A stretch of 64,000 nucleotides of DNA from Bacillus sp. REN16 (lineage in GTDB: Bacteria > Bacillota > Bacilli > Bacillales > Bacillaceae_L), in assembly GCF_020731355.1 (NCBI RefSeq), contig NZ_JAJFZK010000004.1, positions 1 through 64,000 on the forward strand. Reading direction: 5' to 3'. Below, piece by piece: positions 1 through 64,000 of the stretch. The notes under the pieces were generated by a model. That model searched no databases, was not told where the DNA came from, and worked only from the letters and a program-made list of their open reading frames with translations. Every line of letters begins with the position of its first letter. Positions within the stretch are counted from its first letter, which is position 1. Both the position numbers and the translations under genes were made by a program.

Positions 1-164
1 CCCCATTTATCTATAAAATTTGTAAAAAATTTTAAAAGTTTTAGTCAAAAATTGTCGTTTACATGGTATCATAAATACATTAAAAAAACATTTCAAAAAA
101 ATTTATGATAATAATACATAAAAGTATAGATTGAGAATGATTGAGGGAGCAAGGAGGCCACATT

Positions 165-1859
165 ATGGAAATCATAATCGGCATAATCGTAGTAGTAGGT
201 ATAGTTGCCATTTTTGGATTTTATTCGAGGAAAAGGATATATAAAGATGTTGACCGGCTAGAGGCCTGGAAAATAGATATGATGAATCGGCCAGTTACCG
301 ATGAAATAGCCAAGGTAAAGGATCTTAACATGACAGGTCAAACTGAGGAATTATTTGAACGCTGGCGAAAGCAGTGGGATGAAATTGTCACCGTTGCACT
401 GCCTGATGTCGAAGAACTATTATTTGATGCAGAAGATTTAGCTGATAAATATCGTTTTGGCAAAGCGAAACGTGTACTTGCACAAATTGAAGCCATTCTG
501 AATGATGCTGAAAGTAATATTGTGATTATCTTAGATGAACTAAAAGATTTGGTTGGCAGTGAAGAAAAAAATCGCGTAGAGGTTGATGAGTTAAATCAAT
601 TATATCGTGAATTAAAAAAGAATTTACTTGCACATCGACATACATTTGGTTGTGCGGAAAAACAGCTTGAAACAAATCTAGAAGGTATTTATGGGAAATT
701 CAAGGAATTTGAAGAGGCTACCACTAATGGAAATTACTTTGAGGCAAGAGAAATAGTACTTCTCATTAAGGATGCTCTTAGCGTAATAAAAAAACAGATG
801 GATGAAATTCCCCATCTGCTGCATGAGTGTCTTAGCATGATTCCAAATCAATTAAATGAGATTTCAGAAGGTTATAGCCAAATGGAACAGGAAGGTTATT
901 CACTGGAACATCACCAAATTGAAAAAGAGATCGACAGAATGAGAGAGCAATTGACTCAATATATTGCTTTTATTGAGGAACTTAAGCTCGAAGATGTTAA
1001 AAAAGGATTGGATGAAACACGGGAATCACTTGATACAATCTATGATTTACTTGAAGCGGAAGTAAAGGCGAATCAGTTTGTTAAAAATGAAGTTGAAAAA
1101 ATAGAACAGGACCTTGAAGACTTGATCGAAGGCAGTAAAGGCACTGGGGAAGAAACATCTTTTGTACAGCAAAGCTATCATGTGAATGAACAAGATCTTG
1201 AGCGACACCGCAATATCGTAAAACAAATCAAGCAAATAGTGAAACAATATATTTCGATTCAAGCAAAGCTTGAGGAAGACCAAATTGCCTATTCTTTAAT
1301 TAGAAATGAACTTGAAGAAGTTTACGGAAAGATCCAAGATGTGAAGGAAGAGCATTTACAATACTCAGAAATGCTTAAAACCCTTCGTAAGGATGAGTTG
1401 CATGCAAGAGAACAAATTATGGAAATGAAGAAACAACTTGCTGATGCAAAACGCCTTATTTCAAAAAGCAATATCCCAGGATTGCCGATTAAGTACTCTG
1501 AGCTTATGTCCGAATCGAAATTATCTTTAACGCAAGTTATGTCAACGCTTGAAGAAAAACCATTAAATATGAATACCGTGAATCAGGCTTTACAAAATGC
1601 ACTTGATTTAATTTCACAAACACATAAGAATACAGAAGAAATGATCGAGCAAGTATATCTTGCAGAAAAAGTTATTCAATATGGTAATCGATATCGTAGC
1701 CGAAATCCTAAAATTGCGGTAAGTTTACTTGAAGCTGAAAGTTCCTTTAGAAATTTTGAGTATGCACTTGCATTAGAGCAAGCAGCAACTGCAATTGAAG
1801 ATGTGGATCCCGGAGCACTAAAGAAAATTGAAGTATTACTTGAAGACGAAAATGAATGA
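165..1859 (+). CDS. ezrA: Septation ring formation regulator EzrA
   Basis: EzrA is a membrane-anchored negative regulator of FtsZ ring formation that also coordinates cell-wall synthesis at the septum. The 564-residue product begins with one hydrophobic segment (about residues 2-20, rich in I/V/G), followed by a long alpha-helical, Glu/Lys/Gln-rich region with heptad character to the C terminus. This is the spectrin-like architecture of the family, whose B. subtilis member is about 562 residues. The ATG at 165 follows AAGGAGG at 151-157 with good spacing; an upstream in-frame TTG at 141 lies before the ribosome-binding site and was rejected. Positions 1-164 are AT-rich, hold no gene I can support, and presumably contain its promoter. 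The gene is monocistronic, with a terminator directly after it. Its place upstream of nifZ-thiI matches the usual Bacillus order. Confidence 0.95.
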   Translation: MEIIIGIIVVVGIVAIFGFYSRKRIYKDVDRLEAWKIDMMNRPVTDEIAKVKDLNMTGQTEELFERWRKQWDEIVTVALPDVEELLFDAEDLADKYRFGKAKRVLAQIEAILNDAESNIVIILDELKDLVGSEEKNRVEVDELNQLYRELKKNLLAHRHTFGCAEKQLETNLEGIYGKFKEFEEATTNGNYFEAREIVLLIKDALSVIKKQMDEIPHLLHECLSMIPNQLNEISEGYSQMEQEGYSLEHHQIEKEIDRMREQLTQYIAFIEELKLEDVKKGLDETRESLDTIYDLLEAEVKANQFVKNEVEKIEQDLEDLIEGSKGTGEETSFVQQSYHVNEQDLERHRNIVKQIKQIVKQYISIQAKLEEDQIAYSLIRNELEEVYGKIQDVKEEHLQYSEMLKTLRKDELHAREQIMEMKKQLADAKRLISKSNIPGLPIKYSELMSESKLSLTQVMSTLEEKPLNMNTVNQALQNALDLISQTHKNTEEMIEQVYLAEKVIQYGNRYRSRNPKIAVSLLEAESSFRNFEYALALEQAATAIEDVDPGALKKIEVLLEDENE

Positions 1860-1863
1860 ATTA

Positions 1864-1890
1864 AGGACCTCACAAATTGAGGTCTTTTTT
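1864..1890 (+). terminator. Rho-independent terminator of ezrA
   Basis: Stem GACCTCA / TGAGGTC with a 5-nt loop, followed by a run of T. It starts five bases after the ezrA stop. Confidence 0.9.
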
Positions 1891-1950
1891 AATTCAATCA
1901 ATTTATGTTATGATTTTGATGCAAATAATGTTTAGTTTAGGGGAATTCAG

Positions 1951-3108
1951 ATGATTTATTTAGATAATAGTGCAACAACAAAACCATTTGATGATGTAAT
2001 TGATTCCTATATAAAGGTCGCAACAAATTATTTTGGCAATCCCTCATCCTTACATGGAATTGGTGGACAAGCCGAAAAGCTTTTAAGTCACTCACGCACA
2101 CAAATTGCATCCCTTTTACATGTAAAGCCACAGGAAATCATTTTTACATCAGGTGGGTCAGAAGGGAATAATTTTGCTGTAAAGGGGATCGCTTTACAAT
2201 ATCAAAATCGAGGCAAACATATTATTACAACATCCATTGAGCATCCTTCTGTAAGCGAAGCATGCAAACAATTGACAGACCTTGGATTTGAAATAACCTA
2301 TCTCCCGGTTGATGAAAATGGTGTTATATCAATTAAAAACTTAAAAAATGCGATCCGCGAAGATACAATTCTTGTTTCGATTATTCATGTGAATAATGAA
2401 GTTGGGACAATCCAGCCAATCGAGGAAATAGGCAATCTATTAGAAAAGTATCCGAAAATTATTTATCATGTTGACCATGTACAAGGAATCGGTAAAACAC
2501 ATTTAGATTTTAATAAGACGAAACTTGATTTATGTACGATTTCTGGGCATAAGTTTAATGGACTGAAAGGAACTGGAGTGCTTTTCGTCCGTCAAGGTAT
2601 ACGAATGAAATCCTTAATCGCTGGCGGGGATCAAGAATTGCAAAAAAGGGCGGGTACAGAAAATATTGCTGGCTTTGTAGCCCTTGCGAAAGCGTTAAGG
2701 TTAACAATAGAGAATAGAGATGTTCATATCAGTCATCTCACAAATCTAAAAAGAACCATTGCTGAAAAATTATCGCAGCTAAATGGGGTTAAGATTCACA
2801 CTCCTATGGAAAGCAGTGCACCACATATTATTAACTTTTCAATCGAGGGGTTAAAGCCCGAGGTATTTGTGCATTTATTGGAGGAAAAGGAAATTTACGT
2901 TTCCACTACCTCTGCATGTTCATCAAAAAAAAATGAACCAAGTAAAACATTACTTGCAATGGGTGTGCCGAAGGTTCAAGCGGATAGTTCAATTCGAATT
3001 AGCCTATCCCATCAAAATCAAGTAGAAGAAGTTCCGATTTTAATAAATGCGATTGAAAATTCATTACAGAAATTACAAAATGATATGGGGGACAAAGATG
3101 GAATATGA
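1951..3108 (+). CDS. nifZ: Cysteine desulfurase (NifS/IscS family), partner of ThiI
   Basis: PLP-dependent enzyme that takes sulfur from L-cysteine as a persulfide and, in bacilli, passes it to ThiI for 4-thiouridine formation in tRNA. The 385-residue protein has the class V aminotransferase fold. The PLP lysine is Lys201 in SGHKFNG, RAGTEN lies at 233-238, and the sulfur-carrying Cys323 sits in the flexible STTSACSSK loop. The start follows TAGGGGAA at about 1938-1945. Its 3' end overlaps thiI by 11 bp, which implies translational coupling and a dedicated desulfurase-ThiI pair. I use nifZ because of this B. subtilis-like context; the enzyme is not the SUF desulfurase. Confidence 0.93.
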   Translation: MIYLDNSATTKPFDDVIDSYIKVATNYFGNPSSLHGIGGQAEKLLSHSRTQIASLLHVKPQEIIFTSGGSEGNNFAVKGIALQYQNRGKHIITTSIEHPSVSEACKQLTDLGFEITYLPVDENGVISIKNLKNAIREDTILVSIIHVNNEVGTIQPIEEIGNLLEKYPKIIYHVDHVQGIGKTHLDFNKTKLDLCTISGHKFNGLKGTGVLFVRQGIRMKSLIAGGDQELQKRAGTENIAGFVALAKALRLTIENRDVHISHLTNLKRTIAEKLSQLNGVKIHTPMESSAPHIINFSIEGLKPEVFVHLLEEKEIYVSTTSACSSKKNEPSKTLLAMGVPKVQADSSIRISLSHQNQVEEVPILINAIENSLQKLQNDMGDKDGI

Positions 3109-4297
3109 TCACATTTTAATACGATTTGGCGAAATCACAACAAAAGGTCGAAATCGTAATCTGTTTATAAATAAACTTTTAAATAGTATTGTCAGAAAAC
3201 TTCCGGAATACAGAGGCCTTTCATTTGAAAAAACAAGGGACCGTATTTATATAAAGCTTAATGGAGAACCCCATGAGGGAATTGTAGAAGTTCTTAAAAA
3301 TATCATCGGGATTCAGTCCTTTAGCTTAGCTTTAAAGGTTGAGAGTGAAATTGAAAAGATTAAAGAGGGCGTACTTGCAGCGTTCAAACAAATGGAACAT
3401 GAAGGAAAATCTTTCAAAGTTTCGACTAAACGTTCAGATAAAAACTTTCCACTTGATTCCAATCAGTTAAATGATGAATTAGGATCACATATTTTAAAGA
3501 ATGTTAAGGGAATCTATGTAAATGTGCATACCCCCGATATTAATATGCGTGTTGAGGTTCGTAAGGAAGCAACATACATTACCTTTAAAGATGAGATTGG
3601 TTTAGGTGGACTTCCGGTTGGATCAAGCGGGAAAGCCATGCTCATGCTTTCAGGTGGTTTTGATAGCCCAGTAGCTGGTTATTTAGCCATGAAAAGGGGC
3701 TTAACAATTGAAGCTGTACATTTTCATAGTCCTCCATATACAAGTGAACGGGCACGCCAAAAGGTGATCGACCTTGCACAGCAACTTTCGGATTTTTCCG
3801 GAACCATAAAGCTGCATATCGTGCCATTTACCGAAATTCAGACAACAATAGGGAGGCAAATTCCGGAAAACTATTCGCTAATATCAACCCGCCGGATGAT
3901 GCTTCGAATTACCGACGAGATTAGAAGAAGGCGCAATGCGCTAGCAATTGTAACTGGGGAAAGCCTAGGGCAAGTGGCAAGTCAGACTTTAGAAAGTATG
4001 CATGTTATCAACAATGTCACGAATACCCCGATTATCCGACCACTTGTTACTGTTGATAAGTTTCATATCATTGATATGGCAAAGGAAATCAATACACATG
4101 ATATTTCAATTCGACCATTTGAGGACTGCTGTACCATCTTTACTCCGGCAGCACCAAAAACAAGACCAAGACTTGAAAAAGTTACTCATTATGAAAGCTA
4201 CACTGATTTTGAAAGTCTTATTGAAAAAGCAGTCAATGAAACCGAAGTTCTTACACTAGACCTCTCAAAGAAAGAAGAAATCGAAGATCTCTTTTAA
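3098..4297 (+). CDS. thiI: tRNA 4-thiouridine synthase ThiI
   Basis: ThiI adenylates U8 of tRNA and inserts sulfur to form s4U; in some bacteria it also serves thiazole synthesis. The 399-residue protein has an N-terminal ferredoxin-like/THUMP region (about residues 60-165) and a PP-loop ATP pyrophosphatase domain with SGGFDSP at 185-191. FEDCCTIFTP lies near the C-terminal third. No rhodanese domain is present, as in other Bacillus ThiI proteins and unlike E. coli, so persulfide relay must come directly from the neighbouring desulfurase. The ATG at 3098 lies inside the end of nifZ and has GGGGGA a few bases upstream; a longer in-frame extension from 3047 would lie entirely within nifZ and was rejected. 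Confidence 0.94.
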   Translation: MEYDHILIRFGEITTKGRNRNLFINKLLNSIVRKLPEYRGLSFEKTRDRIYIKLNGEPHEGIVEVLKNIIGIQSFSLALKVESEIEKIKEGVLAAFKQMEHEGKSFKVSTKRSDKNFPLDSNQLNDELGSHILKNVKGIYVNVHTPDINMRVEVRKEATYITFKDEIGLGGLPVGSSGKAMLMLSGGFDSPVAGYLAMKRGLTIEAVHFHSPPYTSERARQKVIDLAQQLSDFSGTIKLHIVPFTEIQTTIGRQIPENYSLISTRRMMLRITDEIRRRRNALAIVTGESLGQVASQTLESMHVINNVTNTPIIRPLVTVDKFHIIDMAKEINTHDISIRPFEDCCTIFTPAAPKTRPRLEKVTHYESYTDFESLIEKAVNETEVLTLDLSKKEEIEDLF

Positions 4298-4342
4298 TAG
4301 AAAATCATGCTTTTGTTGTGAACATTTACCAATGGTTTAAAT

Positions 4343-4372
4343 GTATTTTGCTTTGTGATTTTACACATTCTA
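4343..4372 (+). promoter_or_regulatory. Candidate sigma-G promoter of sspA
   Basis: GTATT (4343-4347), an 18-bp spacer and CATTCTA (4366-4372). The -10 matches the sigma-G pattern CATNHTA exactly and the -35 matches four of five positions of GHATR. Forespore-specific expression is expected for an alpha/beta SASP gene. Confidence 0.55.
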
Positions 4373-4395
4373 TACTCACAAGGAGGTGAAATCAC

Positions 4396-4596
4396 ATGGC
4401 AAACAACAATAGCAACCAACTTCTAGTAGCAGGTGCACAACAAGCTATCGATCAAATGAAACTTGAAATCGCATCTGAATTTGGTGTAAACCTTGGTGCT
4501 GATACAACTTCTCGTGCTAACGGATCTGTTGGTGGAGAAATCACTAAGCGTTTAGTATCTTACGCTCAATCACATATGGGCGGAGGAAACTTCTAA
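4396..4596 (+). CDS. sspA: Alpha/beta-type small acid-soluble spore protein
   Basis: SASPs saturate forespore DNA, shift it to an A-like form and protect it from UV and heat; they are degraded on germination by the protease GPR. The 66-residue protein has the two family signatures. One is the GPR cleavage region LEIASEFGV, with the scissile bond after Glu24. The other is the C-terminal [13 protein letters not shown] motif. A very strong ribosome-binding site (AAGGAGGTGA) precedes the ATG. The gene is monocistronic, with a sigma-G-like promoter upstream and a terminator downstream. The symbol follows its position after thiI; several paralogues are usual in a genome. Confidence 0.96.
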
Positions 4597-4617
4597 AAAA
4601 ATAATATAAATGGCTAC

Positions 4618-4646
4618 AAGGACGGGCTAATCCCCGTCCTTTTTTA
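4618..4646 (+). terminator. Terminator of sspA
   Basis: GGACGGG / CCCGTCC stem with a short loop and a following T6 run. Confidence 0.92.
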
Positions 4647-4766
4647 GTTTTAAAACTGTAATTGGAATCAGATGTTATAACCTGGTCATAAAAACTTCAC
4701 AAAAAACCTCCAAATTTTTTGAAATCTTTTATATAATTAGACTATAAAATCGGAGGAGGAATGATT

Positions 4767-6347
4767 GTGAAAAGAGAAGAATTAATTGCACCTGCAAAGT
4801 ATAACCTTGTTAAGGAAATTGAAAAGTACGCAAATGACCCAATAAAAGTTGCCTTAAAATGGGAAGATGAGCAGGGCACTAAAAAGGAAATCACATACGT
4901 GGACCTCTTCAAAAAAGTAAATCGAATTGGAAATACCTTGATTAACAACGGCCTTAAAAAAGGTGATAAAGTCTTAGTTATCGTTCCACGCCTTGTTGAG
5001 GCATATATGGTTTATTTAGGCGCATTGAAAGCAGGATTAGTTGTCATCCCGAGCTCTGAAATGCTCCGTGCGAAGGACCTTCAATACAGAATCAATCATG
5101 GGGATGTTAAAGCAATAATCAGCTACCATCCATATTGTGAACAATTTTCATCCATTGAAAAGATCGAGCATATTCAAAAGTTTGCGGTGGGTGACAATGT
5201 AGACGGTTGGCTTTCCTTAGAAGAGAACATGCATAACCAATCTGACAAACTAAATCCAGTCGAAACTAGCAGGGATGACATGGCCTTTTTATCCTACACA
5301 TCTGGGACAACTGGAAATCCAAAAGGTGTTGTTCATACCCATGGATGGGCATATGCGCATTTAAAAACAGCTGCACCATTCTGGTTAAGCATCAGTGAAT
5401 CTGATACTGTTTGGGCTACGGCAGGTCCTGGTTGGCAAAAATGGATTTGGAGCCCATTCCTTTCCGTACTGGGAAGCGGGGCAACTGGATTTGTATATTT
5501 CGGCAAGTTCGATCCAAATAAATATTTAGAATTGTTAAGTGCTAATAAAATCAATGTCTTATGTTGTACACCAACCGAATATCGAATCATGGCAAAGGCG
5601 GAAAATCTTTCTGATTACTCACTGCCTGATTTACATAGTGCTGTTTCGGCTGGAGAGCCTTTAAATCGCGAAGTAATTGATACATTCAAAAGAGTATTTA
5701 ATGTAGAAGTTCGTGACGGATATGGACAAACAGAAAATACGTTATTAGTTGGTGTTTTAAAAGGAATGGAAATGAAACCTGGCTCAATGGGCAGGCCAAC
5801 ACCAGGCAATAATGTCGAAATTGTCGATGAGTATGGAAAGCCTTGTGCGGTGGGTGAAGTAGGCGATATCGGTGTTCATGCAGACACACCGGCTCTTTTT
5901 AAAGAATATTATAAAGACCCTGAGAGAACTGCCATGCAATATAGAGGAGATTACTATATTACAGGAGACAAGGCGAAAAAAGACGAAGACGGTTATTTCT
6001 GGTTTGAAGGACGTTCTGATGATATTATTATAAGCTCAGGCTATACGATTGGACCATTTGAGGTTGAAGATGCACTTGTCAAGCATCCAGCTGTAAAAGA
6101 GTGTGCCGTTGTTGGAAGTCCTGATGAGGTTCGAGGGAATATTGTAAAAGCTTTCGTTGTCTTACGTGAAGGTGTTGCATCCAATGAGGGCTTAGTCAAA
6201 GACTTACAGGATCATGTAAAACAAATGACAGCACCGTATAAGTATCCAAGAAAAATAGAATTTGTAAATGATCTGCCGAAGACCACTTCGGGAAAAATTA
6301 GAAGAATTGAACTCAGACAGGCAGAAACAGCTAACGTAAAAGCATAA
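4767..6347 (+). CDS. ytcI: Acyl-CoA synthetase (AMP-forming, acetyl/medium-chain type)
   Basis: ANL-superfamily enzyme that activates a carboxylic acid to acyl-CoA through an acyl-AMP intermediate. Visible motifs, in order, are the Thr/Ser/Gly-rich loop YTSGTTGNPKGVVHTH, the aromatic motif DGYGQTE, the hinge YYITGDKAKKDEDGYFWF, GRSDDIIISSGY, and the catalytic lysine in PKTTSGKIRR near the C terminus. Substrate chain length cannot be read from sequence; the layout resembles acetyl/medium-chain acyl-CoA synthetases. GGAGGAGGA abuts an ATG at 4761 and leaves no spacing, whereas the GTG at 4767 is about seven bases downstream, so I chose GTG (526 residues). Position between sspA and a YtcJ-like amidohydrolase matches B. 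subtilis ytcI. Confidence 0.88.
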   Translation: MKREELIAPAKYNLVKEIEKYANDPIKVALKWEDEQGTKKEITYVDLFKKVNRIGNTLINNGLKKGDKVLVIVPRLVEAYMVYLGALKAGLVVIPSSEMLRAKDLQYRINHGDVKAIISYHPYCEQFSSIEKIEHIQKFAVGDNVDGWLSLEENMHNQSDKLNPVETSRDDMAFLSYTSGTTGNPKGVVHTHGWAYAHLKTAAPFWLSISESDTVWATAGPGWQKWIWSPFLSVLGSGATGFVYFGKFDPNKYLELLSANKINVLCCTPTEYRIMAKAENLSDYSLPDLHSAVSAGEPLNREVIDTFKRVFNVEVRDGYGQTENTLLVGVLKGMEMKPGSMGRPTPGNNVEIVDEYGKPCAVGEVGDIGVHADTPALFKEYYKDPERTAMQYRGDYYITGDKAKKDEDGYFWFEGRSDDIIISSGYTIGPFEVEDALVKHPAVKECAVVGSPDEVRGNIVKAFVVLREGVASNEGLVKDLQDHVKQMTAPYKYPRKIEFVNDLPKTTSGKIRRIELRQAETANVKA

Positions 6348-6359
6348 TGAGCAGAAAAG

Positions 6360-6388
6360 GCAGATAGTATTTTTACTACCTGCTTTTT
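6360..6388 (+). terminator. Terminator of the acyl-CoA synthetase gene
   Basis: GCAGATAGTA / TACTACCTGC stem with one A-C mismatch, a 4-nt loop and a T run. Confidence 0.85.
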
Positions 6389-6432
6389 CATGCTAAAGTA
6401 AACATAATTAAATTTGAACAGGAGGTGTGATA

Positions 6433-8022
6433 ATGGGGACTTTATGGTCGGGCGGCCAAATCTACACGATGGAAAGGGAAAAAGAGACTGTTGAAGCCGT
6501 TTTTGTGGAAGATGGCACGATTATTGCTGTGGGGCTGAAACAAGACTTAGAAAAACTATATAAAAATAGAATTTCTAAGGTTGTCAATTTAAAAGGGCAT
6601 ACCATGTTTCCAGGGTTTGTTGATAGTCATATGCACCTTATTGGTCATGGTGAAAAGTTGATGAAACTGGATTTTTCGGGAATGACGTCATCCAAGGAAA
6701 TTACAGATGCCATACACGAATATGTAAAAGATAAGCCAGCAGACGAATGGATTATTGGTGAAGGATGGAACGAGAATCAGCTTCCTGACCGGAAGATTTT
6801 TCACCGAATTGAACTGGATGAACTCTCACCCGATAATCCGCTCATGTTAAAAAGAATTTGCAGACATGCTGTTGTTGTAAACACAAGGGCATTAGAATTG
6901 GCAGGCATTACGGATGATACACCTAACCCTGAAGGTGGTGTGATTGTAAGGGATGCGAATAGGCATGCTACGGGGTATTTACTGGACCAAGCTCAGGAAT
7001 TTGTAAAAGCAGTCATTCCAGAGGTAACGGAAGATTACATACAAAATGCCCTTCGTTTGTCTATTGAGGATTGCTTAAGCAAAGGACTTGTAGGTGGACA
7101 TACAGAGGATTTGAATTATTATGGTGGATTTGAGCGTACATTTGGAGGATTTCAAAATAGCATCAATGAGGATGGTTTCAAATTTAGAACAAACCTATTA
7201 GTTCACCATGAAGCCGTCGATGACATGCATCGCTTGGGTTATTCTTTTGGAAAAGGTGGAGATTTTCTAAAGTTTGGAGCGATGAAAATTTTTTCTGATG
7301 GCTCTATTGGGGGCAGAACTGCATTATTAAGTCATCCGTATAATGACTCACCTGATACGGCGGGGGTAGCAATTCACTCGTTAGATGAGTTGAAAAAGCT
7401 TGTTCAAAAGGCGAGACGGTTTATGATGCCGGTCGCTGTCCATGCGATAGGTGACCTTGCATTTGAATATGTGTTAGATGCGATTGAGGAATTCCCGCCA
7501 TTACAAAATCAACGAGATCGGCTGATTCATGCTCAAATTTTACGAAAAGAGTTAATCGATCGCGCAAAACAATTACCAGTCATTCTTGATATCCAACCAA
7601 GGTTTGTCGTATCGGATTTTCCGTGGGTGGTTGAAAGAATTGGTGAAATGAATATGGAATATTGTTATGCATGGAAGACGTTATTGCGTGCTGGCCTCCA
7701 TTGCGCAGGAGGGTCTGATGCTCCAATTGAGCCAATTGATCCCCTTCTTGGAATACATGCAGCAGTAGCGAGAAAGAAACCAGAAGAAGACATGGTATTT
7801 ATGCCAGAAGAAAGACTCTCAGTTTACGAGGCTGTGCAGTTATTTACAACAGGAAGTGCCTACGCAGTTGGAAAAGAGGGCTGTATGGGACAAATCGCTC
7901 CTGGTTATAAAGCAGATTTTACCATTCTTGATCAAGATATTTTCAAAATCCAAGCAGATGAAATTCTCCGTACAAATGTTATGATGACAGTTGTTGATAA
8001 TACTGTGATGTATAAGAGATAA
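6433..8022 (+). CDS. ytcJ: YtcJ-like metal-dependent amidohydrolase
   Basis: Member of the amidohydrolase superfamily (TIM-barrel hydrolases acting on amide or ester bonds); the true substrate is not known to me. Metal-binding motifs are visible: VDSHMHL after the first strand, the KIFSDGSIGGRTA segment, HAIGD, HAQI, and GGSDAPIEPIDP with the final Asp. The length of 529 residues fits the YtcJ family. An in-frame GTG at 6427 directly touches GGAGG, while the ATG at 6433 is seven bases from it and is preferred. A small beta-sandwich domain is split between the two ends, as usual. The stop codon lies in the first bases of a strong bidirectional terminator. Confidence 0.87.
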   Translation: MGTLWSGGQIYTMEREKETVEAVFVEDGTIIAVGLKQDLEKLYKNRISKVVNLKGHTMFPGFVDSHMHLIGHGEKLMKLDFSGMTSSKEITDAIHEYVKDKPADEWIIGEGWNENQLPDRKIFHRIELDELSPDNPLMLKRICRHAVVVNTRALELAGITDDTPNPEGGVIVRDANRHATGYLLDQAQEFVKAVIPEVTEDYIQNALRLSIEDCLSKGLVGGHTEDLNYYGGFERTFGGFQNSINEDGFKFRTNLLVHHEAVDDMHRLGYSFGKGGDFLKFGAMKIFSDGSIGGRTALLSHPYNDSPDTAGVAIHSLDELKKLVQKARRFMMPVAVHAIGDLAFEYVLDAIEEFPPLQNQRDRLIHAQILRKELIDRAKQLPVILDIQPRFVVSDFPWVVERIGEMNMEYCYAWKTLLRAGLHCAGGSDAPIEPIDPLLGIHAAVARKKPEEDMVFMPEERLSVYEAVQLFTTGSAYAVGKEGCMGQIAPGYKADFTILDQDIFKIQADEILRTNVMMTVVDNTVMYKR

Positions 8023-8065
8023 TAACGAAAGACCAGGCTGGAGTTGAGCCTGGTCTTTCGTTATT
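8021..8065. terminator. Bidirectional terminator between ytcJ and the NAD kinase gene
   Basis: A perfect 19-bp stem (8021-8039 with 8047-8065) around a 7-nt loop. The stem ends are A/T-rich, so it serves both convergent genes; the ytcJ stop codon is inside it. Confidence 0.93.
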
Positions 8066-8068
8066 TGA

Positions 8069-8866
8069 TTACAAAAATGTTCGTTTTACCTTTTCCCAGA
8101 AGGAATTATCCTTTAATTTGACGGTTTTAATTCTTTTTTCACTTAACTGTATATCAATTTGTTTTACATTACGGATACTAAGGGCTTCATTGTCCATTCC
8201 AATTGTTGGAAAATCATTTCCGTCTTGAACATCTTTCAAGGTTAATTTTCGTGTTCCGCTTAAAATAAACGGAGAATCTAATGTTCGGTATTGGTTCGTG
8301 TTTAATGACGCTAGTTCAGTGACTTGTATACAAGGGAGCAAGGGATCTACTACTGCGCCTCTAACTGATTTATTATATGCTGTACTTCCTGTTGGAGTAG
8401 AAATGATCATCCCATCGCCACGGAAAGTTTCAAAATGTAAATCATCAATATAAACTTCTAAGTCTAATGTTTTTATGATGGCTGAACGAATGGAACATTC
8501 ATTTAAACAATAAAACGATGGGTTGTCATCCACCTTTACCTCAATAATTGGATAACGGCGGACCTCCATTTTTTCATTTAACATGGCTTCCACCATTTTA
8601 TCAGTTTCATCTGCATGGAAATCACAATAAAGGTTTAATGTACCGGATGTTGAGATTCCTACATATAGACAGTCCTGTCGGAAATTTGTTTTACGAACTG
8701 CCTGAAGGAAAGCTCCGTCACCACCAATACTGACTATGATATTTGCTTTTTCAGCGTCATCCACAACTGTAAATTGGTGCTCTTTAGCAATTTGATTTAA
8801 TTTTTCAACATATTCAATTAGTTTATCTTCTTTTCTATAAAAGAAATAAAGATTACGACGTTCCAT
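8069..8866 (-). CDS. ppnKB: NAD kinase
   Basis: Phosphorylates NAD to NADP using ATP or polyphosphate in the cytosol. The 265-residue protein carries the family signature GGDGAF (in SIGGDGAFLQAV), the LNE motif in YCLNECSI, and TPTGSTAYNKS, which lines the NAD site. Length matches the second Bacillus NAD kinase (YtdI, about 267). The start at 8866 has AGGGGGC a few bases upstream on the minus strand; longer in-frame starts lack such a site. It is convergent with ytcJ and divergent from sppA. Confidence 0.93.
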   Translation of the reverse strand: MERRNLYFFYRKEDKLIEYVEKLNQIAKEHQFTVVDDAEKANIIVSIGGDGAFLQAVRKTNFRQDCLYVGISTSGTLNLYCDFHADETDKMVEAMLNEKMEVRRYPIIEVKVDDNPSFYCLNECSIRSAIIKTLDLEVYIDDLHFETFRGDGMIISTPTGSTAYNKSVRGAVVDPLLPCIQVTELASLNTNQYRTLDSPFILSGTRKLTLKDVQDGNDFPTIGMDNEALSIRNVKQIDIQLSEKRIKTVKLKDNSFWEKVKRTFL

Positions 8867-8955
8867 AAAAATGCCCCCTGTTGATATTTTTTGAATAGAT
8901 CTGGTTAAATCTAATAAAGCTATTATGTGTCTTATTATATAGTTTATCAATTAAA

Positions 8956-8981
8956 TGAAACTATTTTGGATCTGAAACGTA
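8956..8981 (+). promoter_or_regulatory. Sigma-W type promoter of sppA-yteJ
   Basis: TGAAAC (8956-8961), a 16-bp spacer and CGTA (8978-8981) match the ECF sigma-W consensus exactly. In B. subtilis the sppA-yteJ operon belongs to the sigma-W envelope-stress regulon, so the match is meaningful. The expected transcription start is near 8988. Confidence 0.85.
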
Positions 8982-9021
8982 TTTATTTTTGAACACTTTT
9001 TGAAAAACAGGAGGATAAGAA

Positions 9022-10035
9022 ATGAATGGGAAACGGTGGGCAGCATTAGGAATTGCTGCAGTTATATTTGTATTTTCGATCTTTTTTAATTTCGCAACAA
9101 ATTTAGCATCAAAAAACTTCACAAGCATTTCAGATGAATTTCTAGCCGCTTCAAATGAAGAGTTTCTTGAAAATGTTGTAATCGAAGGAAAAGGAATGGA
9201 TAAGATTCTCGTTTTATCTGTAAATGGAGTGATCCAGGATACAGGTGAAGACGTGACTTCATTCTTTCAAACTGCCGGCTATCAGCATCAGACGTTCTTA
9301 AAAATGATTGAAAAAGCGCAAGAGGATAAAACAGTAAAAGGAATCATTTTAAAAGTTAATTCACCAGGTGGCGGGGTCGTTGAAAGTGCAGAAATACATA
9401 AAAAACTAACAGACCTAAAAGAAAAAACAAAAAAACCAATTTATGTCTCAATGGGTGCTATGGCTGCATCGGGTGGTTACTATATTTCTGCTCCAGCAGA
9501 CAAAATATTTGCTACACCTGATACTATGACAGGTTCGCTAGGGGTTATCATGCAAGGGATTAATTATAGCGGCCTTGCAGAAAAATATGGCGTGAAATTT
9601 GAGACTATTAAAAGTGGGCCATACAAGGATATCATGTCCCCAAGTAGGGAAATGACAGAAGAAGAAAGAAAAATTATGCAAACAATGGTCGATAACGCCT
9701 ATCAGGGATTTGTCGATGTAATCGCAGAGGGGCGTAATATGTCTGAGTCAGAGGTTCGTGGGATAGCAGACGGACGAATCTATGATGGCAGACAGGCTAA
9801 AGATAACCATCTAATTGATGAATTGGGATATTTTGAGGATACGGTTGATGCAATGAAAAAGGATTACGAACTTGGAAATATCAAAGTCGTCGAGTATGAA
9901 ACTAATTTTGGTTTTGGATCCCTGTTTTCGATGAGTGCGAAAAAAATGTTTAGTGATGACATCGAGATGGCAACTTTGGTTCATTTATTATCACAGCCAA
10001 ATTCGCCTAGAATGATGTACTTGTACGCGGAATAG
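9022..10035 (+). CDS. sppA: Signal peptide peptidase SppA
   Basis: Membrane-bound serine protease that degrades cleaved signal peptides and takes part in resistance to membrane-active agents. The 337-residue protein has one N-terminal membrane segment (about residues 6-27) and a single S49 peptidase domain, the short Gram-positive form. The catalytic dyad is Ser150 in MAASGGYY and Lys202 in [10 protein letters not shown], in line with the B. subtilis Ser147/Lys199 pair. CAGGAGG at 9008-9014 precedes the ATG. It lies 13 bp upstream of yteJ and both should be read from the sigma-W promoter. Confidence 0.95.
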
Positions 10036-10048
10036 GGAGGGGACAAAC

Positions 10049-10546
10049 TTGAATATGGATCTTACACATGAAGGAGTACAAGGTGACAATCATGTTCACG
10101 ATCATTCTACTCGAACAGTTGACCAAAATATGCCGCGCTATGCAGGTTTTTGGCTGCGTTTTTGGGCATATTTATTAGACTTAGTTGTAATTGGGAGTAT
10201 GAATCGAATCCTAATCTATCCTGCCTTTAGAGCGTTAGACATCCCATTATCAGATAGTAAAATATTTAGTGCAGCAGCAATCGCAACGGCTGTCGTCTTT
10301 TACTTATATTTTGTATTAATGACAAAGTTTTTTAACCAAACGTTAGGGAAAATGGTGTTTGGGGTAAAGGTTGTATCTCTTGAAGGGAAAAAATTAACCT
10401 GGATGACGGTGCTCTTTAGGGAGCTCATTGGCCGGTATATTTCAAAGCTCTTTTTTATCGGCTATCTTATCGTTGCTTTTCTTCCAAAAAAACAAGGAAT
10501 TCATGATCTATTATCTGATACGACTGTTATCCATGCTAAAAAGTAA
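10049..10546 (+). CDS. yteJ: RDD-family membrane protein
   Basis: Small integral membrane protein with the RDD domain; the molecular role is not firmly known. It is co-regulated with sppA in B. subtilis under sigma-W. After a His-rich hydrophilic N terminus comes the PRYAGFWLRFWAYLLDLVV segment holding the Arg and Asp residues of the family, then further hydrophobic stretches near residues 75-95 and 125-145. I chose the TTG at 10049, six bases after GGGAGGGG; the ATG at 10055 is a little far from it. The downstream terminator has been split by an inserted element. Confidence 0.85.
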   Translation: MNMDLTHEGVQGDNHVHDHSTRTVDQNMPRYAGFWLRFWAYLLDLVVIGSMNRILIYPAFRALDIPLSDSKIFSAAAIATAVVFYLYFVLMTKFFNQTLGKMVFGVKVVSLEGKKLTWMTVLFRELIGRYISKLFFIGYLIVAFLPKKQGIHDLLSDTTVIHAKK

Positions 10547-11140
10547 GGGTGTCCACTAGTAACGGGTTCCGTTAACTATCACAAACATTAAAAATGTAAG
10601 TTAAAATGAGTGCCAATTTGCATATGAAATTGACGCTCATTTTTTATTGGAGTAAAGCCATTTGTGCCGAAATTACATAAAAATTTTGTATAGGAAAATG
10701 ACCCCCAAATTGAAGGGGTACAATGGCTGTTGTACCCCTACAATTTTGCATACATTTTATCTTATAAAAATACTTAGAAACATAAGAAATCCTATCCTTA
10801 ATTGAATACCCAGTGATATTTAATATAAGCGGAGATATTTCCGTTAAATGCAGACTAGAGCTCTTTTCGGGGTTTATAGGGGGAAATTTTCCGCTTATGC
10901 AGAGAAAAATCCCCAATTTTTACGTTACTTGAGTCAATAGGGGAAATTTCTCCTCTTATTTACGCTATTTTTTAGCTTATTTACAAATTAAGAGGAATTT
11001 CTCCCTCTATTTTTTAAAATCCGGTGCGTAAGCTGCCCCCCTAACCTTATGTTTAATTGCAAAAACAGATACAAGAAGCAGTTACATTTTCGGGTTTTGC
11101 GACAGGAAACGGAACCCGTTAGTCCGCGCACTCTTTTTTT
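10545..11140 (+). terminator. yteJ terminator split by a 0.56-kb insertion
   Basis: The left arm (AGGGTGT, 10546-10552) and the right arm (GCGCACTCT followed by T7, 11126-11140) can pair once the intervening element is removed. They form a terminator-like stem of about eight pairs including G-T pairs. The stem starts on the yteJ stop codon. With the element in place the arms are about 570 bases apart. Confidence 0.6.
10558..11121. mobile_element. Non-autonomous TIR element (MITE-like), copy 1
   Basis: About 564 bp bounded by terminal inverted repeats. The left end is AG-TAACGGGTTCCGTT (10558-10573) and the right end is the inverted form AACGGAACCCGTTA (11108-11121). It is nearly identical to 26970-27582, apart from scattered substitutions and blocks missing near the right end. 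The interior holds several alternately oriented blocks related to GGGGAAATTTYYCC (about 10825-10853, 10877-10900, 10938-10960, 10990-11012). There is no transposase and no credible gene. Flanks share only GTCC, so a clean target duplication is not visible for this copy. It also fills what would otherwise be a 680-bp gene-free interval. Confidence 0.75.
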
Positions 11141-11174
11141 CATGGCTTCACATTACCAAACTACCCCTTTTCGC

Positions 11175-11203
11175 GTATTTTTTACCATCTTGTAGGTGAT
11201 AAT
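11175..11203 (+). promoter_or_regulatory. Candidate sigma-F promoter of ytfI-gerW
   Basis: GTATT (11175-11179), a 15-bp spacer and GGTGATAAT (11195-11203) fit the forespore sigma-F pattern (GYWTA, then GGNRANANT). The B. subtilis ytfJ gene is forespore-expressed, which supports the reading. Confidence 0.6.
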
Positions 11204-11228
11204 GAAACATTGAAAGGGTGTGAGTGTT

Positions 11229-11927
11229 GTGAAATGGGTATTATTTATCTTTTTAATTTTACTCTTTTTTATCATTCTCATTTTGATAACAAGGCTAACT
11301 ATTTTTATTGAAGCAAATCACTCACAGGACGATGACCATATTAAGATAAGATTCAGCATTTGGTTTGGTCTGATTCGATATACCATTAACGTTCCAATGG
11401 TCGCAATTGATAATGAAACTCCAAGTATCGTGTTCAAAAAGGAAAAAAAAGCAGACTTAGCAGCAGGTGAGAAAAAGAAAAAAGAAAAATTCTCCGTCCA
11501 AAATTTAATCGTAAATTTACAAGAAGCAGAAATAATTCTTCACCGGGTTATCAATTTGGTACCGATACTTAAAAGCTTTTTGAAGAAAATTTCGGTTTCA
11601 AAATTTAAATGGCATTCACATATCGGAGTTGGAGATGCCGCACATACTGGGATTATCACTGGACTGGCTTGGTCCATCAAGGGGACAATAATCGGAGTGA
11701 TCAGCCAGTATTTAAACTTGAAGACCCATCCTGATTATTCAATTACTCCTTCATTCCAAATAGCCGTATCCGAGACGAGGTTAAGATGCATGATTCATTT
11801 TCGAATCGGGCATGCTATGGTAGCAGGAATCAGAGCGATTATAAACTGGCGAGGGAGCGTTCCGAAGTTTAAATCCCCAACCCTTTCTAAGCTCAATGAA
11901 ACCGATTCAGATAAAAAATCAGTTTAG
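11229..11927 (+). CDS. ytfI: DUF2953 membrane protein, spore-gene partner
   Basis: The product has an N-terminal transmembrane helix (residues 3-22, very rich in L/I/F) followed by a soluble region with a Lys/Glu-rich charged stretch near residues 70-85. This fits the DUF2953 family found upstream of ytfJ in spore formers. No biochemical function is known to me. Two in-frame GTG codons are candidates: 11220 nearly touches the AAAGGG site (11214-11219), while 11229 lies about ten bases away and is chosen (232 residues). It is probably cotranscribed with gerW 20 bp downstream from a sigma-F-like promoter. Confidence 0.8.
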   Translation: MKWVLFIFLILLFFIILILITRLTIFIEANHSQDDDHIKIRFSIWFGLIRYTINVPMVAIDNETPSIVFKKEKKADLAAGEKKKKEKFSVQNLIVNLQEAEIILHRVINLVPILKSFLKKISVSKFKWHSHIGVGDAAHTGIITGLAWSIKGTIIGVISQYLNLKTHPDYSITPSFQIAVSETRLRCMIHFRIGHAMVAGIRAIINWRGSVPKFKSPTLSKLNETDSDKKSV

Positions 11928-11947
11928 AATGTCAGGAGGAATTTATT

Positions 11948-12415
11948 ATGTCTGATCATCCAATACAGGGTTTAATGAAGACAGCGATGGAAAATTTAAA
12001 GCAAATGATTGATGTGAATACAATCATCGGTGACCCTGTTGAAACACCTGATGGGAGCGTTATTTTAACGGTCTCAAAAGTTGGCTTTGGATTTGCGGCA
12101 GGAGGCAGTGAGTTCAAGGGACAAGGTGAGGGTGGAAAAGATAGTGGTGGCGGAGGTGGAGACCAACAACAGCAACAACAGGGCTCCAAACTACCATTTG
12201 GTGGAGGAAGTGGTGGTGGAGTTTCGATTACACCAATCGCTTTTTTAATTGTAAGCGCAAATGGGGTTAAAATGCTTCACCTCGATGAAAGCACTCATTT
12301 ATTTGAAAAATTGCTTGAACTTGCCCCCCAGGCTGTTGATAAAATCCAACAAATGTTAAAAAAGAATAATCAAGATCAACAAAATCAGCAAAAGCAACAG
12401 GATTTTGATATTTAA
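11948..12415 (+). CDS. gerW: Sporulation/germination protein GerW (YtfJ)
   Basis: GerW-family protein, a forespore-made factor needed in B. subtilis for normal L-alanine germination. The 155-residue product has the conserved front part MKTAMENLKQMIDVNTIIG and the strand TVSKVGFGFAAGG. A Gly/Gln-rich linker follows (about residues 56-80, with runs of GGG and QQQ), then GGGVSITPIAFLIV and a Gln/Asn-rich tail. The low-complexity linker is typical of the family and not a sign of damage. AGGAGGAATTT precedes the ATG. It follows ytfI at a 20-bp spacing. Confidence 0.9.
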   Translation: MSDHPIQGLMKTAMENLKQMIDVNTIIGDPVETPDGSVILTVSKVGFGFAAGGSEFKGQGEGGKDSGGGGGDQQQQQQGSKLPFGGGSGGGVSITPIAFLIVSANGVKMLHLDESTHLFEKLLELAPQAVDKIQQMLKKNNQDQQNQQKQQDFDI

Positions 12416-12563
12416 GAAATGACAGAGTTAGCTGTTATGCAGTTGACTCTTTTTTACTTTAAGCAGCCGAATTGATTGATTTTTTCATTCGAATTCGTTG
12501 CAATCCAATAGAATTAAAGATATCATTTACACTGTACATAACAATTTAAGGAGGATTTTGGAA

Positions 12564-13064
12564 ATGGCAAATATCACATTTAAAAACAATCCAGTTACTT
12601 TATTAGGAAATGAAGTAAAGGTTGGAGATAAGGCTCCTGATTTTACTGTATTAGCAAATGATTTATCACCTGTAACACTTGCAGACACAAAGGGTTCTGT
12701 TCGTTTAATTAGTGTTGTTCCATCACTTGACACAGGTGTATGTGATGCTCAAACTCGACGTTTCAATGAAGAAGCAGCTGGTTTAGGCAATGTTAAAATT
12801 TTAACAGTTAGTGTTGATTTGCCATTTGCACAAGGTCGTTGGTGCGGTGCAAACGGTATTGAAAATGTTCAAACACTTTCGGACCATCGCGATCTTTCCT
12901 TCGGCGAGGCATATGGTGTAGCCATTCAAGAATTACGCTTATTGGCTCGTGCGGTATTCGTTGTAGACAGTAACGACACTGTTACATATGTTGAATATGT
13001 AAGTGAAGCAACAAATCATCCAAACTACGAAGCAGCACTAGAAGCAGCAAAGGCAGCGAAATAA
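12564..13064 (+). CDS. tpx: Thiol peroxidase Tpx
   Basis: Atypical 2-Cys peroxiredoxin that reduces hydrogen peroxide and alkyl peroxides with thioredoxin. The 166-residue protein has the peroxidatic Cys60 in [15 protein letters not shown] and the resolving Cys94 in [12 protein letters not shown], the spacing expected of Tpx. AAGGAGGA lies about ten bases before the ATG at 12564; an upstream in-frame extension from 12498 covers this site and is not used. The gene is followed by a terminator, and its position next to ytxK-ackA matches B. subtilis. Confidence 0.96.
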
Positions 13065-13078
13065 GACAGAATGTTATA

Positions 13079-13110
13079 GGGATCCCAATTAGCATTGGGG
13101 TTCTTTTTTT
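13079..13110 (+). terminator. Terminator of tpx
   Basis: CCCAAT / ATTGGG core stem, extended by G-T pairs, with loop TAGC and a T7 run. Confidence 0.88.
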
Positions 13111-13130
13111 CGAAAAAGGAGTTATAACAA

Positions 13131-14123
13131 ATGGCACAAATATCTGCAGTTGAAAAACTATTTACCGTTATTGACAACACAGCCACAATACTTAAGGAAG
13201 AATTATCATGTACATACTTAGAAGCAGTAGCAGAAACTGGTGAAAACCTCTTCCAAAACACAATCCTACAGGACGAACTAAGTGAACTCTCAAAAAAACA
13301 CATCGAAAAAGAATATGCACAAATCGACATTAACCAATATTCAGTTGAAGAAATTCGTAAATCCTATCAGCTTGCTTCGTTAAAAGGAATGAAAGAGGCT
13401 ACCCAGCCGAACCATGAGATGACACCGGACGCCGTTTCAATCTTTATGGGATACCTAGTCTCAAAATTTACTGTGGGCTGGAATGGTTTCAGTATCTTTG
13501 ATCCGGCTGTTGGGACTGCAAATCTTCTAACAACCGTCCTTAATCAAAATCAATCAAAAGAAATTGAAGCAACTGGGATCGATATTGATGACCTATTAGT
13601 AAAGGTGGCATATGTGAGTGCGAATCTGCAGCGCCATTCCATTCAGTTTTATAACCAGGATAGTCTGCAGCCACTTTACATAGACCCTATGGACGTAGTG
13701 GTATGTGATTTGCCTGTTGGCTATTATCCGAATGACCTTGGTGCTGCAAGCTTTGAACTTCATGCTAAAGAAGGCCATTCTTATGCCCATCATCTATTTA
13801 TTGAACAAAGCCTTAAATATACAAAAGCTGGTGGCTATTTATTTTTCCTTGTACCAAATCACTTATTTACAAGTGAGTATGCTAAGGAATTAAATGCATT
13901 TCTTAAAGAGCAATCCTACATACAAGGGATGATTCAGCTACCTCTATCCTTATTTAAAAATGAAAAAGCAGCAAAAAGCATCTTTATTATCCAGAAAAAA
14001 GGACCCGGAGTGAAAGCACCAAAACAAGCCCTTCTCGCGAACCTGCCTAAGTTTTCAAATCAGACAGCAATGGCAGGCATAATCAAACAAATTGATGATT
14101 GGTTTAAGCAAGAAAAACAATGA
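13131..14123 (+). CDS. ytxK: Class I SAM-dependent methyltransferase, N6-adenine-type fold
   Basis: The 330-residue protein resembles the methylase subunit of type I restriction systems. It has an N-terminal helical region, motif I as FDPAVGTANLL (about residues 125-135) for SAM binding, and an acidic motif II GIDIDD. The catalytic motif position reads CDLPVGYYP instead of the usual NPPY/NPPF, so classical adenine-N6 methylation is doubtful. No specificity or nuclease subunit is nearby. The same gene sits next to ackA in many Firmicutes, which argues for a housekeeping role of unknown nature. GGAG precedes the ATG. Confidence 0.85.
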   Translation: MAQISAVEKLFTVIDNTATILKEELSCTYLEAVAETGENLFQNTILQDELSELSKKHIEKEYAQIDINQYSVEEIRKSYQLASLKGMKEATQPNHEMTPDAVSIFMGYLVSKFTVGWNGFSIFDPAVGTANLLTTVLNQNQSKEIEATGIDIDDLLVKVAYVSANLQRHSIQFYNQDSLQPLYIDPMDVVVCDLPVGYYPNDLGAASFELHAKEGHSYAHHLFIEQSLKYTKAGGYLFFLVPNHLFTSEYAKELNAFLKEQSYIQGMIQLPLSLFKNEKAAKSIFIIQKKGPGVKAPKQALLANLPKFSNQTAMAGIIKQIDDWFKQEKQ

Positions 14124-14146
14124 ATTAAATAATATTTGAAGTTAAG

Positions 14147-14175
14147 GAGATCCAATCCAATCGGGTCTCTTTTTC
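14147..14175 (+). terminator. Terminator of ytxK
   Basis: GAGATCC / GGGTCTC stem with a 9-nt loop followed by T5. Confidence 0.8.
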
Positions 14176-14180
14176 TTCTG

Positions 14181-14215
14181 CGTCTAGTTCCAGTGCCTAA
14201 GCGATTGCATCTTTG
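14181..14215. repeat. Degenerate remnant of dispersed repeat A
   Basis: The segment beginning GTCTAGTTCCAG and ending in a GCGATTGC-like stretch resembles the two ends of repeat A (full copies at 22033, 46753 and 55475) with the middle lost. Confidence 0.4.
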
Positions 14216-14259
14216 TTATTTACAGCGCTTTCCATTATCTGAATATAGGAACTTTATGG

Positions 14260-14273
14260 CGAAAACGGTACCA
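14260..14273 (+). promoter_or_regulatory. Candidate cre site for CcpA activation of ackA
   Basis: CGAAAACGGTACCA matches 12 of 14 positions of the cre consensus TGNAARCGNWWWCA. Its centre lies about 56 bp before the inferred start of the promoter at 14288-14316. That is the position from which CcpA activates ackA in B. subtilis. Confidence 0.6.
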
Positions 14274-14287
14274 AATTGGGATTCTCC

Positions 14288-14316
14288 TTGAAATGTTTGT
14301 GCACCGATGTTTAAAT
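14288..14316 (+). promoter_or_regulatory. Candidate sigma-A promoter of ackA
   Basis: TTGAAA (14288-14293), a 17-bp spacer and TTAAAT (14311-14316) with an extended -10 TG. The resulting leader is about 90 nt. Confidence 0.55.
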
Positions 14317-14411
14317 GAATAAGGCATCTATGAAACCTTGTCGTTTTGCATAGAATAATGTAGAGCGAGGATTTACATATAAAAGTGATTTTAAACAAAG
14401 GAGCGGATGAT

Positions 14412-15599
14412 ATGTCAAAAATCATTGCCATAAATGCAGGAAGTTCTTCACTAAAATTCCAATTATTCGAAATGCCGAGTGAGGAAGTTATTACAAAGGG
14501 GATCTTTGAACGAATTGGTCTTGAAAAAGGCATTTTTACAATTTCAGTAAATGATGAAAAACAAACAACTGAACTCGAAATTCCAGATCACGCAGTGGCA
14601 GTAAAATTATTACTTAATAAATTGACCGAGTCTGGCATCATCAAATCATTAAACGAAATCGATGGAATTGGACACAGGGTTGTCCACGGTGGGGAAAGTT
14701 TTGCTGATTCAGCTGTCATTACAGAAGAAGTTTTAGCTGAAATAGAAAAGTTATCCGAATTGGCTCCATTGCATAACCCAGCTAATGCTACGGGAATTAG
14801 AGCATTTCATGAAGTATTGCCAAATGTCCCAGCAGTAGCCGTTTTCGATACAGCCTTCCATCAAACAATGCCAGAGAAATCATTTTTATATAGTCTGCCA
14901 TATGACTATTATAAAAACTATGGGATTAGAAAATACGGATTCCATGGAACATCACATAAATATGTATCACAAAGAGCAGCCGAACTATTAGGAAGACCAG
15001 TTGAGCAGTTACGCCTATTATCCTGCCACCTTGGAAATGGAGCTAGTATTGCTGCAATTGAAGGAGGAAAATCAATCGATACATCCATGGGCTTTACACC
15101 CCTTGCAGGTGTAACGATGGGTACACGATCCGGTAATATTGACCCTGCATTAATTCCATTTATCATGGAAAAAACAGGTAATACTGCTGATGAAGTATTA
15201 GATGTGCTTAACAAAAAAAGTGGTATGCTAGGTGTTTCCGGATTCTCAAGTGACTTGCGGGATATTCAGGAACAAGCAGATGAAGGAAATAGCCGTGCTG
15301 AACTAGCCCTTGAAGTGTTTGCTAGCAGAATCCATAAATACATTGGTTCATATGCAGCTCGTATGCATGGGATAGATGCGATCATTTTCACCGCTGGAAT
15401 TGGTGAAAACAGTGACACTATTCGTGCCCGAGTATTAACTGGATTAGAGTTCATGGGTGTATACTGGGATCCAGCATTAAATAAAGTGAGAGGAAAAGAA
15501 GCATTTATAAACTATCCTCACTCTCCAGTAAAGGTTATTATCATTCCGACGGACGAGGAAGTCATGATCGCACGCGATGTCATTCGTTTAACAAGATAA
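14412..15599 (+). CDS. ackA: Acetate kinase
   Basis: Converts acetyl phosphate and ADP to acetate and ATP, the last step of overflow acetate excretion. The 395-residue protein has the ASKHA-fold signatures: [10 protein letters not shown] at the N terminus, [29 protein letters not shown] and TAGIGENS. The ATG at 14412 follows AAGGAG by about nine bases. Upstream lie a plausible promoter and a cre-like site at the activating distance, so CcpA activation under glucose excess is likely. Confidence 0.97.
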
Positions 15600-15605
15600 T
15601 AATGA

Positions 15606-15639
15606 AAAGACAAACTTGTAATGGGTTTGTCTTTTTTTT
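15606..15639 (+). terminator. Terminator of ackA
   Basis: AGACAAAC / GTTTGTCT stem with a run of T directly after. Confidence 0.88.
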
Positions 15640-15719
15640 ATCAAAAAAAGGGAGAGGATTTTTCCGCAATTAGATTATGGTATAATACACATAGTGAATG
15701 TTGGAAACGGAGGATGAAT

Positions 15720-16553
15720 ATGGGTATTTCTGAACGGGAACTAAATGTTTTAAGGGAAATTGAAAAATGGTCAAACCAAATGAATCATGAACAAACGGAT
15801 TTTGAAATGACTTATGACAAATGGCTTGAAAACTCGTTAAGTCTTATTCCTGAGAATGTCCGGAACGAGTTCTTCTCAAAGCTGGATAATTGGCTCTTTC
15901 ATTTACATGCCATCCTTCAAGGCTCACAATTTCAAGTGGACGCAAGGGAAAGGTTGCTTCGTTCAGCACGGATCTTTAACCAGGAGATTGAGGAGTTATC
16001 AGATATGAAGGAACTGACAATTGATGAACTAACATATCTAACGGAAAATCAAATCGCGAAGCACCGCCTATATTCATTTGCACATGGAGGCTTGTCAGGT
16101 ACAGGGGGACTCCTGCTTCTTGGAACGGATATACCTGCGATTACGGTCCTTAATCTTCGCATTGTCCAATTAATTGCAATGACGTATGGTTACGAAGTAA
16201 ATACTCCATATGAAATGATGACATCCTTAAAGGTATTTCATGCGGCAACACTGCCTAAACGTATGCGCCACCAGGGATGGGAAGCTCTAACACGGGATGC
16301 CGACGGATCCAATCAGAATCAGTATTTTTACAACGGATCAGAGGAGTTAACGGATGAAACGTGGCTTGAGTTACCATTAAGGCATATTGTAAAAGCTGTT
16401 GCAATCTCTTTTCTGCGAAAGCGAATGATTCAAGGAATTCCACTTATCAGTATGGCGATTGGTGCAGGTATGAATTATCAACTCACACGGCAGGTTAGTG
16501 ATTTTGCCCATAATTATTACCGTTATCGTTTTTTGGTGGAAAAGGAGTTATAA
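15720..16553 (+). CDS. EcsC family protein
   Basis: The 277-residue protein resembles the EcsC family, which is named after the third gene of the B. subtilis ecs ABC-transporter operon; the function is unknown. A helical N-terminal half is followed by the Gly-rich segment FAHGGLSGTGGLLLLGTDIPA (about residues 121-141) and a hydrophobic stretch near residue 250. No transporter genes accompany it. The start at 15720 is six bases after GGAGG; an ATG at 15714 abuts that site. A -10 element TATAAT at 15681-15686 preceded by TG suggests its own promoter. moaB follows after three bases, so the two are likely one operon. Confidence 0.75.
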   Translation: MGISERELNVLREIEKWSNQMNHEQTDFEMTYDKWLENSLSLIPENVRNEFFSKLDNWLFHLHAILQGSQFQVDARERLLRSARIFNQEIEELSDMKELTIDELTYLTENQIAKHRLYSFAHGGLSGTGGLLLLGTDIPAITVLNLRIVQLIAMTYGYEVNTPYEMMTSLKVFHAATLPKRMRHQGWEALTRDADGSNQNQYFYNGSEELTDETWLELPLRHIVKAVAISFLRKRMIQGIPLISMAIGAGMNYQLTRQVSDFAHNYYRYRFLVEKEL

Positions 16554-16556
16554 GAT

Positions 16557-17078
16557 ATGAGTGTCCATGAACATAAACGTGCAACACCAAGCTCTATTAC
16601 ATGCAAAGTCATTACAATCAGTGATACCAGAACAAAGGAAACAGATAAAAGCGGTCAACTCATGATTACATTTCTTGAAAAAGAGGGCTTTAGAGTCTTG
16701 GAGTATGATATTGTGAAGGACGAAGAAGCTTCTATTGAAAAAGCAATACGTGAAGGCTGTGCTCACGAAGAAATCGATGTGGTTCTAACAAATGGTGGAA
16801 CGGGCATTGCAAAACGCGATGTTACAATCGAGACCGTTTCAAAATTATTAGATAAAGAAATAGTCGGGTTTGGTGAACTGTTTCGAATGCTCAGTTATAC
16901 AGAGGATATAGGTTCGGCAGCAATTTTATCAAGAGCAATAGCGGGTGTATGTAATGATACGGCAATTTTCTCAACACCGGGATCCTCAGGGGCAGTGAGG
17001 CTTGCTATGAAGAAGTTAATCTTGCCTGAACTTGGCCATGTAGTTAGTGAAATAAAAAAGGATATGAAAAAGGTCTAA
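16557..17078 (+). CDS. moaB: Molybdenum cofactor biosynthesis protein B
   Basis: MoaB/Mog-type protein that binds molybdopterin and is thought to adenylylate it before metal insertion. The 173-residue product has ITISDTR at the first strand, the phosphate-binding TNGGTGIAKRDVT, and STPGSSGAVRLAM toward the C terminus. Its start lies three bases after the EcsC stop, with AAAGGAG inside the end of that gene. No other Mo-cofactor genes are in the window, which is the normal situation in bacilli, where moaB stands near argG. Confidence 0.92.
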   Translation: MSVHEHKRATPSSITCKVITISDTRTKETDKSGQLMITFLEKEGFRVLEYDIVKDEEASIEKAIREGCAHEEIDVVLTNGGTGIAKRDVTIETVSKLLDKEIVGFGELFRMLSYTEDIGSAAILSRAIAGVCNDTAIFSTPGSSGAVRLAMKKLILPELGHVVSEIKKDMKKV

Positions 17079-17099
17079 TCTTTCATGATTAGACCTTTT
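17068..17099. terminator. Bidirectional terminator between moaB and the gene at 17100
   Basis: Perfect 13-bp stem AAAAGGTCTAATC / GATTAGACCTTTT with a 6-nt loop. It overlaps the moaB end and serves both convergent genes. Confidence 0.92.
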
Positions 17100-17414
17100 C
17101 TATTGATGTTTTTTATGTGATATCACTTGGTTCATTCTGTACCAAATCCATAAATCATTGATGATAGAGGCACATTCTGAGATTTCATTGTTTAGTTCAC
17201 AGGAACGTCCGAAATCAAGTTCATTTCCAAGCTGTTCTTGTTTTTTATTAATCATTGTTTCAATTTCTGCAATACGATCAGGGATATGTCCCCTGATATT
17301 TTCCCATTGGAACAGAATATATTGCTGTGTTACCTCTTTATATTCCTCCCACTCCTTCTCTAAATAAGGAAGATGGATTCCAAGTCGATCATCAAAATGA
17401 AAATAATCACCCAT
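17100..17414 (-). CDS. Hypothetical protein, 104 residues
   Basis: I do not recognise this protein. It is soluble, acidic and mostly helical. It starts GDYFHFDDRLGIHLPYLEKEWEEY and carries a predicted helical region with NKKQEQLGNELDFGRSCELN and a Trp-rich stretch DLWIWYRMNQV near the C terminus. The start at 17414 has TTGGAGTG about six bases upstream; a longer in-frame reading to 17459 lacks a ribosome-binding site. It is transcribed alone, between moaB and argG, and shares a terminator with moaB. Codon usage looks like that of its neighbours, so it is likely a real vertically inherited gene. Confidence 0.7.
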   Translation of the reverse strand: MGDYFHFDDRLGIHLPYLEKEWEEYKEVTQQYILFQWENIRGHIPDRIAEIETMINKKQEQLGNELDFGRSCELNNEISECASIINDLWIWYRMNQVISHKKHQ

Positions 17415-17506
17415 TTTATCACTCCAAGTAAGTATTGCTCCTATTCTATAATACTCCAAGTTTATTATCTATGAAAAGACTTTTTAAATTTTTCTTCACT
17501 TTACTA

Positions 17507-17535
17507 TTGAAAAAAGTAGAAAGAGTTGCTAAAGT
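17507..17535 (+). promoter_or_regulatory. Candidate sigma-A promoter of argGH
   Basis: TTGAAA (17507-17512), a 17-bp spacer and TAAAGT (17530-17535) with an extended TG motif. Confidence 0.5.
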
Positions 17536-17554
17536 TATACATTATAAATGTATA
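17536..17554. promoter_or_regulatory. 19-bp perfect dyad over the argG transcription start
   Basis: TATACATT-ATA-AATGTATA is an exact inverted repeat directly after the -10 element. It may be a second, divergent arginine operator or an independent repressor site. Confidence 0.4.
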
Positions 17555-17566
17555 AATATAAAAACA

Positions 17567-17584
17567 AATGAATTATTATTCGAA
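17567..17584 (+). promoter_or_regulatory. ARG box (AhrC/ArgR operator) upstream of argG
   Basis: AATGAATTATTATTCGAA closely fits the arginine repressor consensus (TGAAT, four A/T, ATTCA). It lies just before the argG ribosome-binding site. Arginine-dependent repression by AhrC is the expected outcome. Confidence 0.72.
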
Positions 17585-17597
17585 AGGGAGATACAAC

Positions 17598-18806
17598 ATG
17601 AGCAAAAAGAAAGTCGTTTTAGCATATTCAGGTGGTCTTGATACAAGTGTTGCAGTTAAATGGTTACAGGAGCAAGGGTATGAAGTTGTTGCTTGCTGTT
17701 TAGATGTAGGAGAAGGAAAAGATCTGGGATTTATTAAGGAAAAAGCAATTACAGTTGGTGCTGTTAGCTCATACGTCATTGATGCGAAAGAGGAATTTGC
17801 AAATGATTTTGCACTTGCAGCTTTACAAGCCCATACACTTTACGAAGGTAAATATCCGTTAGTATCTGCATTATCTCGTCCGCTAATTGCGAAAAAGCTA
17901 GTTGAAGTAGCTGAGCAAGAAAATGCAGTTGCAGTTGCACATGGCTGCACTGGAAAAGGAAATGACCAAGTTCGTTTTGAAGTTTCAATTAAAGCATTAA
18001 ATCCAGATCTAGAGGTCCTTGCACCAGTTCGTGAATGGAGCTGGTCACGTGAAGAGGAAATCGAATATGCAAAACAACATAATATTCCGATTCCCATTAA
18101 TTTAGATAGCCCATTCTCAATTGACCAAAATCTTTGGGGACGCAGTAACGAATGTGGTATTTTAGAAGATCCATGGGCTGCACCACCAGAAGAGGCATAT
18201 GAATTAACAGCATCTCTAGAAGAATCACCTAATACACCTGACATGATTGAAATTGGATTTGAACAAGGTGTCCCAAAAACCATTAATGGTCAGCACTATA
18301 CATTGGCTGAATTAATCCTTGAATTAAATAAAATTGCTGGAAAACACGGGGTAGGTCGTATCGATCATGTAGAAAACCGTCTAGTTGGCATTAAATCTCG
18401 TGAGGTCTATGAGTGCCCTGGTGCAATGACTTTAATAACAGCACATAAGGAGCTAGAAGACCTTACACTTGTTAAAGAAGTGGCTCATTTCAAACCAGTT
18501 ATCGAGCAAAAGCTTACTGAACTTATCTACAATGGATTATGGTTCTCACCTTTAAAAGATGCATTGCTTGGTTTCTTAAAAGAAACACAAAAAAATGTAA
18601 ATGGCACAGTTCGTGTCAAACTCTTTAAAGGTCATGCCATTGTAGAAGGCCGTAAATCCGAGAATTCATTATACGATGAAAAACTTGCAACATATACGAA
18701 AGAGGATGAATTTGACCATAATGCTGCGGTTGGTTTCATTTCATTATGGGGCTTACCAACAAAGGTGAATAGTATCGTAAACAATAGTAAGAAGGTTGGA
18801 GTATGA
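17598..18806 (+). CDS. argG: Argininosuccinate synthase
   Basis: Joins citrulline and aspartate with ATP in the seventh step of arginine synthesis. The 402-residue protein carries the N-type ATP pyrophosphatase loop [14 protein letters not shown] at 11-24 and the conserved [14 protein letters not shown] segment. It also has [13 protein letters not shown], typical of the synthase domain. AAAGGGAG precedes the ATG. The last four bases overlap argH (ATGA), so the two are translationally coupled. An ARG box lies just upstream. Confidence 0.98.
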
Positions 18807-20179
18807 AAAAACTTTGGGGAGGAAGATTCACCAAAAGTGCCGAACAATGGGTTGATGAGTTCGGCGCATCCATCTCCTTTGATCAGGAATTGGTGAAGGA
18901 AGATATTGAAGGAAGTATTGCGCATGTTACAATGCTAGGTAAATGCGGAATCGTATCAACGGAGGAAGCAGATACCATTAAGTCAGGGCTGCTTACCTTA
19001 TTAGAAAAAGCTAAAAATAATGAATTGGAGTATTCAGTCGCAAATGAAGATATTCATTTAAATATCGAAAAAATGCTAATTGATGAAATTGGTCAGGTCG
19101 GCGGGAAGCTTCATACAGGGCGTAGCAGAAATGACCAGGTTGCAACAGATATGCATTTATACTTACGCAAGCAGGTCGATGAAATTCTTGATCTGGTCGA
19201 GGAACTACAAGATGCAATCGTGGAAAGAGCAGAACAACATGTTGAAACAATAGCACCTGGATATACGCATTTACAAAGAGCACAACCAATATCATTTGCC
19301 CATCACTTACTTGCTTATTATTGGATGCTTGACCGCGACAAGGAACGCTTAACTGACTCGTTGAAAAGAATCAATATGTCTCCATTAGGGGCTGGTGCCT
19401 TAGCTGGTACAACTTTTCCAATTGACCGTTATTATAGTGCTGAGCTTTTAGGCTTCGAAAAAATCTATGAAAATAGTATTGATGCTGTGAGTGACAGAGA
19501 TTTTATCATTGAGTTCTTAAGCAACAGCTCCATGATTATGATGCATCTATCGCGTTTTTGTGAAGAATTAATTCTATGGTCCTCTCAGGAATTTAATTTT
19601 ATTGAAATGGACGATGCATTTGCAACAGGTAGCAGTATTATGCCGCAGAAAAAGAATCCAGATATGGCAGAGCTAATCCGTGGTAAAACAGGAAGGGTTT
19701 ATGGAAATCTTTTCGGTTTATTAACGGTCCTAAAGGGAACACCACTTGCGTACAACAAAGATATGCAAGAGGATAAAGAAGGCATGTTTGATACAGTGAA
19801 GACGATAAAAGGCTCCTTGAAGATTTTTGCTGGAATGGTGTCGACTATGAAGGTAAAAACAGATGTAATGGAGGCTGCCGTTAAAAAAGATTTCTCGAAT
19901 GCCACAGAGCTTGCTGATTATTTAGCATCAAAGGGACTTCCGTTTAGGGAGGCACATGAAGTGGTAGGAAAGCTTGTGTTAACCTGTATTGAACGTGGTG
20001 TCTATTTAGGTGATTTGCCGCTTGAAGTGTTCGGCGAAGCATCTGCACTCTTTGAAGAAGACATTTATGAAGTGTTATTACCTGCAACGGCTGTGGCACG
20101 CCGAAAGAGTGCAGGCGGAACCGGATTTGAAGAAGTGGCTAAGGTTTTACTGAAAATAAAACAAACAAAAAAATCGTGA
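18803..20179 (+). CDS. argH: Argininosuccinate lyase
   Basis: Splits argininosuccinate into arginine and fumarate, the last step of the pathway. The 458-residue protein shows the fumarase/aspartase superfamily motifs: [12 protein letters not shown] at 105-116, the [15 protein letters not shown] region holding the conserved His, and the mobile signature loop [11 protein letters not shown] at 276-286 with the catalytic serine. It overlaps argG by four bases and ends inside a strong terminator stem. Confidence 0.98.
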
Positions 20180-20197
20180 TTGCTCACGATTTTTTTG
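20166..20197. terminator. Bidirectional terminator between argH and the USP gene
   Basis: CAAAAAAATCGTGA / TCACGATTTTTTTG stem with loop TTGC. The argH stop codon is within the stem, and A/T-rich arms on both sides serve both strands. Confidence 0.9.
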
Positions 20198-20205
20198 TTT
20201 TTATT

Positions 20206-20655
20206 CTAAAGATCTTTTTCAGTTCTTACAACCATGACATCGCATTTGGCATAACGAGTAATGTTTTCAGAAACACTGCCCAATAGGAACCGTTCGACAG
20301 CGTTAAGACCAGTGGCCCCACAAATGATCAAATCAACATGATTCTTTGGAGCAATTTCTTTTGCTATTTTAATTTTAGGAGATCCAAACTCTAGTATTGT
20401 TTCAATATATTCAATTCCTGCCTCTTCGGCAATTTGCTCGTACCGATTAAGTAAATCTTTACCAAAACTTTCAGATTGCTCAGAGAGATTATGGTGGTAT
20501 GCACCAATTGCTGCAAATTGTTTTAAGTCAATCACATGAGTAATAATGAGCTCAGAATGATACCGGCTGCAAACATCGATTGCTTTTTTAAAAGCCCATT
20601 CAGCTTCCTTAGAACCATCAACAGCAACAAGGACTTTTTTATAGGTTACTAGCAT
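20206..20655 (-). CDS. Universal stress protein (UspA family)
   Basis: The 149-residue product is a single UspA domain. It begins KKVLVAVDGSKEAEWAF, and the ATP-binding signature is complete as GATGLNAVERFLLGSVSENI (about residues 112-131, with GSVS for ribose/phosphate binding), so it should bind ATP. Expression as a general or sigma-B stress gene is common for the family, but I see no clear promoter to prove it here. GGGGGC lies ahead of the start on the minus strand. It is convergent with argH. Confidence 0.9.
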   Translation of the reverse strand: MLVTYKKVLVAVDGSKEAEWAFKKAIDVCSRYHSELIITHVIDLKQFAAIGAYHHNLSEQSESFGKDLLNRYEQIAEEAGIEYIETILEFGSPKIKIAKEIAPKNHVDLIICGATGLNAVERFLLGSVSENITRYAKCDVMVVRTEKDL

Positions 20656-20756
20656 TTGAATGCCCCCTAAATATAGAAATGGTCTTTCTAGTATTATTAT
20701 AACACTGAATTTTAGTTAAAAAGAAAAATATACTTGTATAAATATTGAACTTTTTC

Positions 20757-20785
20757 TTGATTGTTGTGGTAAAAAATACTATTAT
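20757..20785 (+). promoter_or_regulatory. Candidate sigma-A promoter of ald
   Basis: TTGATT (20757-20762), a 17-bp spacer and TATTAT (20780-20785), giving a leader of about 80 nt. Confidence 0.5.
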
Positions 20786-20869
20786 GTAAGTGTTTTCATG
20801 ATTGTTGTAATAGGATCTGTATTTTTTAGGGAATTTAGATTAGTGATAACTATAAGGGAGTGTTTTTAC

Positions 20870-21991
20870 ATGCGTATTGGTGTGCCTCGAGAGATTAAAA
20901 ATAACGAAAACCGCGTTGCAATGACGCCGGCTGGTGTTCTGAGTCTAAAAAGCTTCGGACATGAAGTATATATTGAAACCCAGGCTGGAGCGGGATCTGG
21001 TTTTACGGATCGACAATATGCTGATGCTGGGGCAATTATCGTAAATACACCAAGTGAAGCATGGCAGAAGGACATGGTCATGAAGGTAAAAGAACCACTG
21101 CCAGAGGAGTATCAATATTTTCGTAAAGACTTACTCTTATTTACGTATTTACATTTGGCAGCAGAACCTGAACTAACTAAGGCTCTTGTTGAGAAAAATG
21201 TTATAGGGATAGCCTATGAAACGGTCCAGCTGCCAAACCGTTCGCTTCCGCTGTTAACCCCAATGAGCGAGGTGGCGGGTAGGATGGCAACACAGATAGG
21301 TGCTCAGTTTTTAGAGAAACCACATGGTGGAAAAGGTGTTTTACTTGCAGGAGTACCTGGAGTACAACGCGGTAAAGTGACAATCATCGGTGGAGGAGTT
21401 GCAGGAACGAATGCTGCTAAGATGGCAGTTGGTCTTGGAGCACAGGTGACGGTTATTGATTTAAATCCAGAACGTCTTCGTCAGCTTGATGATATTTTTG
21501 GGGCAGATATAACAACGCTCATGTCAAACCCACTTAATATCGCAGAAGCTGTGAAGGAATCAGATCTTGTAATCGGTGCAGTGCTCATTCCTGGAGCAAA
21601 AGCTCCAAAACTTGTTACGGAAGAAATGATTGAATCAATGGCACCCGGTTCTGTTGTTGTTGATATTGCGATTGACCAAGGTGGAATATTTGAAACAACT
21701 GACAAGATTACAACACATGATAATCCAACCTACATCAAGCGTGATGTTGTTCATTATGCAGTTGCTAATATGCCTGGAGCTGTGCCGCGTACATCTACCC
21801 TTGCTCTAACAAATGTAACGGTTCCTTATGCGTTAATGATAGCGAATAAGGGCTTCAAGAATGCTTGTTTGGAAAATGATGCTTTGTTTAAAGGAATAAA
21901 TACATTAGATGGATTTGTAACCTACAAAGCAGTTGCAGAAGCACATGGGACTTCGTATTCAGATGCAAAAACACTTCTAGAAAATCGATAA
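20870..21991 (+). CDS. ald: Alanine dehydrogenase
   Basis: Reversible NAD-dependent deamination of L-alanine to pyruvate and ammonia, used for alanine catabolism and important in sporulation. The 373-residue protein begins [20 protein letters not shown], has the catalytic [10 protein letters not shown] loop and [12 protein letters not shown]. The dinucleotide fold is at [18 protein letters not shown], followed by the DQGGIFETT and [14 protein letters not shown] segments of the family. The ATG at 20870 has AAGGGAG about nine bases upstream; a longer in-frame N terminus from 20798 overlaps the promoter and is rejected. Confidence 0.96.
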
Positions 21992-21997
21992 AACAGT

Positions 21998-22030
21998 AAA
22001 AGGACACCTTCTCATTAGGTGTCCTTTTTA
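21998..22030 (+). terminator. Terminator of ald
   Basis: AAAAGGACACCT / AGGTGTCCTTTT stem with a T run. Confidence 0.92.
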
Positions 22031-22032
22031 AG

Positions 22033-22153
22033 TGTCTAGCTTCAGGCGCCATCGGCTCGAGGTCATAAGCCAATCACTTCGGAAGGTAAAATGCACCTTC
22101 TGTCAGCGCTCGTCTTATGCTTGTCGCCGATAAGCGGGCACCTTACGCTTTTC
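22033..22153 (+). repeat. Dispersed repeat A, full copy
   Basis: Begins TGTCTAGC and ends ACGCTTTTC. Internal pairings include ATCGGC/GCCGAT and CATAAG/CTTATG, with an inner AAGGT...ACCTT hairpin. The same positions in the copy at 55475 read AGCCCC/GGGGCT and CACAAG/CTTGTG, so stems are kept while bases change. It lies between ald and the coiled-coil gene and carries no reading frame of note. Confidence 0.75.
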
Positions 22154-22261
22154 CATTTACCAGCTCTTTAATCATTGTCACCCTTTTTTAGGCATAAAAA
22201 TAGGATAAAGAAGAGTCTGTATTAAGAAATACGTCGACTAAATAGTAAAGGAGTGCCGTGT

Positions 22262-23002
22262 ATGGGTTCATCCGTTTTTTATAATGGCTCATTAGCCAAA
22301 ATTGTTCACCGTCCAATGACACCGGTACCAGAAAATTCTAATCAATCATCCTACTATTCAAATTTTGTCTCTGAACATATAAAACATCAGGAAAAATACA
22401 ATGAAACCATTAAAGAATATATCAAGAGCAATGAAGGATTAATCAAAAAATTAGCTGCTGAACAAAAGGGATTACAACACCAATTTTTTAATCATGAACA
22501 GAAACAAATGGAGAAGGATGATAAGCTTTCAAAAAAGATGGGAGAACAGAAAAACTTATTGGAGGTGTTTATTGGTTTTATGAAGAAGCAGGAAAAATAC
22601 AATGAGACAGCGGCCAAGCAGCAAGTGGAACAAAAAGACCAGCTAGAGATTCTAGGGCAAATTGTCCAAAACCAAGAAATATTTAACAAAAAAGTTTCTG
22701 AAAATATGAATCTCGTAAAGCGCCAATTTGATCAAATCATCACTTCATTAAAACATCATGAATTGAAAAATGAAACCATCTCAAAACGCTTTGAAGAAAA
22801 GGACGAAAAAGATCAGAAAATCGTTGACACGATCTCGGAACAAAGGGAATTATTTTTTAAAGTGTTAAATGGTTTACAAAATAATAAAGAGCAATATGAT
22901 ATTTTATTCGATTACGTGCGTAATCAGGATAATTTTAATCATAAGCTGTTTGAATACCTTTGCTCAAAATTTGAAGAAGAAGAAGAAAATGCTGTGAATT
23001 AA
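22262..23002 (+). CDS. Coiled-coil protein with 28-residue repeats, function unknown
   Basis: The 246-residue product is hydrophilic and almost wholly predicted coiled coil after a 40-residue N-terminal part (GSSVFYNGSLAKIVHRP). A motif of the form x-Q-E-x-Y/F-N recurs with exact 28-residue spacing, starting at residues 108 (KKQEKYN), 136 (QNQEIFN), 164 (KHHELKN), 192 (weaker, SEQRELF) and 220 (RNQDNFN). A further KHQEKYN stands at 41. Four heptads per unit suggests a regular rod. There is no membrane segment or signal peptide. I chose the ATG at 22262, eight bases after AAAGGAG; an in-frame GTG at 22253 overlaps that site. I do not recognise the family; a structural or spore-associated role is only a guess. 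Confidence 0.75.
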   Translation: MGSSVFYNGSLAKIVHRPMTPVPENSNQSSYYSNFVSEHIKHQEKYNETIKEYIKSNEGLIKKLAAEQKGLQHQFFNHEQKQMEKDDKLSKKMGEQKNLLEVFIGFMKKQEKYNETAAKQQVEQKDQLEILGQIVQNQEIFNKKVSENMNLVKRQFDQIITSLKHHELKNETISKRFEEKDEKDQKIVDTISEQRELFFKVLNGLQNNKEQYDILFDYVRNQDNFNHKLFEYLCSKFEEEEENAVN

Positions 23003-23027
23003 GAAAGGACCTCAAGGGTCCTTTTGG
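23003..23027 (+). terminator. Terminator of the coiled-coil gene
   Basis: AAAGGACC / GGTCCTTT stem with a short loop and T-rich end; the A/T ends may also serve the convergent gene. Confidence 0.75.
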
Positions 23028-23029
23028 TA

Positions 23030-24124
23030 TTATTTAATGATGAGCTCTTTGGGGAATTTTGTAAGTGTATCAGCTCCACTTTCGGTGATAATCATATCAT
23101 CCTCAATTCGAACGCCGCCTATTTCAGGAACATAAATACCTGGTTCAATGGTAAACACCATTCCTTTTTGTAAAAGCATATCATTTGTTTCATTCATGGA
23201 TGGAAATTCATGAACATCAATTCCAAGACCATGACCGATTCGGTGTGTAAAATATTCTCCATAGCCGGCATTTGAAATAACAGAACGTGCAGCGACGTCG
23301 ATATCTCCAACTCTTGTTCCCGGTTTACATGCATCAACAGCAGCTAATTGACCCTTTAATACAGTATCATATACCTCACGCTGTTGATCGGAAATTTCAC
23401 CAAATGCAACAGTTCTTGTAATATCTGAGCAATATCCATCAAGCACAACACCTAAATCAAACAGGACAAAATCTCCTTTTTTGATTGTCTCAAGTCCAGG
23501 TTTTCCGTGTGGCGCTGCTGTCTTTAGCCCTGTCAATACCATGGTATCAAAGGACATTTGGCGGATTCCTTTTTTCTTTAATTCATATTCGATAGTTGCA
23601 AGTACATCTAATTCGGTTTTTCCTTCAGCGATTGCTTGGACTCCAATTTCCACACCATAATCAGCAAATTTTGCTGCTTCTTGGAGAATGGAAACTTCTT
23701 TTTCTTCTTTAATCATACGTAATATATGTAATTTTTCCTCAGCAGATACGATGGAGCTGGATGGGAATAATGTTTGAATCTCTTCGTACCGATCAATGGT
23801 TAAGTGTTCTTTTTCAAGAGCTAATGTAGATACATTTACATTTCGTTTTGAAAGGGAATGTTTGATAAGTTCCCATGGATTATCTGTATCACTATACCCA
23901 ATGATTTCATAATGCCAGCCCGCATTACGTGCTTGAGCGAGTTCCATTTTTGGACAAATTAAGATTGGTTCTTCATCCTGAAAAACAAATAAACCAAGAA
24001 GTCTTTCATGTGGTTCCGTATAAAAATTTGTTAAGTAAAATACATTTGGAGTAGATGTAATGAAACTGCATGTAATATCCTTTTCTTTTAACCAGCTGGA
24101 AAGCAACTGTAATCGTTGATTCAT
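23030..24124 (-). CDS. M24B Xaa-Pro dipeptidase/aminopeptidase P-like
   Basis: Pita-bread-fold metallopeptidase removing or splitting N-terminal residues before proline. The 364-residue protein has a creatinase-type N-terminal domain and a catalytic domain with all five metal ligands. They are two Asp in FDLGVVLDGYCSDITRTVAF, His in HRIGHGLGIDVHE, and two Glu in FTIEPGIYVPEIGG and GVRIEDDM. The ATG at 24124 lies ten bases after AAGGA on the minus strand; an in-frame GTG at 24133 is too close. It is transcribed toward the coiled-coil gene and divergently from ytkL. Confidence 0.9.
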   Translation of the reverse strand: MNQRLQLLSSWLKEKDITCSFITSTPNVFYLTNFYTEPHERLLGLFVFQDEEPILICPKMELAQARNAGWHYEIIGYSDTDNPWELIKHSLSKRNVNVSTLALEKEHLTIDRYEEIQTLFPSSSIVSAEEKLHILRMIKEEKEVSILQEAAKFADYGVEIGVQAIAEGKTELDVLATIEYELKKKGIRQMSFDTMVLTGLKTAAPHGKPGLETIKKGDFVLFDLGVVLDGYCSDITRTVAFGEISDQQREVYDTVLKGQLAAVDACKPGTRVGDIDVAARSVISNAGYGEYFTHRIGHGLGIDVHEFPSMNETNDMLLQKGMVFTIEPGIYVPEIGGVRIEDDMIITESGADTLTKFPKELIIK

Positions 24125-24321
24125 ATATGACACATCCTTCTTAATGATAAGTTAAGAGTAGCAATTTCAACGAAAAAAGTAAACTTTGGTGATGAATTCA
24201 TTCATTTTTTTGCGGGTTTGTTTTACATAAGGAAGGGGTATAAAAAAAGAAGGAAAGTAGGCTAATGAAAAGAAGATATATAGTAAGAGGTACATCTAAA
24301 TTTTGAAAAGGGGAGATACAT

Positions 24322-25005
24322 ATGAAGGTATCCTATCATGGACATTCAGTAGTCAAAATTGAAACAGGCGGAAAGACAATCATTATTGACCCGTTTATTA
24401 CAGGAAATCCCAATACAGACTTACATGCCGCAGATGAAAAAGTTGATGTTATTTTACTGACACACGGACACGGAGATCATGTTGGGGACACCGAAAACCT
24501 TGCTAAGCGCAATTCAAGCCTTGTTGTTGCTCCTAATGAACTTGCTGTTTATTTAGGATGGCAGGGTTTAAATGTGCATCCAATGCATATTGGAGGTGCA
24601 CACCAATTTGATTTTGGAAAGGTGAAATATACTCTTGCTTTCCATGGTTCAAGTGTAGAAATTCCTGAAAAGAAAGAATTTGTGTATACAGGAATGCCAG
24701 GAGGAATCTTGTTTACTGCTGAAGGCAAGACTATCTATCATGCAGGAGACACAGCATTATTTTATGACATGAAATTAATCGGTGAACTTAATGATATTGA
24801 CGTTGCCTTTCTGCCTATTGGGGATAACTTCACGATGGGACCAGACGATGCTTTAATTGCGGCTGAATGGCTGAAGGCAAAAACAATTGTACCCATTCAC
24901 TATAATACATTCCCGGTAATTAAGCAGGATGCGAATGATTTTGTCTCAAGACTCACCTCTGCTGAAGGAAAAGTTTTAGTTGCTGGAGATTCAATTGAAT
25001 TATAA
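24322..25005 (+). CDS. ytkL: UPF0173 metal-dependent hydrolase YtkL
   Basis: Metallo-beta-lactamase-fold protein of the UPF0173 family. The 227-residue product has the metal motif [10 protein letters not shown] (HGHGDH at 48-53), an [11 protein letters not shown] region with a metal-bridging Asp, and [10 protein letters not shown] near the end. Substrate unknown; related proteins are annotated as L-ascorbate lactonase-like, which I would not assert here. AAAGGGGAGAT precedes the start. It is monocistronic. Confidence 0.9.
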
Positions 25006-25012
25006 AAGCAAG

Positions 25013-25040
25013 AAAGACTTGATGTTTTGCGTCTTTTTTT
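25013..25040 (+). terminator. Terminator of ytkL
   Basis: AAAGAC / GTCTTT stem with a 12-nt loop and a T7 run. Confidence 0.75.
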
Positions 25041-25089
25041 AATGATCGATTCATAGAATGATACAAGCATAGGTAAAGGAGGTAATGTT

Positions 25090-25332
25090 ATGCATAATAG
25101 ATTATTACTATGTTTATTGCTTTGTGGTGTTATGCTTTATTATGGGGTACCACGACTAGCGATTGGAGCATCAGGCTTAGAGGGGATTTTTGCGATTTCC
25201 TGGTTGGTCTTTGCCTTGATAGTGGTGAGTGGAAATCTAATTGGCTTATTGTATAACCCAAAATCAGCTCAAAAAATTACAAGTCCGCAAGCAGCATCTG
25301 CAAAACGCAGACAAAGAATGCGCCACTACTAA
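25090..25332 (+). CDS. Small two-helix membrane protein, hypothetical
   Basis: The 80-residue product has hydrophobic segments at about residues 4-20 and 33-55 and a basic tail (AKRRQRMRHY). No family is recognised. A strong AAAGGAGG lies ahead of the ATG. It sits between ytkL and ytoI with 75 bp to ytoI, and no terminator is seen after it, so it may be cotranscribed with ytoI. Confidence 0.7.
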   Translation: MHNRLLLCLLLCGVMLYYGVPRLAIGASGLEGIFAISWLVFALIVVSGNLIGLLYNPKSAQKITSPQAASAKRRQRMRHY

Positions 25333-25407
25333 TAAAATTGTATAAAACAAGCTCCACCCGTATAATAAAGATAACAGACAAAGAATGATAATTAGAGGGT
25401 GAAGAGC

Positions 25408-26718
25408 TTGGCGACGAAGCATGAGCAAATTTTACAGTATATTGACACACTTCCGATTGGCGAGAAAATTTCAGTTCGACAAATTGCAAAGGATATGAAG
25501 GTAAGCGAAGGTACCGCTTACCGTGCTATTAAAGATGCTGAAAATAAGGGATATGTTAGCACTATCGAACGTGTGGGTACGATTCGAATTGAACGAAAGA
25601 AGAAAGAAAACATCGAAAAGCTGACCTTTGCCGAAGTTGTCAATATTGTCGATGGACAAGTGCTTGGAGGAAAGGCCGGCCTACATAAAACATTAAATAA
25701 ATTCGTAATTGGTGCGATGAAGCTGGAAGCAATGATGCGCTATACGGGTGCTGGAAACCTGTTAATTGTCGGTAATCGAACAAAGGCACATGAATATGCA
25801 TTAAATGCAGGAGCTGCTGTATTAATTACGGGCGGGTTTGATACGGATGATGATGTAAAAAAGCTTGCTGATGAACTGCAATTACCGATTATTTCGAGTA
25901 GCTATGATACCTTTACAGTTGCAACGATGATTAACCGTGCAATTTATGATCAGCTCATAAAAAAAGAAATTGTGTTGGTTGAGGATATTTTAACTCCGAA
26001 AACAGAGACAGTCAGTGTTCACCTTTCAGATAAAGTTGAAAAGTGGTATGAACATAATACAGAAACTGGTCACGGACGATATCCAGTCATTGATAATCAA
26101 TCAAAGGTTGTCGGGATGGTGACTGCAAAGGATATTATGGGACAGGACCCAAATATGCTCATTGAAAAAGTGATGACGAAACACCCGATGACGGTGAATG
26201 GAAAGACATCTGTTGCCTCTGTCTCCCATATGATGGTGTGGGAAGGAATTGAAATGCTCCCAGTGGTGGATCAATCAAATCGCCTGCAAGGAATAATTAG
26301 TCGGCAGGATGTTTTGAAAGCCCTTCAGATGGTTGGTCGCCAACCGCAAGTAGGGGAAACGATTGATGATATTGTTACGAATCAACTAATAGATATATCG
26401 GCTGATGGCGAGTCCGTTTATCAATGTGAAGTAACCCCTCAAATGACAAATTACTTAGGAACGATTTCTTACGGTGTGTTTACAACGATTGTCACGGAGG
26501 CTGCCAACAGGGTACTTAAATCCTTTAAAAAAGGTGATCTCGTCATCGAAAATATGACAGTATATTTTATGAAGCCTGTTCAAATTGATAGTTTGATGAA
26601 TATCCATCCAAGAGTTTTAGAGGTTGGAAGACGATTTGGTAAGGTTGACGTTGAAGTTTTCAATGGCGGGGTTGTTGTTGGAAAAGCAATGATGATGGCT
26701 CAATTAATAGAGAGATAA
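25408..26718 (+). CDS. ytoI: DRTGG-CBS-hotdog regulatory protein YtoI
   Basis: Multidomain protein of 436 residues. An N-terminal winged-helix-like segment (ISVRQIAKDMKVSEGTAYRAIKDAENKGYV) is followed by a DRTGG domain (about residues 60-180), two CBS motifs (GRYPVIDNQSKVVGMVTAKDI and LPVVDQSNRLQGIISRQDV), and a C-terminal hotdog thioesterase-like domain. CBS pairs usually bind adenine nucleotides, so a ligand-sensing transcriptional role is plausible, but the regulon is unknown. I chose the TTG at 25408, eight bases after GAGGG; the in-frame GTG at 25399 overlaps that site. Confidence 0.88.
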   Translation: MATKHEQILQYIDTLPIGEKISVRQIAKDMKVSEGTAYRAIKDAENKGYVSTIERVGTIRIERKKKENIEKLTFAEVVNIVDGQVLGGKAGLHKTLNKFVIGAMKLEAMMRYTGAGNLLIVGNRTKAHEYALNAGAAVLITGGFDTDDDVKKLADELQLPIISSSYDTFTVATMINRAIYDQLIKKEIVLVEDILTPKTETVSVHLSDKVEKWYEHNTETGHGRYPVIDNQSKVVGMVTAKDIMGQDPNMLIEKVMTKHPMTVNGKTSVASVSHMMVWEGIEMLPVVDQSNRLQGIISRQDVLKALQMVGRQPQVGETIDDIVTNQLIDISADGESVYQCEVTPQMTNYLGTISYGVFTTIVTEAANRVLKSFKKGDLVIENMTVYFMKPVQIDSLMNIHPRVLEVGRRFGKVDVEVFNGGVVVGKAMMMAQLIER

Positions 26719-26723
26719 ATAAG

Positions 26724-26906
26724 AAAAGCGCAAGCGCCTTGCAGGAGGAACATCGACTAACTACTGCCATGTCCTGTGGTAAACGTCGATGTCAGCACAT
26801 CGTGTGCAAGTCCGACAAGCACAAGACGAGCGCTGATAGAAGGCGTTTTTTGCCTTCAGAAGTGATTGGCTTGTGACCTCGAGGGGCTAGGCGCTGGAGC
26901 CGGACA
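26724..26906 (-). repeat. Dispersed repeat A, copy carrying an inserted module
   Basis: Read on the minus strand it starts near GGCTCCAGCGCCTAGCCCC and ends CAAGGCGCTTGCGCTTTTC, as in repeat A. Between these parts it carries an extra block (about 26741-26812) not found in the other copies. That block resembles part of repeat B at 62301-62362. Confidence 0.75.
26751..26807 (+). repeat. Two-hairpin module inside repeat A
   Basis: Hairpin 1 is CATCGAC...GTCGATG (26751-26757 with 26785-26791), enclosing CCATG-TCC-TGTGG. Hairpin 2 is GCACA-TCG-TGTGC (26795-26807). The related block at 62305-62360 has the same loops but different stem bases. Confidence 0.6.
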
Positions 26907-26952
26907 ACGAAAACTGGGTACCGAATTTTACACAAACTATCTTTTAAAGGCA

Positions 26953-27600
26953 AAAAAAGAGACGCTTTTAGTAACGGGTTCCGTTAACTATCACAAACAT
27001 TAAAAATGTAAGTTAAAATGAGTGCCAATTTGCATATGAAATTGATGCTCATTTTTTATTCGAGTAAAGCCATTTGTGCCGAAATTACATAAAAATTTGT
27101 ATAGGAAAATGATCCCCAAATTGTAGGGGTACAATGGCTGTTGTACCCCTACAATTTTGCATACATTTTATCTTACAAAAGTACTTAGAAACATAAGAAA
27201 TCCTATCCTTAATTGAATACCCAGTGATATTTAAAATAAGCGGAGATATTTCCGTTAAATGCAGAATAGAGCTCTTTTCGGGGGTTATAGGGGGAAATTT
27301 TCCGCTTATGCAGAAAAAAATCCCCAATTTTTACGTTACTTGAGTCAATAGGGGAAATTTCTCCTCTTATTTACGCTATTTTTTAGCTTATTTACAAATT
27401 AAGAGGAATTTCTCCCTCTATTTTTTAAAATCCGGTGCGTTAGCTGCCCCCCTAACCTCTTTTCCAATCAAAAATGGCTCAGCGAACTGAGCCACTTTAT
27501 TATTAATTGCAAAAACAGATACAAGAAGCAGTACAAAATGGGCTACATTTTCGGGTTTTGCGACAGGAAACGGAACCCGTTACGCTTTTGGGGCGTCCTT
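26953..27600. terminator. ytoI/ytpI convergent terminator split by an insertion
   Basis: The left arm AAAAAG-A-GACGC (26954-26965) and the right arm GCGTCCTTTTT (27592-27602) would pair with one bulged A around a loop of TTTTGGG if the element were absent. Insertion is inside the loop. Confidence 0.7.
26970..27582. mobile_element. Non-autonomous TIR element (MITE-like), copy 2
   Basis: About 613 bp with the same ends as copy 1 at 10558-11121: AG-TAACGGGTTCCGTT at the left and AACGGAACCCGTTA at the right. It is flanked by an exact 7-bp direct repeat CGCTTTT (26963-26969 and 27583-27589), as expected of a target-site duplication. It has about 50 bases more than copy 1 near its right end, including the perfect hairpin TGGCTCAG-CGAA-CTGAGCCA (27475-27494). 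No transposase is encoded; a minus-strand frame conserved in both copies is discussed among the rejected items. Confidence 0.82.
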
Positions 27601-27608
27601 TTTCATTC

Positions 27609-27905
27609 TTATTGTTGCTTAGCTTCTTGCATAACCAAGGGCTGATAATGCTTATACGCACGGAATCCCGCCCAAGTACTGCCGCCGCCAACCAATACAA
27701 GAATGAAGCCGATTACTGTTGATATCGTAGACGGATGAACGAAGAATGTATTTAAACCGAATAAGGCAACAAATAGTCCAAGTGCCATGCTAGACTTCGC
27801 TGAGAGCCATTGTTTTTCAATTGGACGTCTTGTACGGAAGTATTTTGTTTTATAATAAAAATAAAAGACAAGTGCAAAAATGATTAACATAACAAGTATT
27901 TTCAT
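27609..27905 (-). CDS. ytpI: YtpI-like membrane protein
   Basis: The 98-residue protein has three predicted membrane segments (residues 2-18, 42-56 and 62-78) and a short basic loop RTRRPIEKQW between the first two. This fits the YtpI-like family located between ytoI and nrnA in Bacillus. Function unknown. TTGGAGGTAGC precedes the start on the minus strand. Its terminator is the one interrupted by the element at 26970-27582. Confidence 0.82.
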   Translation of the reverse strand: MKILVMLIIFALVFYFYYKTKYFRTRRPIEKQWLSAKSSMALGLFVALFGLNTFFVHPSTISTVIGFILVLVGGGSTWAGFRAYKHYQPLVMQEAKQQ

Positions 27906-28011
27906 AAGAAGCTACCTCCAATTCTAGACTGCTATTCCTATTGTAACTAGAAAGAATCCAAAATGCTAGTGAATAGAATGTGAAGAAGAGAGGATATAAA
28001 AGGAGAATAAA

Positions 28012-28959
28012 ATGATAGAAGCGATTCTTAAAACAATAACTGAATTTGATACAATTATCATTCATCGCCATGTTAGGCCAGACCCAGATGCATATGGCTC
28101 ACAATGTGGATTAGCAGAAATACTGATAGCAAGCTTTCCAACTAAACATGTATTTGTCGTTGGAGAGGATGAGCCATCTTTACTCTTTCTAAAGGAAATG
28201 GACAAAATTCCTGATGAAATATATGCTGACGCATTAGTGATTGTCTGCGATACTGCAAATCAGGGGCGGATTTCAGATACACGTTACAAACAAGGTAAAA
28301 AGCTGATTAAAATTGATCACCATCCGAATGATGATCCATATGGTGATTATGTATGGGTTGATACAAATGCAAGTTCTTGCAGTGAAATGATTTATGAGCT
28401 TTACCTGCAAGGTAAAAATCAAGGACTATCATTTTCGAAGGAAGCTGCGAGATTTCTATTTGCTGGAATCGTCGGAGACACTGGTCGATTTTTGTTTCCT
28501 AATACAAATCCAAAGACATTTGCATATGCTGGAGCATTAATCGAATATGGCTTTCATTTTCCTCAAGTTTATGAGAATTTGTATAAAATAAAGGAAAATG
28601 TTGCACGCCTTAGTGGCTATGTCTATCAGAATTATAAGGTTACTGAAGATGGTGTGGGCTGGATGGTGATTACAAACGATATTCTTAAAGAATTTAATGT
28701 AACACCTTCTGAAGCATCGCAGCTAGTAAGTAACTTAGGGAATATCGAAAATATGAAAACATGGGTGTTTTTCGTAGAGGAAAAGGAACAAATTCGTGTT
28801 CGCTTACGCTCAAAAGGGCCAGTGATTAACGGTGTTGCCAAAAAATATAATGGTGGCGGGCATCCCCTAGCTTCGGGAGCTACTATTTATTCATGGGAAA
28901 AGGTAGACCAAGTCATCGCAGATTTACGTGAAGCTTCCAACCAGGATTTAAAAAAATAA
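28012..28959 (+). CDS. nrnA: NanoRNase/pAp phosphatase NrnA
   Basis: DHH/DHHA1 phosphoesterase that degrades 2-5-nt RNAs and dephosphorylates 3'-phosphoadenosine 5'-phosphate. The 315-residue protein has RPDPDAYGSQ at 22-31, a CDTAN segment with Asp80, the name-giving DHH at 102-104, and a C-terminal DHHA1 domain ending in GGGHPLASGA. All Mn-binding motifs appear intact. AAAAGGAG precedes the ATG. It is divergent from ytpI and followed at once by a terminator. Confidence 0.95.
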   Translation: MIEAILKTITEFDTIIIHRHVRPDPDAYGSQCGLAEILIASFPTKHVFVVGEDEPSLLFLKEMDKIPDEIYADALVIVCDTANQGRISDTRYKQGKKLIKIDHHPNDDPYGDYVWVDTNASSCSEMIYELYLQGKNQGLSFSKEAARFLFAGIVGDTGRFLFPNTNPKTFAYAGALIEYGFHFPQVYENLYKIKENVARLSGYVYQNYKVTEDGVGWMVITNDILKEFNVTPSEASQLVSNLGNIENMKTWVFFVEEKEQIRVRLRSKGPVINGVAKKYNGGGHPLASGATIYSWEKVDQVIADLREASNQDLKK

Positions 28960-28988
28960 AGTCGCTCTATTTGGATGCGACTTTTTTA
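28958..28988 (+). terminator. Terminator of nrnA
   Basis: AAAGTCGC / GCGACTTT stem with an 11-nt loop and T6. It overlaps the stop codons on both sides and may also serve the convergent small gene. Confidence 0.85.
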
Positions 28989-29174
28989 GCTTTCCACCTT
29001 CACTGGGATAAACCATGAGCCTAAGTCGGTTACTTCTTCAAGGACATTGAGGTTTAATGCTTGAATTTCTTTCTTTATCGCATTAATAACATCTGGTGAT
29101 TCTGCGTAGGCGGAGTAACCATTTTTGATATGCGTCATTTTTTCATTTAAAAGTTTTCTGCGGTTAATATACAT
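28986..29174 (-). CDS. Small conserved hypothetical protein, 62 residues
   Basis: The product is soluble and charged (MYINRRKLLNEKMTHIKN... ending GSWFIPVKVES). I recall similarly sized small genes next to ytrI in Bacillus, but I cannot assign a name with confidence. AAGGAGGG lies ahead of the start on the minus strand. It is separated from ytrI by about 130 bp with a terminator, so it is probably a separate unit. Confidence 0.65.
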   Translation of the reverse strand: MYINRRKLLNEKMTHIKNGYSAYAESPDVINAIKKEIQALNLNVLEEVTDLGSWFIPVKVES

Positions 29175-29281
29175 ATTTTCCCTCCTTGTGCGTTGTAATT
29201 TTATTTTATTTCATTTGTGCCTAAAAATGCTACATAATTTTAAAATTTTCTAAAAATTGTAACAAAAATATCTCTTTTATA

Positions 29282-29308
29282 TTAAAAAAGCCTCCGAACT
29301 AGGAGGCT
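29282..29308 (-). terminator. Terminator of ytrHI (minus strand)
   Basis: AGCCTCC / GGAGGCT stem; on the minus strand it is followed by T6, just after the ytrI stop. Confidence 0.9.
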
Positions 29309-29311
29309 AAG

Positions 29312-29815
29312 TTATTTTACAAGTTCGATATTTAGTGTAATTTCAAGAGTTGTATCAAAAAAGACAGTGTGAATTTTGAATCTATATTTTTTATCGTCCA
29401 GCTCGAAAACATGATTTTCAATTGTACTAAAGAGTAGATCTTTGTTTTTGGATACTGTTTGAACATCCTGTCCAATTAAAGAGTTCAGATCTTCAATTAC
29501 AGCTGTTTTCATATGGTGAAGATTGAGTGAACTAAGTTCAACCTTCTTTTTATTTGCGAAATCTACCTTGAAGTCCTGAATTTTGAGCTTTTTTTTGTTA
29601 TCTTCATTTAATTTTTCCACATCTTCAATAAGGATGTCCTTGCTTTTTCTTAATTCTTTAATTACATTATTTTGTTCCGTTATTTTTTGAATCTGTTTAT
29701 CCTGTAAAACCCCAAACTGAAACAAAAAGACAAACCAACTTATTAGAGCACCGATAACAATGCCTGCGAAAAATCGCTGCCAGCCTGGTTTTTGATGATA
29801 GGGTGGAACTCTCAT
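29312..29815 (-). CDS. ytrI: Sporulation membrane protein YtrI
   Basis: The 167-residue protein has one membrane anchor at about residues 14-37 and a long Lys/Glu-rich coiled-coil segment (residues 40-85). A globular C-terminal part follows. This is the architecture of YtrI, a mother-cell membrane protein needed for efficient sporulation in B. subtilis. Its ATG shares one base with the ytrH stop (TAATG), which indicates translational coupling. A longer N terminus to 29842 would lie within ytrH and is rejected. Confidence 0.88.
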   Translation of the reverse strand: MRVPPYHQKPGWQRFFAGIVIGALISWFVFLFQFGVLQDKQIQKITEQNNVIKELRKSKDILIEDVEKLNEDNKKKLKIQDFKVDFANKKKVELSSLNLHHMKTAVIEDLNSLIGQDVQTVSKNKDLLFSTIENHVFELDDKKYRFKIHTVFFDTTLEITLNIELVK

Positions 29816-30153
29816 TAGGTGATATGCTCCTGTGTAAACCACTCAATAATTCTCCATCCGAACTGTGCTCCTCCCATTGCAGAGACAATTAGGAGAAATT
29901 GCTTAAAGACATCCTTTGTTTGACCAAGAAAAATCCCTTTTTCAAAGCTGTAAAATGTATCGAATGTTCCACCAATTGCAGCAACAAGTGCCCAGATTTT
30001 CAACTTGCTGGCCACTGAATAAATTTCAGATAATGGTGCTTGACCTGAAACAAACGCACCCAGCCCGCCGATTAGAGAACCACCCAGAAGAACCCCGAGG
30101 GCAATAAAGAAACTATGAATAAATGCTGGCATAAATGCATCTTTTATTTCCAT
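29815..30153 (-). CDS. ytrH: Sporulation protein YtrH
   Basis: The 112-residue membrane protein has hydrophobic segments near residues 8-30, 50-65 and 85-100, Gly-rich in GVLLGGSLIGGLGAF. It matches YtrH of the sigma-E-controlled ytrHI operon of spore formers. The ATG at 30153 is preferred; a GTG at 30165 is possible, and neither has a strong Shine-Dalgarno. A sigma-E-like promoter lies just upstream, and dnaE is divergent. Confidence 0.87.
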   Translation of the reverse strand: MEIKDAFMPAFIHSFFIALGVLLGGSLIGGLGAFVSGQAPLSEIYSVASKLKIWALVAAIGGTFDTFYSFEKGIFLGQTKDVFKQFLLIVSAMGGAQFGWRIIEWFTQEHIT

Positions 30154-30187
30154 TTGGACACCCACTTTTTGAATTTGTTATTACTAT

Positions 30188-30218
30188 ATGTATATGGACA
30201 ATCCTTTGCCGGTATGAC
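30188..30218 (-). promoter_or_regulatory. Candidate sigma-E promoter of ytrHI
   Basis: On the minus strand GTCATAC (from 30218) is followed after about 14-16 bases by CATATACAT (30196-30188). This resembles the sigma-E pair (KMATATT, CATACANT). Mother-cell expression of ytrHI is known in B. subtilis. Confidence 0.5.
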
Positions 30219-30309
30219 CGTAATGAGTTTTGTTTTGCTTGTTTCATAAATAGGACTATAATTAAAGTATTGAAGAGGACGTAAAATTTTTGAAAAAGGT
30301 GTGATTTCG

Positions 30310-33300
30310 TTGCCTTTTGTACATCTCCAGGTTCAAAGTGCCTACAGCCTTTTATCAAGTGCCGCCAAAGTTGAAACTTTGGTTGAAAAAGCGAGCAACA
30401 TAGGGCATAAGGCATTGGCATTAACTGATGAAAATGTAATGTATGGAGCAATCGCTTTTTATAAAGAATGCAGGAAGCGTGGAATCAAACCAATCATAGG
30501 CATGACTGCATCAGTGTTATCGGAAGAAGAAGACACTGCTTATCCTGTCGTATTACTTGCGAAAAACAATAAAGGATATCAAAATCTCTTAAAAATTAGC
30601 AGTGCGATTCAGACTAAATCAAAGGATGGAATCCCGAGAAGATGGTTATCGCAATATTGTGAGGGATTAATCGGGATATCACCTGGTTTAAAAGGTGACA
30701 TCGAACAAAACTTAAAAAATGGAAATTACGAGGAAGCTTTAAAGAAAGCCAATTCCTACAAACAAATCTTCGAACAAGAAAGCTTTTACTTATCTGTGCA
30801 AAACCATGGATTGCAAGAGAATACCATAATTAACAATATGCTATTCAAAATGGGTGATGAACTAAAAGTACCTTTGGTTGCTACAAACCATGTTCAATAC
30901 ATAGATCAGACCGATTCATTTGCCCACGAGTGCTTACTAGCTATAAAAAATGGGGCAAAGCTTTCAGATGATGATCGAGACATTCTTCCGAGCAAGGAAT
31001 ATTATTTAAAGTCCCCATCTCAAATGACCGAGCTTTTTTCTGAGAGCCCAGAAGTTCTTGAAAACACATTGCGCATTGCGCGTCTTTGTAATGTTGATTT
31101 TGAACTAGGTCAATTCGCGCTCCCGAAATACCCAGTTCCGGGGGATGAATCTGCTGAGGATTATTTGTCGCGAATCTGTCTTAAAGGTCTGCAAGATAGG
31201 TATCAAAACCCTACTGATGACCAGTACGAGCGACTGCAATATGAGCTTCAAGTCATCAAAAAAATGAATTTTAGTGACTATTTTTTAATTGTTTGGGATT
31301 TTATGAAATATGCCCATGAGAATGGTATTGTGACGGGGCCAGGAAGAGGCTCAGCAGCGGGCTCGTTGGTTGCATATGTTTTATATATTACGAATGTTGA
31401 TCCACTGGAACATCAATTACTCTTTGAACGATTCTTAAACCCTGAAAGAATATCAATGCCAGATATTGATATTGACTTTCCAGATAACCGACGCGATGAA
31501 ATGATTGAATATGTTTCGAAAAAATACGGCAGACTCCATGTCGCACAAATTATTACCTTTGGAACATTAGCAGCAAGAGCCGCACTTCGGGATGTTGGAA
31601 GAGTGATGGGAATCTCCCCTAAAGAAGCCGATTTTCTTGCCAAACAAGTTCCCAGTAAGCTTGGAATTACGCTTCAGCAGGCATATGAAGAATCACAAGG
31701 CTTACGTGAATATATTCAAAATATTGAAATCGGACGCAAAATCTTTGATACAGCTAAAAAAATTGAGGGACTTCCAAGACATACATCCACACATGCGGCT
31801 GGGGTTGTTATAAGTGAACGACCACTTACGGATTTAATTGCCATTCAAGAGGGCCACAATAACGTTTATTTGACACAATTCCCAATGGATATACTTGAGG
31901 AAATCGGGCTCTTAAAAATGGATTTCCTAGGGCTTAGAAACTTGACCCTTATTGATAATATTCTATCCATGATCAAGCGAGGCACAGGGAAAACGATTGA
32001 ACTTTCGAACATTCCATTAGATGATCAAAAAACATTTAACTTATTAAGTAAAGGTGATACAACGGGGGTTTTTCAGCTTGAATCAAGCGGGATGAGGAGT
32101 GTTTTAATAAGGCTGCAGCCGAACACCCTAGAAGACATTGTGGCAGTAAACGCCTTGTACAGACCTGGCCCGATGGACAATATCCCATCGTATATTGCGC
32201 GGAAACATAAAAAAGAGGAGATTCAATACCCGCATCCTGACCTAATACCGATTCTGCAAATGACAAATGGGGTTATTGTGTATCAGGAGCAAATTATGCA
32301 GATAGCCTCGAAGATGGCCGGATTTAGTCTTGGTGAGGCAGACCTTCTAAGGAGAGCAGTAAGCAAAAAGAAGAAAGAGGTTCTTGATAAGGAGCGTCAG
32401 CATTTTGTACAAGGAAGTATAAGTAAGGGTTACACAGAAACAACAGCGAATGAAATTTACGACTTAATTGTCAGATTTGCCAACTATGGTTTTAACCGCA
32501 GTCATGCTGTTGCTTATAGTATGATTGCTTATCAGCTTGCCTATTTAAAGGCAAACTATCCGCTCTATTTTATGGCTGCTCTGCTCACAAGTGTCATTGG
32601 TAATGATGACAAGCTGGGACAATATATACGTGAATCAAAACAAAAGGGGATCCGGATTCTGTCTCCATCCATTAATAAAAGCCATTATCCGTTTATTGTG
32701 GAGAATAACTCCATTCGTTTTAGTTTGGCAGGTATTAAAGGTGTTGGTGTTGCTGCACTAAAGGAGATTAGTGAAACAAGAAAAAGTAAGTTATTCTCTG
32801 ACCTTTTTGATTTTTGTGTCAGAACCTCAATGAAAAGTATTAACCGTCGTACTTTAGAAGCGTTAATTTGTTCAGGTGCTTTTGATGAATTTGGTGAACA
32901 TCGGGCAACACTTCTTGCCACATTAGACGTTGCACTCGAACATGCAGAACTGGTTCGGCCAAAAAATGATGAAAATCAATTTGAAATGTTTTTTGAGGAT
33001 GATTTTGGACTTAAGCCAAAATATGTTGAGGTTGAACCATTTAAGGAAATGGAAAAACTTCGCTTTGAAAAAGAAGCGCTTGGATTTTACTTATCAAGTC
33101 ACCCGATTACAGCGTATTCGACATTTTTGAAGAAAAACGGAGCGGTAGCTATATCGGATGCGCCCCTTTATCTGCATCAAAATGTTGTGATAGGAGGGTT
33201 TATCACAAAAGAGAGAACGATACGCACGAAAAAGGGAGAAGTAATGGCCTTTCTGACGATAGGTGATGAAACAGGTGAACTAGATGGAGTTGCCTTTCCG

Positions 33301-33672
33301 AGAACGTATACCCAGTCAGCAAAGCTGTTAAAAAACGAGGCTTTACTATTAATAAAAGGGAAAATAGAAAATCGGAATAATCAAATTCAGCTAATTATTA
33401 ATCAGGCTGAAGCTTTCCCTAATAAAGAGGATTTGCCAGAAGATGAAAAGAAGCTGTTTGTTAGAATGGAGAAGAGACATCAAACTGATCAAGTGTTTAT
33501 CGATTTAAAAGAATTGCTAAAAGAATATCCTGGGGAAATTCCAGTTGTTCTATATTATCAGGAATCTCAAAAAACAATTCAGCTTCAACAAGAACTTTGG
33601 GTAAGTCCTAATCCGAAATTTTTAAAAGAAATGAAGAATTTAATGGGTCAGGAAAATGTGGTGTTTCAATAA
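30310..33672 (+). CDS. dnaE: DNA polymerase III alpha subunit DnaE
   Basis: Error-prone C-family polymerase that in Bacillus extends RNA primers before handing over to PolC. The protein has 1120 residues (B. subtilis 1115). In order: a PHP domain starting VHLQVQSAYSLLSSA, the polymerase core with GPGRGSAAGSL and the catalytic PDIDIDFPDNRRDEM (about residues 380-395), helix-hairpin-helix motifs, and an OB fold around VVIGGFITKERTIRTKKGE. The PHP start lacks the usual HTDYS metal motif, as in other Bacillus DnaE, so PHP exonuclease activity is unlikely. The TTG at 30310 is about ten bases after AAAGG; the GTG at 30301 is too close. Confidence 0.95.
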   Translation: MPFVHLQVQSAYSLLSSAAKVETLVEKASNIGHKALALTDENVMYGAIAFYKECRKRGIKPIIGMTASVLSEEEDTAYPVVLLAKNNKGYQNLLKISSAIQTKSKDGIPRRWLSQYCEGLIGISPGLKGDIEQNLKNGNYEEALKKANSYKQIFEQESFYLSVQNHGLQENTIINNMLFKMGDELKVPLVATNHVQYIDQTDSFAHECLLAIKNGAKLSDDDRDILPSKEYYLKSPSQMTELFSESPEVLENTLRIARLCNVDFELGQFALPKYPVPGDESAEDYLSRICLKGLQDRYQNPTDDQYERLQYELQVIKKMNFSDYFLIVWDFMKYAHENGIVTGPGRGSAAGSLVAYVLYITNVDPLEHQLLFERFLNPERISMPDIDIDFPDNRRDEMIEYVSKKYGRLHVAQIITFGTLAARAALRDVGRVMGISPKEADFLAKQVPSKLGITLQQAYEESQGLREYIQNIEIGRKIFDTAKKIEGLPRHTSTHAAGVVISERPLTDLIAIQEGHNNVYLTQFPMDILEEIGLLKMDFLGLRNLTLIDNILSMIKRGTGKTIELSNIPLDDQKTFNLLSKGDTTGVFQLESSGMRSVLIRLQPNTLEDIVAVNALYRPGPMDNIPSYIARKHKKEEIQYPHPDLIPILQMTNGVIVYQEQIMQIASKMAGFSLGEADLLRRAVSKKKKEVLDKERQHFVQGSISKGYTETTANEIYDLIVRFANYGFNRSHAVAYSMIAYQLAYLKANYPLYFMAALLTSVIGNDDKLGQYIRESKQKGIRILSPSINKSHYPFIVENNSIRFSLAGIKGVGVAALKEISETRKSKLFSDLFDFCVRTSMKSINRRTLEALICSGAFDEFGEHRATLLATLDVALEHAELVRPKNDENQFEMFFEDDFGLKPKYVEVEPFKEMEKLRFEKEALGFYLSSHPITAYSTFLKKNGAVAISDAPLYLHQNVVIGGFITKERTIRTKKGEVMAFLTIGDETGELDGVAFPRTYTQSAKLLKNEALLLIKGKIENRNNQIQLIINQAEAFPNKEDLPEDEKKLFVRMEKRHQTDQVFIDLKELLKEYPGEIPVVLYYQESQKTIQLQQELWVSPNPKFLKEMKNLMGQENVVFQ

Positions 33673-33679
33673 CAAACTC

Positions 33680-33707
33680 TTTACAGGAACCGCATTTATG
33701 TTATATT
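33680..33707 (+). promoter_or_regulatory. Candidate promoter upstream of malic enzyme
   Basis: TTTACA (33680-33685), a 16-bp spacer and TATATT (33702-33707). It lies shortly after the dnaE stop. Confidence 0.4.
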
Positions 33708-33721
33708 GTAATATAAAAGCG

Positions 33722-33738
33722 AAGTGGCCATACCACTT
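33722..33738. promoter_or_regulatory. Candidate GntR-family operator
   Basis: AAGTGG-CCATA-CCACTT is a perfect 17-bp dyad a few bases downstream of the inferred start. FadR-subfamily GntR regulators bind dyads of this size, and one is encoded right after ytsJ, so autoregulation of a ytsJ-gntR unit is a reasonable inference. Confidence 0.4.
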
Positions 33739-33878
33739 ATCATGTATGAATAAGGAAATTCTATTTTACTAGTTTTCATGAAAAATCGGACAAGTTTTAA
33801 CTACCTTAATGACTACAACTGGTACCAGATTTTTTTGGCTGCCAAGTTTTCTTTATAACAAGGAGTGAAAAAAAGGAA

Positions 33879-35108
33879 ATGACTCTAAGAGAAGAAGCCC
33901 TACATATTCATCAACTTCATAAGGGAAAGCTCGAATCAAAATCAAAAATTCCTGTAAGAAATGCAAAGGATTTAAGTTTAGCATACTCTCCAGGAGTAGC
34001 TGAACCTTGTAAGGTTATTTACGATGATAAATCCAAAGTGTATGAATACACAATGAAAGGGAATATGGTAGCTGTTGTTTCTGATGGGACAGCGGTGCTG
34101 GGCCTGGGAAATATTGGTCCAGAAGCTGCACTTCCAGTTATGGAAGGAAAAGCTGTACTATTTAAGAGCTTTGCAGGTGTAGATGCATTTCCTATTTGTT
34201 TAAATACAACAGATATTGACAAGATTGTGGAAACTGTAAAATTATTAGAGCCTACTTTTGGCGGCGTTAACTTAGAGGATATCGCAGCTCCGAATTGCTT
34301 TATAATTGAGGAACGTCTAAAAAAAGAAGCCAATATTCCGGTTTTTCATGATGATCAACACGGTACCGCAATAGTTACAGTAGCAGGACTAGTGAACGCA
34401 TTAAAGCTTGTTGGCAAGAAAATGTCAGAAATAAAAGTTGTTGCAAACGGAGCAGGTGCTGCCGGGATTGCAATTATTAAGCTTCTATACCGCTATGGGG
34501 TTCGCGACATTATTATGTGTGACTCTAGAGGAGCGATTTTTGAAGGTCGTACCTTTGGTATGAATGATGTTAAAGCCGAAGTAGCAAAATATACAAATCG
34601 AAATCGTCTAGAAGGCTCTCTCGCAGATGCTCTTCAGGATGCAGATGTCTTTATCGGCGTTTCTGTTGAAGGTGCTCTTACAGCGGATATGGTAAAAACC
34701 ATGAATGAGGATCCAATTATTTTTGCTATGGCAAATCCTAATCCAGAAATCATGCCAGATGTGGCATTAGAAGCAGGAGCTAAAGTGGTTGGAACGGGAA
34801 GATCTGATTTTCCAAACCAAGTAAACAATGTACTTGCTTTCCCAGGGATTTTTAGAGGAGCTTTAGATGCTAGAGCTACTCATATTAATGAACAAATGAA
34901 AATTGCAGCAGTAGAAGCAATTGCATCATTAATTTCTTCTGAGGAACTTCGAGCTGACTATGTCATTCCTGCACCATTTGATCCACGTGTTGCTCCTGCT
35001 GTTGCTGCTGGTGTGGCAAAGGCAGCAATGGAAACAGGGGTAGCAAGAATCACTGTAAATCCGGAAGAAGTTGCAGAGAAGACAAGACGGTTAGCCATAA
35101 TAGAGTAG
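33879..35108 (+). CDS. ytsJ: Malic enzyme (NADP-dependent, YtsJ-like)
   Basis: Oxidative decarboxylation of malate to pyruvate with NAD(P) reduction; YtsJ is the main NADPH-producing malic enzyme of B. subtilis. The 409-residue protein has AYSPGVAEPCK, SDGTAVLGLGNIGPEA and LEDIAAPNCF. Its FHDDQHGTAIV segment carries metal-binding Asp residues, VANGAGAAGIAI is the dinucleotide fold, and FAMANPNPEI is conserved. AAAAGGA immediately precedes the ATG. It stands upstream of gntR-accDA, linking pyruvate and NADPH supply to fatty-acid synthesis. Confidence 0.94.
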   Translation: MTLREEALHIHQLHKGKLESKSKIPVRNAKDLSLAYSPGVAEPCKVIYDDKSKVYEYTMKGNMVAVVSDGTAVLGLGNIGPEAALPVMEGKAVLFKSFAGVDAFPICLNTTDIDKIVETVKLLEPTFGGVNLEDIAAPNCFIIEERLKKEANIPVFHDDQHGTAIVTVAGLVNALKLVGKKMSEIKVVANGAGAAGIAIIKLLYRYGVRDIIMCDSRGAIFEGRTFGMNDVKAEVAKYTNRNRLEGSLADALQDADVFIGVSVEGALTADMVKTMNEDPIIFAMANPNPEIMPDVALEAGAKVVGTGRSDFPNQVNNVLAFPGIFRGALDARATHINEQMKIAAVEAIASLISSEELRADYVIPAPFDPRVAPAVAAGVAKAAMETGVARITVNPEEVAEKTRRLAIIE

Positions 35109-35119
35109 GACGAGGTATT

Positions 35120-35728
35120 GTGACATCCCATAATTCTAAGGTTTACATTGAAATCGTGAAACAAATTAGGTCCATCATTCAAGATGATGGACTTTCCGCT
35201 GGAGATAAAATCCCTTCTGAAAGAGAGCTTTCAGACCGTCTTAATGTAGGGCGTTCCTCTGTAAGAGAGGCCTTAAGATCACTTGAGTTATTAGGCCTAA
35301 TTGAGACGAGAAGGGGAGAAGGTACCTTTTTAAAGGATTTTGGGGATCATCAGTTGATTCATTTACTTGGTACCTTTATTATCCAAGGAGATAAAACAAA
35401 AAACGATCTTCTTGAAACGAAAAAAACACTTGAAAAATCCTGTATAGAATTAGTTTGTCACACAACTAACGATCAGATGATCGCAGAACTTAAAAAGACT
35501 CTATGGGAGACTAGTGATCCCGAAGAATACCTTTTTAAGACAATTGTTGAAGCAACAGGTAACCGGCTTTTACTGCGAATCTGGGTCGTAATTTATGAGT
35601 ATGTGAAGTTTATATATGAGGAACAGACTCATGTAATAAACAAAGAAGGTTTTGATGAGTTAGTTGAAGCTCTTAGTAATAGAGATGTGGCAAAAGCTTT
35701 ATCTGCCTATGAAAAAATCAATTTGTAG
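35120..35728 (+). CDS. GntR/FadR-family transcriptional regulator
   Basis: The 202-residue protein has an N-terminal winged helix with the GntR signature (GDKIPSERELSDRLNVGRSSVREALRSLELLGLIETRRGEGTF region, about residues 28-70). A helical FadR-type effector domain of roughly 130 residues follows, at the short end for that domain. The ligand is unknown. GTG start at 35120 after ACGAGG. It lies 11 bp after ytsJ and is probably cotranscribed; accD follows after about 210 bp. The dyad at 33722-33738 is a candidate binding site. Confidence 0.87.
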   Translation: MTSHNSKVYIEIVKQIRSIIQDDGLSAGDKIPSERELSDRLNVGRSSVREALRSLELLGLIETRRGEGTFLKDFGDHQLIHLLGTFIIQGDKTKNDLLETKKTLEKSCIELVCHTTNDQMIAELKKTLWETSDPEEYLFKTIVEATGNRLLLRIWVVIYEYVKFIYEEQTHVINKEGFDELVEALSNRDVAKALSAYEKINL

Positions 35729-35937
35729 GAAATTGTATTGATTTTGTTGACAAATTCCTACAAAAAATAGTGAAGACATTCAGTAAAGTATAAGTACATG
35801 CTTTTTTGGCAACGAAGGAAGATAAAGATTTTCCTTTTTTTCGTTACACAACTTTTTGTCTTGTATACGCAGATAAATATATAAATGAAAACTAAGTCGA
35901 AAAAGCCATTCCATTGAATGTGTGAGGAGGTTCCTTT

Positions 35938-36801
35938 TTGTTAAAAGACTTTTTTGTGAAAAAGAAAAAATATGCTTCGATTCCTTCAGAGCAAGCGAGA
36001 CAAGATGTTCCAGAAGGTATTATGAGCAAATGTCCTAATTGTAAAAAAATCATGTATACAAAGGAATTAATGAAAAACGATAAGGTATGCATGAACTGTG
36101 GCTATCACTATCAAATGACTGCCTATGAAAGAGTCGAAAGCTTACTTGATGAAGGATCTTTCATTGAATTTGATCATGATATGGTTTCTGAAAATCCACT
36201 CGGATTCCCGAATTATCTAGAAAAACTGAAGAAGGATCAAGATAAAACAGGTATTAATGAAGCCGTAGTAACGGGTGAAGGTATGATTGAAGGTAATCGA
36301 ATTATTTTAGCAATCATGGATTCAAGCTTCCGAATGGGAAGTATGGGTTCAGTTGTCGGTGAAAAAATTACAAGAGCAATTGAACAGGCAATGGAGGAAA
36401 AAGTTCCATTTCTTATTTTTACAGCTTCTGGTGGAGCTAGAATGCAAGAAGGTGTGCTTAGTTTAATGCAAATGGCAAAAACAAGTTCTGCCTTAAAGCT
36501 CTTTAGCAATCAAGGTGGCCTTATTATTTCGATAATGACTCATCCAACAACTGGTGGAGTCTCTGCAAGCTTTGCATCATTAGGAGACTTTAATTTTGCT
36601 GAGCCGGGTGCATTAATTGGTTTTGCTGGCAGAAGGATTATTGAGCAAACCATTCGTGAAGAACTTCCAGAAGATTTCCAAACAGCGGAGTTTCTATTAA
36701 AACATGGTCAGTTGGATGCTGTCATCCACCGTCATGAATTAAAAGATACATTGGCGAATATAGTAGACATTCATGTGAATGGAGGTGCGGTAAATTGGTA
36801 G
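35938..36801 (+). CDS. accD: Acetyl-CoA carboxylase carboxyltransferase beta subunit
   Basis: With AccA it transfers CO2 from carboxybiotin to acetyl-CoA, forming malonyl-CoA. The 287-residue protein has an N-terminal zinc ribbon (Cys32, Cys35, Cys51, Cys54 in KCPNCKK and VCMNCGY) and a crotonase-like carboxyltransferase domain with [10 protein letters not shown] and [13 protein letters not shown]. The start is TTG at 35938, about eight bases after GAGGAGG. It overlaps accA by seven bases. Confidence 0.96.
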
Positions 36802-37775
36802 GCGAACTAGAATTTGAGAAACCAGTCGTAGAATTGAAAAAAAAGATTGCTGAGCTCAAAGATTTTACAAGTGACTCAAATGTAGATCTTTCAGATGAAA
36901 TTTCCAAGCTAGAATCGAGACTTCAAAAACTGGAGAATGACATTTATAGTCATTTGAAACCGTGGGATCGTGTACAGATTGCCCGCCATCCAGACAGACC
37001 AACAACCCTTGATTACATGGAACGTATTTTTACAAACTTTTTCGAGTGTCATGGTGATCGCTATTATGGTGACGATGCTGCCATTGTTGGTGGAATTGCT
37101 AAATTCCATGGATTACCTGTAACTGTAATTGGCCACCAACGAGGAAAAGATACGAAAGAAAACATTAGAAGAAATTTTGGTATGCCACATCCTGAAGGAT
37201 ATCGTAAGGCTCTTCGTTTAATGAAGCAGGCCGAAAAATTTAACCGTCCAATTATTTGCTTTATTGATACAAAAGGTGCTTATCCAGGTAAAGCAGCGGA
37301 AGAACGAGGACAAAGTGAGGCTATTGCAAAAAACCTTTTTGAAATGGCAAGCTTAGCTGTTCCAGTTATTTGTATCGTTATCGGAGAAGGTGGAAGTGGA
37401 GGAGCCCTTGCATTAGGAGTAGGAAATTACATCCATATGCTTGAAAATTCAACGTATTCTGTTATTTCTCCTGAAGGAGCAGCAGCGTTACTATGGAAGG
37501 ATGCAAGTCTTGCGAAAAAGGCAGCAGAGTCTATGAAAATTACCGCTCCAGACCTAAAAGGACTAGGAATTGTGGATGAAATCATCCCTGAAGTTAGGGG
37601 CGGTGCTCATAAGGATGTTGCAGAACAGGCAGCTTTCATTGATACAGTTCTTTTACAATCATTAAAAGAATTGCGCAAATTAAACAACGATGAGTTAATT
37701 CAGCAACGCTATCAAAAATACAAAAAGATCGGCCAATTTAAAATAGCTGAAGAAGAATATATCGGAGTTCAGTAA
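36795..37775 (+). CDS. accA: Acetyl-CoA carboxylase carboxyltransferase alpha subunit
   Basis: Forms the A2D2 carboxyltransferase with AccD. The 326-residue protein has the helical N terminus [16 protein letters not shown], the [15 protein letters not shown] segment, [11 protein letters not shown]-like [31 protein letters not shown] and [17 protein letters not shown] start at 36795 lies within accD and has GGAGGTG at 36781-36787. The overlap suggests equal synthesis of both subunits. A terminator follows. Confidence 0.97.
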
Positions 37776-37783
37776 AGGAGTAG

Positions 37784-37820
37784 ACGTGCATCTAACAATT
37801 GTTTAGAGCACGTTTTACTT
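37784..37820 (+). terminator. Terminator of accDA
   Basis: ACGTGC and TCTAAC pair with GTTTAGA and GCACGT around an AATT loop, followed by TTTACTTT. Confidence 0.75.
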
Positions 37821-38075
37821 TGTGTTGCGTGAAACTGTCATTGCGCATTTGAATGATAAATAATTAGGCAACCATCCATTTAAAATTGGATGTAATGTTT
37901 GAAATTCCCCTCCTAAAGAAAATTCTCCATTTTTCTTTGTTTTTTGACACAAGTTAACACATTTTTCACTATTTATTACGTTTTCATAGCTTGTTTTACT
38001 TATATATTAGTGTTATTTTATACATATTGCGAAAGAATAGTATAAGCGAATTAATAAGCTAATTTTACGATTATT
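37821..38075 (+). other. AT-rich interval before pfkA
   Basis: No gene is seen. A TTGACA at 37944-37949 could be a -35 element, but the -10 at proper spacing (CACTAT) is poor. The pfkA promoter is probably within this stretch, upstream of the repeat at 38076. Confidence 0.35.
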
Positions 38076-39181
<1,106 letters not shown>

Positions 39182-39217
39182 TAAAGACTTCGGTATAATT
39201 CATTGTGGAAGTGTTGG

Positions 39218-39242
39218 TAATCGCTTATAAAATAAGCGATTA
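39218..39242 (+). other. Intercistronic hairpin between pfkA and pyk
   Basis: Perfect 11-bp stem TAATCGCTTAT / ATAAGCGATTA with an AAA loop, ending four bases before the pyk ribosome-binding site. There is no T run, so it is not an ordinary terminator; an mRNA processing or stability element is possible. Confidence 0.6.
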
Positions 39243-39259
39243 TAGAGGAGGAAAATGTA

Positions 39260-41020
39260 ATGAGAAAAACAAAAATAGTATGTACGATAGGACCAGCTAG
39301 TGAAAGTATCGAAAAACTTGTTGCTTTAGCTAATGCTGGAATGAATGTAGCGAGATTGAACTTTTCACATGGTGACTTTGAAGAACACGGAGCTCGAATT
39401 AAAAATATCCGTGAAGCTTCTAAAATAACTGGAAAGAATATTGCGATATTATTAGATACAAAAGGCCCGGAAATCCGTACAAATACAATGGAAAATGGGG
39501 CAATCGATTTAGTTGAGGGTTCAAATATCACGATTTCAATGGATGAAGTAGTGGGTACAACTGAAAAATTCTCGATTACATATCCAGGTCTTATAGAGGA
39601 TGTTCATCCAGGTTCAAAAATTCTATTAGATGACGGACTAATAGGTCTCGAAGTAGTAGAAATTAATCAACAGAAACGTGAAATTCTTACAAAAGTATTA
39701 AATAGTGGAACATTAAAAAATAAAAAGGGTGTAAACGTACCAGGTGTAAGTGTTAATTTACCAGGTATTACTGAAAAAGATGCGAAGGACATTATTTTCG
39801 GGGTCCAACAAGATGTAGATTACATTGCAGCTTCCTTCGTTCGTCGTGCTTCAGACGTGTTAGAAATCAGAGAATTACTGGAAGAAAATAAAGGTGAAGC
39901 AATTCAAATCATTCCTAAAATTGAAAACCAAGAGGGTGTCGATAATATCGATGAAATCCTAGAGGTTTCAGATGGACTTATGGTAGCACGTGGTGACTTA
40001 GGTGTAGAAATACCTGCTGAGGAAGTACCGCTTGTTCAAAAGGATTTAATTAAAAAATGTAATGCTGCAGGTAAACCAGTGATTACAGCAACTCAAATGC
40101 TTGATTCTATGCAACGTAATCCTAGACCTACTCGTGCAGAGGCTAGTGACGTTGCGAATGCAATTTTTGACGGCACGGATGCGATTATGCTATCTGGTGA
40201 GACAGCTGCTGGTACATACCCAGTTGAGGCAGTTCAAACGATGCATAATATTGCTTCCCGCGCTGAAAAAGCTTTAGTTCATCGAGAAATTTTATCTAAT
40301 CGCAGTAGACTCTCTGGTATTACGATTACGGATGCAATTGGTCAATCAGTTGCCCATACTGCACTGAACCTTGATGCTTCTGCAATTGTAACACCTACTG
40401 AAAGCGGACATACTGCAAGAATGATTTCAAAATACCGTCCAAAAGCGCCAATCATTGCTGTAACAGCGAATGAATCGACAACTAGAAAGCTTTCACTTGT
40501 TTGGGGTGTATATCCACAAACAGGAAATGTGGCAAAATCTACAGATGAAATGCTTGATAACTCTGTTGATGTAGCATTAGGTACTGGTATTATTAAACCA
40601 GGTGATTTAGTAGTCATTACAGCTGGTGTGCCAGTTGGAGAATGCGGTACAACCAATATTATGAAGATTCATGTTGTTGGTAATACAATTGCTAATGGAC
40701 AAGGAATCGGCAGAAAATCAGCTTTTGGAAAAGTTGTAGTAGCCCATACTAGTGAAGAAGCTGAAGCAAAAATGTATGATGGAGCGGTCCTTGTAACACC
40801 TGCAACTGACCGTGACATGGTAAAATACGTCGAGCAGGCTTCTGCGTTAATAACAGAAGAAGGCGGACTTACAAGCCATGCAGCAGTAGTAGGATTAAGC
40901 ATCGGAATTCCTGTTATTGTCGGAGTTGAAAATGCAACAACTTTATTAAAAGATGGACAGGATATCACTGTTGATTCCGCTCGTGGAGTTATATACGAAG
41001 GACATGCGAATGTTCTATAA
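39260..41020 (+). CDS. pyk: Pyruvate kinase with C-terminal PEP-utiliser domain
   Basis: Transfers phosphate from PEP to ADP in the last step of glycolysis. The 586-residue protein begins [16 protein letters not shown]. It has the K/Mg site [18 protein letters not shown] and [12 protein letters not shown], and ATQMLDSM. The extra C-terminal domain typical of Bacillus/Geobacillus enzymes carries the PEP-utiliser signature [19 protein letters not shown] (His-containing, catalytic role not established). GAGGAGG precedes the ATG. Cotranscription with pfkA is likely. Confidence 0.97.
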
Positions 41021-41025
41021 GAATG

Positions 41026-41050
41026 GAGAAGGGAAACCTTCTCTTTTTTC
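41026..41050 (+). terminator. Terminator of pyk
   Basis: GAGAAGG / CCTTCTC stem with loop GAAA and a T6 run. Confidence 0.92.
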
Positions 41051-41127
41051 ATTATGTTTTTGACTACTTTTTTGTGATTAGGAAACGTATAATAGAAGAA
41101 AAGCCTTCATTACCCAAGGAGGATTAT

Positions 41128-41520
41128 ATGAGAGTTTTACTAGCATTAATTATCATTGTACCTGCTCTTGAAATAAGTGTTCTAATTTTTTCAGGAAAGA
41201 CAATTGGAGTTCCGCTTACATTTCTATTAATCATTCTTACAGGAGTATTAGGTGCATGGCTTGCCAAGAAACAAGGCATAGAAACGATTAGACGGGCTCA
41301 GCAACAGATGGACCTTGGACAGGTGCCAGGTGAAGCAATAATGGACGGAATATGTATTCTAATAGGTGCTATTTTGCTTTTAACTCCGGGTTACATTTCC
41401 GATTTGACAGGGCTCCTGCTACTCTTACCAGTAACGAGAAATTCTATTAAACCTGTTATAGCAAACTGGATTAGACGGAGAATTGATAAAGGAAACTTTA
41501 CAGTTATACGTCGTTGGTGA
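41128..41520 (+). CDS. fxsA: FxsA family membrane protein
   Basis: The 130-residue protein has hydrophobic segments at about 2-20, 28-45 and 70-100 and the family features EISVLIF, GVLGAWLAKKQG and LLTPGYISDLTGLLLLLP. FxsA in E. coli affects exclusion of phage T7 by F plasmids; the native role is unknown. Start at 41128 follows AAGGAGGA. A longer in-frame reading to 41023 overlaps the pyk terminator and is rejected. The B. subtilis equivalent is, to my memory, ytzA. Confidence 0.88.
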   Translation: MRVLLALIIIVPALEISVLIFSGKTIGVPLTFLLIILTGVLGAWLAKKQGIETIRRAQQQMDLGQVPGEAIMDGICILIGAILLLTPGYISDLTGLLLLLPVTRNSIKPVIANWIRRRIDKGNFTVIRRW

Positions 41521-41529
41521 TGAAAGGAG

Positions 41530-41555
41530 AAAAGCCATTGTGAATGGCTTTTTTG
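41530..41555 (+). terminator. Terminator of fxsA
   Basis: AAAAGCCATT / AATGGCTTTT stem with a 3-nt loop and T run. Confidence 0.9.
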
Positions 41556-41556
41556 T

Positions 41557-41585
41557 TGTCTAGTTCCAGGCGCCTTGCACTTTTC
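41557..41585. repeat. Collapsed repeat A (ends only)
   Basis: TGTCTAGTTCCAGGCGCC followed directly by a TTGCACTTTTC-like end. The first and last parts of repeat A are joined, with the roughly 90-bp middle missing. Confidence 0.6.
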
Positions 41586-41589
41586 TTAT

Positions 41590-42705
41590 TTATGCTTCTT
41601 TTCCGATAATAAAATTCCATACATCCTTGAATACACCAGTTGTATATAAAGTCCTTATGATGACTAATATCACTGGCCCAATAATCAGTCCGATGAAACC
41701 GAATAGTTGAAACCCAATAAATAGAGATATTAAGGTTGCCAAGGGATCTAATCCAATACTTGATGAAATCACCTTCGGCTCCATAACCTGTCGCTGTACA
41801 ATTACCACTAAGTATAAAATACCAAGTCCGATGGCTAGTGGGATATCCCCGCTAAAAGCGGAGTATATAATCCACGGTACAAACACGAGCCCTGTTCCTA
41901 AATATGGGAGAAGATCAACAAGTCCAATTAACAAGGCAATTGTAATTGCGTAATCAACACGTAATATTAATAAACCAACCAACACGATTCCAGCAGTAAT
42001 CGAAATGAGGGTTGCTTGAGCTTTAATAAAACCAAATAAAGCTTTCTTTAATTCTATAAACACGGATTTTCCACTTGTTCTAGCTTTTACAGGGATAAAC
42101 TTTCGCCCCAAGATAATGAATTTGTTCCAATCCTTACTAATGAAAAAAGTGGCTAACAGTGAAAACACGATAACGGTCGCTGCGTTTGGCAACCAACCGA
42201 GAAATTTGGGTATATTTTCCAAGAAGGCTTTTACAAACTCTCCGACATTCGTCGCAATGGTACTACCTACATTGCTTACATTATCCATGATGGTTTGTTG
42301 TTGACCTTGATCCAAATTGTCGAACATACTTGTTAATCTCTCATAAAAAGGAATAATTTGACCAACTATTAAATTTTCAAAATAAACGACAAGCTTTTCA
42401 AAATGCTGTGGAACCTCTTTTGCTAAATAATTTGCTCCTGAAATAATTTCAGCAATTAATAATGTTAGTAAGCCTGTGACAATCCCAAATACAAGGAAGA
42501 TCCCTATAAATACGGATAAACCTCGAGGCATTCGTCCTCTGCGTTCCAAAAAATTTACTAGAGGATTAATGAGGAAAGCTATTAATAAAGCAAAAATAAA
42601 CGGATAGGTAAGCTTAAATAAAAAATAAACCAATACGAAACCAGTAACTACTAGCGCAATAACCAATAAGAATCGAAGAAAACCGTATACATAGTTAATA
42701 TTCAA
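41590..42705 (-). CDS. ytvI: AI-2E family transporter (PerM-like) YtvI
   Basis: The 371-residue polytopic membrane protein has about seven to eight hydrophobic segments. It has the family's central soluble region (residues 75-150), then GFIKAQATLISITAG, GLVDLLPYLGTGLVFVPW and a final hydrophobic pair. Substrate unknown; relatives include Na/H antiporters and the E. coli AI-2 exporter TqsA. Start is TTG at 42705 with GGGAGG eight bases upstream on the minus strand. It is convergent with fxsA. Confidence 0.87.
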   Translation of the reverse strand: MNINYVYGFLRFLLVIALVVTGFVLVYFLFKLTYPFIFALLIAFLINPLVNFLERRGRMPRGLSVFIGIFLVFGIVTGLLTLLIAEIISGANYLAKEVPQHFEKLVVYFENLIVGQIIPFYERLTSMFDNLDQGQQQTIMDNVSNVGSTIATNVGEFVKAFLENIPKFLGWLPNAATVIVFSLLATFFISKDWNKFIILGRKFIPVKARTSGKSVFIELKKALFGFIKAQATLISITAGIVLVGLLILRVDYAITIALLIGLVDLLPYLGTGLVFVPWIIYSAFSGDIPLAIGLGILYLVVIVQRQVMEPKVISSSIGLDPLATLISLFIGFQLFGFIGLIIGPVILVIIRTLYTTGVFKDVWNFIIGKEA

Positions 42706-42970
42706 ACTTTTTCCTCCCTAGGTAATTCTTACATATTATTTTACAATCACTTAGAAAACTTTAAAAGTAAATTACGAAGAATTGAATAATAATGTTTCCA
42801 ATTATGGAGAAAAATTTGCGAATATGATATTATACGTAAGAGCGAGTGAAAATTTCGTGAACAAACTGCAAAATACCACAAAATTAGCTAAAACTATTTT
42901 AGATGACTAATCTAAGTATTCGGCTCGGTTAACTAGTTAAAGAGATATCCTAGTAAATAATATTTTTGTG

Positions 42971-42986
42971 TGATAATAGTTTATCA
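42971..42986. promoter_or_regulatory. Perfect dyad upstream of the citZ promoter
   Basis: TGATAA-TAGT-TTATCA lies about 20 bp before the -35 element. CcpC, the citrate-responsive repressor of citZ in B. subtilis, binds ATAA/TTAT dyads, though usually with wider spacing. The assignment is tentative. Confidence 0.35.
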
Positions 42987-43006
42987 GGGAAAATAGTCTC
43001 TTTTGA

Positions 43007-43035
43007 TTCACAAAACTCTGATTTTTTATTATAAT
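43007..43035 (+). promoter_or_regulatory. Candidate sigma-A promoter of citZ-icd-mdh
   Basis: TTCACA (43007-43012), a 17-bp spacer and a perfect TATAAT (43030-43035). The leader would be about 210 nt. Confidence 0.6.
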
Positions 43036-43133
43036 AGAGTCGAGAGTTACAACATTTCTACATATCACTTGCTACTACTCTTACTTGTCACAATATTATT
43101 TTGATATTTGTGACTTCGCGTGATTTTTGAAAA

Positions 43134-43149
43134 ATGAAAGCATTTACTT
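43134..43149 (+). promoter_or_regulatory. Candidate cre site in the citZ leader
   Basis: ATGAAAGCATTTACTT differs from the CcpA consensus at two positions. It is about 90 bp downstream of the inferred start, where CcpA could act as a roadblock. Confidence 0.4.
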
Positions 43150-43256
43150 CACGAAATGATGGGTACTTAACGCATTCTCGATGTTTTAATTTTGAGCATG
43201 CGCTCATTTTACCTCTTTTTAGGGGGTAGGGGAATATGAAAAAAGGAGAGGGTCAT

Positions 43257-44375
43257 ATGACAGCAACAAAGGGTCTTGAAGGAATTGTAGCTACAACATC
43301 TTCGGTCAGTTCAATTATTGATGACACATTAACGTATGCGGGTTTTGATATTGATGATTTAGCTGAAAACGCTAGTTTTGAAGAAGTTGTCTACCTGTTA
43401 TGGCATAGAAAACTTCCAAATAAAGAGGAGTTAGCTGAATTAAAACAGCAGATTGCTGAAAATGCAGGTCTTCCGCAAGAAGTATTAAATCATTTCAAAA
43501 CATACCCAATTGATAAGGTTCATCCAATGGCGGCTCTTCGCTCAGCAGTTTCACTGTTAGGACTGTTTGATGATGAAGCAGATGTAATGGATCCGGAAGC
43601 AAATTATCGTAAGGCAATTCGTCTTCAAGCAAAATTACCTACAATTGTTACCGCTTTTTCTCGTGTACGCAAAGGATTAGAGCCAGTTGCTCCACGCACT
43701 GACCTAAGCTTTGCTGGAAACTTTTTGTATATGCTAAGCGGTCAAGAACCAAGTGAAATAGCAGAAGAAGCATTCAATAAAGCATTAGTTCTACATGCTG
43801 ACCATGAACTGAATGCATCCACTTTCACAGCCCGTGTTTGTGTTGCTACGCTTTCTGATATTTATTCAGGTGTAACAGCTGCAATTGGCGCATTAAAAGG
43901 TCCACTTCACGGTGGTGCAAACGAAGCAGTTATGAAAATGCTTTCCGAAATCGGGGAAGTTGAAAATGTTGAAAATTATATCAAGACGAAGTTAGCTAAT
44001 AAGGAAAAAATCATGGGATTCGGCCACAGGGTTTACCGTAAAGGTGACCCGCGTGCAAAACACTTGAAGGCAATGTCTCAAAAGTTAACAACGATTACTG
44101 GCGAACCTAAATGGTATGAAATGTCAACTGCAATTGAAAAAATTGTAACAAGTCAAAAACCATTACCACCAAATGTTGACTTCTACTCAGCATCTGTATA
44201 CCATAGCTTAGGTATTGATCATGATTTATTTACACCAATTTTTGCAGTAAGCCGTGTTTCTGGTTGGATAGCTCATATTCTAGAGCAATATGATAACAAC
44301 CGTTTAATCCGCCCACGAGCTGAATATACTGGTCCAGGAATGCAGCAATACGTTCCAATTGACCAAAGAGGTTAA
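43257..44375 (+). CDS. citZ: Citrate synthase
   Basis: Condenses acetyl-CoA and oxaloacetate to citrate. The 372-residue protein equals the B. subtilis CitZ length. It has VLHADHELNASTFTARV and GPLHGGANEAVMKML with active-site His residues. GFGHRVYRKGDPRA and the C-terminal catalytic Asp in NVDFYSASVYHSLG are also present. The ATG at 43257 is preceded by AAGGAGAGGG; an in-frame ATG at 43236 would add seven residues but lies before that strong site. It heads the citZ-icd-mdh cluster. Confidence 0.97.
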   Translation: MTATKGLEGIVATTSSVSSIIDDTLTYAGFDIDDLAENASFEEVVYLLWHRKLPNKEELAELKQQIAENAGLPQEVLNHFKTYPIDKVHPMAALRSAVSLLGLFDDEADVMDPEANYRKAIRLQAKLPTIVTAFSRVRKGLEPVAPRTDLSFAGNFLYMLSGQEPSEIAEEAFNKALVLHADHELNASTFTARVCVATLSDIYSGVTAAIGALKGPLHGGANEAVMKMLSEIGEVENVENYIKTKLANKEKIMGFGHRVYRKGDPRAKHLKAMSQKLTTITGEPKWYEMSTAIEKIVTSQKPLPPNVDFYSASVYHSLGIDHDLFTPIFAVSRVSGWIAHILEQYDNNRLIRPRAEYTGPGMQQYVPIDQRG

Positions 44376-44403
44376 TAAATCTAACAATATAAATATTAGA
44401 AAA

Positions 44404-44438
44404 AAGCATATCAGGAGAAATTTCCTCCTGAGATGCTT
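44404..44438 (+). other. Hairpin between citZ and icd
   Basis: AAGCAT and TCAGGAG pair with CTCCTGA and ATGCTT. The tail is CTTATG rather than a T run. It may be a weak terminator or an mRNA-stability element that sets relative expression of citZ and icd. Confidence 0.55.
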
Positions 44439-44464
44439 CTTATGAACTTTAGGAGGTAATACTA

Positions 44465-45733
44465 GTGGCAGGAGAAAAAATTACAGTTTCCAATGGTGTA
44501 CTAAACGTACCAAATAATCCAATTATTCCATTTATTGAAGGTGACGGAATTGGTCCAGATATTTGGGCCGCGGCGTCACGTGTATTAGAGGCAGCTGTTG
44601 GAAAAGCATACAACGGCGAAAAATCAATTGTTTGGAAAGAAGTATTAGCAGGGGAAAAAGCTTTTAACCAAACTGGTGAATGGTTACCGGCTGAAACATT
44701 AGATCTTATTCGTGAGTACATAATTGCTATTAAAGGACCTCTTACTACACCAGTTGGTGGTGGTATTCGTTCATTAAACGTTGCATTACGTCAAGAATTA
44801 GATCTATTTACTTGTCTTCGTCCAGTACGTTATTTTACAGGTGTACCTTCACCAATTAAACGTCCAGAAGATACAGACATGGTAATCTTCCGTGAAAACA
44901 CAGAAGATATCTATGCTGGTATTGAATATGCACAAGGTTCTGAAGGCGTTCAAAAGTTGATTAACTTCTTACAAAATGAATTAGGTGTTAATAAAATCCG
45001 TTTCCCAGAAACTTCTGGAATTGGTATTAAGCCAGTTTCTGAAGAGGGAACAAAGCGTCTAGTACGTGCTGCTATTAACTATGCAATCGAACAAGGCCGC
45101 AAATCTGTAACTCTTGTACACAAAGGTAACATCATGAAGTTTACAGAAGGAGCATTCAAAAACTGGGGCTACGAGCTTGCTGAACAAGAATTTGGCGATA
45201 AAGTATTCACTTGGGCTCAATATGACCGCATCGTAGAAGAAGAAGGTAAAGATGCAGCTAATAAAGCACAAGCTGATGCTGAAGCAGCAGGCAAGATTAT
45301 TGTAAAAGATTCAATTGCTGATATCTTCTTACAACAAATCTTAACCCGTCCACGTGAATTTGATGTGGTAGCTACAATGAACTTAAACGGTGATTACATT
45401 TCTGATGCATTAGCTGCACAAGTTGGCGGAATCGGAATCGCACCTGGAGCTAACATTAACTATGAAACTGGACATGCCATTTTCGAAGCTACACATGGAA
45501 CTGCACCTAAATATGCTGGTTTAGACAAAGTTAACCCATCCTCTGTTCTATTATCAGGTGTATTAATGCTTGAACACCTTGGTTGGAATGAAGCAGCAGA
45601 TCTTATTATGAATTCAATGGAAAAAACAATTGAATCTAAAGTAGTAACATATGACTTTGCTCGTCTTATGGAAGGCGCAACAGAAGTAAAATGTTCAGAG
45701 TTTGCTGATGAACTAATCAAAAACTTGGGCTAA
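44465..45733 (+). CDS. icd: Isocitrate dehydrogenase (NADP)
   Basis: Oxidative decarboxylation of isocitrate to 2-oxoglutarate. The 422-residue protein has [11 protein letters not shown] and [17 protein letters not shown] with the substrate-binding Ser. [29 protein letters not shown], the metal-binding [17 protein letters not shown] and the NADP motif HGTAPKYAG also appear. GTG start at 44465, about eight bases after TAGGAGG. Confidence 0.97.
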
Positions 45734-45742
45734 TCATAGATA

Positions 45743-45774
45743 TAAGTAACCGCCCTAATTAGGGCGGTTACTTA
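45743..45774 (+). other. Strong hairpin between icd and mdh
   Basis: Perfect 14-bp stem TAAGTAACCGCCCT / AGGGCGGTTACTTA with an AATT loop. It is not followed by a T run. It is likely an mRNA end-protecting or processing element between icd and mdh rather than a full terminator. Confidence 0.6.
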
Positions 45775-45797
45775 CATATGAATAGGGAGGATATAAT

Positions 45798-46739
45798 ATG
45801 AGTCAATTTAAACGGAAAAAAATCTCTGTAATTGGTAGTGGATTTACTGGTGCAACAACAGCTTTTCTGCTTGCTCAAAAGGAATTGGGAGACGTCGTTT
45901 TAGTTGATATTCCACAAATGGAGAACCCAACAAAAGGGAAAGCCTTAGATATGTTGGAAGCTAGTCCAGTTCAAGGATTTGATGCAAACATTACGGGTAC
46001 ATCAAACTATGAGGATACAGCTGATTCAGATATCGTAGTGATTACAGCAGGCATTGCTCGTAAACCTGGGATGAGTCGTGATGATCTTGTTCAAACAAAC
46101 CAAAAAATCATGAAAAGTGTTGCTCAGGAAATTGCAAAACATTCTCCAAATGGCTATATCATTGTTTTAACAAATCCAGTTGACGCTATGACATATACAG
46201 TGTTTCAGGAATCAGGGTTCCCCAAAAATCGTGTTATTGGCCAATCAGGCGTACTTGATACAGCAAGATTCCGAACATTTATTGCCCAGGAACTAAATCT
46301 ATCGGTAAAAGATATCACTGGATTTGTTCTTGGTGGTCATGGTGATGACATGGTGCCGCTTGTTCGTTACTCCTATGCAGGAGGCATTCCACTCGAAACT
46401 TTAATTCCAAAAGATCGCTTAGAAGAAATAGTTGAACGTACACGTAAAGGTGGCGGTGAAATCGTCAACCTATTAGGAAATGGAAGTGCTTATTATGCAC
46501 CAGCTGCTTCCCTAGTGGAGATGGTTGAAGCTATATTAAAAGACCAGCGACGTGTCTTACCTGCAATTGCATATTTAGAAGGTGAATATGGATTTACTGG
46601 AATTTACCTTGGCGTTCCAACCATTCTAGGTGCAAATGGTATTGAAAAAATTATTGAACTTGAACTTACAGAACAGGAAAAAGCAGAACTTGCAAAATCG
46701 GCTGCTTCCGTAAAAAATGTCATGAATATACTTGCATAA
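45798..46739 (+). CDS. mdh: Malate dehydrogenase
   Basis: NAD-dependent oxidation of malate to oxaloacetate. The 313-residue LDH-like enzyme has the dinucleotide motif [10 protein letters not shown] and acidic LVDIPQ, which favours NAD. The substrate loop [14 protein letters not shown] carries the MDH-specific Arg, and [14 protein letters not shown] holds the catalytic His. GGGAGGA precedes the ATG. Confidence 0.97.
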
Positions 46740-46752
46740 TCATAGAATTAAG

Positions 46753-46871
46753 AGAAAAGCGCAAGGTGCCTGTCTATCGGCGACAAGTATAAGAAAAGCG
46801 CTGATAGAAGGCGCACTTTGCCTTCAGAAGCGATTGGCTAGACCCAAGAGCCGATGGCGCCTGGACTAGAC
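46753..46871 (-). repeat. Dispersed repeat A, full copy (minus orientation)
   Basis: Read on the minus strand it starts GTCTAGTCCAGGCGCC and ends CACCTTGCGCTTTTC. The ATCGGC/GCCGAT stem is kept as in the copy at 22033. Confidence 0.75.
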
Positions 46872-46882
46872 ATCGAATAAAG

Positions 46883-46906
46883 ATTCGGGGTTCCCCCGAA
46901 TTTTTT
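46883..46906 (+). terminator. Terminator after mdh
   Basis: ATTCGGGG / CCCCGAAT stem with a 3-nt loop and T6. It lies beyond the repeat, about 145 bp after the mdh stop. Confidence 0.9.
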
Positions 46907-46956
46907 ATACATAAACTTGTAATCGTTTTCATTTTAATGGAGGTGCGACCCTTTTC

Positions 46957-47433
46957 ATGTTATTAGGGAAAAAGCGAAAACTAGGTAGAATGATTGAGGA
47001 AATGACTGTTGGTGAAAAATTAACACTAACTGAGAAAATTGAAGATAAAGATTTACTGTTATACTTAGGGTTGACGAATGATGCAAATCCACTTTATATT
47101 CAACATGATTATGCATCTCAAACTCCCTTTAAAAAACCGCTTGTTCCGACTGTTATGTTGACAGGTATTATATCAGCGGCCATTTCAAAATATTTACCTG
47201 GTCCTGGCAGCTATATTCTAAAGCAGGAAATTGAATTCTTACAGCCTTTATACCACTATGACACGGTTCAATTTTTATTTGAAGTAACTAAAGTTAATTT
47301 TCATGAGCATACAGTTGAAATTTCAGTTGCTGCATTAGATGAAGATGAATCAAAGGCAATCGAAGGTAGACTATTAGTATGTCCTCCACATCGGATCACC
47401 CCAATGGAAGGGAAAATATTGGAGAACTTTTAG
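46957..47433 (+). CDS. MaoC-like hotdog-fold protein
   Basis: The 158-residue protein has the MaoC/R-hydratase-like hotdog domain with TNDANPLYIQHDYA and PLVPTVMLTGIISAAIS. In active R-specific hydratases the motif is G-D-x-N-P-x-H; here Asp and Asn are kept but His is Tyr, so classical enoyl-CoA hydration is doubtful. GGAGGTG lies eleven bases before the ATG. It is a single gene between mdh and phoP, with its own terminator. Confidence 0.82.
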   Translation: MLLGKKRKLGRMIEEMTVGEKLTLTEKIEDKDLLLYLGLTNDANPLYIQHDYASQTPFKKPLVPTVMLTGIISAAISKYLPGPGSYILKQEIEFLQPLYHYDTVQFLFEVTKVNFHEHTVEISVAALDEDESKAIEGRLLVCPPHRITPMEGKILENF

Positions 47434-47454
47434 AGAGCTTAGCCTCTCTTTTTT
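47432..47454 (+). terminator. Terminator of the MaoC-like gene
   Basis: AGAGAG / CTCTCT stem with a 6-nt loop and T6. Confidence 0.8.
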
Positions 47455-47559
47455 GTATTTTCATGGTAAGTCTAGAATTGTTATTCTATAATATCTATAT
47501 AAAGAGATAGAGATAACAAATATATGATGGGGTTTATCTTTTTTTGATGGAGGAAGACA

Positions 47560-48276
47560 ATGAAGAAAAAGGTATTGGTTGTGGAGGATGAGCGTTCAAT
47601 CATTACATTACTTCAGTATAACCTGCAACAGGCAGGCTACGAGGTTATTACCGCAATGGACGGGGAAGATGGCTTAGAGAAAGCTTTAGTGGAAAGACCA
47701 CAAATTATCGTCCTTGACTTAATGCTGCCAAAATTGGATGGGATCGAAGTATGCAAACAGCTTCGCCAAAATAAAGTAGATATCCCGATCCTTATGTTAA
47801 CGGCAAAAGATGATGAATTTGATAAAGTTTTAGGTTTGGAGCTTGGGGCAGACGATTATATGACAAAACCATTTAGTCCAAGAGAAGTAGTAGCTCGTGT
47901 AAAGGCAATACTTAGAAGAACAAGTAAAATAGAGGTTTATTCAGAAGACACGTCATCGGCTCCACAAATTATGATTGGACCTTTACGGATTTTACCGGAA
48001 AATTACGAGGCCTATTTTAATGAGGAAGCGCTTGACCTTACACCTAAAGAATTTGAACTACTCGCATATTTGGCAAAAAATAAGGGAAGAGTTTTAACAC
48101 GAGATCAGCTTTTAAGTGCAGTCTGGAATTATGATTTTGCTGGTGACACCAGAATAGTGGATGTTCATATAAGTCATTTACGTGAAAAGATTGAAAAGGA
48201 TTCAAAAAAGCCAAGTATAATTAAAACCGTAAGGGGGTTAGGCTATAAGCTTGAGGAGCCAAAGCTCTATGAATAA
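47560..48276 (+). CDS. phoP: Phosphate-regulon response regulator PhoP
   Basis: OmpR-family response regulator controlling the phosphate-starvation regulon. The 238-residue protein has a receiver domain with the acidic pair VVEDE, phospho-acceptor Asp53 in VLDLMLPKLDG and Lys103 in MTKPFSPRE. A C-terminal winged helix carries LTPKEFELLAYLAKNKGRVL. TGGAGGAAG precedes the ATG. Its stop overlaps the phoR start by eight bases. Confidence 0.95.
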   Translation: MKKKVLVVEDERSIITLLQYNLQQAGYEVITAMDGEDGLEKALVERPQIIVLDLMLPKLDGIEVCKQLRQNKVDIPILMLTAKDDEFDKVLGLELGADDYMTKPFSPREVVARVKAILRRTSKIEVYSEDTSSAPQIMIGPLRILPENYEAYFNEEALDLTPKEFELLAYLAKNKGRVLTRDQLLSAVWNYDFAGDTRIVDVHISHLREKIEKDSKKPSIIKTVRGLGYKLEEPKLYE

Positions 48277-49720
48277 ATTTCACTCGAGACTTCTTTTTGC
48301 GATTATTTTTTTAATCATTATTGTTTTTCTTTGTATGGGTTTTATGTTAGGGCAATTCATTAGTAGTCTAATCAGCAATAATGCGATCCACGGAACCTCC
48401 GTAGATAAAACTGTCCAACAGGTCTGGATTGCGCTTATCGTTTGTCTAGGAATTGCATTGATAATCATACTTTCACTAATTGTAAGAATCACGACCACCT
48501 ATACAAAACCAATCGATGCTGCAACAAAAGCGGTAAAAGAACTAGCAAAGGGAAATTACCGAGCAAGAACCTATGAGGATCATATTAGTGCTGCTGGGTT
48601 ACTGGGGCAATCAATTAATATTGTTGCAAGAAATATTGAAGAAATGACCAAATCCTATGAAATGCAGCACGACAGATTACATACCTTGATTGAAAATATG
48701 GGTAGCGGGCTATTATTTATCGATAGCAAAGGATATATTAGTATTTTTAACCGGACGATTAATGAAATATTTAAGATTGACGACAAAGAAGATTTATTGG
48801 GGCAGCTTTATTACGAAGCTTTTACTCATAAAGAAATGGTCAAATTGGTAGAAGAAATTTTTATGACCGAGCGAAAATTACGAAGACAAATCCATTTGAC
48901 GATTGGAAATGAACAAAAGGATTTTGAGGTGTACGCTACGCCAATATTAGGGGCAAACGTGGAATGGCGAGGGGTTGTTCTAGTTTTTCATGATATTTCA
49001 GACTTGAAAAGACTTGAGCAGATGCGTAAGGATTTTGTTTCAAATGTTTCTCATGAACTTCGAACACCCATTACATCTATTAAAGGGTTTGCTGAGACTT
49101 TGTTAGATGGGGCGATGAATGATAAGGAAGTCTTAGAAGAATTTTTATCAATCATCCTAAATGAAAGTCATCGTCTTCAAGTTCTTATTCAAGATCTATT
49201 GGATTTATCGAAAATGGAGAATAAGGGTTTTTCGCTAAACCTTTCACGTGTTAATGTGAAGGAGCTTTTGGAAAATAGTTTACGAATGTTAAACTCAAAA
49301 GCAGTAGAGAAAGATATTCATTTAGAGCTTTTCGTAGAAGATGAAACAATGGTTATAGACGGAGATGTGGACAGATTAAAACAGGTCTTTATCAATGTTA
49401 TTAATAATAGTTTGTCATATTCTCCTAATAAAGCTAAGGTTGTGGTAAAGGCCACAAATCTGGTTGATTCTGTTCAAATCCAAATTATCGATACTGGGAT
49501 AGGAATCGAAGAAAACGAGCTTTCCCGCATTTTTGAAAGGTTTTATCGAGTTGATAAAGCGAGAAGTAGAAATTCGGGAGGTACAGGTTTAGGTCTTGCA
49601 ATCGTAAAACATATTATTGAGGCACATGAAGGGGCAGTACAAATAAGCAGTAAAGTAGGGGAAGGAACAACGGTTTCGATTCGTTTAAAAAAAGAATTAA
49701 CATCAACAAAGATATCCTAA
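48269..49720 (+). CDS. phoR: Sensor histidine kinase PhoR, short form
   Basis: Partner kinase of PhoP. The 483-residue protein has TM1 (about 7-29), only about 22 residues outside the membrane, and TM2 (52-73). Then come a HAMP linker (to about 125), a PAS domain (135-245), the H box FVSNVSHELRTPITS with His262, and the ATPase domain with NVINNSLSY, DTGIGIEE and GGTGLGLAIVKHI. B. subtilis PhoR is about 580 residues with a sizeable extracytoplasmic domain; that part is missing here. The ATG at 48269 overlaps the end of phoP, with GAGGAG about ten bases upstream. Confidence 0.93.
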   Translation: MNKFHSRLLFAIIFLIIIVFLCMGFMLGQFISSLISNNAIHGTSVDKTVQQVWIALIVCLGIALIIILSLIVRITTTYTKPIDAATKAVKELAKGNYRARTYEDHISAAGLLGQSINIVARNIEEMTKSYEMQHDRLHTLIENMGSGLLFIDSKGYISIFNRTINEIFKIDDKEDLLGQLYYEAFTHKEMVKLVEEIFMTERKLRRQIHLTIGNEQKDFEVYATPILGANVEWRGVVLVFHDISDLKRLEQMRKDFVSNVSHELRTPITSIKGFAETLLDGAMNDKEVLEEFLSIILNESHRLQVLIQDLLDLSKMENKGFSLNLSRVNVKELLENSLRMLNSKAVEKDIHLELFVEDETMVIDGDVDRLKQVFINVINNSLSYSPNKAKVVVKATNLVDSVQIQIIDTGIGIEENELSRIFERFYRVDKARSRNSGGTGLGLAIVKHIIEAHEGAVQISSKVGEGTTVSIRLKKELTSTKIS

Positions 49721-49812
49721 TTTACAAAATGTTTACAATGGAAACATATTCTCTTAATATCTAAACCGTATGATATTTATGAGAACCCCTTCATACTAGA
49801 AGGCCAAACCTT

Positions 49813-49847
49813 TTGACAAGGATGTAATATCCTTGTCCTTTTTTTTA
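49813..49847 (+). terminator. Terminator of phoPR
   Basis: GACAAGGAT / ATCCTTGTC stem with a 5-nt loop and a T8 run. Confidence 0.92.
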
Positions 49848-49914
49848 TCTTATTGAAACCTTTTTGTATTATAATCGTATAAAACTATGTAGATATAAAT
49901 TGAGGGGGGAAAGC

Positions 49915-50883
49915 ATGGTTAGTTTGAAAAGAATTTTTACGATTGCAGGACTAAGTGTGCTCGTTCTGGTTTTGGGTGTTGTTGGATTTACATCCTGGTA
50001 CACTGTTGATGAATCAGAGCAAGCAATTATATTAACGTTTGGTAAAGCGGATGAAGCAATATCTGAGCCTGGTCTCCATTTTAAGATGCCATGGCCGATA
50101 CAGGATATTGAAAAATTACCAAAAACTACTTATAGTTTACAATTTGGTTATGATCAAAAAGATGGTGAAATAACTGATGTGCCAAAGGACACGAAAATGA
50201 TTACCGGTGACGAAAATATTGTTCTCGCGGATATGGTTGTTCAATGGCAAATTACCGATCCTTCAAAGTTCTTATTTAATTCTGAGGATCCTGAGCAAAT
50301 TTTATATAATGCTACTTCTGCATCTTTAAGAAGTATAATTGGAAGTTCCAAAATCGATGATGCGTTAACATCTGGTAAAGCGGAAATTGAAGCTGAGGTT
50401 AGAGATTTATTAGTTGCTCTATTAGAGAAATATGATATTGGGGTTTCAGTAACTGCTGTTAAACTGCAGGATGTTGAATTACCAAATGACGAGGTTCGAA
50501 AAGCATTTACAAATGTAACAGATGCCCGTGAAACAAAAAATACAAAAATAAATGAAGCAAACAAATACCGTAACCAAAAAATGGCTGAAGCAAAAGGGGA
50601 GCAAGAAGCCCTTATCTCTCGTGCCACTGGGGATAAAGCAGCCCGTATGGAAATTGCACGTGGGGATGTTGCTACATTTAATGCATTGTACACTGAATAT
50701 GCAAAAAATCCTGAGATTACAAGAAAACGTCTTGTTCTTGAAACCCTGGATCAAGTATTACCGAATACTGAAATTTATATTATGAAGGATGATGGCAATA
50801 CCATGAAGTACTTGCCAATACGTCCAGCTGGAAGCCAAGCGCAGGTTCCTCCTGTAGAAACAGAAGGGAGTGGTAACCAATGA
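49915..50883 (+). CDS. hflK: HflK, FtsH protease modulator (SPFH family)
   Basis: HflK and HflC form a membrane complex that modulates the FtsH protease in proteobacteria; the role in bacilli is less clear. The 322-residue protein has one N-terminal membrane segment (residues 8-26), ESEQAIILTFGKADEAISEPGLHFKMPWP, the SPFH/band-7 domain, and an Ala/Glu/Lys-rich helical region (KINEANKYRNQKMAEAKGEQ). GAGGGGGG lies about six bases before the ATG at 49915. A TATAAT at 49870-49875 suggests its own promoter. Coupled to hflC by a four-base overlap. Confidence 0.9.
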   Translation: MVSLKRIFTIAGLSVLVLVLGVVGFTSWYTVDESEQAIILTFGKADEAISEPGLHFKMPWPIQDIEKLPKTTYSLQFGYDQKDGEITDVPKDTKMITGDENIVLADMVVQWQITDPSKFLFNSEDPEQILYNATSASLRSIIGSSKIDDALTSGKAEIEAEVRDLLVALLEKYDIGVSVTAVKLQDVELPNDEVRKAFTNVTDARETKNTKINEANKYRNQKMAEAKGEQEALISRATGDKAARMEIARGDVATFNALYTEYAKNPEITRKRLVLETLDQVLPNTEIYIMKDDGNTMKYLPIRPAGSQAQVPPVETEGSGNQ

Positions 50884-51809
50884 GTGAAAATGTAGTGGAT
50901 TTAAACGAAAAAAAGGGTTCCAATAAATATAGCAAATACACGAAGGGCGGTATATTCCTTCTTATCGCAATTATTCTAATTGGGATCGTTCTGGTTAATT
51001 TATTTATCGTAAGAGAAGGTGAATACAAGGTTATTCGACAATTCGGTGAGGTTGTCCGAATTGAAGAAACACCTGGTCTTTCTTATAAAATTCCTTTTAT
51101 CCAGTCAGTTGAAACATTACCAAAATATCAAATGATTTATGATGTTCAAGAGGCTGAAATCAATACGAAGGATAAAAAGCGAATGATGATCGATAATTAT
51201 GCTGTTTGGCGTATTGAAAACCCTAAACAAATGATTGCTACAACAAGAACGGTCGTTAGTGCTGAAGCAAAGCTAGATGAATTCGTATATTCGGCGATTC
51301 GTACAGAGCTTGGTCAATTAAATTATGATGAGATTATTAACGATGAAAAGTCGGAGCGCGGCAGTCTAAATGATCGTATTACAGAAATTGTAAATAAAAA
51401 CCTTGAAGAAGATAATTATGGAATCGTCGTAACAGATATACGTATGAAGCGTACTGATCTACCAGCTGAAAACGAACAATCCGTCTATACAAGAATGATT
51501 TCCGAGCGTGAATCAACAGCTCAAAACTATCTTTCTGAAGGGGATGCCGAGAAAAATAAAATTGAGGCAAAAACGGATATGGAAGTAAAGGAAATCATTG
51601 CAAAAGCACAAGCTGATGCGGAGGTTATTCGAAGCCAAGGGGAAGGGGAAGCAGCCCGTATCTATAATGATGCCTTCTCAAAGGACCCGGAGTTCTACAA
51701 CCTGTTCCGTACGTTAGAATCCTATAAAACTACAATCGATGGAGAAACAGTCATTATTTTACCAGCGGACTCTCCATACGCGAGATTGTTAATGGGATAT
51801 ACTGATTAA
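50880..51809 (+). CDS. hflC: HflC, FtsH protease modulator (SPFH family)
   Basis: Second SPFH subunit. The 309-residue protein has a hydrophilic 22-residue N terminus, a membrane helix (about 23-43), EGEYKVIRQFGEVVRIEETPG, the band-7 domain with an RMKRTDLPAENEQSVYTRM segment, and the Ala/Glu-rich helix KAQADAEVIRSQGEGEAARIY. ATGA overlap with hflK shows an operon. These two genes stand between phoR and polA, where B. subtilis has none. Confidence 0.9.
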   Translation: MSENVVDLNEKKGSNKYSKYTKGGIFLLIAIILIGIVLVNLFIVREGEYKVIRQFGEVVRIEETPGLSYKIPFIQSVETLPKYQMIYDVQEAEINTKDKKRMMIDNYAVWRIENPKQMIATTRTVVSAEAKLDEFVYSAIRTELGQLNYDEIINDEKSERGSLNDRITEIVNKNLEEDNYGIVVTDIRMKRTDLPAENEQSVYTRMISERESTAQNYLSEGDAEKNKIEAKTDMEVKEIIAKAQADAEVIRSQGEGEAARIYNDAFSKDPEFYNLFRTLESYKTTIDGETVIILPADSPYARLLMGYTD

Positions 51810-51826
51810 CAAAGTCACATATAAGT

Positions 51827-51894
51827 AGCCGTTGTTTTCCATTTGCGTTCATGTCATGCTAAAATGAACAGTAGGAAAACAACGGCTTTTTATT
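51827..51894 (+). terminator. Long terminator of hflKC
   Basis: 14-bp stem AGCCGTTGTTTTCC / GGAAAACAACGGCT with a 33-nt loop that itself can pair GTTCAT with ATGAAC; T4 follows. Confidence 0.85.
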
Positions 51895-51959
51895 ATGGGT
51901 TTCGACGTTTGTATACTCAAAAGGTCCCAAATTGTTGTCATAGAAAGGAACGATTTTTC

Positions 51960-54590
51960 TTGGATAAAAAGATTGTTTTAGTGGATGGAAATAGTATCGC
52001 TTATCGGGCATTTTTTGCCTTGCCACTTCTGAATAATGATAAAGGTGTACATACAAATGCAATTTATGGCTTTACGATGATCTTGAACCGAATACTTGAG
52101 CAGGAAAAGCCATCACATATTTTAGTAGCTTTTGATGCAGGAAAAACAACGTTTAGACATAGTACGTTTAGCGAATATAAAGGTGGTCGACAAAAAACTC
52201 CACCTGAGCTTTCAGAGCAGTTTCCATTTTTACGAGAGCTCCTTGATGCTTACAAGATTGCCAGATATGAATTAGAAAACTATGAAGCCGATGATATTAT
52301 CGGAACTTTATCGCTTCAAGCTGAACAAGACGGTTTTGAGGTTAAAATTATTTCAGGGGATAAAGACTTAACACAACTTGCCTCAGACCAGGTTACGGTT
52401 GATATAACGAAAAAAGGAATTACAGACGTTGATTCCTATACGCCTGATTTCATTAATGAAAAATATGGAATCACACCAGAACGAATTATCGACATGAAAG
52501 GACTGATGGGGGATAGCTCTGATAATATACCAGGGGTCCCAGGAGTTGGTGAAAAAACAGCTCTAAAATTATTGCAAGAGTTCAATACCCTAGAGGAGCT
52601 ATTAGACTCACTTGATAAGGTAAGCGGAAAGAAGCTGAAAGAAAAGCTTGAAGAAAATAAAGACCAAGCGATCATGAGTAAGAAGCTTGCCACGATCTAT
52701 CGTGATGCGCCAATTAAAATTGGAATAGGTGAGCTTGAATATAATGGCTATGATGGTGACCAAGTGATTAAGCTTTTTAAAGAACTTGGGTTTAATTCCT
52801 TACTCGATAAGGTAGAGGGAAGTGAGAAAACCGAGGACAAGCCTTTAGAAGAGATTTCTTTCAAATTCGTTGAAGAAGTCAAGGATGATATGTTAACTGC
52901 TGATTCTGCCTTAAATGTGGAAGTTCATGATGAAAGCTACCATAGAGCAGATGTTCAAGGAATTGCAATCTCAAATGAAAATGGGAATTTTTATATTCCA
53001 ACAAAGCTAGCACTTGAATCGAAAGCCTTTAAGCAATGGGCAAAGGACAAAGATAAGAAGAAAACGGTATTTGATGCGAAAAAATCAATTGTTGCCTTGA
53101 GATGGAAGGGAATTGAGTTACAAGGAATTGATTTTGATTGTTTAATTGCCTCCTATATTTTAAATCCATCTGATTCTACCGACGATATTGCAGCAATTGC
53201 AAAAACTAAGGGAATTACTGGTGTACAAACGGATGAAGCGGTGTACGGAAAAGGTGCGAAACAGAATATACCAGGCGAAGAAGTTCTTGCGGAGCATTTA
53301 GTTAGAAAAGCAGTTACACTTAAAAAGTTAAAGGATATCTTCCTAAAGGAATTACAGGACAACGAACAATATAAGCTTTTCACTGATTTAGAAATGCCAT
53401 TATCCTTCATCCTAGCTGATATGGAAGCAACAGGGGTGAAGGTTGATGTTGAACGTTTAAAAACAATGGGAGAGGAATTAAAGCAACATCTGCAAGAGCT
53501 TGAACAAAAGATTTATGAGCTGGCAGGAGAAGAATTTAACATTAACTCGCCAAAACAGCTAGGTGTCATTCTTTTTGAAAAGCTTCAGCTTACCGTTTAC
53601 AAAAAAACAAAAACGGGCTATTCAACTTCTGCTGATATTCTTGAAAAGCTGGCTAAAGAGCATGAGATTATTGAGTATATTTTGCATTATCGCCAAGTTG
53701 GAAAGCTTCAATCAACCTATATTGAGGGTTTATTAAAGGTTGTTCATGAAGATACATGTAAAGTTCATACTCGATTCCAGCAGGCTCTAACACAAACGGG
53801 AAGACTAAGCTCAACAGACCCGAATCTGCAAAATATTCCGATTCGCCTGGAAGAAGGACGAAAAATAAGACAAGCTTTTGTTCCATCTAATAAGGATTGG
53901 TTTATGTTTGCAGCAGACTATTCGCAAATTGAACTAAGAGTGCTTGCACATATTGCAAACGATGAAAATTTAATCAATGCCTTTTCGAATGATCTAGATA
54001 TTCATACAAAAACGGCAATGGATGTGTTCCACGTCAAGGAAGATGAGGTAACCTCTAATATGCGTCGCCAGGCAAAGGCTGTTAACTTCGGGATTGTGTA
54101 CGGAATCAGTGATTTTGGATTGTCTCAAAACCTTGGAATTACAAGAAAGGAAGCAGGACATTTTATTGAACGTTATTTTGCAAGCTTCCCTGGTGTTAAG
54201 GAATATATGGAGGAAATCGTTGAGGATGTAAGACAAAAGGGATATGTCTCAACTCTTCTTCAAAGAAGAAGATATATTCCTGAAATTACGGCTCGTAATT
54301 TTAATGTTCGCAGCTTTGCAGAAAGAACAGCAATGAATACTCCGATTCAAGGAAGTGCTGCCGATATTATCAAGAAGGCGATGATTGATATGGCAGCAAG
54401 ATTAAAAACAGAAAAGCTGCAAGCAAAATTGCTTTTACAGGTACATGACGAATTAATTTTTGAAGCACCTGAAGAGGAAATTGAGATTTTGAAAAAAATT
54501 GTACCAGAAGTAATGGAAAATGCCATTTCCTTAAAAGTTCCATTAAAGGTCGATTATGAATATGGCAAGACCTGGTATGATGCGAAATAA
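51960..54590 (+). CDS. polA: DNA polymerase I
   Basis: Repair and Okazaki-fragment processing polymerase. The 876-residue protein has a 5'-3' exonuclease domain (1-290, with LVDGNSIAYRAFFALP, YEADDIIGTL, GDKDLTQL, GDSSDNIPGVPGVGEKTA). A 3'-5' exonuclease-like domain follows in which the catalytic DxE is replaced (ALNVEVHDE), as usual in Bacillus. The polymerase domain has FAADYSQIELRVLAH, RRQAKAVNFGIVYG and LLQVHDELIFEAP. Start is TTG at 51960, about ten bases after AGAAAGGA; a longer in-frame reading from 51843 runs through the hflKC terminator and is rejected. mutM follows after 20 bp. Confidence 0.96.
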   Translation: MDKKIVLVDGNSIAYRAFFALPLLNNDKGVHTNAIYGFTMILNRILEQEKPSHILVAFDAGKTTFRHSTFSEYKGGRQKTPPELSEQFPFLRELLDAYKIARYELENYEADDIIGTLSLQAEQDGFEVKIISGDKDLTQLASDQVTVDITKKGITDVDSYTPDFINEKYGITPERIIDMKGLMGDSSDNIPGVPGVGEKTALKLLQEFNTLEELLDSLDKVSGKKLKEKLEENKDQAIMSKKLATIYRDAPIKIGIGELEYNGYDGDQVIKLFKELGFNSLLDKVEGSEKTEDKPLEEISFKFVEEVKDDMLTADSALNVEVHDESYHRADVQGIAISNENGNFYIPTKLALESKAFKQWAKDKDKKKTVFDAKKSIVALRWKGIELQGIDFDCLIASYILNPSDSTDDIAAIAKTKGITGVQTDEAVYGKGAKQNIPGEEVLAEHLVRKAVTLKKLKDIFLKELQDNEQYKLFTDLEMPLSFILADMEATGVKVDVERLKTMGEELKQHLQELEQKIYELAGEEFNINSPKQLGVILFEKLQLTVYKKTKTGYSTSADILEKLAKEHEIIEYILHYRQVGKLQSTYIEGLLKVVHEDTCKVHTRFQQALTQTGRLSSTDPNLQNIPIRLEEGRKIRQAFVPSNKDWFMFAADYSQIELRVLAHIANDENLINAFSNDLDIHTKTAMDVFHVKEDEVTSNMRRQAKAVNFGIVYGISDFGLSQNLGITRKEAGHFIERYFASFPGVKEYMEEIVEDVRQKGYVSTLLQRRRYIPEITARNFNVRSFAERTAMNTPIQGSAADIIKKAMIDMAARLKTEKLQAKLLLQVHDELIFEAPEEEIEILKKIVPEVMENAISLKVPLKVDYEYGKTWYDAK

Positions 54591-54610
54591 CCGATTTGAG
54601 GAGTGATCAT

Positions 54611-55444
54611 ATGCCTGAATTACCAGAGGTCGAAACCGTTAGGCGAACATTAATTCAGCTCGTAAATGGAAAGACTATCAATCATGTGACGGTACTATGG
54701 CCAAAAATCATTAAAAAACCAGAGGAACCAGAGCAGTTTTGTGATGCTCTTCGCGGCCAAACCATTCATGATGTGGATCGAAGAGGTAAGTTTTTAAAGT
54801 TTATATTAGATGATTATGTGATGGTTTCACATTTACGCATGGAAGGCCGATATGGCCTTTATGATAAAGATGAACCATATGATAAACATACTCACGTTTT
54901 ATTTACTTTTACAGATGGAACTGAGCTGCGTTATCGGGATGTTCGTAAATTTGGAACGATGCATCTATTTAAAAAGGGGGAAGAAGAGGCAAGTCTTCCC
55001 TTATCTCAATTAGGTCCTGAACCCTTTTCGCAAGAATTTACGTTGAAATATTTAGAAGAAAAGCTATCGAAGACCAATCGGAAAATAAAAGTGGCACTAC
55101 TTGATCAAACAAAAGTAGTTGGACTTGGAAATATTTATGTAGATGAGGCATTGTTTAGAGCAGGAATTTATCCTGAGCGAGAAGCAAATTCTTTGACCAA
55201 AAAGGAATTGAAAATACTCCACCATGAAATCATTCAAACGTTGAACGAGGCTGTTGAAAAAGGTGGAAGTACAATCCGTTCATATGTTAACACACAAGGT
55301 GAAATTGGTATGTTCCAATTGCAGCTATATGTGTATGGCCAAAATGGAAAAGCATGCCAAAGATGCGGATCAGAAATAGAAAAAACAGTCGTCGGTGGAA
55401 GAGGCACACATTACTGTCCAAAATGCCAGAAGACTCATCAATAG
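54611..55444 (+). CDS. mutM: Formamidopyrimidine-DNA glycosylase
   Basis: Base-excision glycosylase/AP lyase removing 8-oxoguanine and formamidopyrimidines. The 277-residue protein begins MPELPEVETVRR, where Pro2 becomes the N-terminal nucleophile. It has LRMEGRYGL, the helix-two-turn-helix LLDQTKVVGLGNIYVDEAL and a C-terminal zinc finger CQRCG/CPKC. The ATG at 54611 follows GAGGAG and gives this exact N terminus; the earlier in-frame start at 54596 would block the nucleophile. It forms one unit with polA. Confidence 0.97.
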   Translation: MPELPEVETVRRTLIQLVNGKTINHVTVLWPKIIKKPEEPEQFCDALRGQTIHDVDRRGKFLKFILDDYVMVSHLRMEGRYGLYDKDEPYDKHTHVLFTFTDGTELRYRDVRKFGTMHLFKKGEEEASLPLSQLGPEPFSQEFTLKYLEEKLSKTNRKIKVALLDQTKVVGLGNIYVDEALFRAGIYPEREANSLTKKELKILHHEIIQTLNEAVEKGGSTIRSYVNTQGEIGMFQLQLYVYGQNGKACQRCGSEIEKTVVGGRGTHYCPKCQKTHQ

Positions 55445-55474
55445 GAAAGTATAATTTTCGTACATAGTTTTTGG

Positions 55475-55596
55475 TGTCTAGCTCCAGCGCCTAGCCCCTC
55501 GAGGTCACAAGTAAATCTGTCAAGAAGGTCAAAGAACAACTTTCTGGCCAGCTCGTCTTGTGCTTGTCGGGGCTGTTCAAGGCGCTTGCGCTTTTC
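55475..55596 (+). repeat. Dispersed repeat A, full copy
   Basis: TGTCTAGCTCCAGCGCC at the start and CAAGGCGCTTGCGCTTTTC at the end. Internal stems are AGCCCC/GGGGCT and CACAAG/CTTGTG. It lies between mutM and ytaF inside a probable operon. Confidence 0.75.
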
Positions 55597-55615
55597 GATT
55601 ATTTCACACGGGATG

Positions 55616-55657
55616 GGCTCCTTCCATATACTTATCTTATAACGATAGGAAGGAGCC
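55616..55657 (+). promoter_or_regulatory. Hairpin burying the ytaF ribosome-binding site
   Basis: GGCTCCTTCC (55616-55625) pairs perfectly with GGAAGGAGCC (55648-55657), which contains the AAGGAG Shine-Dalgarno of ytaF. An inner TATC/GATA pair can extend it. There is no T run. It could limit translation or be a remnant terminator. Confidence 0.6.
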
Positions 55658-55665
55658 TCTTTGAA

Positions 55666-56301
55666 ATGTCCCAATTCGCATCACTCGTTTTATTAGCATT
55701 TGCTGTAAGCTTAGATAGTTTTAGCGTTGGATTCACATACGGTATGAGAAAAATGAAAATACCGTTCAAATCAATTTTAACCATAGCCTGCTGTTCAGCT
55801 GTAACGATGGCAGCAGCCATGGCGTTAGGTAAATCAATTGCACTTTTTGTATCACCTGCAATCGCCGACAGGCTTGGTGGTATCGTTCTCGTATTAATTG
55901 GTGCCTGGGTATTGTTTCAGTTTTTTCGTCCATCATCCCAGGCAGCAGAACAAAATGAAGAAAAACTATTAGTGAAGGTTGAAATAAAATCACTTGGACT
56001 TGTTATTAATATTTTAAAGAAGCCTATGGTTGCTGACCTTGATAAATCAGGAACCATTACCGGTCTCGAAGCATTTTTACTAGGTTTTGCCCTTTCGCTA
56101 GATGCGTTTGGCGCAGGAATTGGTGCAGCTTTATTAGGATTTTCTCCGTGGGTAATGGCGATGTTGGTTGCTATAATGAGCTCACTTTTTGTATATACAG
56201 GTATCAAAAGTGGTTCCGTTTTTTCAAAGAAAAGATGGGTACAGAAATTTTCATTTTTGCCAGGAATCTTACTGATTTTAATTGGAATCTGGAAATTCTA
56301 A
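55666..56301 (+). CDS. ytaF: Sporulation membrane protein YtaF (MntP-like)
   Basis: The 211-residue membrane protein is related to the MntP manganese exporter family and annotated in bacilli as sporulation protein YtaF. Two similar halves each carry an Asp-containing helix ([15 protein letters not shown] near 9-23 and [16 protein letters not shown] near 143-158), about six helices in total, with a charged loop at residues 85-130. The ATG at 55666 is about ten bases after AAGGAGCC. An in-frame extension from 55558 runs back into repeat A and is rejected. coaE follows at 26 bp. Confidence 0.88.
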
Positions 56302-56327
56302 AAAACAAAACAGGGGAGATAGAATAC

Positions 56328-56927
56328 GTGGCATTAACAATCGGATTAACAGGTGGAATCGCAAGCGGAAAAAGCACAGTATCACAGATGTTTATAGACG
56401 CAGGAATTGCAGTAATTGATGCAGACGTTATTGCACGTAAAGTTGTTGAGGTTGGAGAAGAAGCATACGAACAAATTGTTCAATCATTTGGTGAAGATAT
56501 TTTATTACCTGACAACACGATTGACCGTCCGAAATTAGGTTCGGTCGTCTTTTTCAGTGAAGAAAAGCGTCTTTTATTAAATTCAATTGTTCATCCTGCT
56601 GTCCGGAAGCAAATGCTGAAGGAAAAGGAAGAACATATCCATAACGGTGAAGAAACCATTGTATTGGATATTCCATTGTTGTTTGAAAGTAAATTAACCT
56701 CATTGGTTGATCGAACTCTTCTGGTGTATGTTGATTATGAGACACAGTTAGAGCGTCTCATGAATCGTAATCAACTTCCCAAGAAGGATGCTGAGGCAAG
56801 AATTCGATCACAAATGCCGCTTAAGGACAAAATTCAATTATCTGATGCTGTAATTGATAATAATGGCACAATTGAGGCTACAAAGGAACAGTTTGATGAA
56901 ATTTGTAAGCAATGGGGTATTCAATAG
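56328..56927 (+). CDS. coaE: Dephospho-CoA kinase
   Basis: Last step of coenzyme A synthesis, phosphorylating the ribose 3'-OH of dephospho-CoA. The 199-residue protein has the P-loop GGIASGKST at 9-17, [33 protein letters not shown] and [12 protein letters not shown] start at 56328 with AGGGGAG about eleven bases upstream; an earlier in-frame start at 56148 lies deep within ytaF and is rejected. Confidence 0.95.
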
Positions 56928-56944
56928 ACTTTTATAACGTTTTT

Positions 56945-56978
56945 AAAAGGTATCTCGAGTGGCTGAGATGCCTTTTTT
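56945..56978 (+). terminator. Terminator of polA-mutM-ytaF-coaE
   Basis: AAAAGGTATCTC / GAGATGCCTTTT stem (one T-G pair), 8-nt loop and T run. Confidence 0.88.
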
Positions 56979-57052
56979 CATGCTTAAAAATAATTTAAGG
57001 AGATTTTAAGCTGTATAAATAACCATTTTTATAAAAAAATAGATTAAAAATG

Positions 57053-57080
57053 TTACATAAGCTCACCAATGTGTTATACT
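57053..57080 (+). promoter_or_regulatory. gapB promoter
   Basis: TTACAT (57053-57058), a 16-bp spacer and TATACT (57075-57080) with extended TG. The -10 is covered by a CcpN box. Confidence 0.7.
57070..57080 (+). promoter_or_regulatory. CcpN box 1 of gapB
   Basis: TGTGTTATACT matches the CcpN consensus TRTGHYATAYW at every position and overlaps the -10 element, so binding should repress gapB under glycolytic conditions. Confidence 0.8.
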
Positions 57081-57103
57081 GTTTATAAATATTGGTAGTA
57101 AAG

Positions 57104-57114
57104 AGTATAACATA
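57104..57114 (-). promoter_or_regulatory. CcpN box 2 of gapB
   Basis: On the minus strand TATGTTATACT matches the same consensus exactly. It faces box 1, and the two centres are 34 bp apart. Confidence 0.75.
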
Positions 57115-57132
57115 TATCCTGGAGGGGTTGTA

Positions 57133-58164
57133 ATGAAGCCAAGAATCGCAATTAATGGATTTGGCCGTATAGGTAGAATGGTATTTAGAAATGCAATTAT
57201 GGATGATTCATTAGAAATAGTTGCAATTAATGCAAGCTACCCTGCTGTTACGCTAGCACATCTCATAAAATATGATACAAACCATGGTAAATTCGATGCG
57301 GAAGTCATTCCTGAGGACGATTCTTTATTGATAAATGGAAAGCGGGTTCAGCTTCTTAGCTCCCGCGATCCTTTAGAACTTCCTTGGAAAAGCTTAAATA
57401 TAGATATTGTGATAGAGGCAACTGGAAAGTTTAATTCAAAGGAAAAAGCGAGCCTGCATTTACAAGCTGGGGCAAGAAAGGTTATCTTAACAGCACCTGG
57501 TAAGAATGAAGACATAACAATTGTAATGGGTGTTAACCAAGATAAATTTGATCCTGAACAACATGCCATTATTTCGAATGCATCCTGTACAACAAATTGC
57601 TTAGCACCGGTTGCAAAGATATTAAATCAGCAGTTTGGAATTGTAAACGGTTTAATGACAACCGTTCATGCTTATACAAATGATCAAAAAAATATTGACA
57701 ATCCGCATAAGGATTTGCGAAGAGCAAGAGCCTGTGCACAATCAATCATTCCTACATCAACTGGAGCAGCAAAAGCGTTATCACTTGTCTTGCCTGAACT
57801 AAAAGGAAAATTGCATGGAATGGCACTTCGTGTTCCAACTCCAAATGTGTCATTAGTTGATTTAGTTGTTGATGTTGAACGAGATGTTACCATTGAAGAA
57901 ATTAATGAAGCTTTTATTACTGCTTCAGTGGGATCATTAAAAGGCATTTTGGATTTTACGACTGAGCCACTCGTATCAATTGATTTTAATACAAATCCAC
58001 ATTCATCCATTATCGATGGCCTGTCTACGATGGTCATTGGAGATCGTAAGGTAAAGGTATTAGCTTGGTATGATAATGAATGGGGGTATTCTTGCAGAGT
58101 TGTAGATTTGGTTAAATATATTGGTGCAAAAATCATCCAAAAAACAGAAGCAAAAGTAGGATAA
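57133..58164 (+). CDS. gapB: Glyceraldehyde-3-phosphate dehydrogenase, gluconeogenic GapB
   Basis: Runs the GAPDH reaction in the gluconeogenic direction, usually with NADP. The 343-residue protein has INGFGRIGRMVFR and the catalytic Cys152 in SNASCTTNCLAPV. The sequence after the second strand (INASYPAVTLAHLIKYD) lacks the acidic residue of NAD-specific GapA, which agrees with NADP use. PTSTGAAKALSLVLPELKGKLHGMALRVP and WYDNEWGYSCRVVDL are conserved. CcpN boxes upstream and the polA-coaE-gapB-speD order support GapB rather than GapA. Confidence 0.95.
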   Translation: MKPRIAINGFGRIGRMVFRNAIMDDSLEIVAINASYPAVTLAHLIKYDTNHGKFDAEVIPEDDSLLINGKRVQLLSSRDPLELPWKSLNIDIVIEATGKFNSKEKASLHLQAGARKVILTAPGKNEDITIVMGVNQDKFDPEQHAIISNASCTTNCLAPVAKILNQQFGIVNGLMTTVHAYTNDQKNIDNPHKDLRRARACAQSIIPTSTGAAKALSLVLPELKGKLHGMALRVPTPNVSLVDLVVDVERDVTIEEINEAFITASVGSLKGILDFTTEPLVSIDFNTNPHSSIIDGLSTMVIGDRKVKVLAWYDNEWGYSCRVVDLVKYIGAKIIQKTEAKVG

Positions 58165-58171
58165 GGTCAAT

Positions 58172-58199
58172 ACCCTCCCAGTGTTAGGGAGGGTTTTTA
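58172..58199 (+). terminator. Terminator of gapB
   Basis: ACCCTCCC / GGGAGGGT stem with a 7-nt loop and T5. Confidence 0.93.
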
Positions 58200-58228
58200 T
58201 AATTTCATTTAATAATTCATGAAAGTTA

Positions 58229-58257
58229 TTGCTAAAAATATATAAACAAAGTATACT
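58229..58257 (+). promoter_or_regulatory. Sigma-A promoter of speD
   Basis: TTGCTA (58229-58234), a 17-bp spacer and TATACT (58252-58257). The inferred start is near 58264 and yields a leader of about 140 nt. Confidence 0.7.
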
Positions 58258-58263
58258 AGATTT

Positions 58264-58402
58264 CGTGAACTTCTTAAAAGCCTATGCTTTTGTAGCTACT
58301 TAAAGGGTTAGGACCTCTCTGGACTAACTTTCCCCCGTGGTAGTTATGCCCATGCTTTACGCGAAGAACTCACCAAAATTTTGTAAGAGGGGGAACAACT
58401 AA
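58264..58402 (+). ncRNA. Structured speD 5' leader, candidate cis-regulatory RNA
   Basis: A closing stem pairs GTGA and TTCTT (58265-58268, 58271-58275) with AAGAA and TCAC (58364-58368, 58370-58373). Inside are AAAAGC-CTAT-GCTTTT (58276-58291), GTTAG...CTAAC (58307-58311 with 58324-58328) and GGTA-GTTA-TGCC (58339-58350). TTTCCCCC (58329-58336) is perfectly complementary to AGGGGGAA (58388-58395), the speD Shine-Dalgarno. A second GCTTT at 58354-58358 can compete for AAAAGC. This looks like a translational switch. The ligand is unknown; SAM, decarboxylated SAM or polyamines are natural guesses from the gene. I do not recognise a known riboswitch class here. Confidence 0.55.
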
Positions 58403-58405
58403 ATG

Positions 58406-58786
58406 ATGGAAACAATGGGACGACATGTAATCTCTGAATTATGGGGTTGCGATTTTGAAAAATTAAATGACATGCAAGGTATTGAAGAAACTTTTGTTCA
58501 AGCGGCTCTAAAGTCAGGTGCAGAAATTCGTGAGGTAGCATTTCACAAGTTTGCTCCACAAGGAGTAAGCGGTGTTGTTATTATTTCGGAATCACATTTA
58601 ACAATTCACAGTTTTCCTGAACATGGATATGCAAGTATTGATGTTTACACATGTGGAGATTTAGATCCGAATATTGCTGCAGACTATATTGCTGAGGAGC
58701 TCGGTGCGCAAACGCGCGAGAATATCGAACTTCCACGTGGTATGGGCCCAGTACAAGTTAAGCCAGCACAAGTTAAAGTACTTTAA
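58406..58786 (+). CDS. speD: S-adenosylmethionine decarboxylase proenzyme
   Basis: Makes decarboxylated SAM, the aminopropyl donor for spermidine. The 126-residue proenzyme is the short Bacillus type and self-cleaves between Glu62 and Ser63 in [15 protein letters not shown], giving the pyruvoyl cofactor on Ser63. TCGDLDP and [12 protein letters not shown] are conserved. An ATG at 58403 directly precedes the chosen ATG; the latter gives the family N terminus [15 protein letters not shown]. The GAGGGGG site can be sequestered by the leader. Confidence 0.96.
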
Positions 58787-58814
58787 AAATAAATAAGAAT
58801 CATCTAAAATAGTA

Positions 58815-58844
58815 AGAGGTGTATGAACTACACCTCTTTTTTTA
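58815..58844 (+). terminator. Terminator of speD
   Basis: AGAGGTGTA / TACACCTCT stem with a 5-nt loop and T7. Confidence 0.92.
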
Positions 58845-58892
58845 CATTTTAAACAAAATGGGGATTATATAGATAATTAAGGAGTGGAATAC

Positions 58893-59276
58893 ATGGGATT
58901 GCAAACGTTTTTTTCGAATCACAGTGAAACAAGAGACAAACATTCGGACGAGCTTTTAAAAAGTCATTATTATAAAACGACAAATAAAAAAGCGATTGAA
59001 GCTGTAAAAAAGGTGATTAACAATATAGATGGGTACCAAATCAACTCTGTATCGGAAGACCGCGGAGAAATAAGCATTTCAATTAAAAAAGGCAGAAAAG
59101 CCTTTGTTGTGGCAACCGTCGTCTCCGTTAGACCATTTGAAACGGCAATTGACTTTGCAGTCACGACAGAAACATTATTGGTGCCAATCGATTTTGGTTA
59201 TAGCCGAAAAGTAATCACGAATTTATATCAACATTTAGATAAGGAGCTTCCACTCATCGGTAAGGGAGAATCTTAA
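58893..59276 (+). CDS. Conserved hypothetical cytosolic protein
   Basis: The 127-residue soluble protein starts GLQTFFSNHSETRDKH. It has a basic helix (NKKAIEAVKKVINNIDGYQ), then strands SVSEDRGEISISIKKGRKAF and VVATVVSVRPFETAIDFAV. I recall proteins of this kind annotated simply as cytosolic protein between speD and nrdR in bacilli; the function is unknown. The ATG at 58893 is eight bases from AAGGAG; a GTG at 58884 overlaps that site. Confidence 0.78.
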   Translation: MGLQTFFSNHSETRDKHSDELLKSHYYKTTNKKAIEAVKKVINNIDGYQINSVSEDRGEISISIKKGRKAFVVATVVSVRPFETAIDFAVTTETLLVPIDFGYSRKVITNLYQHLDKELPLIGKGES

Positions 59277-59360
59277 GAACATCAATAAAAACACTTGTCC
59301 TACAAAAATCTTTCTTATAAGATGAATACATAGAGATCTCCGAGGAAGGAGTTGTTACCA

Positions 59361-59819
59361 ATGAGATGCCCTACTTGTCATCATAATGGAACAAGAGTGT
59401 TAGATTCACGTCCAGTTGATGATAGTCGTTCAATCCGCAGAAGACGTGAATGTGAAAAATGCCAATATCGTTTTACAACATTTGAAAAAGTGGAAGAAAT
59501 CCCTTTAATTGTTGTTAAAAAAGAAGGAACACGCGAGGAATTCAGCAGAGAAAAAATGCTGCGTGGGCTTATTAAAGCTTGTGAAAAACGTCCTGTCTCC
59601 TTAAAGCAATTAGAGGATATTACTCATGAGGTTGAAAAAGAACTTCGAAGTCAAGGGATTGCAGAAGTGCAAAGTGATATTATTGGTGAGTATGTAATGA
59701 ATCATTTGGCGCAGGTAGATGAAGTGGCATATGTTCGCTTTGCCTCCGTATACCGTCAGTTTAAAGATATAAATGTATTTATCGATGAATTAAAGGAATT
59801 AATAAAACGGGAACGCTAA
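59361..59819 (+). CDS. nrdR: Transcriptional repressor NrdR
   Basis: ATP/dATP-sensing repressor of ribonucleotide reductase genes. The 152-residue protein has an N-terminal zinc ribbon (Cys3, Cys6, Cys31, Cys34; MRCPTC and [12 protein letters not shown]) and an ATP-cone domain ([21 protein letters not shown]). Start ATG at 59361 follows AAGGAG by about nine bases; an in-frame start at 59352 is within the spacer. dnaB and dnaI follow, the usual nrdR-dnaB-dnaI order. Confidence 0.96.
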
Positions 59820-59850
59820 GGGCTTAAGAATCTTATTAAGCTCTTTTTCT
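59820..59850 (+). terminator. Possible terminator between nrdR and dnaB
   Basis: GGGCTTAA / TTAAGCTC stem followed by T5; dnaB starts 25 bp later, so read-through or a local promoter is needed. Confidence 0.65.
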
Positions 59851-59874
59851 TACTTATAGAAAGGGCTTGATGAA

Positions 59875-61266
59875 ATGGAGCATTGGAAGGAAATAGTACC
59901 TGTCGACCGCTACCTTGTTCACGCTGCAGACCTCTTGCATGACTATGACCGGAAAATTGTATCATTGCTATACCAGCCCCTTATTGGAATGAAAGCATTC
60001 AGTCTTTATATGACCCTGTGGAGTGAATTGGAGCAAAATCGGCTTTGGAGTGAGGAAAGCACTCATTATACGTTAATGGCGCTTCTTCAAACGAATCTTG
60101 AGGAAATTTATCAAGAACGATTAAAACTTGAGGGCATTGGGCTCTTAAAAACATTTGTGAAGTCTGATGAGGATTCTAGAAGTTTTATCTATGAGCTGCA
60201 AGCACCACTTTCACCAAGGGCTTTTTTCACGGATGGTGTACTGAACGTATACTTATATAATAGGCTAGGTAAAAGTAAGTTTTTTAAGCTGAAACAGTTC
60301 TTTTCTGATCATGAATTGGACTTACATGCATATAAACCGATTACAAAAGCATTTAGCGAAGTATTTGAATCAATGAAGGTCTCAAAAATGATTTCCACAA
60401 TTAGTGATGAAATGAATGATAATCTTGAACGAGATGAAAATACAGAATTCATGGATCGAAATGAGGAGAAAAAGCTTTTAATTGTAAATGAAGGCTTTAA
60501 TTTTGATCTGTTTTTTGCTGGAATCTCCGAGGTGATGATCCCGACAAAATCAATTACCCCTCGAGTAAAAGAAGCAATAACAAAACTCTCCTTCCTGTAC
60601 GGAATCGATCCAATTGAAATGCAAGGAATTGTCATGAGTGCCCTTGACCCCAATGAAAAAATTGATATTGAAAAATTAAGAAAGGCCTCCAGGGACTGGT
60701 ATCAATTTGAAACAGGTAATGAATTACCGGCTTTGACGGAAAAAGTTCAACCACTGCCTAAACAAACCATGTCACAAAAAACTCCACAAACAAAGGAAGA
60801 AGAATTAATTCAAAAGCTTGAAAGAATCTCGCCTAAAGAATTTCTGATTGATGTTTCTGGAGGAGCACAGCCTTCAGTATCGGAATTGAAAATTATTGAA
60901 GATGTTATGTTCAGGCAAAACCTTCTTCCAGGTGTTGTGAATGTACTGTTGTATTATGTCATGTTAAAATCAGATATGAGACTAACCAAGTCCTATATTG
61001 AAACGATTGCCAGCAACTGGGCTCGTTTGGATATTCAGACAGTAAAAGAGGCAATGGAAACCGCTAAAAAGTACAATTGGACTGCAGATAAAAAGGCAAA
61101 TAAATATAAACGACAGCCGATACGTAAAGAATTACTGCCGGATTGGCTGAAGCAAGAAGACGAAGGAACAAAAAGCGAAACTCCAAAACAGGAAAAATGG
61201 CATGATCCCTCGTTTGAGGAAAAGAAGCGATTATTTGAAGAAAGACTTAAAAAAAATAATAGATAA
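59875..61266 (+). CDS. dnaB: Replication initiation and membrane attachment protein DnaB
   Basis: Bacillus-type DnaB (not the helicase) acts with DnaD and DnaI to load the replicative helicase at oriC and at restart sites. The 463-residue protein starts EHWKEIVPVDRYLVHA and has a DnaB/DnaD-type winged-helix N-terminal domain. A variable Glu/Asp-rich middle follows (residues 170-210), then the DDBH2-type C-terminal region with the ETIASNWARLDIQTVKEAM segment. A charged tail follows. ATG at 59875 follows AAAGGG. Overall length is close to B. subtilis (about 472). Confidence 0.93.
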   Translation: MEHWKEIVPVDRYLVHAADLLHDYDRKIVSLLYQPLIGMKAFSLYMTLWSELEQNRLWSEESTHYTLMALLQTNLEEIYQERLKLEGIGLLKTFVKSDEDSRSFIYELQAPLSPRAFFTDGVLNVYLYNRLGKSKFFKLKQFFSDHELDLHAYKPITKAFSEVFESMKVSKMISTISDEMNDNLERDENTEFMDRNEEKKLLIVNEGFNFDLFFAGISEVMIPTKSITPRVKEAITKLSFLYGIDPIEMQGIVMSALDPNEKIDIEKLRKASRDWYQFETGNELPALTEKVQPLPKQTMSQKTPQTKEEELIQKLERISPKEFLIDVSGGAQPSVSELKIIEDVMFRQNLLPGVVNVLLYYVMLKSDMRLTKSYIETIASNWARLDIQTVKEAMETAKKYNWTADKKANKYKRQPIRKELLPDWLKQEDEGTKSETPKQEKWHDPSFEEKKRLFEERLKKNNR

Positions 61267-61281
61267 GATGGAGGTGAGGAC

Positions 61282-62211
61282 ATGAAACCGATACAGGATT
61301 CTTTAAACAAACTATCAAATAATGCTGGCTTTCAGCAACGTTATGAACAAATCAAACATGAAGTTTTAAATCATCCAGATGTAAGGGCCTTTATAAATGT
61401 CCATCAAGACGAAATCACGAATGATACGATTAATAGAAACCTTGGAAAGCTGTATGAGTATATTAACCAAAGCAAGGAATGTTCGAAATGTGAAAGTCTA
61501 AATACATGTAAAAACATGTTGCAGGGATATCATCCTCATCTCGAACTTAAAGGAAATTCAATTGACTTAAGCTATGAAAGATGCCCGAAAAAGGTTATGT
61601 ATGATGAACAGATTAAATATAAGTCATTGATCAAGAGCATGTATGTTCCAAAGGATATTCTTGACGCCTCCCTTGAATCCCTTGATTTTGATGAAGGCCG
61701 TTCCGATGCTATTCTTTTAATCCAGGAATTTCTTGCTCAATATGAACCAGGTAAACGGGTGCATGGCCTCTATTTATACGGTTCCTTTGGAATTGGGAAA
61801 ACCTATTTTCTGGGGGCACTTGCAAATGGTTTAGCCCAAAAAAAGGTGTCATCTATGCTCGTTTATGTTCCGGAATTTATGAGGGAATTGAAGGGCTCTT
61901 TTCAGGACCAGTCAATCGATTCAAAAATTGATGCAGTTAAAAAGGTTCCAGTGTTAATGCTTGATGATATTGGGGCGGAATCCATGTCCAGCTGGATGCG
62001 TGATGATATTCTTGGAAGTATTCTGCAATATCGCATGCTTGAAAATTTACCAACCTTTTTCACATCAAATTTTGATTTTAAAGGTCTCGAACACCACTTA
62101 TCATACACACAACGTGGTGAAGAGGAAAAAGTAAAAGCAGCCAGAATTATGGAACGAATTAGATACTTAGCAAAGCCAGTCGAACTTAAAGGAAAAAACC
62201 GACGCTACTAA
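61282..62211 (+). CDS. dnaI: Primosomal helicase loader DnaI
   Basis: AAA+ ATPase that loads the replicative helicase DnaC. The 309-residue protein has an N-terminal helicase-binding zinc domain (Cys67, Cys70, Cys76, His84, Cys101) and an ATPase domain with Walker A GSFGIGKT at 167-174 and Walker B VLMLDDIG with Asp228/Asp229. FFTSNFDFKGLEHHL (sensor 1) and an arginine-rich tail follow. GGAGGTGAGG precedes the ATG, 15 bp after dnaB. The stop codon lies inside the first hairpin of repeat B. Confidence 0.96.
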   Translation: MKPIQDSLNKLSNNAGFQQRYEQIKHEVLNHPDVRAFINVHQDEITNDTINRNLGKLYEYINQSKECSKCESLNTCKNMLQGYHPHLELKGNSIDLSYERCPKKVMYDEQIKYKSLIKSMYVPKDILDASLESLDFDEGRSDAILLIQEFLAQYEPGKRVHGLYLYGSFGIGKTYFLGALANGLAQKKVSSMLVYVPEFMRELKGSFQDQSIDSKIDAVKKVPVLMLDDIGAESMSSWMRDDILGSILQYRMLENLPTFFTSNFDFKGLEHHLSYTQRGEEEKVKAARIMERIRYLAKPVELKGKNRRY

Positions 62212-62401
62212 CTATATTCAGCGGGTTTTGACCCGGCTGAATATAGTTAGAGCCTCCGGCGGATGCCACGATTTTTCAGAGGAAGTTTTTCGAGCAGTAA
62301 GATCGAAGACTAAAAACACCACATCCTGTGGTAACGTCTTCATGACCCACATCGTGTGGGCCTAAAAATCGGGCGAAAATACGCCAAGGCGCATTTGATT
62401 A
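62208..62401 (+). repeat. Dispersed repeat B, long copy with inserted module
   Basis: A 15-bp hairpin CTAACTATATTCAGC / GCTGAATATAGTTAG (with inner GGGT/ACCC) is followed by GCCTCCGGCGGATGCCACG and, after a 60-bp module, AAAAATCGGGCG and AAGGCGCATTTGATTA. Compared with the short copy at 38076, stem bases differ in a compensatory way (CTTTATTCAG/CTGAATAAAG against CTATATTCAG/CTGAATATAG). It occupies most of the 300-bp gap between dnaI and ytxC. Confidence 0.7.
62301..62362 (+). repeat. Two-hairpin module inside repeat B
   Basis: GAAGAC...GTCTTC (62305-62310 with 62336-62341) encloses ACCACA-TCC-TGTGGT; then comes CCCACA-TCG-TGTGGG (62346-62360). The same module with altered stems is in repeat A at 26751-26807. 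Confidence 0.6.
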
Positions 62402-62406
62402 GAGCG

Positions 62407-62440
62407 AAATAGCTATCCCAAAAAGGGATAGCTATTTTTT
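62407..62440 (+). terminator. Terminator after dnaI/repeat B
   Basis: Perfect 13-bp stem AAATAGCTATCCC / GGGATAGCTATTT with an A5 loop and T6. Confidence 0.93.
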
Positions 62441-62512
62441 ATATTCTAAAGTTGTCCTATTTACCATATACATTTAACAGGGTAATGGTATTGGTGAAAT
62501 GGGGGGACTAGC

Positions 62513-63373
62513 TTGATTGAAATGCATTTTCAAGAAATGACTGATGCAAGAAAAATGTATAAGGGCTTACTTGCAAAGACGAAAGCTCTTTCAATAGATT
62601 ACATAGAGGTTGTAAAGGAAGAAGAAAATGTGGTGTCTGTTTTCGTATCGGAAAAAACACAATACGCTATTCAGGTCGTGATCATTCCGGTTATGACCGA
62701 ATTTATTATCAAGAACAAAGAAGATCATTGGATTCTCGAATTTATTGAAAACATTTTTTACTTTACTGATTATGAAGAGAAAAAACAAATTTTAGAAATT
62801 ACAAAAACATTAATGGATGGAAATAATCCTGACATACCCGCCGTCCAGGATGTTGTTCCGCGTGAGCAACTGATAGCTGAAGCACTCCATGAATTCTTGC
62901 AGGTTCCAATTTCCTTTTCATTCGAATCGTTTTTAAAGTTTCGCATGCGTTTATACAATGAGGCATTATTGCAAATTGTGGAATCAGCAATTGACGAATA
63001 TAAGCTGGAGCAAGAGTATCAAACATTTATCCAAGGATTGCGAGAATTTAGGGAAAAAAGGGAACCGAAGCTCGAACAATTACATATTTTACATGATGAG
63101 CAATTTTATTTTTATAATGAAACATTTACTGAAATAAAGCGTGATGAGCTTTTTAAGTATATTGACCGAAAATTAATTTTACATCAGCCAATGTATATTG
63201 ATTCAGCCGTTTTGGCACCCTTGGTATCAATTGCGCCAAAATCAATTTGTATTTATACCGATCAGATTGATAATGGTATGATTCAAACCATCCACAATAT
63301 TTTTTTGGAGAACGTGACGATTTATACAAAGAAATCCTTTGAGAATAGACGCCTTAAAGCAAAAAATATATAA
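62513..63373 (+). CDS. ytxC: Putative sporulation protein YtxC
   Basis: The 286-residue soluble protein matches the YtxC-like family of spore formers located between dnaI and thrS; the mechanism is unknown. It is acidic and mixed alpha/beta, with DVVPREQLIAEALHEFLQVP and FLKFRMRLYNEALLQIVESAIDEYKLEQEYQ as the recognisable central part. TTG start at 62513, six bases after GGGGGG; the first ATG at 62522 is too far from it. It is monocistronic, with the thrS promoter directly downstream. Confidence 0.82.
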   Translation: MIEMHFQEMTDARKMYKGLLAKTKALSIDYIEVVKEEENVVSVFVSEKTQYAIQVVIIPVMTEFIIKNKEDHWILEFIENIFYFTDYEEKKQILEITKTLMDGNNPDIPAVQDVVPREQLIAEALHEFLQVPISFSFESFLKFRMRLYNEALLQIVESAIDEYKLEQEYQTFIQGLREFREKREPKLEQLHILHDEQFYFYNETFTEIKRDELFKYIDRKLILHQPMYIDSAVLAPLVSIAPKSICIYTDQIDNGMIQTIHNIFLENVTIYTKKSFENRRLKAKNI

Positions 63374-63389
63374 AATGTGTGAAGTGCCC

Positions 63390-63418
63390 TTGATTTAACT
63401 TTTAAATAAGACTATAAT
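63390..63418 (+). promoter_or_regulatory. Sigma-A promoter of thrS
   Basis: TTGATT (63390-63395), a 17-bp spacer and a perfect TATAAT (63413-63418). Confidence 0.75.
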
Positions 63419-63424
63419 ACTACA

Positions 63425-63700
63425 TATTACAAAAACTGCATTATACTTAAAAGTTATGATGAGGACATGAATGTATGATTACGGTTATCAGAGAGGGAAG
63501 ACTAGGCTGGAAGCTTCCTAACACGAATGATACATTTACCACCTTTAAACTTCAGTAGTGAACCTTTGCGTAGCAAAGCTGTAATTGCTGACGGGCAAAC
63601 CGTTATTTATTTCTTGAGCCACTTGATTTTTAACTGAGTGGAAACAAGGGTGGAACCACGATACATATACTCGTCCCTTTTTTAGGGATGGGTATTTTTT
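63425..63700 (+). promoter_or_regulatory. T-box riboswitch of thrS
   Basis: The T-box core AAGGGTGGAACCACG is at 63646-63660. A 12-bp terminator stem ATACTCGTCCCT / AGGGATGGGTAT (63667-63678 with 63684-63695) and T6 follow at once, giving the terminator/antiterminator pair. Stem I lies upstream, with AGAGAGGGAAG and GGCTGGAAGCTTCC elements. ACC threonine codons suited to the specifier occur at 63538-63543 and 63562-63564; the second, in GTGAACCTT, looks more likely. Uncharged tRNA-Thr should permit read-through into thrS. Confidence 0.9.
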
Positions 63701-63731
63701 ATTTTCAAAAAGAAAAGGGAGTTGAAAACTG

Positions 63732-64000
63732 ATGTCAGATGTAGTAAAAATTACATTCCCAGACGGAGCAGTGAAGGAGTTTCCTAAAGGAACAACAACA
63801 GAAGAAATTGCAGGCTCAATCAGCCCAGGACTAAAGAAAAAATCAATAGCCGGTAAATTTAACGGCCAGGAAATCGATTTGCGAACTGAAATCCATGAAG
63901 ATGGCGAAATAGCAATTATTACCCAAGATACTGATGCAGCATTAGAGATCATGCGCCACAGTACAGCTCACTTGATGGCGCAAGCGATTAAGCGTCTATA
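63732..64000 (+). CDS. thrS: Threonyl-tRNA synthetase (5' part, runs off the window)
   Basis: Only about 89 residues are present. They contain the N-terminal TGS domain ([17 protein letters not shown] and onward, [20 protein letters not shown]) and the beginning of the SAD editing domain with the metal-binding [15 protein letters not shown] helix. GGGAG about ten bases upstream supports the ATG at 63732. The T-box directly upstream confirms the identity as a threonine-responsive synthetase gene. Confidence 0.95.

Follow-up and report, generated by a model that had tools for sequence, protein, structure and literature searches.

In the SAM-III (SMK box), SAM-II and SAM-V riboswitches, the Shine-Dalgarno (SD) sequence is paired with a region of the aptamer and the ligand blocks translation, and in the preQ1-II and preQ1-III riboswitches a loop strand forms a pseudoknot with the SD sequence. 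The eukaryotic mRNA of AdoMet decarboxylase is likewise controlled by its own pathway, in this case via a peptide-dependent upstream open reading frame (uORF). The leader of the bacterial speD gene considered here resembles the SAM-II, SAM-III and SAM-V riboswitches in the predicted pairing of the SD sequence with an aptamer-like region, but it has no Rfam match, features another core and precedes speD instead of metK or met genes. With preQ1-II and preQ1-III it shares the putative SD pseudoknot, although it matches neither model and belongs to other genes. The eukaryotic uORF concerns the same enzyme activity and also acts on translation, whereas the speD leader lacks a conserved open frame. 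The closest system in terms of pathway is the spermidine riboswitch, a variant of SAM-I known from 13 examples (Salvail et al., 2023, PMC10853860). That study describes it as an off switch of Gram-positive bacteria which precedes speD and other polyamine genes and whose SAM-I fold acts on transcription termination (PMC10853860). The speD leader has neither a SAM-I match nor a terminator and occurs in hundreds of genomes.

The leader itself has probably been encountered before. Co-immunoprecipitation with Hfq in Bacillus subtilis yielded a table row termed "Unknown or speD leader region" with a length of 79 nt and an enrichment ratio of 14.1, corresponding to a peak at 2966841-2966919 (PMC3574147, Table 2). 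This is probably the same RNA, represented in the accessible parts of the study by a table row without structure, conservation or mechanism (PMC3574147). There, Hfq peaks on known signal-responsive leaders are reported to lie almost only on aptamers and new elements are expected in the data, with nonspecific binding of stable RNA regarded as the likeliest cause (PMC3574147). In the open-licence literature, no description of the speD leader was found beyond this row; subscription papers were outside the scope of the search and may describe the element.

The window, i.e., the whole analysed stretch of 64,000 nucleotides from Bacillus sp. REN16, carries the leader between gapB and speD (Table 1). 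A promoter followed by a leader of about 140 nt had been proposed by an earlier sequence-only reading of the window, and both are borne out by the positions compiled here. Neither a terminator-like site between promoter and speD (58258-58402, terminator scan of the window) nor a tandem repeat in the leader was found. The coding sequence opens with two successive ATG codons (58403-58408); relatives use the second one at 58406 (ATGGAAACAATG), and the first may be unused.

Table 1. Features of the gapB-speD region, numbered from the first nucleotide of the window.
Feature	Position	Strand	Remarks
gapB (GAPDH), upstream gene	57133..58164	+	ORF of 343 aa; Pfam Gp_dh_N and Gp_dh_C
Terminator hairpin and U-run ending gapB	58172..58201	+	Terminator-like site 58172-58194, then T-run
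speD promoter TTGCTA-17-TATACT	58229..58257	+	9 of 12 consensus bases
speD leader RNA	58264..58402	+	About 139 nt to ATG at 58403; 5' end predicted from promoter
R1 covariance-model match	58264-58380	+	110.4 bits; single match in genome; leader itself among the 28 training sequences of R1
P1/P2 5' strand GUGA.AC.UUCUU	58265..58275	+	Pairs with 58364-58373; sequence and arm swap test
P4 5' strand	58292..58299	+	Pairs with 58340-58347; covariation
Conserved 5' junction UUAAAGG	58300..58306	+	Columns fixed or almost fixed; A4 covers every one except one
P5 hairpin GUUAG-GA-CC-UCUCU-GG-A-CUAAC	58307..58328	+	Nearly invariant in 126 leaders; only helix given there by RNAalifold
Anti-SD UUCCCCC	58330..58336	+	CCCCC in 134/134 distinct A-type leaders
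P4 3' strand	58340..58347	+	Covariation
P2/P1 3' strand AAGAA.C.UCAC	58364..58373	+	Closing-stem partner of 58265-58275; sequence and arm swap test
SD GGGGGAA of speD	58389..58395	+	Complementary to 58330-58336; GGGGG in 133/134 distinct A-type leaders
speD, S-adenosylmethionine decarboxylase	58403..58786	+	127 aa; Pfam AdoMet_dc PF02675, 130.5 bits

The folding energy of the leader is ordinary (z-score +1.47; 190 of 200 shuffles fold equally well or better) and was discarded as support. Since energy alone would not single the leader out, the evidence rests on its relatives. A scan for SpeD relatives provided at least 580 confirmed stretches, of which the best 80 were taken; all 80 contain the core of the leader, and the closest named relatives by SpeD among them are Bacillus timonensis and Fredinandcohnia onubensis. 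Within the genus of the window, SpeD was found in nine of nine genomes, with the core present in all nine main loci, five of them on the opposite strand; two extra SpeD copies of this genus (L010, L011) have no leader. Alignments were built from 48 of 65 distinct leaders (A1), from 28 leaders (A2) and from 126 standard-length core fragments of 130 distinct ones (A4, 63 columns), the latter with eight loci failing the anchor, six of which do have matches to the covariance model R1. The 48 aligned leaders share 48 invariant columns, and the 126 fragments of A4 align by the core alone almost without gaps. Across these 126 distinct leaders, the loop and hairpin residues are nearly invariant, with many of them being unpaired. 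The consensus of the core reads YUAC-UUAAAGG-GUURG-GACCUCNNNGGA-CUAAC-YUUCCCCC-GUG-GURR.

A similarly rigid arrangement was observed at the 5' end. In 81 of 81 close leaders (the 80 named loci and the window), a TATACT -10 box ends 6 nt upstream of CGTGAA; among 78 more distant leaders, 22 fit this pattern of box and CGTGAA and the other 56 do not. Due to this fixed distance, transcription should start ahead of the whole element, as the sequence-only reading had presupposed, and judging from the promoter position CGUGAA, which forms the 5' strand of the closing stem, is very probably the first sequence of the transcript.

The closing stem proposed previously consists of GTGA..TTCTT (58265-58275) and AAGAA..TCAC (58364-58373). 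In the comparison of leaders, P4 bears a conserved internal loop and the hairpin P5. From the three internal hairpins suggested at the same time, GTTAG/CTAAC (58307-58311/58324-58328) is conserved across the leaders, while AAAAGC/GCTTTT is confined to near relatives according to an alignment read by eye. In the named structure of 14 pairs comprising P4 and P5, 142 cells of the 126 leaders changed on both sides, all of them in P4, compared to 53 double-change cells after shuffling and 13-67 with slid partners. As relatedness inflates such cell counts, changes were also counted on a SpeD protein tree (104 of the 126 leaders, the protein pattern having missed 22), on which P4 showed 29 double changes in which a standard pair gave way to a different one vs. 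2-7 for partners slid by 1-3 positions. RNAalifold applied to the 63 columns of A4 predicted P5 and not P4 and found no double change; the case for P4 is made by the counts on the named structure and on the tree. In P5 there is hardly any variation, apart from one-sided changes that keep the pair (A-U/G-U, G-U/G-C, C-G/U-G) and one broken cell. For the outer arms P1-P3, which are too variable for column counts, an arm swap test with 84 of the 126 leaders after thinning was used, in which the own partner beats swapped ones (mean -13.55 vs. -11.06, sd 0.34; 0/5000 permutations). The outer arms of the window itself barely favor their own partner (-12.3 vs. -11.9), and four leaders of one family (L141, L144, L147, L151) feature no arm-partner fit. 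A pattern search for a P3 motif had 9 distinct hits and yielded nothing beyond them. In L140, L141, L144 and L147-L149, all of one GTDB family, the outer arms are seemingly absent and an ACUUUG...CAAAG hairpin ending at the GGGGG SD is possible. In another GTDB family (L173-L179, L191), GAUCCUAGC can pair back to UAGGAUC in P3 or forward to GCUAGG before the SD, a possible second switch.

The previous claim of an exact complementarity of two 8-mers, TTTCCCCC at 58329-58336 and AGGGGGAA at 58388-58395, holds with regard to their positions but not to its extent, as the helix of TTCCCCC (58330-58336) with GGGGGAA (58389-58395) comprises at most 7 bp, with -12.0 kcal/mol in isolation. Only the CCCCC/GGGGG part of it is conserved, and reading the R1-matched leaders by eye gave no support for an SD helix beyond this part. 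The anti-SD is the strand 3' of P5 and its SD partner lies beyond P4 and P1; the helix would span both stems and would therefore be a pseudoknot. GGGGG is an unusual SD for these loci: speD has it in 80 of 80 named loci, whereas the other frames there with a full five-base SD have GGAGG 60 times and GGGGG 7 times. If the window is taken by itself, GGAGG and GGGGG stand at 19 to 7 before its other frames, some of which are spurious.

For the count of the SD pairing, 184 distinct leaders out of 271 were used, consisting of 134 of the type of the window (A-type) and 50 divergent ones. The single A-type leader without GGGGG (L157) has a misplaced start, and GGGGG follows. Because CCCCC/GGGGG never varies in A-type leaders, distant leaders were examined. 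To this end, 60 genomes were taken from the 107 genomes of the class with SpeD but without an R1 match, and in 50 of these 60 a divergent leader was read by eye before a copy of speD. These Paenibacillus-type leaders have a rebuilt core and follow the layout UAGGAACCAGGAUUCACU ... AGUGAAUGACGUAGGUCCUAGC ... GCUAGG-SD or a variant thereof; two of them (L227, L233) yielded weak R1 matches under laxer filters (31.5 and 27.5 bits). The anti-SD is CUCCU in 16 of the 50 distinct divergent leaders, with AGGAG in the SD of 14 of the 16, while AGGAG occurs without a CUCCU anti-SD in 1 of 34 divergent and 1 of 134 A-type leaders. In terms of mean helix score, the CUCCU anti-SD reaches 7.25 with its own SDs vs. 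6.27 and 6.14 with others, whereas the CCCCC anti-SD pairs about equally with CUCCU-type SDs (6.39) and its own kind (6.42). Nevertheless, GGGGG is present as well in 14 of the 16 SDs opposite CUCCU, for which reason the covariation of the SD pair is graded as moderate support for the pairing. It is one-sided and appears to stem from few origins; a single base separates AGGAG from the AGGAAG present in the other leaders, and the CUCCU leaders may mostly share one origin. Further leaders exhibit CUCCU with AGGAG and no GGGGG (L294, missed by the pattern of the SD count) or GGGGAG opposite CUCCUC (L237, L270). In total, the fixed CCCCC/GGGGG together with the changes in divergent leaders provides good but not final support for the SD helix as judged by comparison. 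Conservation and covariation, the checks proposed along with the sequence-only reading, are both present, with the covariation of the SD pair counted as moderate. The SD complementarity is the feature most widely common to the leaders, including divergent ones, and can be predicted to mask the ribosome-binding site of speD. Two copies of speD, each with its own leader and representing the CCCCC/GGGGG and CUCCU/AGGAG types, were observed in three genomes (L254/L280 in G445, L253/L279 in G485, L262/L282 in G545), which offer a natural test of how the SD pairs.

The range of the leader was determined by the covariance model R1, built from 28 leaders with the SD excluded. Matches were obtained in 321 of 396 genomes (107 of 135 genera) of the order sample, in 186 of 398 genomes (85 of 146 genera) of the class sample and in 6 of 348 genomes of the phylum sample, all six lying within the class. 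Each matching genome listed has a single match. The SpeD family PF02675 is present in 292 of the 398 class-sample genomes and in 185 of the 186 R1-positive ones, with the exception (G636) having its match at a contig end. Flanks were read for the window and 79 loci, 30 weaker matches included: in 80 of 80, speD follows directly downstream on the same strand, and 75 of the 80 contain the core within 9 substitutions. The SpeD proteins encoded there are 40-86% identical to that of the window (window excluded). Species of the B. subtilis group, i.e., B. tequilensis, B. halotolerans and B. spizizenii (L066, L067, L081), possess the leader as well, and some speD genes have none (L223, L224). In four genomes, the only PF02675 match is a long protein (ORFs of 273-285 aa) without leader (L244-L247). 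Exact matches to the core pattern numbered zero in viral contigs, zero in phages and one in plasmids. Mobile spread was rejected, as this sole plasmid match is an ordinary polA-mutM-coaE-GAPDH-speD-nrdR block, in which a GAPDH gene again precedes leader and speD. The 258-kb plasmid of Anoxybacillus amylolyticus concerned carries this block together with dnaI (L296; NZ_CP015439.1, 57710-65791) and might be a chromid or a mislabelled replicon. Going by the genomes compared, the leader is real, widespread and strongly conserved.

The best reading of these results is an orphan riboswitch candidate that would repress the translation of speD via an SD pseudoknot and is new as a class within the literature checked. 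More fully, the leader is regarded as a cis-regulatory structured RNA that most likely represents a new riboswitch class acting on translation and featuring an SD pseudoknot, feedback on speD by a small molecule tied to the SpeD reaction and a register change of P5, for which we estimate a probability of roughly 0.64. The riboswitch-like layout with SD sequestration, already part of the sequence-only reading, is well supported, with small-molecule binding being our own supposition. The leader combines a conserved structure with fixed unpaired residues, the tie to the metabolic gene speD and a conserved complementarity suited to mask the SD. The enrichment of the B. subtilis speD leader region with Hfq also speaks for this reading, given the reported preference of Hfq peaks on known signal-responsive leaders for aptamers, whereas the nonspecific binding put forward in the same study speaks against it (PMC3574147). 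As there is no terminator between promoter and speD and the SD is predicted to be masked, control is expected at translation. The pseudoknot between the anti-SD, which is CCCCC and in part of the divergent leaders CUCCU, and the SD of speD would block ribosome binding. A small molecule, with dcSAM or spermidine as first and SAM or MTA as next candidates, may bind to the internal loop between P4 and P5 and would stabilize the pseudoknot by selecting a wobble-extended state of P5, thereby switching speD off as a feedback. Without ligand, the Cs would be held in the other P5 register, pairing with GGG, and the SD would be free.

The computed energies are compatible with two P5 registers of similar stability. 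The wobble-extended register reaches -13.4 kcal/mol and leaves five Cs free, while the register pairing GGG (58305-58307) with CCC (58332-58334) reaches -13.8 kcal/mol and takes three of them. Alternative folds had been anticipated before in the form of the anti-SD TTT extending the GTTAG/CTAAC stem. This AAA/UUU extension was rejected, being computed worse (-8.3 vs. -13.4 for the wobble extension) and missing in some leaders (L213). The -12.0 computed for the SD helix includes two Us used by the wobble register and is therefore too favorable a value for that state. For the SD stretch paired with an assumed 16S tail sequence, -11.4 was computed.

With respect to the signal, the location of the element before speD in all loci read points to dcSAM, spermidine or the SpeD protein as probable candidates. 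Spermidine as ligand would let copies be expected before other polyamine genes, and none were found among the 80 R1 matches read. We know of no riboswitch for dcSAM. End-product riboswitches often precede several genes of one pathway, so the use before a single gene fits autoregulation by SpeD equally well. Against a constant binding site stands the P5 core rebuilt in the Paenibacillus-type leaders. A farther-reaching version of the riboswitch reading, with a class across the Bacilli including the B. subtilis group which senses the SpeD product (dcSAM or spermidine) and in which a register change of P5 frees CCCCC for the non-canonical GGGGG SD, is advanced tentatively and at somewhat below even odds.

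Alternatively, the leader might respond to a protein, with SpeD itself or another RNA-binding protein binding the P5 core and holding the SD pseudoknot in an autogenous translational repression. The single match per genome, located before speD wherever it was read, and the leaderless paralogs in the genus of the window would suit this explanation. We consider it unlikely though worth serious attention, as the loop residues are fixed although SpeD is only about 40-47% identical to that of the window in some loci and as the rebuilt core of Paenibacillus-type leaders also argues against a protein site; furthermore, we know of no report on SpeD as an RNA binder. CsrA-type GGA sites, considered on sequence only, were set aside since GGA is absent from the interior of some divergent cores (L228).

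A constitutive translational attenuator or an RNA thermometer, which would sequester the SD without a specific ligand, would draw on the SD complementarity as the most widely shared feature. A thermometer requires pairing, with little fixed unpaired sequence. The leader, by contrast, has a nearly invariant junction, and dozens of its residues, often unpaired ones, stay fixed in more than 100 genera and both SpeD groups, which makes this explanation quite improbable.

Membership in a known riboswitch class, either the spermidine riboswitch or a type like SAM-II, SAM-III or SAM-V, has a still smaller chance. The principle of SD sequestration is the same as in SAM riboswitches. Gene and pathway also coincide with those given for the SAM-I variant in the accessible parts of its description (PMC10853860). 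Still, Rfam 15 gave no match to the leader of the window or of 20 diverse relatives at gathering score and nothing relevant in 58165-58480 at E up to 10, the sequence-only reading having likewise recognized no described SAM or polyamine riboswitch, and both the SAM-I aptamer fold and an intrinsic terminator are absent according to the Rfam search and the terminator scan. A T-box identity was rejected as well, as RF00230 matches elsewhere in the window and not in the leader; this T-box leader is located near the right end of the window (63447-63681; 95 bits vs. a cut-off of 93). Additionally, the window contains two Bacillaceae-1 RNAs (RF01690; 62294-62360 and 26741-26808), presumably a family of no known function, with a further match (46.4 bits) in the locus L228.

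That the element is mainly a separate small RNA, not acting in cis on speD, is highly improbable: the Hfq enrichment of the row "Unknown or speD leader region" in B. subtilis would agree with it as far as the accessible parts of that study go (PMC3574147), but there is no terminator before speD, the element adjoins speD in all 80 loci read and it is complementary to the SD of speD. Finally, the probability of a leader peptide, starting at the GTG at 58265 and ending with the TAA in CTTAAAGGG, is close to nil, for this frame is open in the window but the distance falls into the three frames 38, 29 and 18 times among 85 leaders with no frame conserved, and the GTG at the predicted 5' end leaves no space for an SD.

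Polyamine sensing in bacteria is largely an open issue. The leader described here precedes the dcSAM-making enzyme for spermidine in most of the genomes sampled in the order, and R1 offers a covariance model for a leader which is unnamed in Rfam 15. Due to its presence in the B. subtilis group, it is testable in a model organism. If the leader is a riboswitch, the known classes would gain one that uses an SD pseudoknot, and it could be decided whether these bacteria monitor dcSAM, spermidine or SAM.
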